DNA from: Saccharospirillum sp.
Lineage (GTDB): Bacteria; Pseudomonadota; Gammaproteobacteria; Pseudomonadales; Natronospirillaceae
Direction of reading: 5' to 3'
Length of the DNA: 64,000 nucleotides
Assembly (NCBI GenBank): GCA_022565595.1
Contig: JAIUML010000004.1
Coordinates: forward strand, 186,001 to 250,000
Program-made: the position numbers and the translations under genes
Shown here: piece by piece, positions 1 through 64,000 of the stretch
Numbering within the stretch: the stretch's first letter is position 1
Layout of the letters: each line of letters opens with the position of its first letter
The notes under the pieces: model-generated
What the model saw: the letters and a program-made list of their open reading frames with translations, nothing else
Told to the model about the DNA's origin: nothing
Database searches by the model: none

Positions 1-177
1 GAGGGGTTTGATCGCGTAAGCCGTGCACTTACCGACCTGGCCATGAGTCAGGACGACAAGCGTTTGCCAGAACTGGTAGGCGGCTACGATCGACCCAGCT
101 ACCCACCCCTACCCTACCTGGACGCCTGCCGACCCCAGGCCTGGTCTGCGGCTGCCATGATTTACCTGCATTCCTGA
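1..177 (+). CDS. Glycogen-debranching-type amylo-alpha-1,6-glucosidase, C-terminal end only
   Basis: An open frame runs from the window edge to a TGA at 175-177, giving 58 residues. The ending has the pattern RLPELVGGYDR, then PPLPYLDACRPQAW, then a short hydrophobic tail. That pattern (RLPEL-x-GG, P-x-PY, AC-PQAW) is typical of the last helices of the (alpha/alpha)6 glycosidase domain in archaeal-type glycogen debranching enzymes. The rest of the gene lies outside the window. The assignment rests on a short segment, so the family is likely but the substrate is not shown. A hairpin with a T-rich 3' arm follows 23 bases later. Confidence 0.6.
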   Translation, partial: EGFDRVSRALTDLAMSQDDKRLPELVGGYDRPSYPPLPYLDACRPQAWSAAAMIYLHS

Positions 178-200
178 TTCCGGGAGCCTGATAAAACGCA

Positions 201-230
201 AAAAGGCGGCTCTTTTCAGAGTCGCCTTTT
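201..230 (+). terminator. Rho-independent terminator
   Basis: AAAAGGCGGCTC pairs with AGAGTCGCCTTTT around a short loop; the 3' arm ends in TTTT. It closes the debranching-type gene on the plus strand. The A-rich 5' arm gives a T-run on the minus strand too, so it can also serve the small gene that converges from the right. Confidence 0.7.
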
Positions 231-276
231 ACGATCGAGAGGAGAAAAAGTTTTTTGCTCTTGTTGGCAGTTTTGC

Positions 277-471
277 TCAGGCGTCGCGGGTATGGGCAGG
301 CGCACTGAACCAATGCTTGACGGTCGCCTTCAGGGCAGCAAGTCCGTTCAGAATCCCATTGACGATGTAATCACTGCGCATTTTACGGGCTTGTGCTTCG
401 TAGTAAGCCACATCCGGGTTGCCCCACTGATCTACAACAAGATTGGTCTCAAAATCGACTAATTTACTCAT
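277..471 (-). CDS. Small RSP_7527-type conserved protein
   Basis: 64 residues, beginning MSKLVDFETN. The core DVAYYEAQARKMRSDYI resembles the short family annotated as RSP_7527 proteins, which share a Y-x(2)-A-x(2)-MRS(E/D)YI motif; no function is known for it. The ATG at 471 was preferred to longer starts because GAGGAGG lies about 7 bases upstream. The C-terminal half is amphipathic (ILNGLAALKATVKHWF) and could touch a membrane. It converges on the terminator at 201-230. Confidence 0.6.
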   Translation of the reverse strand: MSKLVDFETNLVVDQWGNPDVAYYEAQARKMRSDYIVNGILNGLAALKATVKHWFSAPAHTRDA

Positions 472-598
472 GGTGTTTGCCTCCTCAGACAAGGTCTGCT
501 CGATCAAAGAAGCGGCTGATGCCGCCAACAGGACCCATAATAAGCAGTTGACCGTATGGTCACAAACGATAGGATTTCACGTTACAGATTAATTTAAT

Positions 599-1951
599 TC
601 ATCCATACTGAGTCTGCTGGCGACTCAGAGCCCGCAAACCTTCATGCCCCAACTCCACACCCCAGCCGGAATCCCCTATGCCACCAAAAGCAACATCAAT
701 CCGACTGCGCATCGGTTGGTTGATGCCCACATTGGCCGTATGCAACTGCTCCGCCAGTTGCTGCGCCTCGGTCTCGTTTTCATCCCAGACCGATGCCCCC
801 AGGCCATAAGGGCTGGCATTGGACCAGGTAATGGCCTGACTCACCTCATCATAAACCGCGATCTGGATAACCGGGCCAAACACCTCCTGAACCCAGACCG
901 GGTTCGCTGTCGCATCCTCAAACACCGCCCAGCCCGGGCTGACAAAATTACCGGATACCTGCAACGCTGCGCTGTGTCGTACCGCATGCGGCAGCATCGC
1001 CTGCCATTGATCCACCAGACGCTGAACAATATCCGCTCGCGCCAAAGGCCCCAGATGACACTCCAGATGCTCTGGCGGTTGCGGCACATAACGCTTCAAG
1101 CCTGCCTCCAGCAAGGCCAGCACCTGATCCAGATGCACCCTCGGCACCAACCAACGCTTGGCACACAAACAACTCTGACCACTGTTGTTCATGCGCGAGA
1201 CCAACGCAGTCTGCACAAAGCGAGCAATATCGCCATCAGCCGTCAACAGCCATGCATCACTGCCTCCCAGTTCCAGAGTCGTCGGCAACAAACGCTTGCC
1301 ACATTCCGCCGCAATGTGGCGCCCAGCCTGGGTACTACCGGTAAAGTGCACCTGGCGTATATGAGGGTGATCGTACATCACCGGCACCGAATCAACCGCC
1401 ACCGGGTAAACCTCGAACCACCCCTCAGGCACACCCGCCTGTGACAGCAACTGCGCCAGTTTCTCGGTAGCCAACAACACATTCGGCGCCGGCTTCACCG
1501 CCACCGTATTCCCCGCCACCAGAGCTCCGAGGGCAAAACGACACACCTGCCAGATCGGGTAATTCCACGGCATAATGCCCAATACCCCACCCAAAGGCTG
1601 CCAACAGCGAGTCACCCCACCGCGCAACGTTTCCGGCGCCAAAGCCGCACTCGACTCCCGATACAAGTAATCCACCAGTTGCCGCGTCTTCTCCAGTTCC
1701 GCCATTGAATGGCTGATCGGCTTACCCACCTCCCGAGTCAACAAGGCCGCCAGGGCCGTCTGATTCGACACCAGCTCCGCCCCAAACGCCTGCAACCACC
1801 GCAACCGTTCATGCAAACTCAAGCCCGAATGCAACTGCCAAGCACGCTGCTGCGCATCCAGCCGAGCCACAACCTCAGCCTCAGCCAAGGGCTGCGCCCG
1901 ATGCAACACCTCACCACTGGCCGGGTTAACCGATTCAAACACTGTCATCAT
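599..1951 (-). CDS. NAD(P)-dependent aldehyde dehydrogenase (succinate-semialdehyde dehydrogenase-like)
   Basis: 450 residues of the ALDH superfamily. Visible landmarks are the cofactor-binding PWNYP (Asn130), the FTGS turn (203-206), the general base Glu228 in LELGG, and the catalytic Cys261 in GQSC. The enzyme would oxidise an aldehyde to the acid in the cytoplasm. The short length and the GQSCLCAKR signature recall the Sad/GabD1-type succinate-semialdehyde dehydrogenases, but the substrate cannot be read from sequence. It starts with tandem ATGs behind AAGGA. It stands alone, divergent from ppc. Confidence 0.85.
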   Translation of the reverse strand: MMTVFESVNPASGEVLHRAQPLAEAEVVARLDAQQRAWQLHSGLSLHERLRWLQAFGAELVSNQTALAALLTREVGKPISHSMAELEKTRQLVDYLYRESSAALAPETLRGGVTRCWQPLGGVLGIMPWNYPIWQVCRFALGALVAGNTVAVKPAPNVLLATEKLAQLLSQAGVPEGWFEVYPVAVDSVPVMYDHPHIRQVHFTGSTQAGRHIAAECGKRLLPTTLELGGSDAWLLTADGDIARFVQTALVSRMNNSGQSCLCAKRWLVPRVHLDQVLALLEAGLKRYVPQPPEHLECHLGPLARADIVQRLVDQWQAMLPHAVRHSAALQVSGNFVSPGWAVFEDATANPVWVQEVFGPVIQIAVYDEVSQAITWSNASPYGLGASVWDENETEAQQLAEQLHTANVGINQPMRSRIDVAFGGIGDSGWGVELGHEGLRALSRQQTQYG

Positions 1952-2307
1952 TGATCCTTGGAGTTAGGCCGAAACAGCGGCACAATGAAAAATAACGAAA
2001 GATGCACCAGAATTAGCAACGCGGCGTACACTTGTTGAAACAGTGTGCGCACGGCCACATAACAGAATCGAGACGAAAAGCCGGAAGTTTCAACCATGAA
2101 GAGCGGCCGACAAGTCGAGCCGAGGGTGGCCGGTCAGTCACTGACGGGCGGCGGCAGCCACGGATGGCTGCCGCCGAGCCTCCATGGATGGATTCACGGC
2201 GTCCCGTCAGGGGCTGACCGGCCACCCTCGGCGGATTCCCCTCAAACTCTCAAAGCATTGTAAAGAAAGTTAACACAAAGTTAAGTCAACTGCGGAGCCA
2301 AAGACCC
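1952..2307. other. Intergenic region between the aldehyde dehydrogenase and ppc
   Basis: No gene is supported here; the short open frames on both strands are the two sides of the palindrome at 2120-2231. The last 60 bases before ppc are AT-rich (runs such as GTTAACACAAAGTTAAG) and probably hold its promoter. The ribosome site GGAG lies 12 bases before the ppc ATG. Confidence 0.6.
2120..2231. repeat. Three-tier nested palindrome (cruciform-capable element)
   Basis: Outer arms 2120-2137 and 2214-2231 are perfect 18-bp complements (CCGAGGGTGGCCGGTCAG / CTGACCGGCCACCCTCGG). Inside them 2142-2148 pairs with 2203-2209 (TGACGGG/CCCGTCA). The innermost hairpin, 2150-2160 with 2165-2175, is a perfect 11-bp stem with a CGGA loop. 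No T-run follows, so it is not an ordinary terminator. It may be a dispersed intergenic repeat or a strong RNA structure. Confidence 0.85.
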
Positions 2308-4923
2308 ATGACTGCAATACCGGAAACCCTGCGTGAAAACGTCCGCTTACTCGGCGAATTGCTCGGCGACACCCTGCTCGACACCCAGGGGCCTGCTCTA
2401 TTCCGCAAGGTTGAAACCATCCGCAACCTCGGTAAAGCCGTCAACCTCAGCGACGAAAGCGACCCACAGCCACTAATCGACGAACTGGCCAAGCTCGAAG
2501 ACAAGGACGTATTGCCCATCGTCCGCGCCTTCAGCCACTTTCTCAACCTCGCCAATCTCGCCGACCAGGAGTACTTCGCCAGCATCGAAGCTGCGCACCG
2601 CGACAGCCTCGACGAATGCCTCGAACAACTGGTTGACGACCTCGGCAAAGACGCCGTCGCCAAATCCCTGCGCAGCCTCAACATCGAGCTTGTACTGACG
2701 GCTCACCCCACCGAGGTAACCCGCCGCACCCTGATTCGCAAATTCGAGCGAATCTCCGAAGCCCTGTCTGATCTGCGCCGTACCGACCTGCTCGACTACG
2801 AACGGCACGAACTGGCCACCGAACTGCGCCGCACCGTCGAAGAGATCTGGCACACCAACGAAATTCGCGACGAACGCCCCAGTGCCATCGACGAAGCCAA
2901 GTGGGGCTTTGCCGTCATTGAAAATTCCCTCTGGGAAGCCATACCCAGCTTCCTGCGCGAACTCGACCGCAACGCTCGCAGACGGCTTGGCCAGGGCATG
3001 CCCATCGATGCCAGCCCCTTTCACTTCTTCTCATGGATGGGCGGCGCCCGCGACGGCAACCCCAACGTCACCCACAAGGTAACCCGTCAGGTACTGTTGC
3101 TTGGGCGCTGGATGGCTGCCGACCTCTACCATAAGGACATCAAGACCCTCGGCGGCAGCCTTAGCATGAACGTCGCTTCGCCCGAACTGCTGAAGGCGAC
3201 AGACAACAGCAATACTCCCTACAGAGACATATTGCACACCCTGCGCAAGCGCGTTGAAACCACCCTTGATTGGGCAGAACGGCGCACCCAGGGCGAAAAC
3301 CTGATGCCGCCGGATGACGTCATTACCGAACGCAATGACCTGCTCGAACCACTGATGCTCTGCTACCGCTCCCTGCAAGACTGCGGCATGGCTCACATTG
3401 CCGACGGCGCCCTGCTCGATACCATCCGCCGAGTGCACTGTTTCGGCATCAGCCTGGTGCCGCTCGACATCCGCCAGGACAGTGAACGCCACATAGGCGC
3501 CATCGACGAATTGACTCAGTATCTCGAACTGGGCTCTTACAAGGACTGGGACGAAGAGCAACGCCAGGCCTTCCTGCTCGAACAGCTCGACAGCAAACGC
3601 CCGCTGATCCCTCGGCGCTGGGAACCCAGTGACGACACCCGCGAAGTGCTCGACACCGCGGCCATTATTGCCAACGAGCCCAGAGAAATTCTCTCGAGCT
3701 ACATCATCTCCATGGCCAAACAGCCCTCGGATGTGCTCGCCGTCGCCCTCTTGCTGAAAGAACAAGGCATCGACTGGAACATTCCCATCGTGCCATTGTT
3801 CGAGACGCTGGACGACCTCGACCGCAGCGTCAGCGTGATGGACCGCCTGTGGAGCATGCCCTGGTACCGCACCTATTGCGATGCCCGTCAGACCGTCATG
3901 ATCGGCTATTCAGACTCCGCCAAGGACGCCGGCAAACTGACCGCCACCTGGGCGCAATACAAATCCCAGGAGCAACTGGTCAAGCTCGCAGCCAACCAGG
4001 ACATCCAGTTGATGCTGTTCCATGGCCGTGGCGGCACCATCGGCCGTGGCGGCGGCCCGGTTGAAAAAGCCATGGCCTCGCAACCGCCCGGCTCGGTCAA
4101 TGGCGGCATTCGCGTCACCGAACAGGGCGAGATGATTCGCTACAAGTTTGGCTTCCCGCGTGTAGCGGTGCGTAGCCTCGGCATCTATGTGGCCGCCACC
4201 TTACGCGCCACGCTCGAGCCCAATGCGCCACCCAAGGCCGAGTGGCGAGAACTGATGGAGAGCATGTCTCAGGCAAGTTTGAAGCAATACCGTGCCATCG
4301 TCCGTGAAGACGAGCGCTTTGTTCCTTATTTCCGCAGCGTCACCCCGGAACAGGAACTCGGCTTGCTCGCACTTGGCAGCCGCCCCGCCAAACGCAAAGC
4401 CACTGGCGGTGTAGAAAGCCTCAGAGCCATTCCCTGGGTGTTTGCATGGATGCAGGTCCGACTCAACCTGCCCGCCTGGCTCGGCGCCCGTCAGGCACTG
4501 GAACACGCCGAACAGGCGCACCCGGAGACCCTGCAGGACATGGTGGATAACTGGGCGTTCTTCAGCAGCTTCCTTGATTTACTGGAGATGGTACTGGGCA
4601 AGACTGACAACTCCGTTACCGCCTACTACGAGAACCAGTTGGTCGCACCGGAATACCACAGCCTCGGCGACAGCCTGAGACAGGATCTCGACGCAACCGT
4701 AACCCTGCTTAACAGGATCAAACGTCAGCAGGGCCTGCTCGAAGACGACCCACTGCTGGCCCAGTCGATTCAGGTACGTAACCCCTATACCGACCCACTC
4801 AACTACCTCCAGGCCGAACTGCTGAAGCGGGCCAGAAAATCGGCCGACCTGGACCCGGATCTGGTGCGTGCACTGAAAGTCACCATCGCTGGTATCGCCG
4901 CCGGCATGCGTAATACGGGGTAA
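2308..4923 (+). CDS. ppc: Phosphoenolpyruvate carboxylase
   Basis: 871 residues, the usual bacterial length. The enzyme adds bicarbonate to PEP to give oxaloacetate, refilling the TCA cycle. Signatures seen: VLTAHPTEVTRRT near residue 130 with the catalytic His, GYSDSAKDAG near 533, the glycine-rich FHGRGGTIGRGGGP loop near 571, and the C-terminal RNTG ending that completes the active and allosteric region. The ATG at 2308 gives the normal N-terminus. It is followed by adk, as in Pseudomonas. Confidence 0.98.
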   Translation: MTAIPETLRENVRLLGELLGDTLLDTQGPALFRKVETIRNLGKAVNLSDESDPQPLIDELAKLEDKDVLPIVRAFSHFLNLANLADQEYFASIEAAHRDSLDECLEQLVDDLGKDAVAKSLRSLNIELVLTAHPTEVTRRTLIRKFERISEALSDLRRTDLLDYERHELATELRRTVEEIWHTNEIRDERPSAIDEAKWGFAVIENSLWEAIPSFLRELDRNARRRLGQGMPIDASPFHFFSWMGGARDGNPNVTHKVTRQVLLLGRWMAADLYHKDIKTLGGSLSMNVASPELLKATDNSNTPYRDILHTLRKRVETTLDWAERRTQGENLMPPDDVITERNDLLEPLMLCYRSLQDCGMAHIADGALLDTIRRVHCFGISLVPLDIRQDSERHIGAIDELTQYLELGSYKDWDEEQRQAFLLEQLDSKRPLIPRRWEPSDDTREVLDTAAIIANEPREILSSYIISMAKQPSDVLAVALLLKEQGIDWNIPIVPLFETLDDLDRSVSVMDRLWSMPWYRTYCDARQTVMIGYSDSAKDAGKLTATWAQYKSQEQLVKLAANQDIQLMLFHGRGGTIGRGGGPVEKAMASQPPGSVNGGIRVTEQGEMIRYKFGFPRVAVRSLGIYVAATLRATLEPNAPPKAEWRELMESMSQASLKQYRAIVREDERFVPYFRSVTPEQELGLLALGSRPAKRKATGGVESLRAIPWVFAWMQVRLNLPAWLGARQALEHAEQAHPETLQDMVDNWAFFSSFLDLLEMVLGKTDNSVTAYYENQLVAPEYHSLGDSLRQDLDATVTLLNRIKRQQGLLEDDPLLAQSIQVRNPYTDPLNYLQAELLKRARKSADLDPDLVRALKVTIAGIAAGMRNTG

Positions 4924-4951
4924 TGGGCCCCTACTATAGACGGAAGTCTGA

Positions 4952-4975
4952 GCCGCCAAGGTTGAGCTTGGCGGC
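4952..4975 (+). terminator. Hairpin after ppc
   Basis: GCCGCCAAG pairs perfectly with CTTGGCGGC around GTTGAG. There is no T-run, so it may end ppc transcripts weakly or protect the 3' end. No gene is supported in the remaining 220 bases before adk. Confidence 0.5.
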
Positions 4976-5191
4976 AATGACGGGTATCTTAGGCGCCATT
5001 GATGGACAATGGCCGCCAGATATCGGCCTGTTGAACAGCGGAAAACAAGACTCATCGCTACAGAATTAAGGCAGCAACGCCCTGCTCGCCGCCCCCCAGA
5101 ATCATCGCCGTCTCTGGTCACTGGCAACCGCCAAGGACTAAGAGCGCTTCGATTGAACCGTATGAACCCATTAACAGGACTGAGGAGTTAA

Positions 5192-5851
<660 letters not shown>

Positions 5852-5870
5852 TCAGGTACTGAATCGACCT

Positions 5871-5897
5871 GCTGGCAGCCTCCATCAGGCTGCCAGC
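5871..5897. terminator. Hairpin between convergent adk and the Nif3-like gene
   Basis: An 11-bp perfect stem (GCTGGCAGCCT / AGGCTGCCAGC) with a CCATC loop lies between two genes that converge. No T-run is present on either side; a bidirectional stop is inferred from position. Confidence 0.55.
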
Positions 5898-5904
5898 AGC
5901 GCTG

Positions 5905-6231
5905 TCACTCGGAAAAATCCCCAGCAGACATTACCGGCAACACATGATGCGCCGGCTCCTCATAAGGATGCGCTGCCACCATAGCGGCCATGACTGCCTT
6001 GATGACTGACTGCTCACACACCATCTCCACCCGAAACTCCGGCACCCGCTCCAGATCCCCCACAGAACCGATATGAGGGTTAGCCCCAGCCAAAGGCCGA
6101 AACTGCCCCTGCCCCAAAACCTTCCAGGCACACTGATCATAATCCCCGATCCGCCCCGCACCAGCAGCAGACATCGACTCAATCACCGAATCAACATCAC
6201 ACTCCGGCACATACACAACCACCAGATACAT
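5905..6231 (-). CDS. Nif3/YqfO C-terminal-domain-like small protein
   Basis: 108 residues from the ATG at 6231, which follows GGAGG by six bases; an upstream TTG is less likely. It opens with a beta strand (MYLVVVYVP) and ends in AHPYEEPAHHVLPV, the hallmark HPYEEPA motif of the insert domain of Nif3/YqfO proteins (a PII-like ferredoxin fold). Here the domain stands alone without the metal-binding Nif3 core. Stand-alone copies are common in gammaproteobacteria; the function is unknown. Confidence 0.75.
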   Translation of the reverse strand: MYLVVVYVPECDVDSVIESMSAAGAGRIGDYDQCAWKVLGQGQFRPLAGANPHIGSVGDLERVPEFRVEMVCEQSVIKAVMAAMVAAHPYEEPAHHVLPVMSAGDFSE

Positions 6232-6282
6232 GAGCAACCTCCAGGTTTTTGTATGAATTTCAGCAGCTTAGCAACTTTCGGG

Positions 6283-6310
6283 TTGACACCCAAACTCAAT
6301 TCGGTAAACT
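6283..6310 (+). promoter_or_regulatory. Promoter of tRNA-Ser
   Basis: A perfect -35 TTGACA (6283-6288), a 16-base spacer and TAAACT (6305-6310) lie just ahead of the tRNA at 6325. The strength suits a stable RNA gene. Confidence 0.7.
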
Positions 6311-6324
6311 GCGCTGCGTTAAAT

Positions 6325-6416
6325 GGAGAGTTGGCAGAGTCCGGTTGAATGCACCTGACTTGAAATCAGACGTAGGCGAAAGCCTACCGGGGGTTCGAAT
6401 CCCTCACTCTCCGCCA
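6325..6416 (+). tRNA. tRNA-Ser(TGA)
   Basis: A 92-base gene with encoded CCA. The acceptor arms GGAGAGT / ACTCTCC pair fully; the anticodon loop CTTGAAA gives TGA at 6361-6363; the long variable arm GTAGGC-GAAA-GCCTAC and GGTTCGAATCC T-arm are class II features. One odd point is a C-A mismatch at the top of the anticodon stem (6354/6370). Its last 60 bases coincide with attL, so the 3' half is inferred to be supplied by the phage. Confidence 0.95.
6357..6416 (+). repeat. attL: attL core (3' part of tRNA-Ser)
   Basis: 60 bases identical to 49560-49619, running from the anticodon stem through the CCA. The bases just outside differ at both ends (T vs A on the left, T vs A on the right), which fixes the repeat limits. 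Crossing-over here keeps the tRNA whole. Confidence 0.9.
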
Positions 6417-6424
6417 TATTCAAG

Positions 6425-6455
6425 GGGTCAGTGGTTAGTAGCCACTGACCCTTTT
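6425..6455 (+). terminator. Terminator after tRNA-Ser, supplied by the prophage
   Basis: GGGTCAGTGG pairs with CCACTGACCC and is followed by TTTTT. It lies inside the prophage, eight bases past the tRNA end, and replaces the original terminator, now beyond attR at 49628. Confidence 0.8.
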
Positions 6456-6551
6456 TCGTTTTTGGTAATAAATGGTAATAAGTTTGGTAATATCCAGTAG
6501 TCTGGAAGGGTGCCATTGACACCTTAGGCCCACCAACTACAGCGATAGATC

Positions 6552-7334
6552 ATGAAACTAAATCGAACCATACTGTACGAATATATAGACCCTATGGGAT
6601 GGAAGTCCTCCGGTCTTTCAAAGTTCAACACGCTGGTCTGCATACTAATTTTCGCAGCTTTCATATTGACCATACTTGAAACAGAGCCAGCAGTACGCAA
6701 TAGCTTCGGTCAGTGGTTAGTGGTTTTACAGTCAATATTTTTCTCTTTCTTTCTTATTGAGTACCTTCTTCGAGTTTACGTAGCGACAGAAAACCCAAAG
6801 TATGCAGTACCATACGGCACGCTTCACTATATGAAGTCTCCCTGGGCTCTTTTGGACCTAGTCGCTTTACTTTCTTTTCTAATTCCAGCCACATGGGCAT
6901 CTACCGCCTTTTTTGCGAGACTGGCGCGACTAATCAAAATTATGAGACTAGCTCGTATTGGTCGGTTTTCTCAGGCATGGACATCCCTATTTGAAGCAAT
7001 TTCAAAGCGCGGATCAGAGATCGCGATTAGCATTACAATTGCATTCATTTTAATCATCATATCCAGCACGGTACTTTATCTAGCTGAAGGAGCAGCCCAA
7101 CCCGAGGAGTTTGGCAGCATTCCTCGGGCATTTTGGTGGAGTGTTGCGACACTTACCACTGTTGGCTATGGTGACGTAACACCAGTGACAGGATTGGGCA
7201 AGGTGTTTGCAGGAATTACAGCCATTCTCGGAGTCGGACTAGTTGCAATGCCAACAGGAATTCTTGCCGCAGCATTTAGCGAAGCATTCCAGAAAGATAA
7301 GAATAATCTGAGCACAACTAAAGAGGAAAGTTAA
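6552..7334 (+). CDS. Voltage-gated-type potassium channel
   Basis: 260 residues with a six-helix Kv-like plan. S4 (about 122-139) carries regularly spaced basic residues (R-L-A-R-L-I-K-I-M-R-L-A-R). The pore loop has the potassium filter TTVGYGD at 202-208, and S6 follows. No RCK/TrkA cytosolic domain is present. It would pass K+ through the inner membrane. The next gene starts two bases after its stop, so the two are probably one operon. Base composition is AT-richer than the phage core, which marks it as cargo acquired separately. Confidence 0.85.
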   Translation: MKLNRTILYEYIDPMGWKSSGLSKFNTLVCILIFAAFILTILETEPAVRNSFGQWLVVLQSIFFSFFLIEYLLRVYVATENPKYAVPYGTLHYMKSPWALLDLVALLSFLIPATWASTAFFARLARLIKIMRLARIGRFSQAWTSLFEAISKRGSEIAISITIAFILIIISSTVLYLAEGAAQPEEFGSIPRAFWWSVATLTTVGYGDVTPVTGLGKVFAGITAILGVGLVAMPTGILAAAFSEAFQKDKNNLSTTKEES

Positions 7335-7336
7335 TT

Positions 7337-8503
7337 GTGGCGTTTAGATTTCAAAGACGAATAAAAATAGCACCAGGAATAAGAGTTAACATCAGTAAAA
7401 GTGGCGCGGGACTGTCAGTCGGCCCCAGAGGCGCCACTGCTTCAATTGGAAAGCGTGGGCTATACGGAAACTTAGGTATCCCAGGCACCGGTCTTAGCTA
7501 TAGAAAGAAAATAGACCAACATCAGCAGACATCTAGAAATTCTAACGTAAATGCACCAAATTCTACCTTAATGAAAGTGGATGATGATGGCGCTTTATCA
7601 TTCTTGTATGAGAATGGAGAAGACCTGCCAAGTTCAATAGCTAACAAAATAAAGAGAACAAATGGAGATGAGATCCGTAGCTATTTAAATAGCGTTCGCG
7701 ACAAACGTAACGAGCTACTGAGTACTATTACTGAGTTACATAAAGACATACCAGCTCCAACCAACAATCCAGAGTACATTCCAAAGAAATTTGAAGAGCC
7801 CAAGCCTTCGAATGGATTCTGGTCGGGAGTACTGGGATTTTTCGTGCCGAGCATAAAAAGACAATTCCACGAAAAACTCAAATCTTGGTATCGGAGAAAA
7901 TCTGAGTTTGAAAGTGCTGAAAATGACAGAAAAGAGCTAGAGGAGAAACAGGTATTCGAATCAATTGATGCTATGGATAAAGTTTTGTCCTTCTACCTTA
8001 GCGAAATTGAATGGCCCAGTGTCCCTGAGATCGATTATGACTTAGGCAGCAACAACAAAACTTTGGCTCTGGATATTTTCCTGCCTAGTGAAGAAGGCCT
8101 ACCCAACAAAGAATGGTCCGTACCAGGTAATGCATATCGGTTGACCTCAAGAAAAATATCAGAATCTAAAAGACGTCAAATCTATCGTGATTATGCTCAC
8201 GCTATTTTGCTTCGCATTATTGGTGAAGTTTATGCTCGATTACCAACTGTCGATCACATAATGATATCCGCTTATCGGACTGGAGTGGACACAGCTACAG
8301 CACAAGACACAGATGAGTACATATTGAGCGCGATTGTCAAACGTTCCACATGGCAAAAAATTGACTTTAATCGAATAGCCAGAATCGACCCAGTCGAAGC
8401 AATGAAAGAGCATGATCTGATCCGTAATATGACTAAAACAGGGATTTTCAAGCCAATCAAACCATACACTACAGATGACTTAGAACGAATTTCGAACGAT
8501 TAA
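7337..8503 (+). CDS. DUF4236 domain protein
   Basis: 388 residues from a GTG start that directly follows the channel gene; GAGGAAAG lies upstream. Residues 1-58 form a DUF4236 domain (FRFQRRIKIAPGIRVNISKSG, then SVGPRGA and GIPGTGLSY), a short glycine-rich beta domain of unknown role, usually N-terminal to other modules. The rest is mostly helical with a charged stretch at about 190-220 and a C-terminal alpha/beta part (VYARLPTVDHIMISAYR). I recognise no catalytic motif there. Tight coupling to the channel suggests a joint function. Confidence 0.7.
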   Translation: MAFRFQRRIKIAPGIRVNISKSGAGLSVGPRGATASIGKRGLYGNLGIPGTGLSYRKKIDQHQQTSRNSNVNAPNSTLMKVDDDGALSFLYENGEDLPSSIANKIKRTNGDEIRSYLNSVRDKRNELLSTITELHKDIPAPTNNPEYIPKKFEEPKPSNGFWSGVLGFFVPSIKRQFHEKLKSWYRRKSEFESAENDRKELEEKQVFESIDAMDKVLSFYLSEIEWPSVPEIDYDLGSNNKTLALDIFLPSEEGLPNKEWSVPGNAYRLTSRKISESKRRQIYRDYAHAILLRIIGEVYARLPTVDHIMISAYRTGVDTATAQDTDEYILSAIVKRSTWQKIDFNRIARIDPVEAMKEHDLIRNMTKTGIFKPIKPYTTDDLERISND

Positions 8504-8506
8504 AAG

Positions 8507-9520
8507 TTATTTAATATTTTCTTCAGGGTCAAGAGTTGGCGTGACCTTCACCTTCCGGTCATACACCGCAACTTGGCTGGCAGTTTTGTGTCCACTGAAG
8601 TTCTGCTTGTCTGACAACGAGCCTTCAAAATCACTGATACCTTTAGCTTTCAAGTCGTGCAGGGTGAAATGCTCGATGCTGGCCACGTCTTCGAGAGCTT
8701 TCGCCCATGCATTATTCCAATGGACTCGCAAGCCACTTGCCGTGAGCTTTGTCCCCGTCCGTGTGTGGATAACGAACATGGTAGGTTGGCTTGAGGGCGT
8801 CGACAGACCGAGATTCACTGCATTGCGAAGGCGATTGGTCCAGGACTTGATCTGACGGACCCCACTCTTACCCTGCCGGATGTACACACCCTCTGGTTTC
8901 AATGCCTGGCGCTGCAGGCTGAGCACGTCGCTTTTGCGAGCAGCACAGAGGTAGCTGATTTCCATGAATGCCTTGAGTACATCAGAAGCGTGCTCATAGA
9001 TCAGCTTATACTCCCAGTCTTCAATGTACCGCTCTCGAGCTTTCTCGGTGAATGCTCGCACACCTTTGACCGGGTTGCTTTTAACCAGGCCACGCTCATA
9101 GCCCCAACTGAAGATGGCCGAGAGTACGGCTTTATGGCGGTTAGCCGACACCTTGGCCTTTTGACCCTTGATGTCCATGAACTGGCGAATGTGAATGGGT
9201 TCAATATCATCCACATGCACCCTTCCGAATACTTTTTTCAGAGTAGCAGTCATGGAAAAGTAATCTTTTTGGGTGCGAGCCTGACGATCTTTGAACTGGT
9301 CGCTCTCCAGAAAATTGTCGGCCAGGGCAGCAAAAGTGGTGCTGTCGTGCTCCTGAACGTATTCCTCATAAGCACGGAGCACAGCACTCTTGCTGGCATC
9401 CGGTGGAGCGATGCGAACCTTGCCGCCGGCTTTGGGGTGAAAATGGTACCCATAGTCAGTGAGGTACACTCGGCTGGGCAGCCATTCCATACGTGGGTCT
9501 TTTCTTTTCCGTGGGCTCAT
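8507..9520 (-). CDS. int: Phage tyrosine integrase (attL-proximal)
   Basis: 337 residues. An N-terminal arm-binding region and a SAM-like core-binding domain (about 58-150) precede the catalytic domain, with Arg195 (AARKSD), Lys218, His288, His311 (SGHKT) and nucleophile Tyr320. The second catalytic Arg of HxxR is Lys291 (HDLK), seen in a subgroup of phage integrases. It is closest to attL and the best candidate for the enzyme that made the 60-bp tRNA junctions. It ends the leftward early operon and overlaps the DUF4224 gene by four bases. Confidence 0.93.
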   Translation of the reverse strand: MSPRKRKDPRMEWLPSRVYLTDYGYHFHPKAGGKVRIAPPDASKSAVLRAYEEYVQEHDSTTFAALADNFLESDQFKDRQARTQKDYFSMTATLKKVFGRVHVDDIEPIHIRQFMDIKGQKAKVSANRHKAVLSAIFSWGYERGLVKSNPVKGVRAFTEKARERYIEDWEYKLIYEHASDVLKAFMEISYLCAARKSDVLSLQRQALKPEGVYIRQGKSGVRQIKSWTNRLRNAVNLGLSTPSSQPTMFVIHTRTGTKLTASGLRVHWNNAWAKALEDVASIEHFTLHDLKAKGISDFEGSLSDKQNFSGHKTASQVAVYDRKVKVTPTLDPEENIK

Positions 9521-9726
9521 TGTATTGCACCAAAATCAATCTGGGCTTTTGCTGTCCGCCCCGGCAGCACGCTCGGGTTGTGCACTGCGTGCAGCGTGAC
9601 AGACAGCTTGCCATCTTTGCGTTCAACATAGTGTATGCCATGCCGGTCCAGGCAACGGCGCTGATCTTCGGGCCGCTTATAGCCAGTCAGTTCTTCGACT
9701 TCGTCCTGGCTCAGTAAATCAATCAC
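9517..9726 (-). CDS. DUF4224 protein, possible excisionase or integrase partner
   Basis: 69 residues from a GTG start. The N-terminal LLSQDEVEELTGYKRPEDQ, then RCLDRHGI, is the DUF4224 pattern, a small winged-helix-like domain almost always found next to phage integrases. It overlaps int (ATGA) and the Cys-rich gene upstream (GTGA), so translation is coupled. A role in excision direction is inferred only from position and size. Confidence 0.75.
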   Translation of the reverse strand: MIDLLSQDEVEELTGYKRPEDQRRCLDRHGIHYVERKDGKLSVTLHAVHNPSVLPGRTAKAQIDFGAIQ

Positions 9727-9890
9727 GCGCCCTCCCCTTCTATGTGCAGTTCAACTTTCTGAATCATGCGCTCAAGCCAGTGGTCAAATGCTTCCTGAGC
9801 AACAGGTGCACTGTCACACAAAGGCAAAGGGCAACCCTTACACATCGGATGTCGATTGCAGAACTGCTTCACTTTTTCTGGTACTTCCAT
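9723..9890 (-). CDS. Short cysteine-rich (zinc-ribbon-like) protein
   Basis: 55 residues: the N-terminal half has four cysteines in the order C-x5-C-x2-C-x4-C (FCNRHPMCKGCPLPLC), suited to bind one zinc, and the C-terminal half is a charged helix. Its stop overlaps the GTG of the DUF4224 gene. The tight packing in the int operon supports it as a real gene despite its size; the family is not recognised. Confidence 0.6.
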   Translation of the reverse strand: MEVPEKVKQFCNRHPMCKGCPLPLCDSAPVAQEAFDHWLERMIQKVELHIEGEGA

Positions 9891-9967
9891 TGGCTTGATC
9901 CGTCTCTTTGTTTGAATAACGGCCGCTTGCGCCGGCCAGTCGACAGATACCCGGGAAGGAGGGCCCG

Positions 9968-10258
9968 TTATCTGCTGCGGGTGTTATTCGCCCCACCGCC
10001 CGCTGGGGTCGCCTTTCTGCGCTTCTGCCAGAGCTCTGACACCCGTTGCTTCACTTCCTCTGAAAACTTCTTCGGCAGGCCTTTGAGCATGATCCTGCGA
10101 TCGCCCAGGGTGCGTTGCTTCATTACCTTGCTGGCCCAATGCTCAAGCATTTGCCGGTGGCATTCGTCATGATATGCCGACCGGGTTGCCTGGTCTGGCA
10201 GATAGGGCTGGCCGTTTGCGACTGGGTCTCCCACCTGCCATGGTTTGAGCTCTGCCAA
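9968..10258 (-). CDS. Hypothetical early phage protein
   Basis: 96 residues, basic and helical at the C-terminus (KGLPKKFSEEVKQRVSELWQKRRK), with an N-terminal AYHDECHRQMLEHWA segment. Its start abuts the stop of the DUF2303 gene. No domain recognised. A DNA- or protein-binding accessory role is possible from its charge. Confidence 0.6.
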   Translation of the reverse strand: MAELKPWQVGDPVANGQPYLPDQATRSAYHDECHRQMLEHWASKVMKQRTLGDRRIMLKGLPKKFSEEVKQRVSELWQKRRKATPAGGGANNTRSR

Positions 10259-11047
10259 TTACAGCTTGCCCAGGTAAACCGGTAGGCCGCTGGCTTCGAG
10301 CTTGACGATCATGCCTTCCTCGCCAGATACGGCATCGCGCATGATGTCGTCGTCGTTGATCAGCTCGTACATCAGCACCAGGTTTTCATCGTGCAGCCGG
10401 TAGCGCAGCTTGGCTTCCACCTCGTAGTGGTCGCCGTTTTTGAATACCGGGATGGCCAGCTTGAAAGTGTCGGGTACCGTCATGGTGCCTTTGCCGCCGC
10501 TGGCGTTGCTGTACTCGAACTGGACTTCGCCAGTGCTCAGGTTCACAGCGTTGCCATAGGTAACCTTGCGGTTCACCTGGAAGTTGGTGGCCATGGTGAG
10601 CATTTCGGCGCCGGTCGGGTCTTTGAAGTCCTTCACATGGCGCTCGATGAACTGAGCGAGTTCAATCTGGTTCATTCTCTCATTGCTCTTGCGACGCCAC
10701 TCTACCCAGCGTTCATCCAGCTCGGCGGCATAGATGGCCTTGTGGTCGCACCAGCTCGGAAGGTCGTTTCGCTCGTGGTAGTCGACGATCAGCCGGGCAA
10801 TCAGCTCCTTCTCATCGAAGAAAATCACCGAGCTTTCTTCTTTATGCGCCTCGGTGTACTTCAGGAACGATTCCAGTGATTGCAAAACGGCCTGCTGCTT
10901 CAACCGGTAAGGGGACTGCTGAAAGCGCTCGATCGATTCCAACTTGTACTGTTCCGGCACAACGGCAATAACATGATCAGAATCGTCATGCGCGAATCGC
11001 ACTTGCGGGTAAATCTCGTTAATGGCTTGGATCAAATTGCTGTCCAT
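10259..11047 (-). CDS. DUF2303 (YfdQ-like) protein
   Basis: 262 residues. The DUF2303 family includes YfdQ of the E. coli CPS-53 prophage, where it sits by an HD hydrolase (YfdR), as it does here three genes away. Features include ERFQQSPYR near the N-terminus, an FIERHVKDF segment and a C-terminal beta-rich half. The ATG at 11047 was chosen over a GTG at 11053 because AGGAG lies seven bases before it. Function unknown. Confidence 0.8.
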   Translation of the reverse strand: MDSNLIQAINEIYPQVRFAHDDSDHVIAVVPEQYKLESIERFQQSPYRLKQQAVLQSLESFLKYTEAHKEESSVIFFDEKELIARLIVDYHERNDLPSWCDHKAIYAAELDERWVEWRRKSNERMNQIELAQFIERHVKDFKDPTGAEMLTMATNFQVNRKVTYGNAVNLSTGEVQFEYSNASGGKGTMTVPDTFKLAIPVFKNGDHYEVEAKLRYRLHDENLVLMYELINDDDIMRDAVSGEEGMIVKLEASGLPVYLGKL

Positions 11048-11049
11048 TC

Positions 11050-11439
11050 TCACTCTCCTGCGTTAAGGACTTTGGCTTGCGGTTGGCTGGCTTCTACACG
11101 ACGAACCGATTCCGGTTCAGCCCGGCCGACCTGGCGCAGGTTGAGCGCCATTTGCTCCGGATCGTCGCGCAAAAGATCACCGTCATGGGTCGAGAACATA
11201 ACGGTGGTTGGGTTCTCAAGCTCTGGCAGTTTGGCTGTAACGCTGCCGACAAGACGCATGGCATCTTCACTGGCCTTGTCCAGCATGCTGACGTCAATCT
11301 TGAGCGTAATACTGCCCTTCTTGCCGGTGGTTCTAACGGCTTTCACCAGCTCGGCGAGCTTTTCGGTTGCTTCATCGTTCACCGAACCCTTGGCCATATA
11401 AGACAATTGCTCGCTGAAAGGTGTGACCTCTGTACTCAT
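11050..11439 (-). CDS. Hypothetical early phage protein
   Basis: 129 residues, acidic, with a central strand-rich part (GSITLKIDVSMLDK, then TVMFSTHDGDLLRDDPEQ) that resembles small DUF-type proteins always found beside DUF2303 genes. It ends three bases before the DUF2303 ATG. Function not known. Confidence 0.65.
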   Translation of the reverse strand: MSTEVTPFSEQLSYMAKGSVNDEATEKLAELVKAVRTTGKKGSITLKIDVSMLDKASEDAMRLVGSVTAKLPELENPTTVMFSTHDGDLLRDDPEQMALNLRQVGRAEPESVRRVEASQPQAKVLNAGE

Positions 11440-11460
11440 GGGGTTGCCTCTCTAGTCCAG

Positions 11461-11895
11461 TTAAAAAGGGATGTCGTCATCAAAGTCATCAACGGGCGTT
11501 GGGCTCGGTGATGGTTGATTGGGTTGATGGGTTGCCGCTTGCTGACTGCTGCCCGGCTTGCTGCCAATGAATTGCATTTCAGTGCCAACAATTTCAGTGC
11601 TGTAGCGGTCAGCGCCGCTCTGGTCCTGCCACTTCCGTGTGCGCAATCGGCCCTCGATGTAGACCTGACTACCCTTCACCAGATACTGCAGGGCATTTGC
11701 GGCCAGAGTCCCGAACAGCACGACACGGTGCCATTCGGTTTGGTTCTGGCGTTTGCCCTGGCCATCCTTTGGGCCTAGCTCGTTGGTGGCCAGGTTCAGC
11801 ATGGCCAACTGAGTACCGCTCGCCGTTGCACGCTGCTCCGGATCCTGCCCAAGCCTGCCAAGCAGGATGACCTTGTTCACTGTGCCGCGAGCCAT
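11461..11895 (-). CDS. ssb: Single-stranded DNA-binding protein
   Basis: 144 residues. The OB-fold begins [20 protein letters not shown] and includes WHRVVLFG and [11 protein letters not shown]; a glutamine/proline linker leads to the acidic tip DDFDDDIPF that recruits repair and replication proteins. The ATG at 11895 follows GAGG by seven bases and overlaps the upstream stop, so a longer start is rejected. It would coat single-stranded DNA in phage replication or recombination. Confidence 0.95.
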
Positions 11896-12320
11896 TAAGC
11901 AGCCTCCCTCAAGAGCCGGGCGTATTCCCATGCCCGGGCACCGATGTCATTCACGCTGCTGCGCTTTTGAAATTGGAACCGATCTCGACGCTGCTCCCAG
12001 CTTTCTGTGTCGTCGGCCTCTCGATTCTCGTAGTCTTCCCGCACACTCAGATCACCGATTAGCACCGAATCCAGTACCTCAGCCAGTTCCTTTTGGTCTG
12101 CCTGCTCCAGGCAGGTGTTGAAGCTCGATCCAAAATTCTCCTGAAACCATTCATCGTGCCCACCAAAAAGAAACGGAGGAACAGAAAGGCTTTTATCGCC
12201 ATCGAGTTGCTCACCACCGTAGGCACCACGGCCAAGTATGCAGATGGCCAAAGCAGCCATCAGATGACTGTTAGCCTCCAGGGTATAGGGATCGCTGGGG
12301 TTGATGATATTGAAGATCAT
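11895..12320 (-). CDS. Hypothetical early phage protein
   Basis: 141 residues. The N-terminal half ([20 protein letters not shown]) is helix-forming and small-residue rich; the C-terminal half is very charged. It overlaps both neighbours by a few bases. It is not recognised; small proteins of this kind lie between ssb and HD genes in several prophages. Confidence 0.6.
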
Positions 12321-12886
12321 GCGGCCTCCGGAAAGGGGTTCAGTTGGTTAAACCGTTCGATGAATGCCAACCGAGCTGCTTGCCAGTCCAGGCACTTAAC
12401 GCCATTGGGTGGGCCTGTCCAGCCTTTCCTGAGCAGCATGTCTTGCGCCCAATCTGGGAGGTTCCCCCAGCCCCAGAACTCCTGCATTTCGATCGCCAGT
12501 GCGAGCTGGTCGGCTTCTTTAATGAGCATGCGCTCATGTCCGGTCATGTAGTGATGCGGTACGCCAAGGGCATCGAGGATGCGACACTGAACCAGCTTCT
12601 CAATCCGCTCGAATTCAGGGCATTGCCGCTTTACCGGTGACACCAAATCACCGACATACGCCTCGGCGGCATCGTGCAAAAGTGCGACAAATGCTAGGTT
12701 GTGCGGCACCTCTGTGGAAACCCGTACCGAGTGCTCAGCGACTGAATAAAAGCCCTGGCTGTGGCCGTTGAACCGGCACTGCTTAGCCAGTGCTGTAGCG
12801 ATGTCCTCTACGTGGATCGGGTTGTTGCCCATCTTGTCTTCGGTCAGATGAAACTTGTGCCCGGTGTGAGTGATTATCCAGGTCAT
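12317..12886 (-). CDS. HD-domain phosphohydrolase (YfdR-like)
   Basis: 189 residues. The metal site is visible as H in EHSVRVS, then HDAAEAYVGD. The family includes YfdR and YfbR-type 5'-deoxyribonucleotidases, which hydrolyse deoxynucleoside monophosphates. A role in nucleotide handling during phage replication is likely. It is coupled to both neighbours by 4-base overlaps. Confidence 0.85.
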   Translation of the reverse strand: MTWIITHTGHKFHLTEDKMGNNPIHVEDIATALAKQCRFNGHSQGFYSVAEHSVRVSTEVPHNLAFVALLHDAAEAYVGDLVSPVKRQCPEFERIEKLVQCRILDALGVPHHYMTGHERMLIKEADQLALAIEMQEFWGWGNLPDWAQDMLLRKGWTGPPNGVKCLDWQAARLAFIERFNQLNPFPEAA

Positions 12887-13278
12887 GCGCTGACTCCTTC
12901 TGCAACTGAATGGGTTGAATCCACAGAAACCAACCGGTTTAGTTGTATGCCTTCTGCAATTCCTTTGGGTTGGTGGCGCTGCCGTAGGTGCATTACCATT
13001 TGCGCCATATACGGCGGATCAAATCTTGCTGCGAGGCTCAAAAGGAGGTTGCACTCCTGGTTGAATTCGGAGTGATCGGCTACGCGCCGCCGGCCAAGTT
13101 CGCAAAAGCTATAGCTAAGCAGCTTCACTTCCTGAGTGGTCAGTTCAGGCTTTTTGGCCAGCCGATCGCTTAGCCAAGCTCGGGTAACAGGGCCCAGATC
13201 CTCCCGGGGCACCTGATGGACTTCGGTGTACCCCATAATGGCCAATAGCAAGCATTGCTCGATGAAGTTACGCGGCAT
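12883..13278 (-). CDS. Hypothetical early phage protein
   Basis: 131 residues, mostly helical (LLLAIMGYTEV, then LLSLAARFDPPYMAQMVMHLRQR). It overlaps the HD gene downstream and the 95-residue gene upstream. No domain recognised; a co-transcribed member of the leftward operon. Confidence 0.55.
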   Translation of the reverse strand: MPRNFIEQCLLLAIMGYTEVHQVPREDLGPVTRAWLSDRLAKKPELTTQEVKLLSYSFCELGRRRVADHSEFNQECNLLLSLAARFDPPYMAQMVMHLRQRHQPKGIAEGIQLNRLVSVDSTHSVAEGVSA

Positions 13279-13555
13279 TGTGTGCCCCTCCCTTTCGGTG
13301 ATCCCGAAGATTGGTCAGTGATTCCCAGCGGGGAGCGTCTTCAGGCGTTTTACCCCGGCGCAGCTCCCAGCAATTGCCGTTGTTGTCGATTGCTATGGTG
13401 CCCAGTTCGCACTTGATCCCGCCTTCCAGCTCCAACTCGGCTCGCCAACCCATACCCTCGCGAGGAAAGAACAAGACAACCCCCTCTGTTTTAGGTATCC
13501 ATGGCCGCAGGTCTCGATACCGACGTGCCTCCTTTTCCAGGGTTTTAAGCTGCAT
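13268..13555 (-). CDS. Hypothetical early phage protein
   Basis: 95 residues from the ATG at 13555, behind GGAAGG; the longer open frame upstream is a shadow of the HTH gene. Sequence such as RRYRDLRPWIPKTEGVVLFF and GMGWRAELELEGGIKCELG suggests a small beta-sheet fold. Not recognised. Confidence 0.55.
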   Translation of the reverse strand: MQLKTLEKEARRYRDLRPWIPKTEGVVLFFPREGMGWRAELELEGGIKCELGTIAIDNNGNCWELRRGKTPEDAPRWESLTNLRDHRKGGAHNAA

Positions 13556-13916
13556 AGCCTTCCCTCCGGGTCTGGCGCACTCGGGCCATGCTGCTGCCGG
13601 TGCGGCCTTGTGGTGGGCGGTATGGGGTTTCATCAAAATTGACAGCACCGAGGCACATGCCGACAAGAAAGGCGATGCTTATGTGTTTAAGGATCCCCTC
13701 ATGGCAGGCATTGGCGATGGCTTCTGTCATGCGCCAGGCATTCAACTTTGTGAGGATTCGGGTGGATGCTTTTTTTACCGTATTTGGGCTAACGCCAAAG
13801 TCTTTGGCGATTTGCTTGGTGCTTTTGCCAGCAGCAAAGCCTGTCAGATAAAGAGCTTCACGCTCGGCAAGGACGCCGGGTGTGACTTTCCATTGATTTT
13901 GAGTGACTTCTTTCAT
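13545..13916 (-). CDS. LuxR-type helix-turn-helix protein
   Basis: 123 residues. Residues about 10-60 fit a GerE/LuxR HTH: EREALYLTGFAAGKSTKQIA, then FGVSPNTVKKAS, the T-x-K-x-I-A and S-x-x-T-V-K signature. There is no receiver or autoinducer domain. It is the first gene of the leftward operon and probably regulates it. The ATG at 13916 is 33 bases from the -10 of the promoter described next. Confidence 0.75.
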   Translation of the reverse strand: MKEVTQNQWKVTPGVLAEREALYLTGFAAGKSTKQIAKDFGVSPNTVKKASTRILTKLNAWRMTEAIANACHEGILKHISIAFLVGMCLGAVNFDETPYRPPQGRTGSSMARVRQTRREGYAA

Positions 13917-13948
13917 TTCTGACAATACCAACTGTTATGCCTAAGCAA

Positions 13949-13990
13949 ATACTAAGAACAACAAATCAGCTTGTCAATACAATTTGTATT
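13949..13990 (-). promoter_or_regulatory. Leftward early promoter (PL-like) with palindromic operator
   Basis: On the minus strand TTGACA (13977-13972), a 17-base spacer and TAGTAT (13954-13949) form a near-consensus sigma-70 promoter for the leftward operon. A perfect 15-bp palindrome AATACAA-T-TTGTATT (13976-13990) overlaps the -35 hexamer edge. Similar half-sites lie at the cI-cro junction, so it is a likely CI operator. Confidence 0.75.
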
Positions 13991-14061
13991 TATAATGGTC
14001 AAAAAAATGGCCGGACTTCCGACCAAATATTACATTTCTTTATATTGCAGGCACATTAAGC

Positions 14062-14400
14062 CTATTCCAATGAACCCAAACTGGGTTCTTTTCTCAATGT
14101 TTCCGGCTGATTTGAGGTTAAACTTGAACTGTTACCGCCTCTTTCGCTGCTCAGTTGGTTTTTACGTAACTGCTCCTTGATGTCTAAAAGGGCGCTATGA
14201 ATACTGAACTGAATGAGGATCCACTCACACAGCACTCTAAGCATCAGAACAAAGAATAACGCCCCTAGAATTACAGGAATGCCCATTCCAGGGCCTGCCG
14301 CTTGTACCAAAGCCATATACAAGCCACCGCCAACTAAAAATACCGTGCCGATCCAGAAAAAGATGTTCACCAATACGGGGGTTGCGAAATTCTCATTCAT
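14062..14400 (-). CDS. DUF4282-type small membrane protein
   Basis: 112 residues from the ATG at 14400, which has AGGAG seven bases upstream. Two membrane helices (about 8-29 and 40-62) precede RVLCEWILIQFSIHSALLDIKEQL, the R-x-x-x-E pattern of DUF4282 proteins. A Ser/Asn-rich tail follows. It lies between cI and PL and, being just downstream of cI, is probably expressed in the lysogen, so superinfection exclusion is a reasonable guess. Confidence 0.65.
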   Translation of the reverse strand: MNENFATPVLVNIFFWIGTVFLVGGGLYMALVQAAGPGMGIPVILGALFFVLMLRVLCEWILIQFSIHSALLDIKEQLRKNQLSSERGGNSSSLTSNQPETLRKEPSLGSLE

Positions 14401-14411
14401 GAATATCTCCT

Positions 14412-15161
14412 TTAATATAGAACAGATGACCAAAAAACCCGGCCGATAATCTTAACGCTTTCCGCCTCTTCCGGACTTACTGCTTCGTCCGGATATTCTG
14501 CGCTGTTGTAGCTTCGTAGCCTGAAGCCTCCATGCGGAAGGTTCTGCATTATTTTTACACGGAGCAACCCACCGTGTTCAATAGCGTAAATCTTGCCATC
14601 TCTTACTACCTTGTCTGCAGTGTTGATTCCAACAACACTGCCATCTGGCAATGCTGGCTCCATGGACTCCCCATAAACCTTAACGCATACGGCCGCCTCA
14701 GCAGGAACTCCTGCTCGCTTTAGAGTTGATTTTGCAAACCTCAATTTGGGGCCGATCCTTTCGTTTGCCAGCATACTTCCTACTCCTGCAGCAAGTTCAA
14801 CATCTGTAAAAAAGGGCAATTCTACCTCGTCCTGGTCTAGAGGGGTTTGGCCATCCCACGGGTCAATCTGGCTTGGAAGGTACTCGAATTCATTGGATGG
14901 TTTGAGATAAAGAGAGTAAGGAGTTGAGGGCTTTGCCAAACTATTGTTTGATGGCTTCTCACCGAAAGCTAGATAAGCCGGGTCAACACTCAAGACTTTC
15001 GCTATTTTGACTAGGTCTGCATAGGCTGGCTCTGTCCTGCCTTTTTCATAGTTACTGATTCGCGCTTGCATCTCCGGCCAGCCGCAACGGTTCGCAAGCT
15101 CATTTTGCGACATTTTCTTTGCAGCTCTGGCTGCTTTAATACGTTCGGCAACGGTATTCAT
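14412..15161 (-). CDS. cI: CI-like repressor with S24 self-cleavage domain
   Basis: 249 residues. An XRE HTH (about 5-62, KKMSQNELANRCGW, then QARISNYEKGRTEP) is joined to a LexA/CI-type peptidase domain. The Ala125-Gly126 cleavage site (ELAAGVGS), Ser166 (GESMEP) and Lys203 (LLRVKI) are all present; the 37-residue Ser-Lys spacing equals that of LexA. It should hold lysogeny and be lost on RecA activation. The start has several ATGs and a weak ribosome site. Confidence 0.92.
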   Translation of the reverse strand: MNTVAERIKAARAAKKMSQNELANRCGWPEMQARISNYEKGRTEPAYADLVKIAKVLSVDPAYLAFGEKPSNNSLAKPSTPYSLYLKPSNEFEYLPSQIDPWDGQTPLDQDEVELPFFTDVELAAGVGSMLANERIGPKLRFAKSTLKRAGVPAEAAVCVKVYGESMEPALPDGSVVGINTADKVVRDGKIYAIEHGGLLRVKIMQNLPHGGFRLRSYNSAEYPDEAVSPEEAESVKIIGRVFWSSVLY

Positions 15162-15201
15162 CATTAATTCCAAGAAAAGTTTGGATCAAATCACAAAAAG
15201 T

Positions 15202-15271
15202 ATTGTTTGCAAAACAATGATTTGTTTTGTTAAATTGGAAATACAAAATGTACTATTAACAAGGTTTTGTT
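15202..15271. promoter_or_regulatory. cI-cro operator and promoter region
   Basis: A perfect palindrome ATTGTTT-GCA-AAACAAT (15202-15218) is followed by further imperfect sites: ATACAAAATGTAcT near 15241-15254 and AACAA-GGTT-TTGTT at 15258-15271. A rightward promoter can be read as TTGTTA (15227-15232), an 18-base spacer and TACTAT (15251-15256). Three clustered sites resemble the lambda OR arrangement. Confidence 0.6.
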
Positions 15272-15499
15272 ATGAACAACCTGAGGACTTACCGTCAACT
15301 GGCCAACCTTACACAACGAGAGCTGGGTGAGGCATGTGGTTTCAAGGCCGCTCAGGCACGCGTCGGGCAATACGAAAATGGGCGCACTATCCCTGCTCTT
15401 AGTATGTGTCGTCACATTATCTCGGTATTGAATGAATTTGGTGTCGAATGCTCTCTTGATGATGTGTTCCCACCGTCTGCTGACTCCGATGTGGCGTGA
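15272..15499 (+). CDS. Cro-like XRE-family repressor
   Basis: 75 residues, divergent from cI, consisting almost entirely of one HTH: NLTQRELGEACGFKAAQARV, then YENGRTIP. Like the CI HTH it carries the unusual 'KAAQARV/EMQARIS' recognition helix with Q-A-R, so both proteins probably read the same operator. It is the first gene of the rightward early operon. Confidence 0.85.
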   Translation: MNNLRTYRQLANLTQRELGEACGFKAAQARVGQYENGRTIPALSMCRHIISVLNEFGVECSLDDVFPPSADSDVA

Positions 15500-15500
15500 C

Positions 15501-15692
15501 ATGACTTTTCCTCTTAATGATTCTGTCATAACTCCAGTTTGGCGGCCGAGTAGTCTATGCCATAGCACCTGTAGGGTCTGTCAATCCATACAGTTAAAAC
15601 GGATCGACCTGAGCAAATGTGTCGACTATGCGTCAGAGGTGTTCATGGTTCTAATTCTTGTACTGGCTCTCGGTTTTTTTGCGTTTGTTTGA
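15501..15692 (+). CDS. Possible small membrane protein after cro
   Basis: 63 residues starting one base after the cro stop. It has a cysteine cluster (CHSTCRVC) in the middle and ends with a strongly hydrophobic helix (FMVLILVLALGFFAFV). No clear ribosome site is visible, so translation may depend on coupling to cro. It fills the gap between cro and rusA. Family not recognised. Confidence 0.4.
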   Translation: MTFPLNDSVITPVWRPSSLCHSTCRVCQSIQLKRIDLSKCVDYASEVFMVLILVLALGFFAFV

Positions 15693-15729
15693 CTCCTGTC
15701 AGAACTGACGTCCACAAGCAGGAGACTTT

Positions 15730-16170
15730 ATGCCGATTCTCAAGTCCACGGCTTTTGCTTGGCCACCAAAAGACCTCAGCCCGAACGCTCGCAATCATTG
15801 GTCGGTTCGTTCGAAGTTAGCCAAGAGCTATCGCTGGGCCTGCTTCATTCAGGCCAAAAAGGCGATCGACCAGGGCTGGGCAGATGTCCACGAATACAAG
15901 CGATGGGTGAAGGCTGGCCAACGGCTGGCGCTCACCATCGACTTTTACCCACCAGATCGCAGACACCGCGACGACGACAATGTAATCGCCTCCTTCAAGT
16001 CGGGGCGTGACGGCATCGCCGATGCCCTTGGCATTGATGACCGACATTTTGTGTCGCAGGTGACGTTTCTAAGGGATGAGCCCATTCCGAATGGGCTGGT
16101 AATGGTGTCGCTGGCACCGGTAAACGGGGAAGACGGGCAAAAAAATGCCCGGCGTCATCGGTGTGGGTAG
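15730..16170 (+). CDS. rusA: RusA-family Holliday junction resolvase
   Basis: 146 residues. The RusA core shows PPKDLSPNARNHWSVRSK near the N-terminus and the acidic metal site RRHRDDDNVIASFKSGRDGI, then ALGIDDR, matching the conserved DxDN and D residues of RusA. It would cut four-way junctions made in phage recombination or before packaging. AGGAG lies seven bases before the ATG. Confidence 0.92.
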   Translation: MPILKSTAFAWPPKDLSPNARNHWSVRSKLAKSYRWACFIQAKKAIDQGWADVHEYKRWVKAGQRLALTIDFYPPDRRHRDDDNVIASFKSGRDGIADALGIDDRHFVSQVTFLRDEPIPNGLVMVSLAPVNGEDGQKNARRHRCG

Positions 16171-16205
16171 CACCTGGCCGGGCAATCTCAATGGAGGTCA
16201 ATAGT

Positions 16206-16967
16206 ATGAATGATCTGACGAAAGTGAACAACATGCCGGGAACAGTTACCAGCAATGCGCTGCTGGAGCTTATAAACCGGGCTCGATCGCAGCTTGGCGA
16301 GAGTCCAGTGCGGCGAAACGACTTCAACGCTCGCATCGTCGATGAGTTGGAGGGCATGCACTACGAACATTTCGTAGTTCAAAATCCGAACAGAACGATG
16401 TCTCGCGGGTACCTGCTTACCCATGACCAGTGCTTATTGGTTTCGATGCGCGAATCCAAAGCAGTGCGCCGATCGGTCCTGGATCAACTGAAACGACTTG
16501 AGGATCGGCAAAAGCCCTCATCGGTACCCGAGACCTTGCCAGAGGCACTGCGCTTGGCGGCAGATCTGGCTGAACAAAAGCAGGCAGCAGAGGGAGAGGT
16601 AAAACGCCTCCAGTCCGTTTGCGAAACCATCGCCAATCAGTTTACCCCCGGGCTAACACCTACTCAGTTCGCGCGCATGCTCAACGGCGTGAACATCCGC
16701 GCCATACAAGGGTGGATGGTGCAGCAAGGCATGCTTTACCCGGCCAATCACGGCTACATGGCCAGCAGCCGGTACCGGGATGCCTGGTTCGTTCAAAAGG
16801 TATCGGATGCCCGTGGCGCAGAGCTACCCGGGCGCCCCTATGTGACGTTGACCCTGCAGGGTGCCAAAGCCATCTACAAGCGCTATTTGCGGGGCGCCCT
16901 CCCGATGAAAACGAGCTGGGATGGCAAGTTCACACACGATCTTTTCGACTTGAAGCAGGTGGCGTAA
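16206..16967 (+). CDS. Rha-type regulator with antirepressor C-terminal domain
   Basis: 253 residues from the ATG at 16206 (GGAGG nine bases upstream). The N-terminal RRNDFNARIVDELEG, then SRGYLLTHDQCLLVSMRESKAVRRSV, is like Rha-family phage regulators. A helical linker (LAADLAEQKQAAEGEVKRL) leads to a KilA-C/Ant-like DNA-binding tail (TPTQFARMLNGVNIRAIQGWM). Rha proteins interfere with phage growth in IHF-deficient hosts; here an antirepressor or regulatory role is inferred. Confidence 0.8.
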   Translation: MNDLTKVNNMPGTVTSNALLELINRARSQLGESPVRRNDFNARIVDELEGMHYEHFVVQNPNRTMSRGYLLTHDQCLLVSMRESKAVRRSVLDQLKRLEDRQKPSSVPETLPEALRLAADLAEQKQAAEGEVKRLQSVCETIANQFTPGLTPTQFARMLNGVNIRAIQGWMVQQGMLYPANHGYMASSRYRDAWFVQKVSDARGAELPGRPYVTLTLQGAKAIYKRYLRGALPMKTSWDGKFTHDLFDLKQVA

Positions 16968-17758
16968 TGGCTAACCCATGGTTTCGCATGTACCACGAAT
17001 TTGCGACAGACCCGAAAGTTCAAATGCTGAGCGAGGCAGACCAGCGCCGTTACATCATGCTGTTATGCCTGCGTTGCAGTAACGAAGGTGTAACGTTACA
17101 GGATGACGAAGTAGCGTTTCAGTTGCGTATCAGTAGCGATGAATTTGCCCAGACCAAGGCCACTTTGATCGAGAAAGGACTGATCGATGAGCACTGCCAA
17201 CCCACTGCGTGGGACAAGCGCCAGTTCGCCTCAGACTCAAGCACGGCGCGGGTTAGACGGCATAGGAAGAACAAGAAACAGCAAGAGGAACAGGGAGGTA
17301 ACGTTACAGTAACGCCACCAGATACAGATACAGATACAGATACAGACTCAGATACAGAATTAAACACCCCCCTTGAATCCCCCAAGGGGGAAGCCAATGC
17401 CGAACGATCGGAATCAAAACCGCCCGCCAAACAAAAAACCCAGAAGCGAAAAACCCGTTTACCGGAAGATTTCACGCTCACCAAGGGTCGAGCTACTGCC
17501 GCTTTGAATTATTGGAAAGAGCACAACCGAACGGACATCGATGTGCGCCGGGAGTGGGATAAATTCACAACAAACCACAAGGCCAAGGGTACGACCATGC
17601 TGGATTGGAATGCCACATGGAAGACCTGGTATGTGAACGCCCTAGAGTTCTCCAGGGGAGGTCCGTCGTCAGTGGTGGCGCTACCCCAATCACCCCAAGC
17701 GAACCAACGGCAGGGGGTACGGGCATCGCTGCGCAACATCAGCAACACGGACTGGTAA
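16967..17758 (+). CDS. Phage replication protein, DnaT/O-like
   Basis: 263 residues; the start overlaps the rha-type stop (TAATG). Residues 1-75 form a winged-helix replisome-organiser-like domain (NPWFRMYHEFATDPKVQMLS). A low-complexity linker with the repeat TDTDTDTDSDTE follows. The C-terminus (RLPEDFTLTKGRATAALNYW, then WDKFTTNHKAKG and TWKTWYVNALEF) matches the DnaT-type single-strand DNA-binding domain. It probably loads the host helicase at the phage origin. No helicase or P-like loader gene is seen beside it. Confidence 0.8.
   Translation: MANPWFRMYHEFATDPKVQMLSEADQRRYIMLLCLRCSNEGVTLQDDEVAFQLRISSDEFAQTKATLIEKGLIDEHCQPTAWDKRQFASDSSTARVRRHRKNKKQQEEQGGNVTVTPPDTDTDTDTDSDTELNTPLESPKGEANAERSESKPPAKQKTQKRKTRLPEDFTLTKGRATAALNYWKEHNRTDIDVRREWDKFTTNHKAKGTTMLDWNATWKTWYVNALEFSRGGPSSVVALPQSPQANQRQGVRASLRNISNTDW
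17321..17356 (+). repeat. GATACA hexanucleotide tandem repeat in the replication gene
   Basis: Six 6-base units in a row: four GATACA, one GACTCA variant, one GATACA. They encode alternating Thr-Asp pairs in the protein linker. Because each unit is six bases, slippage would change linker length without breaking the frame. Confidence 0.9.
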
Positions 17759-17761
17759 CCC

Positions 17762-18097
17762 ATGAGCAAACCGAATATCAGAACCTGCAGTCACTGCAGC
17801 GGTAGCGGAAAAATCGAAGGCACATTCGCCCACCGACCGTGGGATTGCCTCCAGTGCGACGGTTTCGGTGTGGTCGACGCGGAAACCGGCTTCGGATTAA
17901 GCAGGTCAGAGCAGGTTGCCTACCTGCAGGATCAATTGGCCAAGCGCGATAGCACCATCACTCGTCTGCAGGCGGAGGTCGCCCGGCTGGAGCCCTATCG
18001 CACCCAGGCAGCAGCCAAAGAACTGGCTGAGCAGGTCTACCCCAAACACATCACAGAAGCCCGGCGTCGCTCTGGGCAAGGCGGATACGGAGATTGA
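17762..18097 (+). CDS. Small zinc-finger protein with DnaJ-like CxxCxGxG motifs
   Basis: 111 residues. CSHCSGSGKI and CLQCDGFGVV form two CxxCxGxG half-sites that would bind zinc as in DnaJ; a coiled helix (YLQDQLAKRDSTITRLQAEVARLE) follows. Such proteins are frequent beside phage replication genes, but a specific function is not known. It starts three bases after the replication gene. Confidence 0.75.
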   Translation: MSKPNIRTCSHCSGSGKIEGTFAHRPWDCLQCDGFGVVDAETGFGLSRSEQVAYLQDQLAKRDSTITRLQAEVARLEPYRTQAAAKELAEQVYPKHITEARRRSGQGGYGD

Positions 18098-18102
18098 ACT
18101 GG

Positions 18103-18288
18103 ATGCACATCATTTTAAGCCTGGTACTGGCTGCATTCATCGTGGGTTGTCTGTCACTCGCCAGCAACGAAGAACGCGCCAACCAAAACATGCTCGGTCA
18201 TCGAGCGGGAAAGGTGCTGCAGATGCTGCCCGAAATCCTGCTGGCCATAGCCGTGGCCATTGGCTTTACGGCCGGGGCGATGCTATGA
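18103..18288 (+). CDS. Small two-helix membrane protein
   Basis: 61 residues from ATG 18103; a TTG at 18094 overlapping the previous stop is an alternative. Two hydrophobic helices (about 2-20 and 40-61) flank a polar loop. An LSLVLAAFIVGC-like start could be read as a lipobox, but a simple membrane protein fits better. It overlaps the second recombinase gene (ATGA). Confidence 0.5.
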   Translation: MHIILSLVLAAFIVGCLSLASNEERANQNMLGHRAGKVLQMLPEILLAIAVAIGFTAGAML

Positions 18289-19460
18289 GCACCCTGCGCA
18301 CCGCAATCACCGATGCTGCCATCAAGCGGCACGCGAATCATGGCGTGCGTCAGTTGCACGATCAGTCGATCGGTCACCTGTACTTGCGCTATCACCGTCA
18401 CCGCAAGTCTGGTAGCTGGTATTTGCTCACCAACCAGCACGGCCGCAAATGCTGGCGCAAGCTCGGCCGCTGGCCAGACATGCCCGCCGCTACTGTTCGC
18501 AAGGATGCACCGAGGCTGTTGGCGGATGCGTCCGGAACAATCGAAACCGAACAAACCCTGGGGCAGGTGCTGGCCTGGTATCTGGAGCGCACGCAGAAGG
18601 ATCGCAGTCTCTCGACAGAACGCCGAGCCGATATCGTCAGTGTTATTCGAACGCATCTGCTGTGTGCCACTGGCCTCACTGGATTACGCCCCAGTGAACT
18701 CACCCGCCCTACCCTCGATGCCGAGCTGCTCATTCCCTTGCAGCAAACCCTGAAGCCAGCCACCGTCGAAAAGGTTTACCGGGTACTCAATGCCTGCCTG
18801 AACAAGGCCGCCACTCTGGATGTGATTGGCACTAACCCACTCAAACAATTCAAGTTGAGCGAGTTCCTGGATAACCGCTCGGTACCGAAAGGCAGTGCGC
18901 TCAAGCCCAGTGACGCGGCTGACCTGTTCACTGCAATCAGCCGGGCACCGCATCAGGCATCGATGCTGGCCACCCTGATGGCCATGCATGGTACTCGCAT
19001 CAACGAAACCCGTTTGGCTACATGGCGTCAGTTCGACTTCAAAGGCCGCTGGTGGCACATACCGGCGATGAACACCAAGACTCGCAAGGCACACCGCCTG
19101 CCCCTGACCGATCAGGCTCTGGCAGTACTGACGCGGTATCGGGACTCAACAGACACGGATTACCTCTTTGCCGGGGAAGACGGGCCCATCTCACGCAGGC
19201 AAGCCTACCGGCTCATCCGATCCATCAGCAAAGGTGACTGGAAAAGCCACGACCTGCGCAAGTTCGCCCGCACCACCTGGGCCGACATGGGCACCGATTA
19301 CATGATCTCTGAACTGCTGATCAACCACACACCCAGCAAGATGGACCGAACCTACATCCACACCTTTGCCGACGAACGGACACGGCAGGCACTGGAAGAC
19401 TACCACCACTGGCTGGAATCCCAGTCGGTCGACTTTGCTCGGATGGTAGACAGATGGTAG
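18285..19460 (+). CDS. Second tyrosine recombinase
   Basis: 391 residues from the ATG at 18285, which overlaps the previous stop; the longer open frame upstream is spurious. The catalytic set is complete: Arg238 (GTRINET), Lys in the beta-hairpin (NTKTRK, 265 or 268), His322 and Arg325 (HDLRKFART), His348 and Tyr357 (RTYIHT). The N-terminus resembles the DUF4102-like arm domain of P4-type integrases only loosely. It lies in the rightward early operon, far from both att sites, so it may act in lytic growth or be left from another phage. Confidence 0.9.
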   Translation: MSTLRTAITDAAIKRHANHGVRQLHDQSIGHLYLRYHRHRKSGSWYLLTNQHGRKCWRKLGRWPDMPAATVRKDAPRLLADASGTIETEQTLGQVLAWYLERTQKDRSLSTERRADIVSVIRTHLLCATGLTGLRPSELTRPTLDAELLIPLQQTLKPATVEKVYRVLNACLNKAATLDVIGTNPLKQFKLSEFLDNRSVPKGSALKPSDAADLFTAISRAPHQASMLATLMAMHGTRINETRLATWRQFDFKGRWWHIPAMNTKTRKAHRLPLTDQALAVLTRYRDSTDTDYLFAGEDGPISRRQAYRLIRSISKGDWKSHDLRKFARTTWADMGTDYMISELLINHTPSKMDRTYIHTFADERTRQALEDYHHWLESQSVDFARMVDRW

Positions 19461-19575
19461 ACCGGCAAAACCTACCCAAAGGCCGAAACGCGCACAGCAA
19501 GTGGCCTGCTCGGGAGGCGTGTCATAGATGTTATGGGACTAGGACAAACATGAAAACCAAGAGGCAGGGCACAGT

Positions 19576-20043
19576 ATGAGCACCGTTATCGAGACCATCG
19601 CCGCCGAAGTCGGCTTTGAAACCGCCGTCATCATTTGCGAAGTGTGGGGCGATCGTACTCTCTACATTCCCGACAACCCGGGCCCGGATCACCCCATTGC
19701 GCAGGACATCGGCTACGAGCCGTTGCTGAAGTTGGTGGCCATCTATGGTGGTCAAACGATCCGCCCGCCCATCATGAACAAGAGCCACATCCGCAAGCGC
19801 CGCCAGTGCCTGCTACTGAAAAGCAAGGGCTTGTCCGTTCGCCAGATTGCCTGGGTGATGGACATCAGCGTGAACAGGGTGACCCGCCTCATTGAAGGCA
19901 GCCAGGCCAATGCCGCGTGGCATGACTGGGCAGACGAGTCCGACATGCTGACCCGGACCAGCCAGCTCGGCCTGCCGCTGGAGAACCGCCGGGGACCCTG
20001 CAGGAAGCGAGGCTGTACGGGGGCGCGGAAGCGCAGTGTTTGA
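19576..20043 (+). CDS. Mor-like transcription activator
   Basis: 155 residues. The N-terminal half has the Mor/C dimer pattern, twice over: IAAEVGFETAVIICEVWGDR with LYIP, then HPIAQDIGYEPLLKLVAIYGG. The C-terminal HTH reads LLLKSKGLSVRQIAWVMDIS, then VNRVTRLI. Mor activates the middle operon of phage Mu. Placed directly before the terminase genes of a lambda-like phage it is a good candidate for the late-gene activator. A nine-codon reading frame with its own AGGA (19550-19579) overlaps its start. Confidence 0.75.
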   Translation: MSTVIETIAAEVGFETAVIICEVWGDRTLYIPDNPGPDHPIAQDIGYEPLLKLVAIYGGQTIRPPIMNKSHIRKRRQCLLLKSKGLSVRQIAWVMDISVNRVTRLIEGSQANAAWHDWADESDMLTRTSQLGLPLENRRGPCRKRGCTGARKRSV

Positions 20044-20082
20044 GAGATTTTCGGCGCCCTATGGGTTGTTGTTGTGGTGTGA

Positions 20083-20607
20083 ATGTCTGAGGTAACCAAG
20101 CTGAACCGAGCAGAGGCCCTGCGCCGGCTCAACAAAGGGGAGCTCGCCCAGTTCTTCGACGTGTCGCCGCAAGCCATTGATGGGTGGATTCGCCGCGGCT
20201 GCCCCTTTGTGGAAAAAGGCCGACCGGGCCAGCCCTGGGTGTTCGATGCGCTCGATGTCGCCAGATGGCGATTTGGGGAGAAAGCCGAGTCCAACGCACT
20301 GATCGACCCGGATCTGCTGCCACCCCAGGACCGCAAAGCCTGGTATGAATCCGAAGTGAAGCGCCGCGAGCTGCAGCTCAAAGACCGCGAACTGATCCCT
20401 GCCTCTGAAGTGGAACATTACGTTGCCCGCGCCTTCAGCACCCTGGCTCAAGGGTTGCGCAGTGTGCCGGACAACATAGAGCGCCGCACCGGCTGCCCGC
20501 CGGATCTGATCGAAGCCATAGAAATTGCCCTGGAATCCGAAATGTCGGCCATTGCCGATGTGCTCACTGAACTGACCCCCATGCCCGAAGAAGAGGAACC
20601 CGCCTGA
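20083..20607 (+). CDS. Terminase small subunit (Nu1-like)
   Basis: 174 residues. A winged-helix/excisionase-like N-terminus (ELAQFFDVSPQAIDGWIRRG, then PFVEKGRPGQPWVF and VARWR) matches the DNA-binding domain of lambda gpNu1 and DUF1441 proteins; a coiled helix with RRELQLKDRELIP follows and the acidic end probably binds the large subunit. It would recognise the packaging site in concatemer DNA. Its stop overlaps the large-subunit start. Confidence 0.88.
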   Translation: MSEVTKLNRAEALRRLNKGELAQFFDVSPQAIDGWIRRGCPFVEKGRPGQPWVFDALDVARWRFGEKAESNALIDPDLLPPQDRKAWYESEVKRRELQLKDRELIPASEVEHYVARAFSTLAQGLRSVPDNIERRTGCPPDLIEAIEIALESEMSAIADVLTELTPMPEEEEPA

Positions 20608-22697
20608 TGTTTGGCTCTGCCTTGCCCATTATCCAATCGGCTGCCGAGGCCTTCCGGCCACCGAGGCGAGTCAGTGTGGCCGAGGGTGCCGGCGAGACAT
20701 TGAAGATCATCCAGCCAGGTGGCTATACCGGCTTCTGGTCGCACAAAGAGACGCCGTACATGGTTGAGCCCATGAGCATGCTCGCCAGCCGGAACCATGA
20801 GGCTGTGGTGTTTGTTGGCCCGGCCCGATCGGGCAAGACCATGGGCCTGCTCGATGCCTGGGTTTCCTATGCCGTAACCTGCGACCCGGGCGACATGCTC
20901 ATCGTTCAGATGACTCAGGACAAGGCGCGGGATTATTCCAAGACCCGGATCGACCGAGCCATCCGCAACAGCCCCAAACTGGCAGGGCTTAAAAGTACCC
21001 GGGCGCATGACGACAACACCCACGATAAGCTGTTCAAGCATGGCATGTGGCTCAAGATCGGTTGGCCATCGGCCAGCCAGTTGGCCTCGAGCGATTACCG
21101 TTATGTAGCACTGACCGACTATGACCGCATGCCAGACGACATCGATGGAGAGGGCTCGGCCTTTCAACTGGGTCTAAAGAGGACAACCACCTTCCTCAGC
21201 CGTGGCATGTGCATGGTGGAATCTTCACCAGGTAAACCGATCACGGACCCGAATTTCCGGCCCACCATGGCACATGAGGCACCACCTTCCAGCGGTATTC
21301 TGGGCATCTACAACCGAGGCGACCGCCGGCAGCTTTACTGGCCATGCCCGCACTGCAAGGAGTATTTCCGGGCAGCGCCAGGCCTTGACCTGTTCGCCAG
21401 TATTCCGGAAGACGAAGAGCTGCTTCGCACCATCCGGGGTGCAGACCTCACGGCGTTGGCCCGGGAACACTCTGTAATCTTTTGCCCTCACTGCGGTACC
21501 GGCATTGAAGCCACCCACAAACAGCGGTTACTCGAGCATGGGGAATGGCTGAGGGATGGTCAGGAGATCAGTAAAACGGCCAAGAAGTCCGAAACCGGCA
21601 TGGAATCCAGCATCGCCAGTTACTGGCTCGGTGGCGTGGCCGCTGCTTACCAGAGCTGGTACAGCCTGCTGCTGCGCTACTTTCATGGGCTGCGAGACTA
21701 CGCCAGTTCCGGCTCTGAGCTTGCCTTGCAGGTAACCGTAAACACCGACCAGGGCGCGCCTTATCTCTCAAGGGCCATATTGGCCGACCGAAGCGCCAAC
21801 GACCCGGCAGACAATGCCGAAGACTTCGAGCGTTACATAGTGCCCGAGCAGGCCCGATTCCTGACGGCAGCGGTGGACGTACAGGGTGGCCAGAACGCGC
21901 GCTTTGTAGTCCAAGTGCACGCCCACGGCCCAGATCAGGAACAGTGGCTAATTGACCGCTATGAAATCAAAACTAGCCACCGCGAAGGCCCGGACGGCGA
22001 ACCTGCGCCGCTCGATCCTGCCAGTTACCCTGAAGACTGGGACTGCATCACCGACAAAGTCGTCACTGCCACCTACCGAACTCACCTCTACAACCAGGAA
22101 CTGCGCATGCGCAAGACCATTGTCGATACCGGTGGTGAAGAAGGCGTGACCGAGAACGCCTACCAGTGGTGGCGCCGCTGTGCCAAAGATCGGCTTTCAA
22201 ATCGGGTTGCCCTCTACAAAGGCGCATCGTCGCGCACGGCGCCATTGATCAAGGAGAGTAAGGTCGGCAAAGGCGCTAAGGCCGATGTGCCACTGCTGGT
22301 GTGTAATCCCAATTTGCTGAAGGATGCCGTGATCAATGCCGCCCGCCGGGCTGATGATGGCACCTCCCGGCTGCATTTCCCTCAGTGGCTGGGTGCCTGG
22401 TTCTGGGATGAGTGGCAAGCCGAGGTCCGCCAGACCAATGGCACTTACAAACAGATCAGAGCCCGGAACGAAGCCCTCGACCTGGCCGCTATGAACCGTG
22501 CTGCTGCTCTCCTATTGGGTGTGCGCCGGATCAACTGGGATAATCCGCCGGCGTGGGCTCGTCCCCTGGAACAGAACAGCTATCGAGTTGACAAAGCCGA
22601 GAGACGGGAAGAACGGGCATCGTCTCAGAGTCGTTCTATTGGTGGTTTCAAGAACAAAAAGGGTTTCTCGAAGAGCTCTGGGTTCAAGCGAAGATGA
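20607..22697 (+). CDS. Terminase large subunit, GpA family
   Basis: 696 residues. Walker A GPARSGKT is at about 71-78, followed by the motor ATPase core; two CPHC pairs (about 246 and 293) give a zinc site typical of the GpA family; the nuclease metal motif starts at AAVDVQGGQN near 420. It cuts concatemers and pumps DNA into proheads. The GpA type implies cos packaging as in lambda. The basic C-terminus (GFKNKKGFSKSSGFKRR) would bind portal or DNA. Confidence 0.95.
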   Translation: MFGSALPIIQSAAEAFRPPRRVSVAEGAGETLKIIQPGGYTGFWSHKETPYMVEPMSMLASRNHEAVVFVGPARSGKTMGLLDAWVSYAVTCDPGDMLIVQMTQDKARDYSKTRIDRAIRNSPKLAGLKSTRAHDDNTHDKLFKHGMWLKIGWPSASQLASSDYRYVALTDYDRMPDDIDGEGSAFQLGLKRTTTFLSRGMCMVESSPGKPITDPNFRPTMAHEAPPSSGILGIYNRGDRRQLYWPCPHCKEYFRAAPGLDLFASIPEDEELLRTIRGADLTALAREHSVIFCPHCGTGIEATHKQRLLEHGEWLRDGQEISKTAKKSETGMESSIASYWLGGVAAAYQSWYSLLLRYFHGLRDYASSGSELALQVTVNTDQGAPYLSRAILADRSANDPADNAEDFERYIVPEQARFLTAAVDVQGGQNARFVVQVHAHGPDQEQWLIDRYEIKTSHREGPDGEPAPLDPASYPEDWDCITDKVVTATYRTHLYNQELRMRKTIVDTGGEEGVTENAYQWWRRCAKDRLSNRVALYKGASSRTAPLIKESKVGKGAKADVPLLVCNPNLLKDAVINAARRADDGTSRLHFPQWLGAWFWDEWQAEVRQTNGTYKQIRARNEALDLAAMNRAAALLLGVRRINWDNPPAWARPLEQNSYRVDKAERREERASSQSRSIGGFKNKKGFSKSSGFKRR

Positions 22698-22774
22698 AAC
22701 AGTTGAGTGAGGCCACACTGATCTATACAGTACCTAGAGTAACCTAGTGTCAATGAATAGGATTTAAAAAAACT

Positions 22775-23005
22775 ATGAAAAAACTTATGGAATGGATTAC
22801 TTCCAAAGTTCTACATATTGTTCTTTTGACATTTTTAGGTGTTGCCTTCATAGCTGAATCATACACCCCAAGAGGTACGAGTAGTTCAGGCAGGTCTGGC
22901 CCAAGTAGTTGGGGACCATCGTTTGAGCCAATACCACTTGCGATTGGTGTAGCAGCACTGGTAGGTGCTTGGTTAATCTACCGGAAATGGAAATCTACGC
23001 TCTGA
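22775..23005 (+). CDS. Small membrane protein (moron)
   Basis: 76 residues: helix 1 (about 10-27), a Ser/Gly/Pro-rich loop (GTSSSGRSGPSSWGPS), helix 2 (about 52-68). AT-richer than the terminase gene before it. It marks the left border of the cargo block. Function unknown. Confidence 0.5.
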   Translation: MKKLMEWITSKVLHIVLLTFLGVAFIAESYTPRGTSSSGRSGPSSWGPSFEPIPLAIGVAALVGAWLIYRKWKSTL

Positions 23006-23495
23006 GAGGACAGTGCTGCTGCGAGTTTTAGGGCGTTTTGGCTTGGGGTGGCAAATACCACCCCGCCAACGGTTACAGAACTACCAGCAACAACAGTGCT
23101 AAAGCCCTGATTATTGCGGCAATATCTATTGCAACCTCATACCGGAAACTCTTGAAAGTGAACATTTGTTCAGCCTCAATAATTCCCGAGCCGGCTCAGG
23201 AAGTTAAAAACCTGAGCTTAACGTCCCAGGCCAGGGACGCCATATGAGCTGGATGCCTCCAACTCACATGGGTTTGCCACCACGGTACCAACGTGGCGGC
23301 TGGGTGTGGTACCGACCTGAACACTCTGGAATTCAGGGCCCTAGCCCTTGGTCAGGGTATCCTGAGCATCATATCCAAATCGCACCCCTTACCCGGGCTT
23401 GACACACAGTGCCAAGTATCCAGATAACCTGGAAAACCATAGCAAATTAACGCCGAGAACGCACTTGATTGACAGCTTTTGGAATTTCATTAAAG
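23006..23495. other. Long intergenic region after the terminase block
   Basis: 490 bases. The only candidate gene is the 52-residue frame at 23244-23402. The remainder has no convincing ribosome site or hairpin with T-run. The composition shifts from GC-rich phage core to AT-rich cargo near its right end. Confidence 0.5.
23244..23402 (+). CDS. Possible small Pro/Trp/His-rich protein
   Basis: 52 residues. AGGGA lies six bases before the ATG. The product is rich in Pro, Trp, Tyr, Gly and His (for example PPRYQRGGWVWYRP). Its composition matches the phage core, so it may be a remnant of late genes cut by the cargo insertion. No relative recognised. Confidence 0.3.
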   Translation: MSWMPPTHMGLPPRYQRGGWVWYRPEHSGIQGPSPWSGYPEHHIQIAPLTRA

Positions 23496-24542
23496 CTATG
23501 GGCAGTTTTCAGCTAGACGAAACCCGCTTTCAAGCGCCTCTGACAAAGTGCTGAAAGGAACCCTATTCCTTTCAGCGACTGCATCATAGCTGGGACAATC
23601 AGGCCTATGCGCAATCATCGAATTACGATTTCCGATTATCGGGCCTTCTCGTAAGACTCTTTTCTCACCTGGTGAGGGTTGCGGTGTAATAGAGACTTCC
23701 TCTATTAAGTGTAAGCCTGCACCATGTGTCAAAACGAAAACTGGGGCGTGATCCGACACATAAGCCCGGGCTTGCTCATGCGTCCAACCAAGAAGCTCTG
23801 GAAAGCGCAATATACCTGATGACGAAACCCCTATAGTATTGGATTCATCAATAAAGACATTGTCATACAAATTCGCATAGCGGCCATCAATTGACGAGAG
23901 CGTTGTTGCGCCCTGGGTTATTAGTGGTATCGCACCTCGATCAAGGAGTGGTTGCCAGGCAGCGTGGGTTGGTGGAAGGTTGAAGTCCCCCAAGAGTAGT
24001 ACTGGCGTATCATCATAGGTTTCATGAAGCCATGACCAGTATTCCGCCAGTTCATTGATCTCTGGTGTTCGATCACCCACTGATCGCCCGAAAACAATGT
24101 GGACTGTTGCTGCGACAAATGGTTCACCAGTTGTCAAATCAATAAACCGTGCAGAGTATGGTTCGCGTGCGTACAAGTCATATCGATCAAGGTAAACAAC
24201 AGCACCGGATTCGTAGGCAACAGACTCTTCACGCCAGATGAAGGCGTACTTCTCCTTGTAGCTCCCTCGCCCAATCGGGTGAGAGTACATCATATCCCAG
24301 CTACTCCTTGTAGCTTGCTCTAAAGCATTTTTCAGTAACTCTAACCCCTGGACTGTCATTGCTTCTTGAATGGCTATAAAGTCGAAATGAGACCCGACGA
24401 TACCCAAGCTTTCGTAATTCTTGTTTGAGCCATGGCCTAGACGCTCTATGTTCCAACTTGCAATAGAAAGCCCTTGAGCCCAAACAAAATTACTATATAT
24501 AAAGAAATAAAAGACAAAAAGAAACTGCATGATTATCTTCAT
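23496..24542 (-). CDS. Secreted endonuclease/exonuclease/phosphatase-family nuclease
   Basis: 348 residues. A signal peptide (about 1-22, ending VWA) precedes a DNase I-like domain: SWNIERLG at 29-36, catalytic Glu in AIQEAM (Glu60), LLLGDFNLPP and SDHAPVFVL near the end of the domain. The last 45 residues form an Ada/thermonuclease-like tail (IGNRNSMIAHRPDCPSYDAV, then NRVPF and ENCP) with two cysteines and a histidine that could bind metal. A periplasmic or extracellular nuclease is expected. It is transcribed against the late genes. Confidence 0.82.
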   Translation of the reverse strand: MKIIMQFLFVFYFFIYSNFVWAQGLSIASWNIERLGHGSNKNYESLGIVGSHFDFIAIQEAMTVQGLELLKNALEQATRSSWDMMYSHPIGRGSYKEKYAFIWREESVAYESGAVVYLDRYDLYAREPYSARFIDLTTGEPFVAATVHIVFGRSVGDRTPEINELAEYWSWLHETYDDTPVLLLGDFNLPPTHAAWQPLLDRGAIPLITQGATTLSSIDGRYANLYDNVFIDESNTIGVSSSGILRFPELLGWTHEQARAYVSDHAPVFVLTHGAGLHLIEEVSITPQPSPGEKRVLREGPIIGNRNSMIAHRPDCPSYDAVAERNRVPFSTLSEALESGFRLAENCP

Positions 24543-24670
24543 TTTTCACCTAAGGAATTTATTTTTTATCAATAAAATAAATTGCATTAAACCTATACCC
24601 AACCTCCGAGTAACTTCATTTAAATATGATAAACCAGGGGTTACGATATAAAGTCATATGTTGCCTCTAA

Positions 24671-25543
24671 CTAGCTTTCTATATCAACTTGTATATAGTT
24701 GAAAATTCTTAAAACTATGCCATGAAGCCTCACCATAACATCATAATAATCATCAGGGATCTTTCCATCATGTAATAGCTTTGATCTAACGCTATAAGCC
24801 TTTTTGTCCACGAATGTGATATCTTCTTCAGAAAGCTTACACTTTCTGCACAATCGAATTATCGACCTCCTGACCGACTCTCTCTTTAGATCAACTATTC
24901 GACCTTTAAGCGACTCAAATACTTCTTTATCTTCTATTGGATTACTATCAAAAACTCGCAATAGTTCTTCTAGGTTTTTTCCTATTGGCTCGCCATAAAT
25001 TTCTTGTTCAGCCAAACATTCAACTGCACTCATTAAAAGTATTAATGTCGAAATAGATGCTCCGGACACTTTAGCTAGCGCAAATAGTTTCATTGACTTA
25101 CACAATGAATCCCTATTGATATCTAGCGTCCGACTGTAATTGTTAACTGACTCAAAAAACGGTTTTAGACTATCTCCCGCAGCTAATAAGGCTCTGGCTT
25201 TAGGACCTATGTCACTACGTTTTGAAAGTTCAACAAAAGTATCATTTGACCTAAAAGAGAAATCCTTACTAGTCAAAAATTTAAATAGATGATAATGAAA
25301 TTGACTAAGTATTTCTTCTGCATCATTCTTATTTTCAAGAGGCCATATTTCAACTTTCAAATCTACAATGTGACTTTTTCTTACTGGACTGTCATAATTT
25401 AAGTGCGTTATTTTTAATTCTTTACCAAGAAACTTTAACAGCCTCACATTTCCAGACTTAAAATCTTTAAAATATAATCCTCTTGCAAATTCAATTTCAC
25501 TTATTGCTTTCCACATAAAGTCTAATCCGTAAAAAATATTCAT
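24671..25543 (-). CDS. HEPN-motif protein, possible RNase effector
   Basis: 290 residues. The C-terminal helical part holds R-S-K-L-L-H (Arg253, His258), the R-x4-H catalytic motif of HEPN RNases, preceded by a helix with VECLAE typical of Apea-like HEPN domains (SALVECL-type). The N-terminal 150 residues are not recognised. HEPN proteins are common in anti-phage and toxin-antitoxin systems and cut RNA. It is strongly AT-rich and sits alone in the cargo block, leftward. The ATG at 25543 follows AGG. Confidence 0.6.
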   Translation of the reverse strand: MNIFYGLDFMWKAISEIEFARGLYFKDFKSGNVRLLKFLGKELKITHLNYDSPVRKSHIVDLKVEIWPLENKNDAEEILSQFHYHLFKFLTSKDFSFRSNDTFVELSKRSDIGPKARALLAAGDSLKPFFESVNNYSRTLDINRDSLCKSMKLFALAKVSGASISTLILLMSAVECLAEQEIYGEPIGKNLEELLRVFDSNPIEDKEVFESLKGRIVDLKRESVRRSIIRLCRKCKLSEEDITFVDKKAYSVRSKLLHDGKIPDDYYDVMVRLHGIVLRIFNYIQVDIES

Positions 25544-25546
25544 CAA

Positions 25547-25864
25547 TACCTACATACTAGCAGTAATTAAACTAAGATGCATAAATTTAATTGGTTAACT
25601 TAACAGACATCTAATCTAATTGAGATGTAATGCTTTAACTCCTTAAAAAGAGGTATATATTCTGTCAAAAAAACATCTCATCATCCGTTTTGATTCAATG
25701 ATAGTTAAAAATTATATAGGGTAATATCAACAAGTGCAGTCTTTCCAATAGTTACTTAGTTTATAAGATTAAAATAGTAGAAAATTAAGTCGAGTAGTAA
25801 TATGGTTCCGAAGTCGGCAATGGCAATTGCATAATGGAATGCTCTAAGTAATCGAGGAATTGAT
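25547..25864. other. AT-rich gap between cargo genes
   Basis: 318 bases, very AT-rich, without a supported gene. An inverted repeat ACATCT...AGATGT lies near 25606-25627. It probably holds the promoter of the HEPN gene. Confidence 0.45.
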
Positions 25865-26320
25865 CTATATAGATTCCAATACATTCCTAATCTTGCCTAA
25901 TGCTATCGATGCACGCTCTATTCTTACCTGATACTTTCTTGGCTTACTAATGCCTGAGTAATCATGAATTGTTGCGGGAGTATTCGTAAATTGCTTCTTT
26001 ATTTCTGTATGCGCTTCAATAATCAATGAATAATTATCATCTTGTATATTCAATTCTGAAAGTAGCGACCTAGCATTCTTTAACCGTTGTATCATTCTTG
26101 TTTGATCTGATTGGTTGCTTGAATGTGCTTCATCTACCCAGAAAAGAATACCTATATCCATAGTCTCCTCGTATAGATTTAGCACCTTCCGAACACACTC
26201 TCGTTTACGATTTAAAAAATAGAAATGGTTTTGAATACAGTAATTAACAAACCATCCGAAAATTACAACGAGAATAGTGATGACAGGAAAATAAATAACT
26301 AAGCTTTCACTCTCTAGCAT
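25865..26320 (-). CDS. Membrane-anchored helical protein of the STAS-HATPase operon
   Basis: 151 residues. One membrane helix (about 8-30, LVIYFPVITILVVIFGWFV) is followed by a helical cytoplasmic domain (LNRKRECVRKVLNLYEETMD, ..., RMIQRLKNARSLLSEL). It overlaps the DUF4325 gene by 14 bases, so it is the third gene of a coupled operon. As the only membrane component it may be the sensor or effector. No family recognised. Confidence 0.6.
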   Translation of the reverse strand: MLESESLVIYFPVITILVVIFGWFVNYCIQNHFYFLNRKRECVRKVLNLYEETMDIGILFWVDEAHSSNQSDQTRMIQRLKNARSLLSELNIQDDNYSLIIEAHTEIKKQFTNTPATIHDYSGISKPRKYQVRIERASIALGKIRNVLESI

Positions 26321-26624
26321 TTTCTATATATTCCATTATTTCTTCAATCAACTCAGGCTGCTCATCAGAAACTAAAATTATCTTTTGCCTTAGATCAGCT
26401 AAAGAAAAACCTGCTTCTCTGATTAGCCCACCAAATGCCTCTTCTAAAAAAGATGAGCCAAAACCCATTGTCCCGTCCAAGTCTATAATTACCTTATCAT
26501 TCTCTTTTAAGAGTTTTAAGAGGACGGTTTCCCGGAATTCTTGACCTGAGTGCTTACCAAGATTACTGTATCTAGGCCCCGGGAATTTAGAGAACTCCTT
26601 GGCTATTGAGTATTTAATTGTCAT
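26307..26624 (-). CDS. STAS-like DUF4325 protein
   Basis: 105 residues from the ATG at 26624 (GGAG seven bases before). The pattern NLGKHSGQEFRE, KVIIDLDGTMGFGSSFLEEA, then GGLIREAG matches DUF4325, a STAS-like fold. STAS proteins are partners of HATPase switch kinases (SpoIIAA with SpoIIAB). It overlaps its HATPase neighbour by 11 bases, so the two are made together. Confidence 0.8.
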   Translation of the reverse strand: MTIKYSIAKEFSKFPGPRYSNLGKHSGQEFRETVLLKLLKENDKVIIDLDGTMGFGSSFLEEAFGGLIREAGFSLADLRQKIILVSDEQPELIEEIMEYIENARE

Positions 26625-27681
26625 CAACTTTCTCCAACGGTATTTGCCATTCAATTATAGTCCCATTTATAGAGTGTTTGCTACCACTAGTTGTTGGCAC
26701 ATAATTTTTACCAGACTTTGAAGTTCTCAGCCGGAAGGTTCCTTTATTACTATGAATTGCTAAGAGTGCATCCGGTGTACTTTGTATAAAAGCTCTAATT
26801 TCAGCTAGGCCGTAACCCCGATGAGATCTTTTCGTTTGTGTTTCTCCTTTTTTGGTTGCTGCATGTATAAGGTCTCCATCATCTGTATAATTGCCATTAA
26901 AAATCTCTAACGCTCTGCGCACCCAGCTCGTATTTTGTTCCAATGTAACTGTTTTTGGTATTCCTGCTCCTAAATCACACACTAACATCATAGCTTGTTT
27001 GTCCTTTATGCCACCAAATGCCCACCATCTACCTGTCTGAGATATTTTTTTACGGTTTAAATGTGCGTAAGCATGCTCTACTGAGTTGGCTATGGCTTCT
27101 TGTAGCCCACCAAAAAGACGTTTACGCTCATTGACCGCTACTTTACCAATTAACCTTTCGACAAGTGAACTCAATATTTCTCCATCAACCTCTGTGCCAG
27201 AAGTAAAATTCCAAAAACTTACATCACTGTATTCTTTCGTATCTTTGATTTTTTTTCCAAGTATTTCCGTAAAACCTGTTTGATTGAAGATGCTAATCAT
27301 TTTCTCGTCTTTTGGCATCTTGACTTTCGGAGGTTTCCCTGCTTTTCTTCTTAACCTATCGACGGTAGAAAGCAATAGCAGCATACCAGCCGCTGATATA
27401 TATTGGACACTACTAAAATCCAATGTCAGATTAGAATGTTTTGGATAATGCTTGTTAATGTTTTTTATAAAAGATTTAGTTTTATTTGAGTCATTCTTTC
27501 TATATATACATATTTTGGAGGGACTATGGATAGCAATCTCGTTTTCGCTTATTAAAACTCCATTAGTCGAAATCAGCATGTTGCGAACTTTTCTCTTGGA
27601 TTTTTCTAAAAGACCTCTGCGATATCGCTTTAGTGGAATTTTAGTATGCTTAATTAAATAGAATGTTGAGTCCTTTCTCAT
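26614..27681 (-). CDS. STAS-HATPase fusion protein
   Basis: 355 residues. Residues about 50-140 form a STAS domain (NLTLDFSSVQYISAAGMLLL). Residues about 185-345 form a GHKL ATPase: N-box EAIANSVEHAY (195-205), G1 DLGAGIP (236-242), G2 HRGYGL (287-292). There is no His-kinase dimerisation box, so it resembles anti-sigma/switch kinases. The STAS phospho-site that normally reads D-S-S-G is S-A-A-G here, so it cannot be phosphorylated there. The ATG has GAGG upstream. It is first in a three-gene AT-rich operon. Confidence 0.78.
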   Translation of the reverse strand: MRKDSTFYLIKHTKIPLKRYRRGLLEKSKRKVRNMLISTNGVLISENEIAIHSPSKICIYRKNDSNKTKSFIKNINKHYPKHSNLTLDFSSVQYISAAGMLLLLSTVDRLRRKAGKPPKVKMPKDEKMISIFNQTGFTEILGKKIKDTKEYSDVSFWNFTSGTEVDGEILSSLVERLIGKVAVNERKRLFGGLQEAIANSVEHAYAHLNRKKISQTGRWWAFGGIKDKQAMMLVCDLGAGIPKTVTLEQNTSWVRRALEIFNGNYTDDGDLIHAATKKGETQTKRSHRGYGLAEIRAFIQSTPDALLAIHSNKGTFRLRTSKSGKNYVPTTSGSKHSINGTIIEWQIPLEKVDDN

Positions 27682-27923
27682 AAAGCCTCATATTATTGTA
27701 TTAACATTAGTCGAAGTGATAGTAAAAGTAACAAAGTTCAACAACTACAGATATTCGCTACGATGAGCTGTAACACTTTAAGTTGAAATTCTAACTTGAT
27801 AAGTTATAAATTGTAAGGATGACTGTTTTTTGATATCCAAGTCAAGGAGCTACTCCCACGACAGGTTCACAGTCAAACCCTAATGCATGATGTCCCCATC
27901 CACTCAATGGAGACATCCACATC
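27682..27923. other. Border between cargo block and head genes
   Basis: 242 bases without a supported gene. Composition changes from AT-rich to GC-rich near 27850. It must hold the leftward cargo promoter. Near the protease start GCATGATGT and ACATCATGC form an inverted repeat (about 27883-27926) that places the protease ATG in one arm. Confidence 0.5.
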
Positions 27924-28940
27924 ATGCCCCAACAATGGTTCACCGTCCGCGCAGAGGCTGAGGCTAAGGCCGTTCAGGTCTCGATTCGCGGCATCATCGG
28001 CGAATGGGGCCTTTCCGATCGCGAGTTCATTCGTGATGTCGAGGCCGCCGGGGATGACATCGAGCTGATCGAGGTCACCATCAACAGCCGGGGTGGCGAG
28101 GTCGACCATGGCCTGGCCATCTACAACTTCCTGAAAGCCCACCCTGCTGCGGTTTCCGTGCGTATCGACGGCATTGCCGCGAGCGCTGCCAGTATCATCG
28201 CCCTGGCTGGTGATGAGATCATCATGCCAGAAAACACCCTGATGATGGTACACAACCCCTGGACGTTTGCCGCGGGCAACGCCAAGGAACTGCGCAAGAC
28301 AGCGGCAGACCTTGAGAAGTTCGAGAAGTCCCTGCTGGCCACTTACATGGCCCGTACCAACAAGAGTGAAGATGAGATCTACACCTTGCTGGATGAAGAG
28401 ACATGGCTCACGGCTGCTGAGGCCGTTGAACTGGGCTTTGCGGACAAGGTTGAAAGCCTCAAACGCTCGGCCACAGTGGCTCTGGCAGAGGCCGTCGACA
28501 TCCCCGAAGCCGTGCTGGCTCGCATTCAGGCCACCAGTGATGAACCCGAAGGCGACCCTGCTGATGGCGATGAGCCGAACCCAGAGCAGGATCCACCGGC
28601 AGAACCCGGTACTAACCCCGAAGCGTCTACCCAGAAACCCACCCCCAGTGATAACAACCCATCAGCTACCCCCTCAGCCGGCAAGGCAGACCCCGCCGCT
28701 CTGGTCGAGCTGTGCGCAGAGCATGGCTTGAACAACATGGTGGCTAGCTGGATCCGGGAAGGGTTGACCGTGGCGGACGCCAAGCAACGCATCCTGGAGA
28801 TCAAGGCAGCGGTCGATGACGCCCTGCAGACCAACGGGCAGTTGGTACCGGATGCCTCCGATGATGATTCCCAGTCCGGCATCAAGGCTTCCTGGTCCGA
28901 TGCCTTCAGCAAAACCCAAGTGAAACGAGGTAATTGGTAA
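27924..28940 (+). CDS. ClpP-like prohead protease with scaffold-like tail
   Basis: 338 residues. The N-terminal 190 residues are a ClpP/S49-type peptidase: INSRGGEVDHGLAIYN, Ser in DGIAASAASIIAL, His in MMVHNPW. A long acidic, proline-rich linker follows, then a helical C-terminus (ALVELCAEHGLNNMVASWIR). This matches the lambda gpC arrangement in which the protease precedes a scaffold. It would mature the prohead. Confidence 0.9.
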   Translation: MPQQWFTVRAEAEAKAVQVSIRGIIGEWGLSDREFIRDVEAAGDDIELIEVTINSRGGEVDHGLAIYNFLKAHPAAVSVRIDGIAASAASIIALAGDEIIMPENTLMMVHNPWTFAAGNAKELRKTAADLEKFEKSLLATYMARTNKSEDEIYTLLDEETWLTAAEAVELGFADKVESLKRSATVALAEAVDIPEAVLARIQATSDEPEGDPADGDEPNPEQDPPAEPGTNPEASTQKPTPSDNNPSATPSAGKADPAALVELCAEHGLNNMVASWIREGLTVADAKQRILEIKAAVDDALQTNGQLVPDASDDDSQSGIKASWSDAFSKTQVKRGNW

Positions 28941-29305
28941 TGGCAACCCTGGAAGAAGGCCGGCACGCCGGCGAGTTCATTGTGTCGGAGGCCAATGGCC
29001 ACCGCTCCCGGCTGCAAGCCACTGTGCTGGCAGATGAGGTGCTGGAGGCTGGTCATGTAGTCGGCCGCGTGACAGCCACCAACAAGCTGCGCGAATGGAA
29101 CCCGGCGAACAACGACGGCAGCGAGGCGGTGTTTGGAGTCGCCTTTGCCAAGGTCGATGCCACCGGTGCAGACAAACAAGGCGTCGCTCTGGTGCGTGAT
29201 TGCGAAGTCAACGGCGCTGAGCTGGTGTACTTCGAAGGCGCCACCGAAGGCAACATCGAAACCGCGACCCTGGCCCTGGAAGGCCTGGGCATCATCGCGC
29301 GCTAA
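28940..29305 (+). CDS. Head decoration protein (gpD-like)
   Basis: 121 residues; the ATG overlaps the protease stop (TAATG) and follows GAGG. The sequence RHAGEFIVSEANGHRSR, VLEAGHVVGRVT, then LEGLGIIAR at the end is characteristic of the HDPD family that trims and stabilises lambda-type heads. It lies between protease and major capsid gene, as in lambda. Confidence 0.88.
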   Translation: MATLEEGRHAGEFIVSEANGHRSRLQATVLADEVLEAGHVVGRVTATNKLREWNPANNDGSEAVFGVAFAKVDATGADKQGVALVRDCEVNGAELVYFEGATEGNIETATLALEGLGIIAR

Positions 29306-29341
29306 TTCAACTTGCCCGCTAACTGACGAGGTAACTCTCTT

Positions 29342-30382
29342 ATGGCATCTATGGACATTTTCGGCAACGACGCCTTCTCGATGATCACGCTTATGGAAGC
29401 GATGACCGAGCAAGAGTACCAGCCGAGCTTTTTGCGCAATCGCGGTATCTTCACCCCTCGCCGGGTGCGTACCGAGACGGTTGCAATCGAAAGCAAAGAG
29501 GGTGTGCTCTCCCTCATCAAAACTTCAGAGCGCGGCGCTCCGCCCGTGGCAGGCAGTGCCGGCAAACGCAAGATCCGCGATTTTCGAACCGTCCGGATCG
29601 CCAAAAGTGATCGCATCACTGCATCGGAAATCTCCGGTATTCGTGCCTTTGGTTCCGAGTCTGAACTGGCCCAGGTGCAAACCGAAGTGGCCGACCGACT
29701 CAATGGCCCCTCTGGCCTGATGCGCGATGTCGAACTGACCTGGGAAAACATGATGCTCGGCGCCGTGCAGGGCATTGTGGTCGACGCGGATGGCGACATC
29801 ATCGAAAACTACTTCACTGCCTTTGGTGTCTCCCAGCCGGCCGAAATCGACTTCGACCTGGATGCGGCCGACCCGGCCTCTGGCGCGGTGCGCAAGAAGT
29901 GCAACCAGGTTGTCCGCACCATGCAGAAAGCTGCCAAGGGTGCCTGGGTACCGGGCCGCACCATGGTTGAGGCCATTGTCGGCGACAACTTCTGGGATGA
30001 CCTCACAGCTCATCCGGAAGTACGCCAGACCTACCTCAACACCCAGCAGGCGGCCGAGCTGCGCAATGAAGTGGGTATGGCCTACGAAGAGTTCACCTAT
30101 GGCGGCATCCGCTGGGTGAATTACCGTGGCACCGACGACGGCTCGAAAGTGGCCATCGGTACCGACAAGGCGCACTTCTACCCAGTGAATGCGCCCGGTG
30201 CTTTCCTGATGGCGTTCAGCCCCGGGGAGTTCTTCGACACCATCAACCTGCCAGGGCAGGACGTGTACCCGCTCATCATCCCCGATGAAAAGCGCAATGC
30301 CTTCGTCGATGTTGAGCTGTACAGCTACCCACTGCCCATCGCAACCCGCCCCGCCATGCTGTTGCGCGCCAAGCGCACCTAA
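29342..30382 (+). CDS. Major capsid protein (gpE-like)
   Basis: 346 residues, normal for the lambda gpE family (341). Signatures include FSMITLMEAM near the start, YQPSFLRNRGIF, RTETVAIESKEG, and FYPVNAPGAF followed by FDTINLPGQD near the C-terminus. It forms the icosahedral shell. GAGG is placed well before the ATG. Confidence 0.95.
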   Translation: MASMDIFGNDAFSMITLMEAMTEQEYQPSFLRNRGIFTPRRVRTETVAIESKEGVLSLIKTSERGAPPVAGSAGKRKIRDFRTVRIAKSDRITASEISGIRAFGSESELAQVQTEVADRLNGPSGLMRDVELTWENMMLGAVQGIVVDADGDIIENYFTAFGVSQPAEIDFDLDAADPASGAVRKKCNQVVRTMQKAAKGAWVPGRTMVEAIVGDNFWDDLTAHPEVRQTYLNTQQAAELRNEVGMAYEEFTYGGIRWVNYRGTDDGSKVAIGTDKAHFYPVNAPGAFLMAFSPGEFFDTINLPGQDVYPLIIPDEKRNAFVDVELYSYPLPIATRPAMLLRAKRT

Positions 30383-30433
30383 GCCCCAGGGCCCGCAAGG
30401 GTCCTTGTTTCCTTCAACACTTGAGGCAGGGCG

Positions 30434-30634
30434 ATGAGCTTTACTCAGAACGACTTAGACACCATCAACAAGGCCATTGCTCGTGGTGAGCGCCGTGTCT
30501 CTTTTGCCGATCGTACCGTTGAATACCGTGATATGTCCGAGCTGTTGAAGGCCCGCGACGCCATTCAGCGCGACCTGGCAAAAGGCAACGGTGGCCCTCG
30601 CCGAGTCTGGCCAATGCGGGGGACAGGCTTTTGA
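30434..30634 (+). CDS. gpW-like head-tail joining protein
   Basis: 66 residues, close to lambda gpW (68). FTQNDLDTINKAIARGERRV, then YRDMSELLKARDAI is the gpW pattern. It fills the portal vertex before tail joining. In lambda the W gene precedes the portal and capsid genes; here it follows the capsid gene. Confidence 0.88.
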   Translation: MSFTQNDLDTINKAIARGERRVSFADRTVEYRDMSELLKARDAIQRDLAKGNGGPRRVWPMRGTGF

Positions 30635-32085
30635 AGTGGTGGGCAAAGATCAAACGCACTGGCCGGCGGGTGGTGAATCGCACCCAGCGCTTCTACTCCT
30701 ACTGGCAGGCTGGCAAGTCGCGCAACAAGGCATTCCGGGATAAGGGCAACCCCGGCCCGAACCTTGCCAACCTGGCCAACCTCGGCACTATTCGAATGCG
30801 GGCCCGCGATGCCATTCGCAATGCGCCTTTGGCTGCGCGGGCCATCGAAGTCGACATCACCAACATGATCGGTACCGGCATTGTGCCGCGTTTTGAAGAC
30901 CGGTTGCTGACCGACCTCTGGCTGCAATGGGAAGACGAATGCGACGCTGCCGGGCTTTACGATATCTATGGCATGCAGGAAGCCGCCGTGCGTGCCTGGC
31001 GCGAAGCCGGTGAAGCCTTTGTGCGTATGCGCTGGCGTCGCCTGGCGGACGATCTGGCCGTGCCTCTGCAGTTGGAACTGCTCGAAGCCGACATGCTGCC
31101 CTTGATCGATTACCCGCAATTGGCCAATGGCAATCGCATTATCCAGGGCGTCGAGTTCAACCGCGTGGGCCGTCGAGTGGCCTATTGGTTCCACCGGGAG
31201 CACCCAAACGAGAGCTATTCGACCAGCGTCAATCTGGCCGATCTGACGCGTGTGCCTGCGCGTGATGTGGTGCACCTGTACGAAGCCCTGCGCCCGGGCC
31301 AGGTGCGTGGTGTGCCACCCATGGTGGTAGGCCTGCAGCGCATGCAGCAGATGAACGACTTCGACGAATCCACCCTCGAGCGCCAGAAACAGGCGAGCCA
31401 CTTTACCGCCTTCTTCATGCGCCCAGAGCCAGAAGATCCCGGTACCGATCCGGTTACAGGGGATCCAATTGAAGGTCGAGAGATGGCCGATATCGAACCC
31501 GGCAGCGGTTATACCTTGCTCCCCGGTGAGGACGTGAAGTTCCCAGATCTGCCTTCTCTGGGAGGCGACTACGAACCTTTTCAGAAAATCAGTGCTCGGG
31601 TATTGGCTGCAGGGCTGAGCATGCCCTATGAACTGCTGACGGGTGACTTCAGCAACCTGAGCGATCGCACAGCCCGAGTATTGATCAATGAGTACAGACG
31701 CCGGGTAGAACAACACCAGTGGAACCGAATCGTTCGTCAGATGATGCGCCCGATCAAGCTGCGCTTTATCGAAGCGGGCTTGCTGGCTAACACCATCCCG
31801 GAAAACACCAACGATGCCGTGCGCTGGGTACCGCCTGCATGGCCATACTTCCACCCAGTGCAAGATGTTCAAGCCCATGTGCTGGAAGTCAAAGCCGGGT
31901 TCCGCAGTCAATCCGATGTTATTCACTCTCGTGGCCACGATCCGGACCAGGTGCGTGCAGAGCGAGCCGAAGAACAGGAGGCCGATCGCAAAGCAGGATT
32001 GACTTCGAGCACCACTCTGGTGAACCCCGATACCAATACTCGCACCGCTGGAACACTTTCAGACCGGCGACAGGCAACAAGTTAA
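30631..32085 (+). CDS. Portal protein, lambda family (gpB-like)
   Basis: 484 residues, opened by a TTG that overlaps the gpW stop (TTGA). Recognisable portal segments are RMRARDAIRNAPLAARAI, EVDITNMIGTGI, GVPPMVVGLQRMQQMNDFDE and GLSMPYELLTGDFSNLS. It forms the dodecameric DNA channel. The last 80 residues are charged and disordered-looking. Confidence 0.93.
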   Translation: MKWWAKIKRTGRRVVNRTQRFYSYWQAGKSRNKAFRDKGNPGPNLANLANLGTIRMRARDAIRNAPLAARAIEVDITNMIGTGIVPRFEDRLLTDLWLQWEDECDAAGLYDIYGMQEAAVRAWREAGEAFVRMRWRRLADDLAVPLQLELLEADMLPLIDYPQLANGNRIIQGVEFNRVGRRVAYWFHREHPNESYSTSVNLADLTRVPARDVVHLYEALRPGQVRGVPPMVVGLQRMQQMNDFDESTLERQKQASHFTAFFMRPEPEDPGTDPVTGDPIEGREMADIEPGSGYTLLPGEDVKFPDLPSLGGDYEPFQKISARVLAAGLSMPYELLTGDFSNLSDRTARVLINEYRRRVEQHQWNRIVRQMMRPIKLRFIEAGLLANTIPENTNDAVRWVPPAWPYFHPVQDVQAHVLEVKAGFRSQSDVIHSRGHDPDQVRAERAEEQEADRKAGLTSSTTLVNPDTNTRTAGTLSDRRQATS

Positions 32086-32140
32086 CAAGCGCCGAATAAT
32101 GAACCCAGCTTTACAGCGACATCACCCAGAGGGCTGAGAT

Positions 32141-32467
32141 TTGTCCGACCCAACGTTCACCATGAGACACGACGAGTGGCAGCAGGTTTTGAACTCAATC
32201 GGCAACATTGAGAAGACGCTCATTCGTCTGGAAGAGCGCGAAAACGCACGCGACGACCGTGTCGAGACCGCACAGAAAACCGCGACTCAGGCACTGACCC
32301 TCGCTCAACAAAACCACAGCCGGCTGAATACGGTGGAAGTCCACATCGGCAACAGCTCGAAAACGATCGATAGCTGGCAAGGCATGGCCTTCAGCGTGAT
32401 CGGGAAGCTAACCGCCGCCGGGGTGCTCGCTGTTGCCGGTTACATGATTGGAGTGAGTGCGGGATGA
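32141..32467 (+). CDS. Coiled-coil membrane protein, XhlA/holin-accessory-like
   Basis: 108 residues from a TTG start (an ATG at 32162 is an alternative). An amphipathic coiled helix (about 15-75, IGNIEKTLIRLEERENARDD) leads to one C-terminal membrane helix (VIGKLTAAGVLAVAGYMIGV). This design is that of XhlA-type hemolysin/holin accessory proteins. It overlaps the endolysin gene by four bases, supporting a lysis role. Confidence 0.6.
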   Translation: MSDPTFTMRHDEWQQVLNSIGNIEKTLIRLEERENARDDRVETAQKTATQALTLAQQNHSRLNTVEVHIGNSSKTIDSWQGMAFSVIGKLTAAGVLAVAGYMIGVSAG

Positions 32468-32889
32468 GACCCATTAGACGCTTCGTTGTTCATTGCAGTG
32501 AATCACCAGATGGTCGGCCTGACACACTCGAAGACATTCGCTTGTGGCACATGAGCCCCGATCCGCGTGACCCGAGCAAGCCATGGTCCGATATCGGTTA
32601 CCACTGGGTGATAGAGCGCAGTGGCCCACCCCGAGCAGGCCGACCAGTAGAACGACCTGGTGCTCATGTGGGTGGCCAGAATGCAGACAGTATCGGCATT
32701 TGCCTGATAGGTACACGCGACTTTGAAGAGAGCCAACTGCTGTACCTGGAAGGCTTGCTGCATGCACTTCTGATTCGTTTTCCGGGCGCTGAAGTATGTG
32801 GCCATACCGATCTGGACAGTGGCAAAACCTGCCCGAATTTTAATGTGGGGGCCTGGTGGCGTGAGCGACAAAAACACAACACTGGTTAA
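32464..32889 (+). CDS. Endolysin, T7 lysozyme-type N-acetylmuramoyl-L-alanine amidase
   Basis: 141 residues. The amidase-2 zinc ligands are His10 (VVHCSES), His114 (GHTDL) and Cys123 (KTCPNF); Tyr46 and Lys121 match the catalytic Tyr46 and Lys128 of T7 lysozyme. It cuts the amide bond between muramic acid and the stem peptide. There is no signal sequence, so it needs the holin next door. Confidence 0.93.
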   Translation: MRPIRRFVVHCSESPDGRPDTLEDIRLWHMSPDPRDPSKPWSDIGYHWVIERSGPPRAGRPVERPGAHVGGQNADSIGICLIGTRDFEESQLLYLEGLLHALLIRFPGAEVCGHTDLDSGKTCPNFNVGAWWRERQKHNTG

Positions 32890-33094
32890 GGCGCACGAAG
32901 CATTCGATTCCTGGCGCATCGTCCCCCGGTTGCTCGTGTTGTTGTATGGGTACGTTTGCTGGAGTACGCATATCTGGTTTTTGGGGCTCGATGATCCGAC
33001 CAATGCGCAGCAGCTTTATGCCAGTGTGATTTGGGGAGCCGCAGCCGGTTGGTTTGGATTTTACGTTAAAAGCGGTAGCCGGGGGCAAGAGTGA
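32861..33094 (+). CDS. Holin-like two-helix membrane protein
   Basis: 77 residues from a GTG inside the endolysin 3' end. Two hydrophobic helices (about 20-40, LLVLLYGYVCWSTHIWFLG, and 50-68) with a charged C-terminal tail (KSGSRGQE) and the lysis-cassette position indicate a holin. The longer frame upstream of the GTG is a shadow of the endolysin gene. Confidence 0.7.
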   Translation: MSDKNTTLVKAHEAFDSWRIVPRLLVLLYGYVCWSTHIWFLGLDDPTNAQQLYASVIWGAAAGWFGFYVKSGSRGQE

Positions 33095-33564
33095 TCAAAG
33101 CACATCTAATGTACATCGCTGCCATCGCGTCTTTATCTGGCGTCCTTTGGTACGCCATTGGCCAAAACCAACAAGCCGAAGCCCGCAGTGCCCGGCAGCA
33201 AAGCGAGCTCGAAACGCTGACCACTCAGTTGAGCAGTGCCCGGGCCAATGCCGAAGAAACGCGCCGGCGCAACGAACGCTTACGACAAACCCTGCGCGAG
33301 CTGGAACAAACCCGCGAGCGGCTGCAAGGCGCACTCAGCCAGGCTGCCGCCGAACGAGCACAACTGGAGGCAGAGAACCGTGAATACCGTGAATGGGCCA
33401 ATACTCGCTTGCCTGATTCTGTTATCCGGCTGCTCAACGACTCCGCCCTTGCCCCCGGCACCGGTGGTGGAAACCTGCAGCGAAGCGGGCCCCCTGGCAC
33501 AGCCGGTGGCACACCCGAGCCGCCAACACGCTACCCGCAATCAGGACCTGCTGATGCTGATTGA
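33091..33564 (+). CDS. Rz: Inner-membrane spanin (Rz/LysB-like)
   Basis: 157 residues from a GTG that overlaps the holin stop. One N-terminal membrane anchor (about 5-23) is followed by a long Arg/Glu-rich coiled coil and then EYREWANTRLPDSVIRLL, a signature of P2 LysB/Rz proteins. It would span the periplasm and fuse the membranes with its Rz1 partner. Confidence 0.85.
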   Translation: MIKAHLMYIAAIASLSGVLWYAIGQNQQAEARSARQQSELETLTTQLSSARANAEETRRRNERLRQTLRELEQTRERLQGALSQAAAERAQLEAENREYREWANTRLPDSVIRLLNDSALAPGTGGGNLQRSGPPGTAGGTPEPPTRYPQSGPADAD

Positions 33565-33673
33565 CGAATACGCTGCGGCTCTCTCGCTGAGCAATGAGCG
33601 CCTGAACGAAGTGATACGCGCCATCGAGCATTGCGAGCAACGCGCCAACGGAGAAGACCACGATGACGATTGA
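33380..33673 (+). CDS. Rz1: Outer-membrane spanin lipoprotein (Rz1/LysC-like), overlapping Rz
   Basis: 97 residues in the +1 frame relative to Rz, sharing 185 bases with it. The GTG at 33380 follows GGAGG; the lipobox LLSGC gives a lipidated Cys about 16 residues in, followed by a proline-rich stretch (STTPPLPPAPV) as in all Rz1 proteins. It is longer than lambda Rz1 (60), with a helical extension. It ends just past the start of the next gene. Confidence 0.85.
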   Translation: MNTVNGPILACLILLSGCSTTPPLPPAPVVETCSEAGPLAQPVAHPSRQHATRNQDLLMLIDEYAAALSLSNERLNEVIRAIEHCEQRANGEDHDDD

Positions 33674-33950
33674 TTTGGCAGAACTCACCGCAGGCCCCTG
33701 CTTCGACATCTTCGCTGAGCCCATTGAGTTCAATGGCGAAACCGTGCGCGGTATCCCCAGCAATGAGTTGGTCAATTTGAACGGGTATGACGGCCTGACC
33801 GAAAACCGTATGACTGTCAGCGTGCTGCTGGCTGAGGTACCCAGCATCGAAAAAGGCCAGCCGGTGGTGATCCTGGGCACTCAATACCAGGTCGACGAGC
33901 GGGTGCCCGGTACCGACGATGGTGTAACGGTGAAGGTGCTGCTGCGATGA
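33663..33950 (+). CDS. Head-tail joining protein (gpFII-like)
   Basis: 95 residues. Position before gpZ- and gpU-like genes, size, and a small beta-barrel-like sequence (VVILGTQYQVDERVPGTDDG) match head-tail attachment proteins of the FII type. It would link the filled head to the tail terminator. Confidence 0.65.
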   Translation: MTIDLAELTAGPCFDIFAEPIEFNGETVRGIPSNELVNLNGYDGLTENRMTVSVLLAEVPSIEKGQPVVILGTQYQVDERVPGTDDGVTVKVLLR

Positions 33951-34549
33951 GTTACCGACTGGACAGTTCTGTGATCAAACCGCTGACCGACAAGGTGAGC
34001 AAAACCGAGAAGGCGATCAGCAAGGCCCGTTTTCGCACCGTGAATCGTGTGACTAATTCAATGCGCTCCGAGGCGAGCAAGGAGATCCGTAAGCAAGTCA
34101 ACCTGCCGGCAGCTTATGTGAATCAGAACCTGAAGGTCACCCGAAAGGCCACTGAACAAGAACCGGTGGCGATCATATCCGGGCGCATCCTGCCAACCCG
34201 ATTGGCCCGGTACGGTGCCAAACAGTTGACCCGATCAAGCGGTGGTTCATTGGGTGACTCACTCCGTGGGATCAGCTCAGGCCGTCGCCAGGCCGGTGTC
34301 TCTGTCATGGTTCAGCGTGGCCGTCGGCGCAAGATGCGCAAGGCCTTTATGGTGCCATTACGCAATGCCAGCGTGATGGGTGTGTTCATTCGCACCGGTC
34401 GCGGAAAGGGTGACATCAAGCACCTTTATGGGCCCTCTGTAGATCAGGTATTCAACAGCGTGCGCAAAGATCTACAGCCCACCATTCGCCGCAAACTGGT
34501 CAAGGAATTCAAGGCCCAGTTTCGATTCGCCAGTGGGGGTGGCCGATGA
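33947..34549 (+). CDS. Minor tail protein Z-like
   Basis: 200 residues, very basic. ARFRTVNRVTNSMRSEASKE, then VNLPAAYVNQNLKV, KAFMVPLRNAS and HLYGPSVDQVF are typical of the prophage minor tail protein Z family (gpZ), which helps to position the DNA end and complete the tail. It overlaps both neighbours by four bases. Confidence 0.85.
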   Translation: MSYRLDSSVIKPLTDKVSKTEKAISKARFRTVNRVTNSMRSEASKEIRKQVNLPAAYVNQNLKVTRKATEQEPVAIISGRILPTRLARYGAKQLTRSSGGSLGDSLRGISSGRRQAGVSVMVQRGRRRKMRKAFMVPLRNASVMGVFIRTGRGKGDIKHLYGPSVDQVFNSVRKDLQPTIRRKLVKEFKAQFRFASGGGR

Positions 34550-35007
34550 CCAAAGGCACCGAGATCACCAATACCGTCATCGAAACCCTGAAGCTCATTC
34601 ATACAGACCAGGGCTTCAAAAACACCGTGACCACTGTACTGCGTGGCCGGCCTGATCGCCTGCAGCCCAAGGATGGGCCACTGCCCGCGATCATGGTCAG
34701 CACTACTCAGAACCCGGTCACCAATCAGGCAACGCGCAGCGTTAAGCGCGAACGCGAAATCAACATCGTCGGCGTTGTCGATGCCACGACCAGAGACTAC
34801 GAACCTGCGCTCGATGAACTCGATGAAGACATCGTTCGAGCGCTCTTACCCCTGCTGGCCAAAGGCCCCTACGAGGGTGCCCAGTGGTCATCGGTACAAA
34901 TTTCAGGTGGGGAATACACCCATCCGGAAGGCGGTTCCACCGTGGCGGCCGTCGCTTACACCTTAACGGTCGGCTACACGCAGACCATCGCAAACCAAGA
35001 GGGCTAA
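34546..35007 (+). CDS. Tail terminator (gpU-like)
   Basis: 153 residues. Order (Z, U, V), size, and features such as PAIMVSTTQNPV, REREINIVGVVDA and the closing strand VAYTLTVGYTQ agree with the gpU tail-terminator family, which stops tail-tube polymerisation. Direct sequence likeness to lambda gpU is weak, so the role rests on context. Confidence 0.7.
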   Translation: MTKGTEITNTVIETLKLIHTDQGFKNTVTTVLRGRPDRLQPKDGPLPAIMVSTTQNPVTNQATRSVKREREINIVGVVDATTRDYEPALDELDEDIVRALLPLLAKGPYEGAQWSSVQISGGEYTHPEGGSTVAAVAYTLTVGYTQTIANQEG

Positions 35008-35010
35008 ACC

Positions 35011-35781
35011 ATGCCATTGCAATCCCAAACCCGTGGCTATCAGGGCCGTGGCCGTTTCATTCTCCGCCCCCTGGGTGGCGGTCGGCCGTTCGAGCTGGGC
35101 AACGTGACCAGCTTCACAGAGTCCATCGAGATTGACCGCCAATCTCGGCAGGATTACACCAGCGCCGCCGGCGGCGAACTGGATGTGACCGAGCAGGTTT
35201 CCAGCTTCACTTTTGAGGCAACCTGCAACGACATCACCCCGCAAAACATCGCCGCTGGCTTCCTGGCCAACGTCGACAAGCTGGGTGAACAAGCCGTAGC
35301 CGACGAACCCCTGCAAGCCTGGAGCGGTACACGCCTTGGCTTTCGTTACCTGCCGGATCCGGCCGAAGCCGTGGTGGTTGAAACCGACGAAGAGACACCG
35401 GTGGCACTGGTCGAAGGTGAAGACTACGACCGCACCCCACACGGTATTCGCATTGCGGACAACCCGCAGAACATCACCTTCAGTACGCCCGATGAAATGC
35501 TGGCACTCAAGGTGACCTACCAGCGCAACCCCCAGTACCTGATTCAGGCACTGGCTGCCAGTCAGGCGGAGTACGAGCTGCGCTGGGAAGGTCTGAACGC
35601 CGTGGACGGTGGCAACCCGATGCACGCCACTTACTTCCGCGTGAAGCTGTCACCGACCAGTGGGTTCCAGCGCCATGGTGGTGACGACTTCGCCGAGCTC
35701 ACCCTAAGTGGCTCCGTGCTCTCTGACGACAGCCGCACCGGTGTTGGCTTGAGCAAGTTCATGGAAATGGCGGTCATCTAA
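35011..35781 (+). CDS. Major tail tube protein (gpV-like)
   Basis: 256 residues. It starts with RGRFILRPLGGGRPFELGNV followed by a beta-rich tube domain and VTEQVSSFTFEATCNDI, as in phage tail tube proteins of siphoviruses. A second domain (about 110-160) with acidic loops may decorate the tube surface. It is separated from the tape measure gene by only 86 bases. Confidence 0.8.
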   Translation: MPLQSQTRGYQGRGRFILRPLGGGRPFELGNVTSFTESIEIDRQSRQDYTSAAGGELDVTEQVSSFTFEATCNDITPQNIAAGFLANVDKLGEQAVADEPLQAWSGTRLGFRYLPDPAEAVVVETDEETPVALVEGEDYDRTPHGIRIADNPQNITFSTPDEMLALKVTYQRNPQYLIQALAASQAEYELRWEGLNAVDGGNPMHATYFRVKLSPTSGFQRHGGDDFAELTLSGSVLSDDSRTGVGLSKFMEMAVI

Positions 35782-35867
35782 ACCGCCACCCCGTTGCGCA
35801 GTGGTCACCACTGTGCGACGGGAAATCTGAACGTGTAAGCCTTCCTTAATAGTTGTGGACCCACCCA

Positions 35868-38800
35868 ATGGCATCGAATGACGAGCGCGTCAATTTACTG
35901 ATCTCCGCCGCCGTGGACGGTCTCAAAAACATTGAGGCACTGGTCGGGGAATTACAGACTCTCGAAAAAACCGGCAGCGAAGAACTGCCGGATACCACCA
36001 AAGCACTGCGTGATGGCCTGGACCAATCCAGCGATGCCATGCAAGCCTTGCGCAGTCGCTTCGAAGAACTCGCCAAACAGAAAGGCCTGGTCGAACAGTT
36101 CGCCAGCCTGAAGAAAGAAACCCAGGAACTGGCCGAGCAACAGAACGAAGCCAAAGCCCGTGCCACCGAACTGGGCAAAGCTCTCGCCGAAACCGAAAAC
36201 CCCACCCGGGCACAAGTCGCCGAATTCGAACGCGCGCGCAAAGCCTCCCGAGAAGTAGACGAAGCCTGGCAATCGAATCAAGTCCAGTTGCAGGAGCTGC
36301 GCGGTACGCTTTCAGAAGCGGGCATCAGCACCAAAGATCTGGCTGGTGAACAGGTTCGCATCAGTAAAAGCATGGGCGAAGTGGAGCAGGAAGCCACCGA
36401 GCTCAACAGCGAACTGACCGAAATGCGCGACAAGGCAGAAGGCGCTGCCTCCGGTGCGCGTGAAGCCGCAGCAGGTACTGAGGATCTTGGAAAGGAGGCA
36501 GAGAAGACTGGCGGGCTACTGAGTAAATTGGGTGGGCCACTGAAAGCAATTGGCGTCGGTATTGCTGGCCTTACCGCTACAGCCGGTGCCTCAATTGCCA
36601 CCATGAGCCTGTTCAGCAAAAGCCAGGCTTCGGTGGCTGATGATCTGACCAATACCGCCAACGCCATTGGCGTCAACCGCGAAGAACTTCAGCTCTGGCA
36701 GATTGCTGGCGAGCGCGTCGGTATAACCGGTAACGGCGTCGCCAACATGCTGCGTGGTGTGACTGAGCGACTGGGCAGGCTTTCCGCCACTGGCTCTGGC
36801 CGGGCTGGCCAAATCTTTGATGCTCTGAATATGGACATCCGAGAGTTTCAGTCACTCAGTCCAGACCAGCAGTTGCTTAAATTGGCTGAGGCGATCGAAG
36901 ACCTGCCCAAAAGCGAACAAGTCGGGATTCTTCGCACCCTTGGTTCGGACGCTGAACGCATCCAACCGTTGCTGGAAAATAACGCCGCTGGTTTGCGAGC
37001 GATTGCAGAAGAGGCGCGGCAGCGAGGTGCCATTTATACCGAAGCCGAACTCGACCGGCTGAACAAAGCCAACGATGTTTATAACGACATCAACCTGCGC
37101 ATTCAAGGCCTTACTCGCCGTATTGGTGCGCAATTGGCCCCGGCAGTGGGTGAAGCAACCGATCGCATCCTGCAGATGTTTGATCAAAGTGGTGCGGGTG
37201 ACCGTCTGATAGAAACCTTTCAGCGGCTCATTGATTGGGGGTCTCGTCTTGCCGAGCGGCTGCTGAATAACCAGGAACAAATCGGCCAGGGTTTCAAAAC
37301 ACTCGGACAAAGCATCGGCTTCTTTGCCAATGGTGTGATGGCCGCCTTCAATGGCCTGCGCACAGCCGTGACAGGTTTCCTGACCGTAGTCACTGGTCTG
37401 GTTGCCTCTTTCCTTTCCAATGTCGAATTCCTGGTCGGTGGGCTCAATCGACTCGGGCTGGTCAGCGATGAAACCTTCAATAAGATCCAGGCACACGCTC
37501 AAGCTGCTCGTGACACTACCAAGGATCTGGCCCAACAAACTCTGGACTATGGCAAGGCCACGCTGGATTCAGGCCGCAAGGCCGTTACCGCATTCAGTGA
37601 TACCGCGCAGGCAGCCGACCAGGTCGCCAGTGAGGCAGAGAGAGCCACCGACGCCGCCGAAGATATGGGCGATGCCCTGACGGAAGAAATGGCCGAGGCC
37701 GAACGACAGGCCCGTCAAACGGCTTTGGCCATAGAGGATCTGGACAACGACCTGAAAAAGCTCGGCATCGATACCGAGGTCTACAGCAGTGGCCTGAGCA
37801 CCATCGAGAAGGAAACCACCGAAACCTTTGCGCGTATTGCGGCCAATGGCGAAGCCACCGGGGAGCAATTGCAGGATGCCTTTCTGGCTGCCATCGGTCG
37901 CGTTACCAGTGCCGATGCATTGGGGACACTCAAGCAGCAACTGGTTGAGGCCTATGAAGCTGGTGCGATCGGCGCGAACGAATTCAAAGCCAGCATGCAA
38001 GAGTTGGCCAAGGTCATGGCCGAGATGGAAGGCTCCGCCAGTAGCCTCGATGCCATCGGTGATGCCGGTCAAAATGCAGGCCGCGACATCGCCACTGGTC
38101 AGAAGGCCGCGCAAGATGCCATCAAGGATACTGCCAAAGCCGCTCGCGATGCCGGTACCGACTTTGATTCCATGGCCAGCCGAGGCGGTACCGCCGCTGA
38201 ACTTATAGCGGGTTCCATCAACCGAGCGGTAACCGAGTTGCAAGCGTTGGGTGATACCGCCGTAAGCACCTTTCAGGCTTCACTCGGAGCGCTTGGTTTT
38301 GAGGTCGACCTTGCTGGCAACAAAATCCGGTCCCTCGAAGAGCAAGTTCAGGATGCCTATGCCGGCATGGCTGCCGCTAACAAGGATCTATTAACCAACT
38401 TCAGCGGAAGCCTTTCCAACTTTGCTAACCAGGTCGAGCTAGCCAAAAACCAGAGCATTGTCGCCTGGGGTGAACAGCAAATCGCATTCGAACGACTGAC
38501 TGGCCAGATACAAGACGGCAGCCTGGCAGGTGAGGAGTTGGTGCGTGCAGCAGAAAGCGCCATGCGCAACGTTGAAGGTTTGAACGATGCCCAGTTGAAC
38601 ACACTGCAGGGAGCCATAGCAGCCGCCCGTCGTGAAATGGATGCCCTGGCCGACTCAGCCAGTAACACTTTGTCCAGCCTGCAGGATGAGTTGGATAGGC
38701 TGCAAGGCAACATCGATGCTGTAGAGCAACGTGAGAACGAGCGCCGTCGTGCAGAGCTTCAAGCACAAATCGAACAAGCTCGGGCACTAGGTGACCAGCA

Positions 38801-39092
38801 AGCCGTTGCCGATTTGCAAGAGGCCTTAAAAGTACTCGAGCAAATAAACAGGGAGCGTCGAGAACAGCGCACCGAGCAAGAGCGTGCCCAATCACAGCAG
38901 CAAGCCCAACAGGCCCGCGAAGAACGTAGCACCCGCACAACGGAAGCCACCCCTGCAGCGGCCCGATCAGCCGCCCAGCCGGTTGACCTGCGCCTGCCCG
39001 GTGGGCAAGTGGCCAGCATTTCTGGCGACCCCGAAGACATCAATCGCCTGATGGAATTCCTGGCTCAAGCCGGATTGAGGACCACCCAATGA
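35868..39092 (+). CDS. Tail tape measure protein
   Basis: 1074 residues from ATG 35868 (a TTG at 35853 is possible; the ribosome site is weak). Long coiled coils rich in Ala, Glu and Gln occupy about 20-215 and 880-1040. Hydrophobic segments lie near 222-250 (LGGPLKAIGVGIAGLTATAG) and 490-535 (GVMAAFNGL, TVVTGLVASFL). At about 1.5 angstroms per residue the tail would be about 160 nm, an estimate from the general rule. Confidence 0.93.
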   Translation: MASNDERVNLLISAAVDGLKNIEALVGELQTLEKTGSEELPDTTKALRDGLDQSSDAMQALRSRFEELAKQKGLVEQFASLKKETQELAEQQNEAKARATELGKALAETENPTRAQVAEFERARKASREVDEAWQSNQVQLQELRGTLSEAGISTKDLAGEQVRISKSMGEVEQEATELNSELTEMRDKAEGAASGAREAAAGTEDLGKEAEKTGGLLSKLGGPLKAIGVGIAGLTATAGASIATMSLFSKSQASVADDLTNTANAIGVNREELQLWQIAGERVGITGNGVANMLRGVTERLGRLSATGSGRAGQIFDALNMDIREFQSLSPDQQLLKLAEAIEDLPKSEQVGILRTLGSDAERIQPLLENNAAGLRAIAEEARQRGAIYTEAELDRLNKANDVYNDINLRIQGLTRRIGAQLAPAVGEATDRILQMFDQSGAGDRLIETFQRLIDWGSRLAERLLNNQEQIGQGFKTLGQSIGFFANGVMAAFNGLRTAVTGFLTVVTGLVASFLSNVEFLVGGLNRLGLVSDETFNKIQAHAQAARDTTKDLAQQTLDYGKATLDSGRKAVTAFSDTAQAADQVASEAERATDAAEDMGDALTEEMAEAERQARQTALAIEDLDNDLKKLGIDTEVYSSGLSTIEKETTETFARIAANGEATGEQLQDAFLAAIGRVTSADALGTLKQQLVEAYEAGAIGANEFKASMQELAKVMAEMEGSASSLDAIGDAGQNAGRDIATGQKAAQDAIKDTAKAARDAGTDFDSMASRGGTAAELIAGSINRAVTELQALGDTAVSTFQASLGALGFEVDLAGNKIRSLEEQVQDAYAGMAAANKDLLTNFSGSLSNFANQVELAKNQSIVAWGEQQIAFERLTGQIQDGSLAGEELVRAAESAMRNVEGLNDAQLNTLQGAIAAARREMDALADSASNTLSSLQDELDRLQGNIDAVEQRENERRRAELQAQIEQARALGDQQAVADLQEALKVLEQINRERREQRTEQERAQSQQQAQQAREERSTRTTEATPAAARSAAQPVDLRLPGGQVASISGDPEDINRLMEFLAQAGLRTTQ

Positions 39093-39487
39093 CACTGGAC
39101 GACATCACCTTGCCGGATCTGATCTGGCTGGATGAATTCGATTACAACCAAATGGCGCAGGAGCAGGAGCGCAGCCTGACCGGTGGCTTGCTGTTGCAGG
39201 AAGGGGCCAAGCAATATGGCCGCCCGATCACCCTCTCTGAAGGTTGGCTGACTCGTGAGTCCGTCAACTTGCTTTACACACTCGAAGCACAACCCAGCGA
39301 ACCGGTGCTGCTCACCCTTCCGGACGGCCGTGAATTTTATGTGGTTCTGGACCGCACTCGTGGCCCAGCGATCGAGGCCCGCCCGGTGCGCCGTTATACC
39401 CAGGCCGCGAACGAGCCCGGTTGGCAGTATGCCACCACCATCCGCCTGCTCACCGTCGAGCCCCCAGCACCCGAACCCGAGGACTAA
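39089..39487 (+). CDS. Hypothetical tail-tip protein
   Basis: 132 residues, acidic, with TLPDLIWLDEFDYN at the start, GRPITLSEGWLTRESVNLLY in the middle and a Pro/Glu tail. It overlaps the tape measure stop by four bases. In siphoviruses this place holds the gpM/distal-tail-like gene, and a tail-tip role is inferred from that only. Confidence 0.65.
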   Translation: MTLDDITLPDLIWLDEFDYNQMAQEQERSLTGGLLLQEGAKQYGRPITLSEGWLTRESVNLLYTLEAQPSEPVLLTLPDGREFYVVLDRTRGPAIEARPVRRYTQAANEPGWQYATTIRLLTVEPPAPEPED

Positions 39488-39493
39488 CACCCC

Positions 39494-41455
39494 ATGGCCA
39501 TCACCAAAGACGACATCAAACTCATGCAGCCTGAGCGCCTGACCGACAACAGCGACGGCGGCGGCCAGATGACCGGGCTGGAAGTCATCGACGGCGACAT
39601 CAACAACCTGTTCGAGGACATCAGCCGAGTCAACCGCACCTACGGTAGCGTGAGCCTGCGCAAAGCCTTCCTGAAAGTGGACACGTCCACCGCTGACCTG
39701 TACCTCGACGCCCACAGCATCATAAGCGCCCAGCCCAGCGACCCGAACGTCAGCGCCCTGGTATTCGACACCCGCGACTTCTATGACGAACGGCAGGAAG
39801 CCCGCCAGCGCGTGGAATCCTTCGTGATCCAGGGGCCAGTAACCGGCCTGCAACTGCGCGGCAACCAGCTGCAGGGGCAACGCGCCCTGATCGTCTACGC
39901 CGCCACCATTAACCGGGTACCGGCTCCGGAGATCGGCGAGACCTACATGCTGCAGATCGACGACAACCTGGAAACCCGGCAATTCATCAAGGTGCTGAGC
40001 GTCGAGGAGAGCCGCGAGACCTTCACCTACCAGGTGGCCAATGGCGACATCCGCACCTTCACCGCAGACCAGTACGTCATCGAGCTGAGCGCCCCCCTGG
40101 CTCGTGACTACCCGGCCGGCGAACCGAACCCCAAACCCAACAACCAGAGCCGCGTCTACAGTACCCAGGCCGCACCCAGCGCCCGCTACTACGGCACCAC
40201 CACCCTGCAGGAGGCTGCCGACGCCGGCGCCACCAGCGTGCGCGTGGCCGACACCTTCGCGCCCATCATCCCCACTGCAAGCAGCGAGACCCCGGTCATC
40301 GACCAACGCCCTGGCGGTACCCTGAGCCAGATCGTACCGACCACCACCGAGACCGTCAGCCTGAGCATCAGCATCGCCAATGGTGGCACCACCCAGCTGC
40401 CCACCGCCTGGGTACCGGGCACCCTGAGCCTGACCCTGAGCGGCACCACCTACACCGACAAGGGCAACATTCTGGTGAACGGCAGCGGCGAGCAGGGCGC
40501 ACTGGAGGGCACCACCGTCGACCGCTTCACCGGCGAGATAATCTGGCAGAGCACCACCACCGGCGGCGCTACCCTGAGCTGGCAGCCCGGCGTGGTACGC
40601 CAGCAACTGCCGCACACCGGACGCATTGAGATCGACGAGACCAACCGCAACTTCAACTACGTCCTGCAGGTCTACCCGGTACCGGCCCCCGGCACCTTCG
40701 TCGCCGCCTACCAGTACCTCGGCAAGTGGTACGAAATCGCCGACGACGGCACCGGCAACCTGACCGGCGACGGCAGCGGCCAGATCAACCTCGACACCGG
40801 CAGCGCCGTGCTGACCCTGCAGGCCCAGCCCGATGCCAACAGCCTGATCTTCTACCGCTGGACCGAGCCAAGCATCTACACCGACGCCCGCAACGACACC
40901 GAGCAGACCCCGGCCCAGAACACCATTGCCGCCACCCATGACGACCTGGTGCCCGGCACCGTAGTGCTGAGCTGGACCGCCGACGGCGACCCGAAAACCG
41001 CCAACGACACCGGAACCCCCGGCACCCTGACCGGCGACGCCACCGGAACCGTGGACTACAGCAGCGGCCGCGTGCAGTACACCGCCGCCACCGAACCCGA
41101 TGCCGGTACCGACTGGCAGCTGGCCTACGACTACCTGACCACCGAGAACCAGACCGCCTCCCGGAACATCAGCGAGAACACCAACCGGGCCGACATCAGC
41201 TTCACCATCGAGCCCGACTTGAAACCCGGCAGCGTCGCCTTTCCGCTAACCAAGCGCATCCGCCGCGAGGTATTCAGCGAGACCGGCGACAAACTGAGCG
41301 AGCACTACCGGTACCAGACCCACACCATCCGCGACAACGGCAACGGCGACCTGGTGGACAGCCGCACCCGCAGCATCGTCGGCGAGATCAACTACAGCAC
41401 CGGCGCCGTGCTGGTCTACGGCACCGACTTCCTCGCCGTGCTGAACCCACAATAA
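39494..41455 (+). CDS. Large tail protein with beta-repeat modules
   Basis: 653 residues, GC-rich with mostly C-ending codons. The N-terminal 200 residues include DGGGQMTGLEVIDGDINNLF. From about 320 on, at least three modules of 35-45 residues share the shape G-x-L-x(6-9)-G-x-(I/V)-(D/N)-x-x-(T/S)G (417-456, 505-546, 614-646). A surface or baseplate-like tail component is inferred from place and repeats. Not recognised by family. Confidence 0.65.
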   Translation: MAITKDDIKLMQPERLTDNSDGGGQMTGLEVIDGDINNLFEDISRVNRTYGSVSLRKAFLKVDTSTADLYLDAHSIISAQPSDPNVSALVFDTRDFYDERQEARQRVESFVIQGPVTGLQLRGNQLQGQRALIVYAATINRVPAPEIGETYMLQIDDNLETRQFIKVLSVEESRETFTYQVANGDIRTFTADQYVIELSAPLARDYPAGEPNPKPNNQSRVYSTQAAPSARYYGTTTLQEAADAGATSVRVADTFAPIIPTASSETPVIDQRPGGTLSQIVPTTTETVSLSISIANGGTTQLPTAWVPGTLSLTLSGTTYTDKGNILVNGSGEQGALEGTTVDRFTGEIIWQSTTTGGATLSWQPGVVRQQLPHTGRIEIDETNRNFNYVLQVYPVPAPGTFVAAYQYLGKWYEIADDGTGNLTGDGSGQINLDTGSAVLTLQAQPDANSLIFYRWTEPSIYTDARNDTEQTPAQNTIAATHDDLVPGTVVLSWTADGDPKTANDTGTPGTLTGDATGTVDYSSGRVQYTAATEPDAGTDWQLAYDYLTTENQTASRNISENTNRADISFTIEPDLKPGSVAFPLTKRIRREVFSETGDKLSEHYRYQTHTIRDNGNGDLVDSRTRSIVGEINYSTGAVLVYGTDFLAVLNPQ

Positions 41456-41470
41456 CAGGAGCCCAGACCG

Positions 41471-43048
41471 ATGCCCGTCTATACCAACCACGCTGCGATC
41501 CAGAACCAGAACAGCAGCAACAACACCAACCCGAGCAACATCACCTACAACGCCGCCGCCTACACGACCGAGACCGGCACCGAGGAACTGGCCGCCCAGA
41601 GCCAGACCGTGCGCTACCAACTGGCCACCGCCACCCAGCAGAGCGGCAGCACCAGCCGCACCGCCAGCCAGGCCCCCTGGCAATTCACCCTGGCCCCGCT
41701 GGGGCCGATCCTGCCCGGCAGCGTGATCCTGCAGGTAGGCAGTGAAATCTGGTACGACGACGGCGACGGCCGCCTGCTGCGCAACTACAACCCCGAGACC
41801 GGCACCGGTACCGCCCAGGGAACCATCGACTACGAGAGCACCGAGGTTGTCATAGACCACTACGACGGCCGGCCGACCAGCGCCACCATCACCCCGCTGG
41901 CCATCCTGGTGGGCGAGGACTGGAGCATCCTGAAAAAGGCGGATTTTCGTACCAGCGCCGCGCCCCTGCGCCCCAACGGCTTCACCATCCGTGCCGACGA
42001 CTGGGAGACCGGCAGCCAGTACACCGGCCAAGCCGACAACCAGGGCGACATCACCGGCGCCGGCGTCAGCGGTAACGTGGACCTGCAGAAGGGCATCGCC
42101 ACCGTGACCTTCAACCAGCCCGTCCAGGCCGCCAGCGTTTTCTACAACGCCGTGAGCTTCAAGCAGATACCGCTGGACCCGGCCATTCTGGGCCTCGACC
42201 CGGTACGCCTGCCTGCCGACGGCCGCGTGCCCATCATGCGCGACGCCGACATCCTGGTGCTGACCCACACCGCCCGCGACAACGTGGCCACCCCGAGCGC
42301 AGGCGACACCCTGAACGCCGGCCGCGACCGCCTGCACGACATCTGGCTGGAGGACGAAAACGGCAGCCGGCTGGCCGCCGCCCAGTACACGACCGACAAG
42401 GAGGCAGGCACCCTGACCCTGGCCGACCCGCTGAGCCTGGAGGACGAGGACAGCACCGCCCTGGTGGGGCAGCTGACCCTGGTGCACCGCGTGGACGAAA
42501 TGGCCCTTTGCACCGAGGCCCGCATCGACGGCACCCTGCAACTGGCCCAGCCCCTCTACCACGACCTGCCAGCCGGCGACACCTGGGTGGCCAGCGCCGT
42601 CTACCTGGGCAGCCTGCGCGCCCGAGTGCGCAACTGGGCGAGCTACACCACCGACCCCAACGACTACGACGGCGAGGGCACCAACACCAGCGCCCAGTAC
42701 AACCTGGTGGCCTACCCGATCGCGATCGACAACCGAGGCAGCGTGCCCGATCGCTGGAAAATCCGCTTCACCAGCAGCACCGCCTTCGAGCTGTACAGCG
42801 AGACCCGAGGGCTGGTGTCCACCGGCAGCACCGCCGCCCCATTCAGCCCAACCAACCCCCAGACAGGCACCCCCTACTTCACCATCGAGGCCGACGGCTG
42901 GGGCAGCGGCTGGCAGGTGGGCAACACCGTGCGCTTTGACACCGACGCCGCAGCGGCACCGCTATGGCTGATCCGCACCGTACTGCCGGGACTGGCGCAG
43001 GTGGACGACGACGAGCTGAAAATTGAACTGAGAGGAGATCACAACTAA
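41471..43048 (+). CDS. Large tail protein with related beta repeats
   Basis: 525 residues. The start is Asn-rich (AIQNQNSSNNTNPSN). Repeats like those of the preceding protein occur at about 95-130 and 187-228 (GDITGAGVSGNVDLQKG). The second half (DILVLTHTARDN, NAGRDRLHDIWLEDENGSRL) resembles proteins of uncharacterised siphovirus tail tips. It overlaps the next gene by one base (TAATG). Confidence 0.6.
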   Translation: MPVYTNHAAIQNQNSSNNTNPSNITYNAAAYTTETGTEELAAQSQTVRYQLATATQQSGSTSRTASQAPWQFTLAPLGPILPGSVILQVGSEIWYDDGDGRLLRNYNPETGTGTAQGTIDYESTEVVIDHYDGRPTSATITPLAILVGEDWSILKKADFRTSAAPLRPNGFTIRADDWETGSQYTGQADNQGDITGAGVSGNVDLQKGIATVTFNQPVQAASVFYNAVSFKQIPLDPAILGLDPVRLPADGRVPIMRDADILVLTHTARDNVATPSAGDTLNAGRDRLHDIWLEDENGSRLAAAQYTTDKEAGTLTLADPLSLEDEDSTALVGQLTLVHRVDEMALCTEARIDGTLQLAQPLYHDLPAGDTWVASAVYLGSLRARVRNWASYTTDPNDYDGEGTNTSAQYNLVAYPIAIDNRGSVPDRWKIRFTSSTAFELYSETRGLVSTGSTAAPFSPTNPQTGTPYFTIEADGWGSGWQVGNTVRFDTDAAAAPLWLIRTVLPGLAQVDDDELKIELRGDHN

Positions 43049-44082
43049 TGACAGCGCCGACGATTTACACCCATGCCGATCAGGATGGACCGGGGTACGA
43101 AAACCACACACTGCACTGGCTGCGCATCCTGAAAGCCTGCCTGGTGGACGGGTACCCCGGAAAACCCGCCGCTGGCTGGTCCTTGGTCTATGACGACATC
43201 GACATCGACAACGCAAACGCGACAGTGGTCGGCACCAAGGCCATTTTTAAAAGCGCTTCTGGCAATACGATCTGGATGATTGAGCCGGCAGAAGACACTA
43301 GCTTTGATGCAACATTTAAACTGAGCTTATGCGAGCAGGCGTTCAGTGATGGCAGCGTTACAGGAGCCGTCAGCGGATCGCAGTCGTCAGCGAATCCGGG
43401 AGGACATCCTCTCCATTTTTTGGGGCGAAGATCTGCACCCTTCAACTGGGTAGTTTTGGCGACACCGGAAACTTTCATTTTGAGTTCTAGAGATACCCAC
43501 TGGACCTATTCAGTCAACGCTGCCAATGGATGGGCAAATAGCATGACGCTGTACGTTGGAAAAATGAAAGACCTCCGGCCCGGCGTTCCAGAGAAAGCCA
43601 AATCGATAATATTTGGAGGCGCAGTAACATCTAATACGGGCAGCTCAGCAACGTCGAACTGGAGCAGTACAGGCCATGGAGTTGGAATTCTGCGTGGTGT
43701 TGATGGCGGCCTGCCGTTGGGCGATCTTAGGTGTCGATATGGTTTTGAAGGCCAATCATCAGGTTTTCAAGATGGTCAACAACTTGGTCCAGTTTACGAA
43801 CTAAAAGAGGTACCAATTATCTGCCATGATCCTGAATACAATAATGTCAGTGGTTTAAGCTATGTTTTGATCGGGAAACTCTATGGTTTTAAAACGATTG
43901 CAGGTGGAGAGTCAGCAAACTACCACCGATATTTTCTGCCCTCAGTCGATCCGCTGATCCAATCGACCGACAATCGTTTTGAAAAACCAGGTCACCTGAC
44001 ACCAGGAGACCATGGATACATTTCAATCAATTCACATAACGGCGCACTAATAAGCCTGAATCCGGCAGATTGGAGCGACTAA
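43048..44082 (+). CDS. Tail protein, candidate host-contact protein
   Basis: 344 residues. Only the first 45 residues have the GC-rich codons of the flanking genes; from about 43190 composition becomes AT-richer. The body is beta-rich with aromatic and Gly/Ser residues (STGHGVGILRGVDGGLPLGD). Similar unnamed proteins occur in the adsorption modules of Pseudomonas-type siphoviruses. Function is inferred from position and the composition break. Confidence 0.55.
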   Translation: MTAPTIYTHADQDGPGYENHTLHWLRILKACLVDGYPGKPAAGWSLVYDDIDIDNANATVVGTKAIFKSASGNTIWMIEPAEDTSFDATFKLSLCEQAFSDGSVTGAVSGSQSSANPGGHPLHFLGRRSAPFNWVVLATPETFILSSRDTHWTYSVNAANGWANSMTLYVGKMKDLRPGVPEKAKSIIFGGAVTSNTGSSATSNWSSTGHGVGILRGVDGGLPLGDLRCRYGFEGQSSGFQDGQQLGPVYELKEVPIICHDPEYNNVSGLSYVLIGKLYGFKTIAGGESANYHRYFLPSVDPLIQSTDNRFEKPGHLTPGDHGYISINSHNGALISLNPADWSD

Positions 44083-44083
44083 A

Positions 44084-45292
44084 GTGATTATAATCCATGA
44101 AAACAATGAGCTTTACGAATGGCCAGGCTTCCAGCCACCGCAATCAATCAGCACCAACCTTCCACCAGATAGTCAATACTGGGTAAGAGCGTGCAGCACC
44201 GTATCGGGCAGCACAGAGCTGGCAGGCTATGTCGAGAACGGGGAATTAAGCATTTCGTTTGAAGCCCTGAAAGACCAGGAATTCAACTACATCGCCTTTG
44301 AACAGGACGGCGACACCAACCTGTACATGGCCCTGAATACCACCCTGACCGAAGCCGCCCCCCAGCTGCAATTCCAGAGCGCCACCGGCGGCGACATCGG
44401 AGACGGCGACACCGGAGACGGCAGCCTGGCCCGGATCGCCGGCACCGTGCAAATCGACGGAACCCCAGCCGTCCGAGACGTGCTGGTCATCAGCAACGAA
44501 ACCGGCAGCCGCAAGGTGCTGGCCGAGGCCGCGAGCGAACCGGACGGCACCTTCGACATCACCTACCCGAACTGGATCGGCGCCGTGATCGCCCTGGCCC
44601 TTGACAACTACGGCGACCCGTTCGCCCCCGAGACCACCCTGAACCAGGGCGCCATCATTCACCCGACCACGCCCAACGGCTACGTCTTCGAGGCCACCAC
44701 CGCCGGCACCACCGGCACCGAGGAACCCGCGTGGAACACCGGCGGCAACACCCAGAGCGGCAGCGTCTCCTTCAACGCCCGCCCGTACTACCGGCCGATA
44801 GCCAGCGGGCCGCTGAACGCCGAGGTGCTGGAGGAAGGGCAGGAGCCAGAACCAGAAACAGGTATTGAAGCAACGCACATAAGAATCACGATCATGGAGA
44901 ACCAAGGATCGACAGGATTCAAGCTGGCACTATCAGATATTCGAGTCATAGATACAGATGACAATGAAGTTTCGGTAGCGTCTGCCAGTGCAACCAACTG
45001 GGCAACCAACTTCGGAATAGATAAGGCGCTTGATGCAGACCCGACAACATTCTGGAGCAGCAGCGATAGTGCATCTTTGCCAATTAGCGCTGAGCTGGTT
45101 TTTAGCGAGAGTGTTCGAATAGACCGGATATCCATCCAGCAAGCTGAAGGTAGCAACCGTTTGAGTCGCGCACTGAAGGCTTTTTACCTGGAAACAAAAG
45201 AAGGAAGCGAAGCGGATTATGTTGCAGCAGCATCGTATCAGGACTTACCGGCATGGACGGTCAGTGAAACTCGGGTGTTTGATGTAGAATGA
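44084..45292 (+). CDS. Tail protein with discoidin-like (F5/8C) C-terminal domain
   Basis: 402 residues from a GTG. The middle part (about 105-160) looks like a carboxypeptidase-regulatory-like beta sandwich (ARIAGTVQIDGTPAVRDVLV). The C-terminus (about 262-400) has the galactose-binding/discoidin pattern: LALSDIRVIDTDDNEV, then ALDADPTTFWSSSD and VRIDRISIQQ. Such domains bind glycans, so it may recognise the cell surface. Composition alternates AT-rich, GC-rich, AT-rich along the gene at domain borders. Confidence 0.65.
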   Translation: MIIIHENNELYEWPGFQPPQSISTNLPPDSQYWVRACSTVSGSTELAGYVENGELSISFEALKDQEFNYIAFEQDGDTNLYMALNTTLTEAAPQLQFQSATGGDIGDGDTGDGSLARIAGTVQIDGTPAVRDVLVISNETGSRKVLAEAASEPDGTFDITYPNWIGAVIALALDNYGDPFAPETTLNQGAIIHPTTPNGYVFEATTAGTTGTEEPAWNTGGNTQSGSVSFNARPYYRPIASGPLNAEVLEEGQEPEPETGIEATHIRITIMENQGSTGFKLALSDIRVIDTDDNEVSVASASATNWATNFGIDKALDADPTTFWSSSDSASLPISAELVFSESVRIDRISIQQAEGSNRLSRALKAFYLETKEGSEADYVAAASYQDLPAWTVSETRVFDVE

Positions 45293-47190
45293 CCTACGCC
45301 CCTGAGCAACCCACCGCCGTAGAACTGCATCTTTTCCAGAGCCCCTACGGCGTACCCCTGAACCCGCTGACCCTGCATCTGGAATTCCTCGACGGCGGCA
45401 CCTACTACCCACCGCTGCCGTGGGCACTGCCCGGACTGGTGACGAGCTACCGCGCCCCACTGGCCACCGGTACCGAAGCCCAGCAGGCGCGAGCCGCGCC
45501 CCAGCGCAACGCCCTGACCGCAGACGACCGAAGGGCAGGCCGCTGGGGCAATGCCGGCCACGCACCCAGCCAGCCAGCCCTGACGCACCGCGACGCCAAC
45601 CACCGGGACAGCGACCACCTGGCACCCTGGGACCGGGCCGGCGTGGCCCAGACCGACACCCGCGCCCGCTGGTGGCCAATAACCGAAGCCGCCGACCGGG
45701 CCAATGGCCACCCATGGGGCAGAGCCACTGAGAGCGACCGGCCGGACTACCTGAGCGACTGGAACCCCAAGCCCGCCCAGGCCGATGCCGCGCCCAGTAC
45801 CGGCTGGTTTACCGTCAACCTGTACGGCAGCCCCTACGACGACAGCGCCGCCCGCGCCGCCCTGCGCAACATTGACACCGGCACCAGCATCAGCCTGGCC
45901 GGCCCCAGTGGCCCCTTCACCCCGGCCGCCTGGGACGCCGTGCATTTCCGCTTTGGGTACCAGCCACCCAAGCGCCCCATAGTGCCCAACGACCAGACCA
46001 CCCGACTGACCGCCAGGCAGGCCACAAGGCGCGACAGCTGGCACCGGATACCCTGGGGCGAGGGCGACACCATCTGGCGCAACTGGAACCTGCCGTACCC
46101 GGTTGAAGAAAACGACGAACCCGAACCCCCCGAACCCGCAGAACCCCCCGAGAAACGGACGGTCTACCTGATCATGAACACACTAGAGATCACCGACGTG
46201 GACACCGGCACCCCGCTGGACATCCAGAACGTCACCATCAGCCTGGACATCGACAGCCTGAGCTGGCAATTCAGCGGCAACCTCTACGGCGCCGGCAGCC
46301 TGGCGCTGGTGCAGCCCGACGCCAACGGAATGAAGGACATCAGCGTCACGATAAACGGCCACAGCTGGGTGTTCGCCATCGAGCGCTACAGCAGCGACGA
46401 GCGATTCCCGACGAAAAAATGGCAGATCGGCGGTACCAGCCGCACCCAGTACATGGCCGCGCCCTTTGCCCCCACGCGCACCTACACCAACACCCTGGCG
46501 ACGACGGCCTCGCAAGCCGCCACCCAGGAACTGGACCTGACCGGTTTCAGCCTGACCTGGCTCACCAGCGGCGACGGCACCCTGCCAGACTGGCCCATCC
46601 CCGTCGGCGCCCTGAGCTACCGCGACAAAGCCCCCGCCCAGGTAGTGGCCGACATCGTAAAAGCCGCCGGCGGCGTAATGATCCCAGCCATGGCCACCGA
46701 CAGCTGGACCATCCAGCCCCGGTACCGGGTACCGCCCTGGCAGTGGGCAAGCGCCACCCCCGACGCCGAGGTCTACATCGGCATGATCCGCACCCGCAGC
46801 GCCCAGTATGAGCCCGCCCCCGAGTTCAACGCCTGCTACGTTTCAGGCATCAACCAGGGCGTGGCCGTGGATGTGCAACGGCAGGGCAGCGGCGGCACCG
46901 CCCCCATGCCCGACATCTACCACGACCTGATCACCGACCCCCAGCCGGCCATCAGCCGAGGCCGCCAGGAGCTGGCCGCCACCGGCAACAAGGTAGTCGA
47001 GACCCTGAGCCTGATCATCCCCGAGAACGGCGCCGCCCCCGGCATCATCACCCCAGGCCAGCTGGTGAAAATCAGCCACGACGACCCGGCCGACGACTAC
47101 CTGGGCTTGACCCTGAGCACCCGGATCACCGTGGCCGCCGCAGGAGGCGCCGCCATCTACCAGAGCATCACCATAGAGAGGGCCGCATAA
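45289..47190 (+). CDS. Large tail-tip protein, hub-like C-terminus
   Basis: 633 residues, GC-rich codons. An N-terminal module of about 280 residues is rich in Trp, Arg and Pro. The C-terminal 350 residues (LEITDVDTGTPLDIQNVTIS, SFAIERYSSDE-like strands, GQLVKISHDDPADDYLGLTL) resemble the gp27/gpD-like hub fold used by many tail tips. It overlaps the preceding gene by four bases. Role inferred. Confidence 0.6.
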   Translation: MTYAPEQPTAVELHLFQSPYGVPLNPLTLHLEFLDGGTYYPPLPWALPGLVTSYRAPLATGTEAQQARAAPQRNALTADDRRAGRWGNAGHAPSQPALTHRDANHRDSDHLAPWDRAGVAQTDTRARWWPITEAADRANGHPWGRATESDRPDYLSDWNPKPAQADAAPSTGWFTVNLYGSPYDDSAARAALRNIDTGTSISLAGPSGPFTPAAWDAVHFRFGYQPPKRPIVPNDQTTRLTARQATRRDSWHRIPWGEGDTIWRNWNLPYPVEENDEPEPPEPAEPPEKRTVYLIMNTLEITDVDTGTPLDIQNVTISLDIDSLSWQFSGNLYGAGSLALVQPDANGMKDISVTINGHSWVFAIERYSSDERFPTKKWQIGGTSRTQYMAAPFAPTRTYTNTLATTASQAATQELDLTGFSLTWLTSGDGTLPDWPIPVGALSYRDKAPAQVVADIVKAAGGVMIPAMATDSWTIQPRYRVPPWQWASATPDAEVYIGMIRTRSAQYEPAPEFNACYVSGINQGVAVDVQRQGSGGTAPMPDIYHDLITDPQPAISRGRQELAATGNKVVETLSLIIPENGAAPGIITPGQLVKISHDDPADDYLGLTLSTRITVAAAGGAAIYQSITIERAA

Positions 47191-47423
47191 TGAGCACCCG
47201 CAACCCCTGGCTGAAATTCCGCGCCCTGCTGCAGGGCGAAGGCCGCGCCGTGGTAACGGTACAAAGCAACAACGGCGACGGTACCAGCACCGTGCAGACC
47301 CGAGACGGGACCAGCTTCAAGGTCAAAGGCGAGAGCATCGAGGCAGGGAAAAAGGCGATGATAGAGGGGGGCGAGTTGAAGTATGAGGTGCCACCCTTGG
47401 CTTCCAGTACGATTGAATTGTAA
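47190..47423 (+). CDS. Small beta-barrel tail protein
   Basis: 77 residues: GRAVVTVQSNNGDGTSTVQT, then GTSFKVKGESIEAGKKAMIE looks like a small OB-type barrel such as the gp5-OB/spike adaptors. Its start overlaps the stop of the large gene before it. It is the last structural gene of the phage. Confidence 0.6.
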   Translation: MSTRNPWLKFRALLQGEGRAVVTVQSNNGDGTSTVQTRDGTSFKVKGESIEAGKKAMIEGGELKYEVPPLASSTIEL

Positions 47424-47705
47424 TCTTTACGATTACCTTAGGCATAAAGAGGCTAGGGCTTAATTGTACAGTAGTTGCAGAATCCCTGATCCTGGTGCAT
47501 TGTGTTGAGTATCGGTTTAGTGGTTTATAAATTTTGTGCTAGTCCCAACAACCCCTGACCTAAAAAGCTTCATGGAATATTGACTTTCAATTTAAAGATT
47601 AATTAATTCAAGAACAATGGGTAGTAATAAGGTGTAAATATAATGTTTAAGCAATTAGATAATCCAAAAATATTAAAAGACTAGCAAATTAAGTATGGTG
47701 AAAAC
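47424..47705. other. AT-rich intergenic region at the right cargo border
   Basis: 282 bases with a sharp drop from GC-rich tail genes to AT-rich sequence. No gene is supported. A TATAAT at 47639-47644 without a good -35 may be the promoter of the following two-gene unit. A weak GTAATC/GATTAC hairpin lies at 47420-47436. Confidence 0.5.
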
Positions 47706-48575
47706 ATGAATTTGTTCGATGAGCATTTTTATAAACCTGTATCCCCCTTGGTAGAGGGCGCAGCTTACGAAGCATTATATGACCAACAAGGTCAATCTTT
47801 CAAAACTTTAGCAGAGCTCTTCGCGAAAACCCCTAACTCTCTACCCTCTGACCTTGTTGAACCCAAAATACTTGAAAAATACTATGAGCAATTAACTTCA
47901 ATATTCGCCAATAGTGATTTTGGAAGATTTGGAATTAGAGTTTTTCGAACAGCGGAATACCCTACACGTTTGCGTGACGCTAAATATCCAATTGAACTTG
48001 TTTATTACCAAGGTAATTGGGACCTCGCTCACACTAGGTCAGTAGCTATAGTTGGAAGCAGAAAACCTAGTAAAGAAGGGTTAACAAGAACAAAGAAGTT
48101 AACCAAATTACTGGTAGAACAGGGTTTTACAATAGTTTCTGGATTAGCATCTGGCGTTGACCAAATGGCCCACCTATCTGCAATCGAATTTGGAGGCGCT
48201 ACAATAGGCGTACTAGGAACTCCATTGTCTGAAAGCTATCCACGAGAGAATGCCGAACTTCAAAAGTATATAGGTAGGAACCACCTTTTAGTGAGCCAAG
48301 TCCCTTTTATTCGATATGGCAAAGAGCCATTTTCTAATAAAAGATTTTATTTTCCCGAAAGAAATAAATTAATGTCAGCTCTAACTGAGGCAACCATTAT
48401 AGTTGAGGCCGGAAACACCTCTGGAACTTTAGTTCAAGCTAGAGCTGCATTGGAACAAGGTAGAAAACTTTATATTTTAGAAAGTAACTTTAGCAATCCA
48501 AACTTGACATGGCCAGAAAAATTCTTAAAGAAGGGTGCGATAAAATTAAAGGATATTAATGATGTCAAACTTTGA
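47706..48575 (+). CDS. DprA/Smf-like protein of a DprA-PRTase defence pair
   Basis: 289 residues. The Rossmann-like DprA core is visible: AIVGSRKPSKEG near 114, IVSGLASGVDQMAHLSA near 141, GVLGTPLSESYP, and FPERNKLMSALTEATIIVEA near 216. DprA normally loads RecA on incoming DNA; this copy lacks the C-terminal winged helix and is not in its usual smf-topA context. The AT-rich pair with the next gene, beside attR, matches the DprA-phosphoribosyltransferase anti-phage pair reported from phage and satellite hotspots. Confidence 0.8.
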   Translation: MNLFDEHFYKPVSPLVEGAAYEALYDQQGQSFKTLAELFAKTPNSLPSDLVEPKILEKYYEQLTSIFANSDFGRFGIRVFRTAEYPTRLRDAKYPIELVYYQGNWDLAHTRSVAIVGSRKPSKEGLTRTKKLTKLLVEQGFTIVSGLASGVDQMAHLSAIEFGGATIGVLGTPLSESYPRENAELQKYIGRNHLLVSQVPFIRYGKEPFSNKRFYFPERNKLMSALTEATIIVEAGNTSGTLVQARAALEQGRKLYILESNFSNPNLTWPEKFLKKGAIKLKDINDVKL

Positions 48576-49257
48576 GTTAAAACTTGAAGCTATTGACGAT
48601 AGCACTCGCTCTGACCACTACCACCTAATACCTGGTGATAATTGCTTATATCTTTGTGAATACAGGTCTGGAGGAGGGTATAATTATCGCAGCAATCAGT
48701 TGATATATAATATAAAAAAGAGCGTATCTAAAAGATATGAATCTCATTACCAATACAAATTGCGTGACATGCGTATAGTTGCGTTGGCATTAGCCAAATC
48801 ACTGGCCGATAACCTTGATGACTGCTTATTCGTTCCAGCGCCTTCATCAAAAGCAAGGATAGATCCTGACTATGATGACCGACTATTAAAAATCCTAACG
48901 AGAACAAGCGAGTTACGTGTATCATCTTCACTGAAAGAGCTTAATATATGTGATTGTTTACATTCAAGAGAATCAAGAGATTCATTTCACCAAGGCAAAG
49001 AAAAAAGAAATATAGAAGATCTACGTGATAGTATTGCAATTGATATCGAAAAGATTCCCTCAACAATAAATCGAATCATAATTTTTGATGATATGATTAC
49101 AACAGGCTGTACCTTTAAGGCTTCACAACAAGTTCTAAACATCAATATTGGGATTGATATTGATAAAATTGATGGGTTATTTATAGCGAGACGAATACTT
49201 CCGCCCCCTGAAGATGACTTCGATGTAAGTGCGTTTTTTAGCTCAATACCTAATTAA
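48559..49257 (+). CDS. Phosphoribosyltransferase of the DprA-PRTase pair
   Basis: 232 residues. The PRPP-binding motif IIIFDDMITTGCTF is at about 174-187; LFVPAPSSKAR near 91 matches the PRTase-I fold, ComF-like. It shares 17 bases with the DprA-like gene, so the two are translated together. The substrate transferred to or from PRPP is unknown. Confidence 0.8.
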   Translation: MMSNFELKLEAIDDSTRSDHYHLIPGDNCLYLCEYRSGGGYNYRSNQLIYNIKKSVSKRYESHYQYKLRDMRIVALALAKSLADNLDDCLFVPAPSSKARIDPDYDDRLLKILTRTSELRVSSSLKELNICDCLHSRESRDSFHQGKEKRNIEDLRDSIAIDIEKIPSTINRIIIFDDMITTGCTFKASQQVLNINIGIDIDKIDGLFIARRILPPPEDDFDVSAFFSSIPN

Positions 49258-49559
49258 TTTTTCCCTACTGAGGCTGTGTCTTGAGTTGGTCTAACTGAAT
49301 CGCATCGGTAAATCCTGATATACATACAGCATCACTGAAAAACCATAAACTAGAGGCGTTTGAGAGGTTTTTAAATGTACATTAGTCTACCCAACAGGGT
49401 TCGAGCTACTATCACGCCCCATCATATTTGCTTATAACAGTTGCATAGTAATATCCAGTAACTATACCCCGCTGAAACGCCCTGAAGTAGCGCTCTTTAA
49501 GATCGGTGTATATTACCAAATAACGACATAAATCATTGATATATAAAAGAAAAACCTCA
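49258..49559. other. AT-rich attR arm
   Basis: 302 bases between the last cargo gene and attR; no gene or hairpin with T-run is seen. It probably contains integrase arm-binding and host-factor sites, which cannot be located by eye. Confidence 0.45.
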
Positions 49560-49619
49560 GACTTGAAATCAGACGTAGGCGAAAGCCTACCGGGGGTTCG
49601 AATCCCTCACTCTCCGCCA
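49560..49619 (+). repeat. attR: attR core (truncated tRNA-Ser 3' half)
   Basis: Identical over 60 bases to 6357-6416, including the variable-arm hairpin, T-arm and CCA. The 5' half of the tRNA is absent, so this is not a functional tRNA gene. It marks the right end of the prophage. Confidence 0.92.
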
Positions 49620-49627
49620 AATTAAAT

Positions 49628-49660
49628 AAAAAAGGGGACCCCAAAGGGGTCCCCTTTTTT
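49628..49660 (+). terminator. Original host terminator of tRNA-Ser
   Basis: AAAAAAGGGGACCCC pairs fully with GGGGTCCCCTTTTTT around AAA. It lies nine bases after the truncated tRNA end, and before integration would have stood right behind the intact gene. Confidence 0.85.
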
Positions 49661-49883
49661 ATTTAACCTTCGCAAAGCGAAGGCATTCGTTCGTGGCCCC
49701 CGCGGGTTCGACCAGATGCCCGGGGCATCTGGGGCCGCGCAAGCGCCCGGCGCAGCCGGGGCGGGCACATGGATGTGGCCGAGCCCATCCCGACCCAGCC
49801 AAATAATCAACCTCCCCCAAAGGGGTCCCTTTTTTATTGAACCTTCGCAAAGCGAAGGACGTCGTTCGTGGCCCCCGCAGGTT
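49639..49883. repeat. 70-bp direct repeat pair with hairpins
   Basis: 49639-49708 and 49814-49883 are about 90 percent alike: each has AAAGGGGTCCC with a T-run, then the hairpin CCTTCGC-AAA-GCGAAGG, then TCGTTCGTGGCCCCCGC. The second copy keeps the terminator's 3' arm but only part of the 5' arm. The 105 bases between are GC-rich with several palindromes (AGATGCCCCGGGCATCT type). This looks like a duplicated tRNA 3' flank, perhaps from earlier integration events. Confidence 0.75.
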
Positions 49884-50297
49884 ACAACCAACGTGCACAA
49901 CAAGGAACGGTCCGTACTAAAACGGAAAATCCGGTTACTATTCAGGAAAATCATCTTCACCGAGTTGGCCAGTGAGCGCCGGTAAAACCTCAAACAGGCA
50001 CTGCTGAGACAAAGACATTCGTCCAGTAAAGGCCCATTTAACGCGGCAAAGCGCGAATTCCATTTCATCAATTCCTCTTTTCAAGTACCCATTCTTAAAC
50101 ACTCATGTAGAGCTTTGAGTAAAATTCTGGCGCTAATATAAATTTTATCTATTTCATATAGAAATATCATTTATTTGATTGATTTAACAACCCTGCCTAA
50201 GATCGAATCACAACGAAACAACCAGGCCCTCCCGTTAAAACAAAGATACCAGGCGGGAACAGGTTTACTCAGACTTCAAAACGATAAGAGGCAAATC
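49884..50297. other. Leader region of the benzoylformate operon
   Basis: No gene is supported between the repeat and the dehydrogenase ATG at 50298; the minus-strand open frame is the repeat read backwards. The AT-rich part from 50090 holds the candidate LysR box and promoter listed next. The transcribed leader would be about 90 bases. Confidence 0.5.
50150..50203 (+). promoter_or_regulatory. Candidate LysR box and promoter
   Basis: TATTTC-ATATA-GAAATA (50150-50166) is a perfect T-N11-A-type palindrome. It is followed by TTGATT (50175-50180), a 17-base spacer and TAAGAT (50198-50203). The palindrome would sit around -60 to -44 from the start site, where LysR proteins usually bind. The matching regulator is inferred to be the LysR gene at 56384. 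Confidence 0.5.
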
Positions 50298-51749
50298 ATG
50301 TTTGATTTAAAGCTGCTGATCGGCGGGCAATCCGTACTCGGTGCAAAAAAGCGAACCTTTACCAGAGCCAACCCTCTGTCTGAAAAAAAGGTCACTACCG
50401 CCGTCGCCGCCAGTCGAAAAGATGTAAAAAGCGCGGTACTGGCCGCCGAAAGAGCTTTCGCCAAATGGTCGAAAACGGGCCCTAATGCCCGCCGTGAAGT
50501 CTTATTGAAGGCCGCAGATTTGATGGAAGCTCGGCAGGCAGACTTCATCGAAAGAATGGTTGCCGAGACCGGTGCCACCCCTGGCTGGGCCGGGTTCAAC
50601 TGCATGGTTGCTGCCGGCATGTTGCGTGAAGCCGCATCACTGACCACCCAGATTCAGGGCAATGTCATTCCCTCGGATGTGCCCGACAACCTGGCCATGG
50701 GGGTTCGGGTACCCTGTGGCGTAGTACTCGGCATCGCGCCCTGGAATGCGCCCATCATTCTCGGGACGCGAGCGATTGCAACGCCTTTGGCTTGCGGCAA
50801 CTCCGTCATTCTGAAAGCGTCAGAGCAATGCCCCGCAACCCACCATCTGATTGCCGAAATCTTGCACGATGCCGGGCTGAACAATGGTGAAGTCAATTGC
50901 ATCACCAACGCACCGGAAGATGCCGGTAAAGTCGTCGGCGCCCTAATCGAGGCGCCTGCTGTCCGGCGTGTTAACTTTACCGGCTCAACCGGCATTGGAA
51001 AAATCATTGGCCAAAAAGCAGCCGAGCACTTCAAACCGGCACTTCTTGAATTGGGGGGCAAAGCACCCTTGTTGGTTCTCGACGATGCCGACCTCGATGC
51101 GGCCGTCGCGGCTACCGCCTTCGGCGCCTTTTTTCACCAGGGCCAGATTTGCATGTCGACGGAACGAGTCATTGTTGATGAAAAAATCGCCGATGCATTT
51201 GTCTCCAAATTGACGGCTAAAGTCAAAACCCTCAAGGCAGGGGATCCTTCTGATCCGTCCAATCAGTTAGGCACGCTGATCAGCAAAGCGTCCGGCAAGA
51301 AACAAAACGCACTGGTAGATGACGCTGTGAAATTGGGCGCCAAAATCACCACCGGTGGGCGAGCCGTTGGCGTGATCATGCAACCCACGGTTATTGATGG
51401 TGTCACACCTGAAATGCGGCTGTATTCGGAAGAATCCTTTGGCCCTCTGGCCTCCATCATACGAGTCAAGAACGATGCTGAAGCCATCCGCATCGCCAAC
51501 GATACGGAATACGGCCTTTCCGCTGCAGTGTTCAGCCGCGATATTGCTCGCGCCATGAAGGTCAGCCAACAGATAGAATCGGGCATTTGCCATATTAATG
51601 GTCCGACCGTTCATGACGAACCCCAAATGCCTTTTGGTGGTGTCAAAGCCAGTGGCTATGGACGCTTTGGCGGCAAGGCAGGCTTAGAGGAATTCACGGA
51701 ATTACGCTGGATGACCATTCAAATGGGGGAACGCCACTACCCAATTTGA
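50298..51749 (+). CDS. Benzaldehyde-type aldehyde dehydrogenase
   Basis: 483 residues from the ATG at 50298; the upstream extension has no ribosome site. ALDH landmarks: PWNAP, FTGSTGIG, Glu251 in LELGGK and catalytic Cys285 in GQICMSTE. Residues such as FNCMVAAGMLREAASLTTQI and EPQMPFGGVKASGYGRFGG are like benzaldehyde/salicylaldehyde dehydrogenases. With the benzoylformate decarboxylase downstream it would oxidise benzaldehyde to benzoate, the mdlD step of the mandelate pathway. Confidence 0.88.
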   Translation: MFDLKLLIGGQSVLGAKKRTFTRANPLSEKKVTTAVAASRKDVKSAVLAAERAFAKWSKTGPNARREVLLKAADLMEARQADFIERMVAETGATPGWAGFNCMVAAGMLREAASLTTQIQGNVIPSDVPDNLAMGVRVPCGVVLGIAPWNAPIILGTRAIATPLACGNSVILKASEQCPATHHLIAEILHDAGLNNGEVNCITNAPEDAGKVVGALIEAPAVRRVNFTGSTGIGKIIGQKAAEHFKPALLELGGKAPLLVLDDADLDAAVAATAFGAFFHQGQICMSTERVIVDEKIADAFVSKLTAKVKTLKAGDPSDPSNQLGTLISKASGKKQNALVDDAVKLGAKITTGGRAVGVIMQPTVIDGVTPEMRLYSEESFGPLASIIRVKNDAEAIRIANDTEYGLSAAVFSRDIARAMKVSQQIESGICHINGPTVHDEPQMPFGGVKASGYGRFGGKAGLEEFTELRWMTIQMGERHYPI

Positions 51750-51838
51750 TCACTATTTCATCAAGGTTACCTGGCTGATTCATTTGCAACTGTCGGGTAA
51801 CCATCAACTGTAAAACAACAAATAAAAGGGGAATCTCC

Positions 51839-52873
51839 ATGTCCTTCAAGCTCAAAACGCTCTGCGTCTCTTTGGCTGCAATCACCTCATTGTCAGCGGC
51901 CGGTATTGCCCATGCCCAGACAGACCTCCGCTTGGCAAGCTGGGTGCCTGATACACATCCATTGTCCAGGGGCGGCTTTGAACCCTGGATGGAATCCATC
52001 ACTGAGGCCAGCAATGGCTCGTTGACCTTCACGCTCTACCCGGCCCAACAACTGGGTGCCTCTGCGGATCACCACGACATGGCTCGCCAGGGTATCTCGG
52101 ATATTTCTTACACCAATTTCAGCTACACACCGGGCCGTTTTCCCATTGCCGGTGCGGCTGAAATACCCTTTGTCATTTCCGACCCGATCGCTGCCTCGGG
52201 CGTCTACCATGATTGGTACCAGGAGCATGGCACCCATGAGGTAAAGGGTGCAAAGGTCTGTATGTTGTTCCTGCAACCGACTGGAGCGCTGCACACCAAC
52301 GGTGAGCAGGTTGTCATGCCGGAGGACTTGAACGGCCTGAGCATGCGCCCACCCAATGCCAATGTTGCAAACCTGTTCAGTAATCTGGGAGCAAGCAATG
52401 TTCAGGTATCTGCGCCAGAGTCGAGAGAAGCCATGGCTCGGGGCGTAGTCGATGGCATCGGCTTTCCGTGGGACAGCATGAAAACCTTTGGCATTGATGC
52501 TTCGGCAAAATACCACCTTGATGTGCCTTTGTACGTGAATGTCTTCGGTTTGATCATGAACCAGAACAGCTATGATCGTTTGTCTGCAGCCGACAAAGCG
52601 GTGATAGACGACCATTGCAGCGCGCAATGGTCCGGTCGGTTGATTGAGCACTGGAGTGAAGCCGGTGCCCAAGCTCGCCAGGCCTTTATCGACGATCCCG
52701 AGCACACCGTTTATACACCCACACAAGCGGAAGAAGCCGTCTGGGTAGAGGCGTCCAGCGAGCTTCAGTCGACTTGGGCCGCTGCCGTTCGAAACAACGG
52801 CGATGATCCGGATGCGCTTTGGCAAGACCTGACAGAGCGCTTGCGGGCAGTGAATGCCCTCTACGGCGAGTAA
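51839..52873 (+). CDS. dctP: TRAP transporter substrate-binding protein
   Basis: 344 residues with a signal peptide (1-26, AHA at the end). The DctP family is shown by LRLASWVPDTHPLS, EALARG-type AREAMARGVVDGIGFPWD and VNVFGLIMNQNSYDRL. The usual carboxylate-gripping Arg is plausible at SMRPPN near residue 166. It would catch an aromatic 2-oxo or 2-hydroxy acid in the periplasm; benzoylformate or mandelate is inferred from neighbours. A hairpin terminator follows it. Confidence 0.9.
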   Translation: MSFKLKTLCVSLAAITSLSAAGIAHAQTDLRLASWVPDTHPLSRGGFEPWMESITEASNGSLTFTLYPAQQLGASADHHDMARQGISDISYTNFSYTPGRFPIAGAAEIPFVISDPIAASGVYHDWYQEHGTHEVKGAKVCMLFLQPTGALHTNGEQVVMPEDLNGLSMRPPNANVANLFSNLGASNVQVSAPESREAMARGVVDGIGFPWDSMKTFGIDASAKYHLDVPLYVNVFGLIMNQNSYDRLSAADKAVIDDHCSAQWSGRLIEHWSEAGAQARQAFIDDPEHTVYTPTQAEEAVWVEASSELQSTWAAAVRNNGDDPDALWQDLTERLRAVNALYGE

Positions 52874-52882
52874 TCCGTCATC

Positions 52883-52920
52883 CGCCGGTCAGTTCCTTAC
52901 TGACCGGCGCTTTCTCTTTT
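52883..52920 (+). terminator. Intercistronic hairpin between dctP and dctQ
   Basis: CGCCGGTCAG and CTGACCGGCG form a perfect 10-bp stem with a 7-base loop, followed by CTTTCTCTTTTT. It should stop part of the transcripts, giving more binding protein than permease. Confidence 0.75.
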
Positions 52921-52929
52921 TAGGAACTT

Positions 52930-53475
52930 ATGACCATGTCTTTTTCCAATGTGTTGACTGGTTTTGCGACCTGGGTAGAACGGATTGCCGGTCTTTTCCT
53001 GGCCATTGTCACGGTTCTGGTATTTGCCTCGGCCGGAGCTCGATACCTGCTGAGCAGCCCCATTCCTGACGCACATGCCTTTGCAAGCCTGTTGCTCGGT
53101 GTCGCACTACTTTGGGGTCTGGCCAGTGCATCCTGGCGAGATGAACACATCGCCGTGGATTTGTTGTACACCGGGATGAGTGATCGATTGAAGCGATTCG
53201 TCGATATTTTTGGCCAAATTCTGATTTTGATGTTTGTCGGCTTGTTTTGCTGGATGTTACTCAAACAGGTTGGCTCCGTCCGGTCCAGTGGCGATTTGAC
53301 CGTTGATACTCGCACCGCCATCTGGCCGTTTTACTTCATGGCCTGGCTGGGCGTTGCCGCTGCAACCATCTTGATCCTGGCGCGTTTGTTTCTACTGGTA
53401 TTCAACCCCAAAGGCCTGCCCACCAAGAAGAGTGTTGCCGATGAAGCCGCAGAAAACGCAGGAGAGCCCGTCTGA
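52930..53475 (+). CDS. dctQ: TRAP transporter small permease
   Basis: 181 residues with four hydrophobic helices (about 18-40, 52-72, 93-115, 135-158). The DctQ pattern WRDEHIAVDLLY and the cytoplasmic end are present. It links the binding protein to the large permease. AGGA lies two bases before the ATG; a second ATG is two codons on. It overlaps dctM by one base. Confidence 0.9.
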   Translation: MTMSFSNVLTGFATWVERIAGLFLAIVTVLVFASAGARYLLSSPIPDAHAFASLLLGVALLWGLASASWRDEHIAVDLLYTGMSDRLKRFVDIFGQILILMFVGLFCWMLLKQVGSVRSSGDLTVDTRTAIWPFYFMAWLGVAAATILILARLFLLVFNPKGLPTKKSVADEAAENAGEPV

Positions 53476-54773
53476 TGGATAGAGATTCGATTGCGATTCT
53501 GGGCTTTGTCGCCCTGTTCACAATGATCTTCCTGAGAGTACCGGTCGGAATTGCCATGGGTCTGGTTGGTCTGGGAGGCTTTGCCGCCATCATTGCCGTT
53601 GACCCGGCGTTGGCAACCCTCGCTTCGTCCCCGATTCGTACTGTCACCAATTACAACCTCAGCCTGATACCCATGTTCATCCTGATGGGGGTTTTTGCAA
53701 CAGCGACAGGGATGAGCCGAGAGCTGTTTCGTGTCGGGCAAGCCTGGCTCGGCAAATACAAAGGCGGTATGGCCATGTCTACCCTGGCGGCCTGCGGTGG
53801 CTTCGCGGCCATTTGTGGCTCATCCGTCGCAACCGCTGCGACCATGACCAAAGTAGCCCTACCGGAAATGCAGCGCCAGGGTTACAGCAACAGCCTGGCT
53901 TCAGGCGTCATTGCTTCGGGTGGAACTCTGGGAATCCTGATACCGCCGTCCGTTGTGCTCGTGCTCTATGGCTTTTTGACTGAGCAAGACATCGGCAAGT
54001 TACTTGTCGCCGGCATTATACCGGGTATTTTAGCCATACTGGTTCAGGTAGGGGTCATCCTGATCATCGCATGGCGCAAACCCGACGCCATGCCACCTGG
54101 GCAACCGAGCAGTTGGCGTGAGAAGTTTGACTCACTCAAGGGCGTATGGGCGGTCATCCTGCTGTTCATTGCCGTTGTAGGCGGGATCTACCTAGGCATT
54201 GTCACCCCGGTGGAAGCAGCCGCACTGGGTGCCGTTTGTACTTACATCATCGGCGTGCTGAGACGACGGCTCAACTTCCAAACCACTCTGAAATGCCTGA
54301 TAGAAGCCTTACGCACCTCGGTCAGCATCTTCATGATCCTGGTCGGCGCCATGCTGTTCAGCTATTTTCTCGCGGTTACCCAGACACCCCAGGCACTAAC
54401 CGGCTGGCTGGTGGCTCTGCCAATTGGGGATTACGGCGTTCTGCTGCTGATTCTCGCCGCCTTTATCGTCATGGGGTGTGTGCTTGACCCGATGGCAATG
54501 ATCATTCTCATGGTGCCCATTGTCTTCCCTGTCATTCAAAGCCTCGGTTTCGACCCGATCTGGTTTGGCATCCTGGTGGTTGTGGCTGTGGAGATGGGCA
54601 TGATAACGCCCCCGATCGGCATCAATTGTTTCATTATTCGCTCAGTGGCACCGGACGTTACCCTTGGACAGGTGTACAAGGGGGTTCTGCCCTTCGTACT
54701 TTCCGACTTCGTCCGACTCGGCATCTTGCTGCTGTTTCCCTGGCTGGTACTCATCTTACCCAATAGTATGTAA
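53475..54773 (+). CDS. dctM: TRAP transporter large permease
   Basis: 432 residues, about 12 hydrophobic helices. Family motifs: FLRVPVGIAMGLVG, CGSSVATAATMTKVALPEM, GTLGILIPPS, and MGMITPPIGINCF near the end. It is the Na+-driven permease of the TRAP complex. Its stop lies 12 bases before the decarboxylase ATG. Confidence 0.95.
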   Translation: MDRDSIAILGFVALFTMIFLRVPVGIAMGLVGLGGFAAIIAVDPALATLASSPIRTVTNYNLSLIPMFILMGVFATATGMSRELFRVGQAWLGKYKGGMAMSTLAACGGFAAICGSSVATAATMTKVALPEMQRQGYSNSLASGVIASGGTLGILIPPSVVLVLYGFLTEQDIGKLLVAGIIPGILAILVQVGVILIIAWRKPDAMPPGQPSSWREKFDSLKGVWAVILLFIAVVGGIYLGIVTPVEAAALGAVCTYIIGVLRRRLNFQTTLKCLIEALRTSVSIFMILVGAMLFSYFLAVTQTPQALTGWLVALPIGDYGVLLLILAAFIVMGCVLDPMAMIILMVPIVFPVIQSLGFDPIWFGILVVVAVEMGMITPPIGINCFIIRSVAPDVTLGQVYKGVLPFVLSDFVRLGILLLFPWLVLILPNSM

Positions 54774-54787
54774 GGGTGATTTCTACA

Positions 54788-56380
54788 ATGAAAGACAACA
54801 CGATTCGCTCGTTCACCTACGAGTTGCTCAGAAAATACGGCATGACCACGGTATTCGGTAACCCGGGTTCCAATGAACTGCCGTTTCTAAAAAACTTTCC
54901 GAGCGATTTTCGCTACATCCTCGGCTTACAGGAAGGTGCCGTCCTGGGCATGGCGGACGGTTATGCCTTGGCAACCGGTCAGCCGACCCTGGTCAATTTG
55001 CACGCCGCCGCCGGCACCGGCAACGCCATGGGCGCTCTGACCAACGCCTACTACTCTCAGAGCCCCTTGGTGGTCACCGCCGGCCAACAAGCACGCAATC
55101 TGGTGGGCGTAGAAGCCATGCTGACCAATGTTGATGCCACCCAGTTGCCCAAGCCGCTGGTTAAATGGAGTTATGAACCCGCAGAAGCTGAGGATGTACC
55201 CCGGGCACTGAGCCAGGCGATACACGAAGCCACGCTGCCAACGCCGGGCCCGACCTATTTGTCCATTCCTCACAACGACTGGGACAAACCCGCCAGCGCA
55301 AACATGGCTCACCTGTTGCAACGCCATGTTGATGTAGGCGCAAGGCCCAATCCCGGGCAAATAGCCGGTTGGGCGGAGTTGCTTGAGCGCGCGCGAAAGC
55401 CATTGTTGATCTTCGGGCCGGAAGTGGATGCTCAACAAGCCAATTCAGACGCGGTCAAGCTGGCCAACAAGCTGGGGGCCCCTGTTTGGGTGGCGCCGTC
55501 CGAATCGCGCTGCCCATTCCCCACCGATCATCCGTCTTTTCGTGGCGTCCTTCCCATTTCAATCAGGGAGATTTGTGAACACCTGGAGGGGCATGACGTC
55601 ATCCTGGTGGCGGGTGCACCCGTGTTTCGCTACCACAAAGACATTCCAGGAAACTACTTGCCGGAGGACGCCAAAGTGCTGCATGTCACCGGTGACACTC
55701 ACCAGGCCGCCCGGGCGCCTTTTGGTGAGGCGCTGGTAGCGAATGTGAAGCAGTCCCTTGCCGCCCTGGTCGATGCCGTGAATGTCAAAGGTCGAAAGCT
55801 GCCAAAGCCCATTAAAAAGCCGAAACGCACCGATGATCCCATCGGCGCCATGCATCCGGGCAATCTGTTCCACTTGTTGGATCAGTTGGCGCCAGACAAC
55901 GTCTCCTATGTCAAGGAGGCGACCGCGACCAAGGAGACGTTCTGGGCGCATATGACGATGTCGCAACCAAACAGTTATTTTTTCCCGGCCGCAGGTGGGC
56001 TCGGGTTCGGCTTGCCTGCAGCGGTAGGTGTTCAGTTGGCCATGCCGGACCGGCGAGTGGTGGCAGTAGTGGGTGACGGTTCGGCAAACTACGGCATTAC
56101 TGCCCTGTGGACAGCTGCACAATATCAGGTGCCAGTTGTCTTTATCATCCTGAAAAACGGTACCTATGGGGCCTTGCGCGGCTTCGCCTCACTGCTCGGC
56201 GCCGAAGACTCGCCCGGTCTGGATGTGCCCGGGTTGGACTTTTGTGCCATTGCCAGAGGCTATGGGGTTGAAGCCGAGTCCGCCAACAATGCTGAAGCCT
56301 TTGAACGCCTGATTTCAAGCGCCATCCGCCAGCAGAACCGTCCTTTCCTGATTGAGGTTTCGACAACCTTTGGTGAGTGA
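54788..56380 (+). CDS. mdlC: Benzoylformate decarboxylase
   Basis: 530 residues, like the P. putida enzyme (528). All catalytic residues are seen with an offset of two: Ser28 (NPGSNELPF), Glu49 (GLQEG), His72 (NLHAAAG) and His283 (FRYHKD). The ThDP-binding motif GDGSANYGITALWTAAQYQ is complete. It splits benzoylformate into benzaldehyde and CO2. No mandelate racemase or mandelate dehydrogenase gene is in the window, so the entry substrate is probably benzoylformate or the other genes lie elsewhere. A GTG at 54776 is an alternative start. Confidence 0.95.
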   Translation: MKDNTIRSFTYELLRKYGMTTVFGNPGSNELPFLKNFPSDFRYILGLQEGAVLGMADGYALATGQPTLVNLHAAAGTGNAMGALTNAYYSQSPLVVTAGQQARNLVGVEAMLTNVDATQLPKPLVKWSYEPAEAEDVPRALSQAIHEATLPTPGPTYLSIPHNDWDKPASANMAHLLQRHVDVGARPNPGQIAGWAELLERARKPLLIFGPEVDAQQANSDAVKLANKLGAPVWVAPSESRCPFPTDHPSFRGVLPISIREICEHLEGHDVILVAGAPVFRYHKDIPGNYLPEDAKVLHVTGDTHQAARAPFGEALVANVKQSLAALVDAVNVKGRKLPKPIKKPKRTDDPIGAMHPGNLFHLLDQLAPDNVSYVKEATATKETFWAHMTMSQPNSYFFPAAGGLGFGLPAAVGVQLAMPDRRVVAVVGDGSANYGITALWTAAQYQVPVVFIILKNGTYGALRGFASLLGAEDSPGLDVPGLDFCAIARGYGVEAESANNAEAFERLISSAIRQQNRPFLIEVSTTFGE

Positions 56381-56383
56381 TCA

Positions 56384-57337
56384 TCAATTGATGACGCCTT
56401 CATCGTCGAACATTCGATCGATCAGGACCATCGGCTCGGGTATGTTCATCGTTCGAACCGCCTCCAGTACCGCCTGGCAAAACCAGCGCTGTGCCGGTGA
56501 GCGGTTGGAGTGAGTATGCCAATAGAGTGAGACATTAAAATCCGGGACTTGAAATGGAAGCGACCGGACGGCAAGTTCGCGGCCCTCCGCGAATTGATTG
56601 GCGATTTGAATCGGGATCACACTCAGAAACCCTGTAGATACCAGCAGGCTGGGCAAGATGGAAAAATGAGGCACTTCCAGTGCGACCTTGCGCTGAATAT
56701 TCATTTGATAAAGAATATCCTCAACCAGGCTGTGCCCTGAAGTGCCAGACACCACAATGTGTTTGCGACTAGCAAATGTCTCAATATCCATCGTACCAGG
56801 TTTGAAAGTGTCGGCTCTGGCGAGACAGACATAGCGATCGCGAGTGATCGTTTGCCGTTCGAGGCTATGCAAGTCAATGGGTCTGCTGCAGATCACCGCA
56901 TTGACCTGACCCGATGTCAGCCAGTTCGGCACCTCCTCCATTTTGAGCGGGATGACTTCCAGTTCCAGCTCAGGCGCTACCCGTTGCAGGTGATTCATGA
57001 TCGTTGGCAGAAAGACCATTTCACCCAGGTCCGTCAAAGCCAGCCGAAAGCGGGAATTGCAGGTCGACGGATCGAAATGCTGCTGGCTGTTCAGGTGTGT
57101 TTCAAGCAATTCAAGCGCTTGCTTCAGATCCGGATACAATTGGTTGGCTGTCATGGTCGGGAGCATGGATTGCTGGCTGCGGACAAACAGTCGGTCGTCA
57201 AACTGCTCTCTCAACCGGGACAACGCATAACTGACTGAGGGCTGGGTGACATGCAATTGACTGGCACACTGCGTCACACTGCGGGTTTCGTACAGCAAAA
57301 CAAAGACACGTATCAGGTTCAGATCGGGTAGTGACAT
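56384..57337 (-). CDS. LysR-type regulator
   Basis: 317 residues. The N-terminal HTH is typical: NLIRVFVLLYETRSVTQCAS, then LHVTQPSVSYALSRLREQF. The effector domain resembles the NodD/NahR/LinR group (FRLALTDLGEMVFLP, ELELEVIPL), which sense aromatic compounds. It converges on mdlC with three bases between stops. It is the likely regulator of the benzoylformate operon, acting at the palindrome near 50158. Confidence 0.9.
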   Translation of the reverse strand: MSLPDLNLIRVFVLLYETRSVTQCASQLHVTQPSVSYALSRLREQFDDRLFVRSQQSMLPTMTANQLYPDLKQALELLETHLNSQQHFDPSTCNSRFRLALTDLGEMVFLPTIMNHLQRVAPELELEVIPLKMEEVPNWLTSGQVNAVICSRPIDLHSLERQTITRDRYVCLARADTFKPGTMDIETFASRKHIVVSGTSGHSLVEDILYQMNIQRKVALEVPHFSILPSLLVSTGFLSVIPIQIANQFAEGRELAVRSLPFQVPDFNVSLYWHTHSNRSPAQRWFCQAVLEAVRTMNIPEPMVLIDRMFDDEGVIN

Positions 57338-57509
57338 GGATTAACCCATCGACATCTATGGAGCATCGTCATCCGAGGCTGGAGCCGTTCAAAGCCGAAC
57401 AGCGGACTGACTACTGTAGCAAACTCCAACCGTAATCACACAGTAAAGCCCTACCACTGGCACGCACAATCCCCCATCATTACCCTCAAACCCAAACGCC
57501 TTTCAAGCC

Positions 57510-58022
57510 ATGAGCAACAACGTCCCGCCCATTAACATGAAGCACCCCCTGGTCATTCTGGCCTGGGTCCTGATGCTGGGCGGCCTGTGGTTCCTGTTCG
57601 ATCAGGTTCTGGATCAGCAACAGAATCCGAATCGCAACCTGACCATTCAGCCTGGTAGTACGGAGCTGGTGCTGCAGCGCAACCGATCGGGCCATTATGT
57701 GTTGCCGGGCACCATCAATGGTGAGCGGGTCACCTTTTTGCTGGACACCGGGGCGACTCAGGTCTCGGTGCCGGCCCACCTGCAGGAGCCATTGGGGTTA
57801 ACACCGGGCAATGCGATGCGCAGTCTCACGGCCAATGGCACGGTGACGGTTTATGCCACGAACATCGATCAATTGGTCATCGGCCCCTTTGCGTTCGAGA
57901 ATGTGCGCGGCCATTTGAACCCGGGATTTCAAGGCAATGAGATTTTGCTGGGTATGAGTGTACTGCGTGAATTGGAATTCACGCAGCGGGGGGATACATT
58001 GACCTTGCGGCCTCAGGAGTAA
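57510..58022 (+). CDS. Membrane-anchored retropepsin-like aspartic protease (TIGR02281 type)
   Basis: 170 residues: one membrane helix (about 12-31), then a periplasmic single-lobe aspartic protease domain with the catalytic Asp79 in FLLDTGATQVSVP and GNEILLGMSVLRELEF later. Such proteins act as homodimers; natural substrates are not established for this group. No neighbour suggests a role. Confidence 0.85.
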   Translation: MSNNVPPINMKHPLVILAWVLMLGGLWFLFDQVLDQQQNPNRNLTIQPGSTELVLQRNRSGHYVLPGTINGERVTFLLDTGATQVSVPAHLQEPLGLTPGNAMRSLTANGTVTVYATNIDQLVIGPFAFENVRGHLNPGFQGNEILLGMSVLRELEFTQRGDTLTLRPQE

Positions 58023-58065
58023 AGGCGCTGGATCTGGATGCCCCTACAACAGCCAGAGGGTGCTG

Positions 58066-59232
58066 TCAGTCGCTACCGAACAGGTCTCGAGTGTAGACTT
58101 TGTCGGCGACGTCCTTGAGCTCCTCGGTTTGACGGTTGGCAAGGATGACATCACACTCCTGCTTGAACTGATCCAGGTCGCGGACGACTCGACTGTGGAA
58201 GAACTCGTCTTCCTCCAATACCGGCTCGTACACAACCACTTCCACGCCCTTGGCCTTGATGCGCTTCATCACCCCTTGCATTGCACTGGCGCGGAAGTTG
58301 TCAGAGCCGGTCTTCATGATCAGCCGATAAACACCAACCTTGCCAGGGTTACGACGCAGCACCGAACTGGCAATGAAGTCCTTGCGAGTGGTGTTGGCAT
58401 CCACAATGGCTTGAATAATGTTATTCGGCACATCGTTGTAGTTGGCCAGCAACTGCTTGGTGTCTTTTGGCAGGCAGTAGCCGCCATAACCGAAAGACGG
58501 GTTGTTGTAATGGCTGCCGATGCGCGGATCCAGACCTACCCCTTCGATGATCTGTTTGGAGTTGAGGTCATGCCGCTCGGCGTAGGTATCGAGCTCGTTG
58601 AAGTAGGCCACGCGCATGGCCAGATAGGTGTTTGAGAACAGCTTGATGGCCTCGGCCTCGGTGCTGTCGGTAAACAGCACCGCAACATCCTTCTTGACCG
58701 CGCCACCTTTAAGCAGTTCGGCAAATGCCTCTGCCCGCTCTGAGCGCTCGCCGACGATAATGCGTGACGGATAGAGGTTGTCGTAGAGGGCCTTGCCTTC
58801 TCGCAGAAACTCGGGAGAAAACAGCAGATTTGGGGTATTGAATTCAACACTGGCTTCTTTGGTGTAGCCCACCGGTACCGTTGACTTGATGATCATGACG
58901 GCGTTCGGGTTGATCTCCGTTACATCCTTGATGACCGACTCGACACTGCGCGTGTTGAAATAGTTGGTTTCCGGGTCGTAATCGGTCGGCGTGGCGATGA
59001 TGACAAAGTCAGCGCCTTCATAGGCCTGGTGCTTATCCAGAGTGGCGGTGAAGTTAAGCGTCTTGTTGCGCAGGAAGTCTTCAATCTCGACATCAACAAT
59101 GGGAGATTCCTTCCGATTAAGCATTTCGACCTTCTCGGCAACGATGTCGATGGCAACCACTTCATTGTGTTGCGCCAGCAGCATGGCATTGGAGAGTCCA
59201 ACGTAACCGGTACCGGCAATGGCTATTTTCAT
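58066..59232 (-). CDS. ugd: UDP-glucose 6-dehydrogenase
   Basis: 388 residues, the short form as in E. coli. NAD-binding [10 protein letters not shown] at 7-16, KSTVPVGYT at 116-124, [11 protein letters not shown], and the catalytic Cys253 in [10 protein letters not shown]. It makes UDP-glucuronate for capsule, exopolysaccharide or lipid A modification. It stands alone, not in a visible polysaccharide cluster. Confidence 0.95.
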
Positions 59233-59390
59233 GACAGGTGCTCTATTCCGTTAGGGTTTTGGTGTGAGTGATTTCGCAGGAGGATGATAACACAGAGGGT
59301 TGTGAGCGGGCACGGCCTGGTCACGTGTAGGAGAATGGAGCGTCGATATCTTCTTCGACGTCGCGGGCGAAAGCCCGCCATAACAACAAA

Positions 59391-59420
59391 AAACCCGAAG
59401 CCATCGCTGGCTTCGGGTTT
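59391..59420 (-). terminator. Terminator of tRNA-fMet
   Basis: AAACCCGAAGCC and GGCTTCGGGTTT form a perfect 12-bp stem with a 6-base loop; on the minus strand it is followed by TTTTTTGTTG. It lies just after the tRNA 3' end. Confidence 0.85.
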
Positions 59421-59425
59421 GAATG

Positions 59426-59502
<77 letters not shown>

Positions 59503-59592
59503 ATAAACTTTTACTTCACTGACCTGAGCCAAACTCTCGAAGGGCTCATAAACCGAAGGTCGTTAAAACTCCCTTCGGCTCTTTCGGTGTGG

Positions 59593-59633
59593 GAGCCCGA
59601 CAAGCTACCAGACTGCTCCACCCCGCACTAAAC
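59593..59633 (-). pseudogene. Degenerate partial copy of tRNA-fMet
   Basis: This segment repeats the 5' half of the tRNA-fMet gene with its upstream flank: AGCCCGAC-A-AGCTACCAG, then ACTGCTCCACCCCGCA and TAAACT, with one change in the D-arm region. The anticodon and 3' half are missing or badly degraded. It is probably the scar of an unequal recombination between tandem tRNA genes. Confidence 0.75.
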
Positions 59634-59727
59634 TGGTTGAAGAACCTGACCACTTGGTCACTGCCCTTCAGTGGTTGCGCATATTAATGATCAGCCTTGT
59701 TACTGTCAACTAACTTTTTGATTTTTT

Positions 59728-62442
59728 TCAGTTTTTTTGGTTTCCCTTCAACCAGGCTGCTCTCGCCTGCTGCATGCGAGCCTCCATAAGGTCGTAGCAG
59801 TCGGCAGGTACGCCTGGGGTCAACAGCCAGTCAATAACGGCTTGCTCGAAAGACTCACTCGTGACCTTCTGGCCCAACCCTTCGGACAAGCGCTGCACCT
59901 GTAGCTCCATGCGCAGGGCTTTATCCTCTTCCGGGCTGTCCACTCCAGCCATGGCTTCGATTTCGATGGTCTTGCGGCGCAGTGCTTCTTTTTGGCCAGG
60001 CTCTACTGGCTGGCGAATGATGTCGAGTTGCGTGACCAGGCTGCGGGAGGCTGAAGGTGGCTTGAGAGCTTCAAACGCCTGCTGGGCTTCTGACTCGTCT
60101 GTGGCTTCAAATCGCGCCCAGCGAACCCAGCGGATAACCTCCTGCCAGTTGCGGTCCCTGGCTAGTTCCTGCCCGGCTCGGCATCGAGCATCAAAAGCTT
60201 TGCTGGCTTTGTCGAACTGGTCCATCAGCGCCTTGTGATGCGCCTTGGGCAAAGTGCCCAGGTCTTTGAATGACTGGCGCAATGCTTTGGCCTGGTCCTG
60301 TTGAACCAGGGCATCATCGGCTTCAGCCAGTGCATTCAATTCACTGATGATCTGTTCGGCCTGTTTGCGGTGGTCTTCGAGGTCGGCCTTGAAGGCTTCT
60401 ACCTGCTGGCCACGCCGCTCGAACAGTTGATCGCAAATGGCCCGAAACTCTTTCCACAGTGCCTGTTCATCGCGTCGGGCCAGGTGGCCAGCCTGTTGCC
60501 AGGTCTTCTGCAGTTTTTTGGCTTCTTCCGTCGCCTGGCGGCTGTCTTCGAGGTCAAGCAAGGCACGGGCTTTTTCGATAATGGCCTGCTTGGCTTCTCT
60601 GAACTGGCTTTGCTCCTGCTGCAGATGCTCACGAATGCGTTGATAAACGCTGTCGAAGGCCTGTTGCACGGCCTTGTTGGCTGCCCGATCTACAGGGGTG
60701 AAACGGCGCCAATCCTGCCGCGCCATGTTCAGAACGCGGTCGACTTCCTTGATGTCCGGCGCCGACCAGTCCGTCAGGGCTTCGTACTGGTTGAGTTGTT
60801 CAACCAGCTCCTTGCGTTTTTCGAGGTTCAGGCTGCGTAATTTGCTCTGTTCCGTAAAGAACTCGCGGCAGGGCTCGTAGGCTTTCTGCGCAAGCTCATG
60901 AAAGGTCTCCCACAGATCCTGATGCTGGTTCTGCAAGCCGCGGCTCAACTGGCGCCATTCATCCTGCATGCTGCGAATGGCGCTGGCACGGGATTCGGGA
61001 GGCATGGATTGCTCCAGCAAGTGCTGCATGCGCTCAATCAGGGCTTCCTTTTTGGGCAATACAGCAAAGCTTTGCCAATCGCGCAAGCGCTCAACCGCCT
61101 CGCGGGTTTCTTCGAACTGGCGGAACAGCCCGGGGTGATGTTTCTCGGTCAAGCCTTCCAGGGAATCCGAACAGCCAAGCAGCAGGCCAGACGCCCGTTT
61201 GAGGTGACCATCGTTCACTGCAGCCATACACCGACGCATCAGGCCACGAGCCTGCCGTACTTTCTGGATTTCCTGCTGGCGATGCTCGGCCAACTGATCG
61301 TGGTGCCGAGCCAGTATCTTTTCTACATGGGCCACCATGGCCGGTGGCTCAACGTCTTCAGGCCAGTCCAGGTGATGCACCCATTCATCGAGCGCATGGG
61401 CTTCGGCATCCATCTGGTCGGGTGTATTCTCCAGCCGTTCAAGCAACTCATGAACGGCACCAAACTTTCTGTGGATGTCGTATTGCTTGCTCAGGCTGGC
61501 CTCAAAAGCCGTACAGAGACGGTGAAAACTGCGCTCTTCTTCCTTGCTAGGCTTACTGTGTTGCTCACTCTCGCGCCACAGGTGTTGCTGTTCGGTTAAA
61601 AAGAGCTGGGCCTCACGCAGGTCCTCTTCTGTGATGTCGGCGTTATCGACTCTGACTTTCAATTCAGCCAGTACCCGATCAACAATGCTCTGTCGATCGC
61701 TGTCGGCCATGGCCACAGCCTGATGTTGCTCCTCGACTTCGGTGACCAGGGCCGATTGGGCGTCGAGCTGGTCCTGCGCCTGATTGAAGTGACCTTCGAA
61801 TGCCAATTGTTGTTCCGCAGTTGCATCGGCTTTTACCGCCTGCCACTGCTCTTCGAGGTTCTTCAGTTTGCTGGCGTAGAGTGGGTCCAGGCTCGCTCTG
61901 GCATGGCGGGCCATCGCATCCACCAGTTCGGTCAGCCTCTGCTGTTGCGCCTGCTGCCGCTTTTGTGCAGCGCGCAGGGAATCCTGTTTGTCTTTGACGA
62001 TGCGAAATACGGCCTTGTCGCGACCCTTGCTGGCCTTGAGCACCTGCTCTACCTTATCGGACTCTGTCAGTTGCTCGGCCGCATGGGTTCGTACCTGGGC
62101 GGTGAAGCCGTGCAATGCCAACTCCAGCCAGTCGGCTTCGCTCGGCGTTTTGTCGCCGACCTCACCGCTGTGCTGTATCAGCAAGGCGTATTGTTGGAGG
62201 TCGGTCAGGCCAGTGCCGGCAAGTGCTTCGGCACTGGTTTTGCCCTCGGTCAACCAGTTGGCCAGCTCCATCATGGCACCCTGTTGTTCACGGCGGTCTT
62301 CGCTTTGGCTGCGCTTGACCAGTGACTCCAGAGTAACGACCTCTACCGGTGGTTTTTTCTCAACCGTGGTTTTTTTGGGCGCTATTGCTTCAGGCTCTTT
62401 CTTCTTTTTATTACGGGAAAACAATTTGCTGAGCACGACCAT
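59728..62442 (-). CDS. DUF349 coiled-coil protein
   Basis: 904 residues, mostly long helices rich in Gln, Glu, Ala and Trp. Repeats of the DUF349 type appear as (L/W)-x-x-(F/W)-x(4)-D-x-(F/L) helices, for example AGHLARRDEQALWKEFRAIC. Starts MVVLSKLFSRNKKKK behind GAGGGAG. Proteins of this family lie beside sbcB in many marine gammaproteobacteria and Pseudomonas; their function is not known. It is divergent from sbcB with 153 bases between. Confidence 0.85.
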   Translation of the reverse strand: MVVLSKLFSRNKKKKEPEAIAPKKTTVEKKPPVEVVTLESLVKRSQSEDRREQQGAMMELANWLTEGKTSAEALAGTGLTDLQQYALLIQHSGEVGDKTPSEADWLELALHGFTAQVRTHAAEQLTESDKVEQVLKASKGRDKAVFRIVKDKQDSLRAAQKRQQAQQQRLTELVDAMARHARASLDPLYASKLKNLEEQWQAVKADATAEQQLAFEGHFNQAQDQLDAQSALVTEVEEQHQAVAMADSDRQSIVDRVLAELKVRVDNADITEEDLREAQLFLTEQQHLWRESEQHSKPSKEEERSFHRLCTAFEASLSKQYDIHRKFGAVHELLERLENTPDQMDAEAHALDEWVHHLDWPEDVEPPAMVAHVEKILARHHDQLAEHRQQEIQKVRQARGLMRRCMAAVNDGHLKRASGLLLGCSDSLEGLTEKHHPGLFRQFEETREAVERLRDWQSFAVLPKKEALIERMQHLLEQSMPPESRASAIRSMQDEWRQLSRGLQNQHQDLWETFHELAQKAYEPCREFFTEQSKLRSLNLEKRKELVEQLNQYEALTDWSAPDIKEVDRVLNMARQDWRRFTPVDRAANKAVQQAFDSVYQRIREHLQQEQSQFREAKQAIIEKARALLDLEDSRQATEEAKKLQKTWQQAGHLARRDEQALWKEFRAICDQLFERRGQQVEAFKADLEDHRKQAEQIISELNALAEADDALVQQDQAKALRQSFKDLGTLPKAHHKALMDQFDKASKAFDARCRAGQELARDRNWQEVIRWVRWARFEATDESEAQQAFEALKPPSASRSLVTQLDIIRQPVEPGQKEALRRKTIEIEAMAGVDSPEEDKALRMELQVQRLSEGLGQKVTSESFEQAVIDWLLTPGVPADCYDLMEARMQQARAAWLKGNQKN

Positions 62443-62595
62443 GTCGACTCCCTCTCATATAGTAATACCGGGCAGGTTGCCGCTTGCCTTACCCTGCCGG
62501 AAACGTGTTAAAGTGGCGGCGATCCGACGGCCAGTGTACCGCCATGGCTCTGTGAAAACTACGCTCTCCACTCTTGATTCAAGGCCCCTTTGACA

Positions 62596-64000
62596 ATGGC
62601 CAAGCCTTTTTCCTTTTTATGGTACGACTACGAGACCTGGGGCATTTCTCCCAGGTCAGATCGCATCGCCCAATTCGCGGCCGTGCGCACCGATGCCGAC
62701 CTGAATCCGATCGGCACACCGATCGATATCCAATGCAAACCCGCCATTGATACCGTCATCGATCCGGGCGCCTGCCTGATCACTGGGCTGACGCCACAAG
62801 GCTGTGCCGAATCCGGCCTGACCGAATGGCAATTCGCCGACCGGGTGTTTCAGGCGATGTCTGAGCCCGGCACCTGCACCAGCGGCTATAACACCCTGCG
62901 CTTTGACGACGAATTCACCCGTTACCTTTTCTACCGCAACCTGCACGATCCCTACAGCCGGGAGTGGCGCAATGGTAACAGCCGTTGGGATCTGCTGGAC
63001 GTGGTCCGCCTGACCCATGCCCTGCGGCCTGAAGGCATCGAATGGCCCAAAAACGACAAGGGCGCCCCCTCTTTTCGACTGGAACACCTCACTGCCGCCA
63101 ATGGTATTGAACACAGCAGCGCTCACGATGCGCTCAGCGATGTTTATGCCACCATTGCGCTAGCCAAACTGATCAAGCAAAAGCAGCCTCGCTTGTTTGA
63201 ATATGCTCTGACCCTGCGCTTCAAGCATGAAGTACGTCAACACTTGCCGATAGAACAGCGTCAACCCTATTTGCGCGTCAGCGGCATGATTCCCGCCGAG
63301 CGCGGTTGTTTGACCGTGGAAGTTCCGCTGCTGGTGCACCCGGATCGGGCGAATGAAATCATAGTGATGGACCTGACCGAAGATCCGAGCTGGCTGCTGG
63401 AGCACGATGCAGAGCAATTGCGGACCTGGCTCTATACCCCAACCGATGAATTGCCCGAAGGGGTAAAGCGCCCCCCCTTTCGAACCCTGCACCTGAACAA
63501 AAGCCCCATGATCGCGCCGTTCAAACTGTTAACGCCTGACGTTGCTGAGCGCTTCGGGCTCAGCCTGGAGGGCATTCAGACCAATCTGGGCGTTCTGAAC
63601 CGCTGGCACGATCTGATCACCCTGGCGCGAGAGGTGTTTCGCAGCCACGACCAGGCACCCCCGGCTGACCCCGAGCAGGCATTGTACCAGGGCTTTATTG
63701 GCGATCACGACCGCGCCCTGCTCAACCGCATGCGTTACCACAAACTGCCCCCCGAAAACTGGGCAGGTATCGCCAACGACCTGCACGATGAGCGGCTCCA
63801 GGCACTGGTATTTAACGTCCGTGCGCGCCACTTCCCGCAAACTTTGTCGGCTGCCGAGCAGAGTCTGTGGAGAGATCAGGTAAAACGGGCATTAACCGAG
63901 CCCGACTTTGGCTCCAGGCTGACACTGGCTGAAGCGCAAGCAGACACCCGGACCCTGCTTCAGGAGCAACCGGATTCTTCTGTTCTGCAGGCGCTGGGCG
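62596..64000 (+). CDS. sbcB: Exodeoxyribonuclease I, incomplete at the window edge
   Basis: 468 codons are in the window, and E. coli exonuclease I has 475 residues, so only the end is missing. The DEDD exonuclease starts FLWYDYETWG (Asp11, Glu13), continues with YNTLRFDDEFTRYLFYRNL and closes with SSAHDALSDVYATIALA. It digests single-stranded DNA 3' to 5' in repair and recombination. Confidence 0.95.
   Translation, partial: MAKPFSFLWYDYETWGISPRSDRIAQFAAVRTDADLNPIGTPIDIQCKPAIDTVIDPGACLITGLTPQGCAESGLTEWQFADRVFQAMSEPGTCTSGYNTLRFDDEFTRYLFYRNLHDPYSREWRNGNSRWDLLDVVRLTHALRPEGIEWPKNDKGAPSFRLEHLTAANGIEHSSAHDALSDVYATIALAKLIKQKQPRLFEYALTLRFKHEVRQHLPIEQRQPYLRVSGMIPAERGCLTVEVPLLVHPDRANEIIVMDLTEDPSWLLEHDAEQLRTWLYTPTDELPEGVKRPPFRTLHLNKSPMIAPFKLLTPDVAERFGLSLEGIQTNLGVLNRWHDLITLAREVFRSHDQAPPADPEQALYQGFIGDHDRALLNRMRYHKLPPENWAGIANDLHDERLQALVFNVRARHFPQTLSAAEQSLWRDQVKRALTEPDFGSRLTLAEAQADTRTLLQEQPDSSVLQALG

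What the first reader, a model, noticed from the sequence alone, without database searches (positions are those of the whole stretch)
47706..49257. DprA-like plus phosphoribosyltransferase pair beside attR
A lone DprA core overlaps a ComF-like PRTase by 17 bases, AT-rich, at the right end of an intact prophage. This matches, from memory, the DprA-PPRT anti-phage system found in phage/satellite hotspots. The mechanism of that pair is not established, and this is an additional host context.
Basis: partly seen in the sequence, partly recalled or inferred. Interest (0 to 1): 0.65.

Follow-up and report, generated by a model that had tools for sequence, protein, structure and literature searches.

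The report
Prophage-borne short-form ShosTA anti-phage pair
A prophage carries, at its right end, two overlapping genes of the known ShosTA kind of anti-phage toxin-antitoxin pair, in a slimmed-down form whose predicted toxin is only a ComF-like phosphoribosyltransferase; it is a new example of a known system, useful for asking which part of the toxin does the work.

Summary
Two + strand ORFs, 47706-48575 (289 aa, DprA family) and 48559-49257 (232 aa, phosphoribosyltransferase), overlap by 17 bases in an AT-rich stretch that ends 302 bases before a 60-base exact copy of the tRNA-Ser 3' end (attR). Best match: ShosTA (PADLOC ShosA 320 bits, ShosT 100 bits). Of 115 related loci found by the second gene alone, 110 have the DprA-like gene just upstream. 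The window has the short form (my term): no HAD domain, only the PRTase, nearest to ComF in profile and fold. ShosA keeps the ssDNA-binding arginine but has lysine at a RecA-contact position that is acidic in 19 of 19 housekeeping DprAs. In some relatives the toxin gene is broken beside an intact antitoxin gene, as expected for a toxin. Toxicity and defence of this copy are inferred, not shown. New member of a known kind.

The parts
47706..48575 (+). shosA-like gene, 289 aa, DprA-family predicted antitoxin
   Evidence: PADLOC ShosA PDLC03961 320.3 bits; Pfam DNA_processg_A 193.6 bits; fold match ShosA 8zva Z 28.5, tied with DprA 3maj and 3uqz 27.7; TIGR00732 dprA 173.0 bits, below its 191.15 cut-off that a DprA of 19 of 19 genomes passes
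48559..49257 (+). shosT-like gene, 232 aa, ComF-like phosphoribosyltransferase, predicted toxin, without HAD domain
   Evidence: PADLOC ShosT PDLC03962 99.7 bits; fold ComF 7p0h Z 13.2, ShosT 8zvc Z 11.6; hhalign to ComF E 8e-12
48559..48575 (+). 17-base overlap of the two genes (translational coupling inferred)
   Evidence: overlap in 97 of 107 related pairs, with longest-ORF starts
49087..49116 (+). PRPP loop DDMITTGCTF (ShosT residues 177-186)
   Evidence: translation; D177, D178, G183 invariant in 84 of 84 rows, T181 in 79
48060..48062 (+). codon of ShosA Arg119, equivalent of the ssDNA-binding Arg115 of S. pneumoniae DprA
   Evidence: Arg in 84 of 84 rows
49560..49619 (+). attR core, exact copy of tRNA-Ser 3' end
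6357..6416 (+). attL core inside tRNA-Ser(TGA) 6325-6416

Best explanation
A prophage-carried ShosTA toxin-antitoxin-type defence module of a short subtype. ShosT is a ComF-like phosphoribosyltransferase that, when free, uses PRPP to disturb the (purine) nucleotide pool and so damages or stops the cell; ShosA, a DprA-family ssDNA-binding protein encoded just ahead of it, holds it in check. A second phage that makes unusual replication or repair intermediates, or otherwise disturbs ShosA, frees the toxin, and the infected cell stops before the invader is done, which benefits the resident prophage. Shown here: gene pair, fold, kept PRPP loop, tight linkage in relatives, prophage location. Inferred from the long E. 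coli ShosTA: toxicity, neutralisation, trigger and nucleotide effect.
For: ShosA and ShosT profiles both match. All 84 rows of the ShosT alignment, window included, match PADLOC ShosT. Of 115 loci found by ShosT alone (66 in genome contigs, 49 in viral contigs; 109 distinct ShosT ORFs, as six pairs of loci are identical), 107 have ShosA within -150 to +400 bases upstream on the same strand, 97 of these overlapping; three more (L036, L084, L093) have it with a longer computed overlap, four begin at the end of the held stretch, one (L081) lacks it. PRPP loop D-D-x-x-T-x-G kept (84, 84, 79 and 84 of 84). Six loci (L035, L055, L077, L079, L080, L132) have a short ShosT ORF (118-142 aa, in five of them split in two) beside a full-length ShosA (297-314 aa), and no locus has a ShosA split in two beside an intact ShosT: the decay expected when the second gene is the toxin. 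The genome also has a separate DprA. In 38 of the 49 viral loci, those on contigs of 19.5 kb or more, 17 pairs lie within 10% of a contig end (7.6 expected), a usual place of lysogenic cargo.
Against: No experiment on this pair. The window ShosT lacks the HAD domain of the ShosT whose activity is reported, and aligns to its PRTase part weakly (hhalign 137 columns, 15% identity, probability 84%). Its PADLOC score (99.7) is below that of three short-form relatives (141-170). No + strand promoter-like site in front of the cassette (five sites in the region on both strands, 7.1 expected). L081 has an intact ShosT without a neighbouring ShosA, L116 an intact ShosT beside a 255-aa, low-scoring ShosA, and L083 and L084 have both genes short. 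The short ShosT ORFs may be sequencing errors in draft contigs. The contig-end count includes near-copies and contig ends that may be assembly breaks.
Confidence: 0.72

Rival explanations
1. The pair is a DNA-handling module of the phage (DprA-like RecA mediator plus ComF-like partner) that helps recombination or establishment of the phage genome, with no toxin and no defence role.
For: The two proteins are relatives of DprA and ComFC, which are reported to interact in two competent species (PMC9005727, passages); Arg119 for ssDNA binding is invariant.
Against: RecA-contact position Asp243 of S. pneumoniae DprA is acidic in 19 of 19 housekeeping DprAs but Lys254 here, Lys in 28 of 31 short-type ShosAs and acidic in 0 of 7 long-type; pairs also sit on plasmids and bacterial contigs; ShosT is broken beside intact ShosA in six loci.
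Confidence: 0.13
2. The pair is a defence system in which ShosA is not an antitoxin but a sensor that recruits and activates ShosT on phage DNA, neither gene being toxic alone.
For: Rousset et al. propose that DprA senses phage DNA and activates the PRTase effector (PMC9122126, section 10).
Against: The same passage cites DprA homologues as antitoxins in shosTA, and the review calls ShosA an antitoxin.
Confidence: 0.12
3. Degenerate, unexpressed remnant without function.
For: AT-rich; no promoter-like site in front.
Against: Both frames are open, the PRPP-loop and DNA-binding residues are kept, and both models have a mean pLDDT of 94.
Confidence: 0.03

Closest known systems
ShosTA, short form (PADLOC PDLC03961 ShosA + PDLC03962 ShosT; phages Mana and Riah, E. 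coli plasmid L014)
   Same: Both genes, order, similar lengths, PRPP loop; ShosA in one clan with them (support 100/99)
   Different: 28-37% ShosT and 48-56% ShosA identity to the 12 and 11 relatives aligned; another host and phage
ShosTA, long form of E. coli (PDB 8zva-8zvd, 9vzo; phage P2_4C9), probably the DprA + PRTase of Rousset et al.
   Same: DprA-family gene followed by PRTase gene; fold of both partners (Z 28.5 and 11.6)
   Different: Window ShosT has no HAD domain (232 against 424 aa); ShosA belongs to a separate clan
ComFC (competence, H. pylori 7p0h)
   Same: PRTase fold; best fold and best profile match of those compared; PRPP loop DDIITTGTTL against DDMITTGCTF
   Different: No 4-Cys zinc finger; the position of ComFC Thr165 is mostly His or Ser in the ShosT family, Thr here; DPDYDDR stretch where ComF has an RGFNQ-like motif (ComF motif recalled)
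DprA (competence/recombination)
   Same: Rossmann core, ssDNA-binding Arg
   Different: Below the dprA cut-off (173.0 against 191.15); no winged helix; a RecA-contact acid replaced by Lys
PsyrTA
   Same: DprA-like partner (PsyrA profile 109 bits)
   Different: PsyrT profile does not match the window ShosT at E 1, though 6 of 84 relatives match it weakly

Membership tests
ShosTA (PADLOC sense) | DprA-family ShosA | tested here: met
   PDLC03961 320.3 bits; one clan with 30 other short-type ShosAs, 100/99
ShosTA (PADLOC sense) | PRTase ShosT | tested here: met
   PDLC03962 99.7 bits, residues 10-218; PRTase fold
ShosTA (PADLOC sense) | the two genes adjacent on one strand | tested here: met
   17-base overlap; adjacent in 110 of 115 relatives
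ShosTA (PADLOC sense) | ShosT toxic alone, neutralised by ShosA | not testable with these tools
   only indirect: short ShosT beside full-length ShosA in 6 of 115 loci
ShosTA (PADLOC sense) | protects against phage | not testable with these tools
   needs phage plating
long-form ShosTA / DprA + PRTase of P2-like phages | HAD + PRTase toxin of about 410-430 aa | tested here: not met
   232 aa, no HAD match at E 1; PDLC03012 (427 positions) not matched by the window protein at E 1 nor in the own genome at E 0.001
DprA (competence) | score over the dprA cut-off | tested here: not met
   173.0 against 191.15; 172.3
ComFC | 4-Cys zinc finger before the PRTase domain | tested here: not met
   no Cys in residues 1-28; only C29 and C33 in the first 60 residues
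ComFC | PRPP-binding PRTase domain | tested here: met
   fold Z 13.2; loop; hhalign score 83.9 over 160 columns; the ComF rows used all lie below the TIGR00201 cut-off
PsyrTA | PsyrT toxin | tested here: not met
   no PsyrT match at E 1
Retron with PRTase effector | reverse transcriptase beside the PRTase | tested here: not met
   the only + strand ORFs of 60 aa or more between 47424 and 49560 are these two, and the one on the - strand has 67 aa; PRTase_III-A profile 21.8 bits only

The most novel reading that the evidence does not exclude
Short-form ShosTA is a competence pair turned into a weapon: a DprA relative that keeps ssDNA binding but has reversed a RecA-contact charge, and a ComF relative that lost its zinc finger, with the known DprA-ComFC contact reused as the antitoxin-toxin contact. 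The HAD domain of the long form would then be a later, catalytically dead addition, so the PRTase alone is the whole toxin; ssDNA on ShosA would be the trigger that releases it.
Probability: 0.25. Interest if true: 0.6.

Novelty: new member of a known kind. Interest (0 to 1): 0.34.

Why it matters
The short form is a natural deletion experiment: it has the PRTase but not the HAD domain of the ShosT with reported activity. If it is toxic, the PRTase is sufficient and the HAD domain (whose nucleophile Asp is replaced in 7 of 7 long ShosTs compared; motif recalled) is regulatory or structural. It also suggests a testable link between a defence pair and the two competence proteins DprA and ComFC.

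Tried and rejected
Search of viral contigs with the single ShosT sequence confirmed nothing; the alignment search did. A search with one long-form ShosT confirmed no viral relative, which says little, as only exact peptide patterns of one protein were scanned. PDB sequence search with ShosT gave nothing at E 1. In the Foldseek list itself (50 rows shown) ComF leads and no ShosT entry is among the rows; the ShosT entries appear in the second look. Paper searches for 'ShosTA' and 'ShosT/ShosA' alone returned mostly unrelated words.

Considered and dropped: retron (no reverse transcriptase ORF in the cassette), PsyrTA, competence genes, a separate HAD gene in the prophage (none among the 10 prophage proteins given to Pfam; not all prophage proteins were given).

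Limits of the comparisons. RecA contacts: Glu235 is acidic in only 8 of 19 housekeeping DprAs, so it is weak evidence; Asp243 discriminates (19 of 19 acidic); Glu265 was not covered by the fragment used; [quoted passage not shown] The equivalent of Lys202 changed between two alignments, so I make no claim on it. Tree: short, long and housekeeping clans are each one side of a branch, but long branches (3.2 and 3.4) meet and there is no outgroup, so whether short and long ShosA share an origin is not decided; 11 of 19 housekeeping loci entered the tree, because my first ORF pattern missed 8, the own genome's among them; one search used all 19 for the residue count, not for the tree. hhalign: 19 of 20 ComF-like loci entered; none of the 28 genomes' ComF matches passes the TIGR00201 cut-off. 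Scores: ComF 83.9 (160 columns), PyrE 56.8 (42), long ShosT 48.0 (137), Apt 41.6 (55); some Apt and PyrE ORFs were not trimmed at their N-terminus, and the E-values are for one pair, not a database. 'ShosTA' with 'ComF' in one paper: 0 papers in the open-licence PMC set; that is all that was searched for this.

Full report
What is there. Between the last phage ORF of a prophage (47190-47423) and its attR lies an AT-rich cassette with two overlapping + strand genes, 47706-48575 and 48559-49257. G+C is 0.37 against 0.55 for 6417-47423. The prophage is bounded by a 60-base exact repeat: the 3' end of tRNA-Ser(TGA) at 6357-6416 and its copy at 49560-49619. It encodes integrase, small and large terminase subunits, head protease, major head protein, portal, tape measure and tail proteins (20 proteins given to PHROGs) and an S24-type repressor.

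Identity. The first protein is a DprA-family protein that scores 320.3 bits with PADLOC ShosA PDLC03961 and 75.1 bits with the other ShosA profile, PDLC02997. The second scores 99.7 bits with ShosT PDLC03962. The own genome has one other DprA, on another contig. With the dprA model TIGR00732, 19 of 19 genomes have a DprA over the cut-off; the window gene (173.0) and a gene of G008 (153.8) are the only further matches and lie below it, and the G008 gene is also followed by a ShosT. ShosT is rare among relatives: 2 of 96 genomes, own included, and 4 of 369 of the class, own included.

Linkage. ShosT relatives were sought by ShosT alone in genome contigs (66 loci) and viral contigs (49 loci). The 115 loci hold 109 distinct ShosT ORFs; six pairs of loci are identical, some because one place is held in both collections. 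By a fixed rule 107 of 115 have ShosA immediately upstream on the same strand, 97 of 107 overlapping, with the longest-ORF start. Of the other eight, three have ShosA with a longer computed overlap (in L084 only a partial one), four begin at the end of the held stretch (L133 lies on the same contig as L126 and may be the rest of its gene), and one (L081) has no close ShosA. L106 appears to be phage Mana itself, which was in the query alignment. Ninety-two loci have both genes complete by my length rule; 83 remained after removal of near-copies and, with the window, make the 84 rows of A3 and A4. All 84 rows of A3 match PADLOC ShosT.

Two forms of ShosTA ('short' and 'long' are my terms). Phage P2_4C9 carries, beside its replication gene, a DprA-like gene and a 424-aa protein that match the PDB ShosA and ShosT along their whole length without a visible difference. 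This long ShosT has a HAD-like N-terminal part and a C-terminal PRTase part, both weak in Pfam. The window ShosT has only the second part. The model of the window ShosT (84 rows, mean pLDDT 94.0) aligns over residues 1-214 with residues 152-364 of ShosT 8zvc (Z 11.6, 181 residues, rmsd 4.0) and best with ComF 7p0h (Z 13.2, 166 residues, rmsd 3.2). In profile comparison ComF also leads: score 83.9 over 160 columns, against PyrE 56.8 (42), long ShosT 48.0 (137) and Apt 41.6 (55) (limits under Tried and rejected). The HAD motif I (DxD, recalled) has lost its first Asp in 7 of 7 long ShosTs, three of which are near-copies; so the HAD part is probably not catalytic and its absence here need not mean a lost activity. 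This is inference.

ShosA. The model (mean pLDDT 94.3) matches ShosA 8zva (Z 28.5) and, tied with it, DprA 3maj and 3uqz (27.7). Arg115 of S. pneumoniae DprA, involved in ssDNA binding (PMC4066776, passages), is Arg119 here and Arg in 84 of 84. Asp243, part of the acidic triad that contacts RecA, is acidic in 19 of 19 housekeeping DprAs, the own genome's included, but Lys254 here, Lys in 28 of 31 short-type ShosAs and acidic in none of 7 long-type. So ssDNA binding is probably kept and RecA loading by the known surface perhaps not. This sits uneasily with the review's remark that ShosA likely recruits factors that promote homologous recombination. In the tree the 31 short-type and 7 long-type ShosAs each form one clan (100/99), apart from 11 housekeeping DprAs; the order of branching is not settled.

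How it works. A review (PMC12593503, passages) says that ShosT acts as phosphoribosyltransferase and pyrophosphatase, disturbs purine metabolism, and causes DNA duplications, filamentation and death, that ShosA counteracts it, and that T7 Gp0.7 was identified as a trigger. [quoted passage not shown] The primary paper (Pu et al. 2025) is not held and was not seen. By homology I expect the window pair to work the same way with a minimal toxin. Genomic support for the toxin role: six loci have a short ShosT ORF (118-142 aa) beside a full-length ShosA, and none has a ShosA split in two beside an intact ShosT, although ShosA is the longer gene. Against it stand L081 (intact ShosT without adjacent ShosA), L116 (255-aa, low-scoring ShosA beside an intact ShosT), and L083 and L084 (both genes short). 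L073 (177 aa) and L058/L108 (190 aa) have somewhat short ShosTs that I did not count. Draft-assembly errors may explain some.

Place in phages. Of 49 viral loci, 38 on contigs of 19.5 kb or more were counted; in 17 the pair lies within 10% of a contig end (7.6 expected if uniform). Some of these are near-copies, and contig ends are not always prophage ends.

Right: DprA + PRTase, defence type, beside attR. To be changed: the name (ShosTA, short form) and the statement that the mechanism is unknown. DprA-PPRT and ShosTA are listed as separate systems in one paper (PMC11291487, passages); the cloned P2 system (PMC9122126, passages and section 10) is probably the long ShosTA, by inference.

Verdict. 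A new member of a known kind, in a form already covered by PADLOC profiles. Its value is as a test of whether the PRTase domain alone is the toxin, and of a possible descent from the competence pair DprA-ComFC, which interact in two competent species according to PMC9005727 (passages). The host organism was not identified.

Noticed in passing
L012, L013, L138, L139 (Rhizobiaceae plasmids): In all four the short ShosTA pair lies tail-to-tail with a long (HAD + PRTase) ShosT gene; in three the long-form DprA gene is annotated beside it, in L012 the long ShosT matches in two pieces over 78% and an IS66 transposase lies behind it. Two forms kept side by side suggest different triggers or targets.
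   Followed up: partly
L035, L055, L077, L079, L080, L132; also L018: ShosT frame short or broken beside a full-length ShosA.
   Followed up: partly
L081 (Chitinophaga silvisoli): Intact ShosT (211 aa) without an adjacent ShosA; a weak DprA-like ORF (98.9 bits) ends about 770 bases upstream.
   Followed up: no
window 23496-27681 (-): Block of minus-strand genes between large terminase and head genes: Exo_endo_phos protein, two unknowns, a DUF4325 STAS-like protein and a protein with STAS and weak HATPase matches; no PADLOC match.
   Followed up: partly
window 6552-8503 (+): Ion-channel-like protein (Ion_trans 97.9 bits) and a DUF4236 protein just inside attL; no PADLOC match.
   Followed up: partly
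window 8507-9520 (-) and 17916-19460 (+): Two integrase-family genes in one prophage.
   Followed up: no
window 49622-49900: Just outside attR, palindromic pieces that recur or look like terminators (CCTTCGCAAAGCGAAGG; a GGGGACCCC/GGGGTCCCC stretch followed by T).
   Followed up: no
window ShosT residue 185: The position equivalent to ComFC Thr165 is His in 54, Ser in 21 and Thr in 4 of 84 ShosT rows, which seems an unusual change for a PRPP loop.
   Followed up: no
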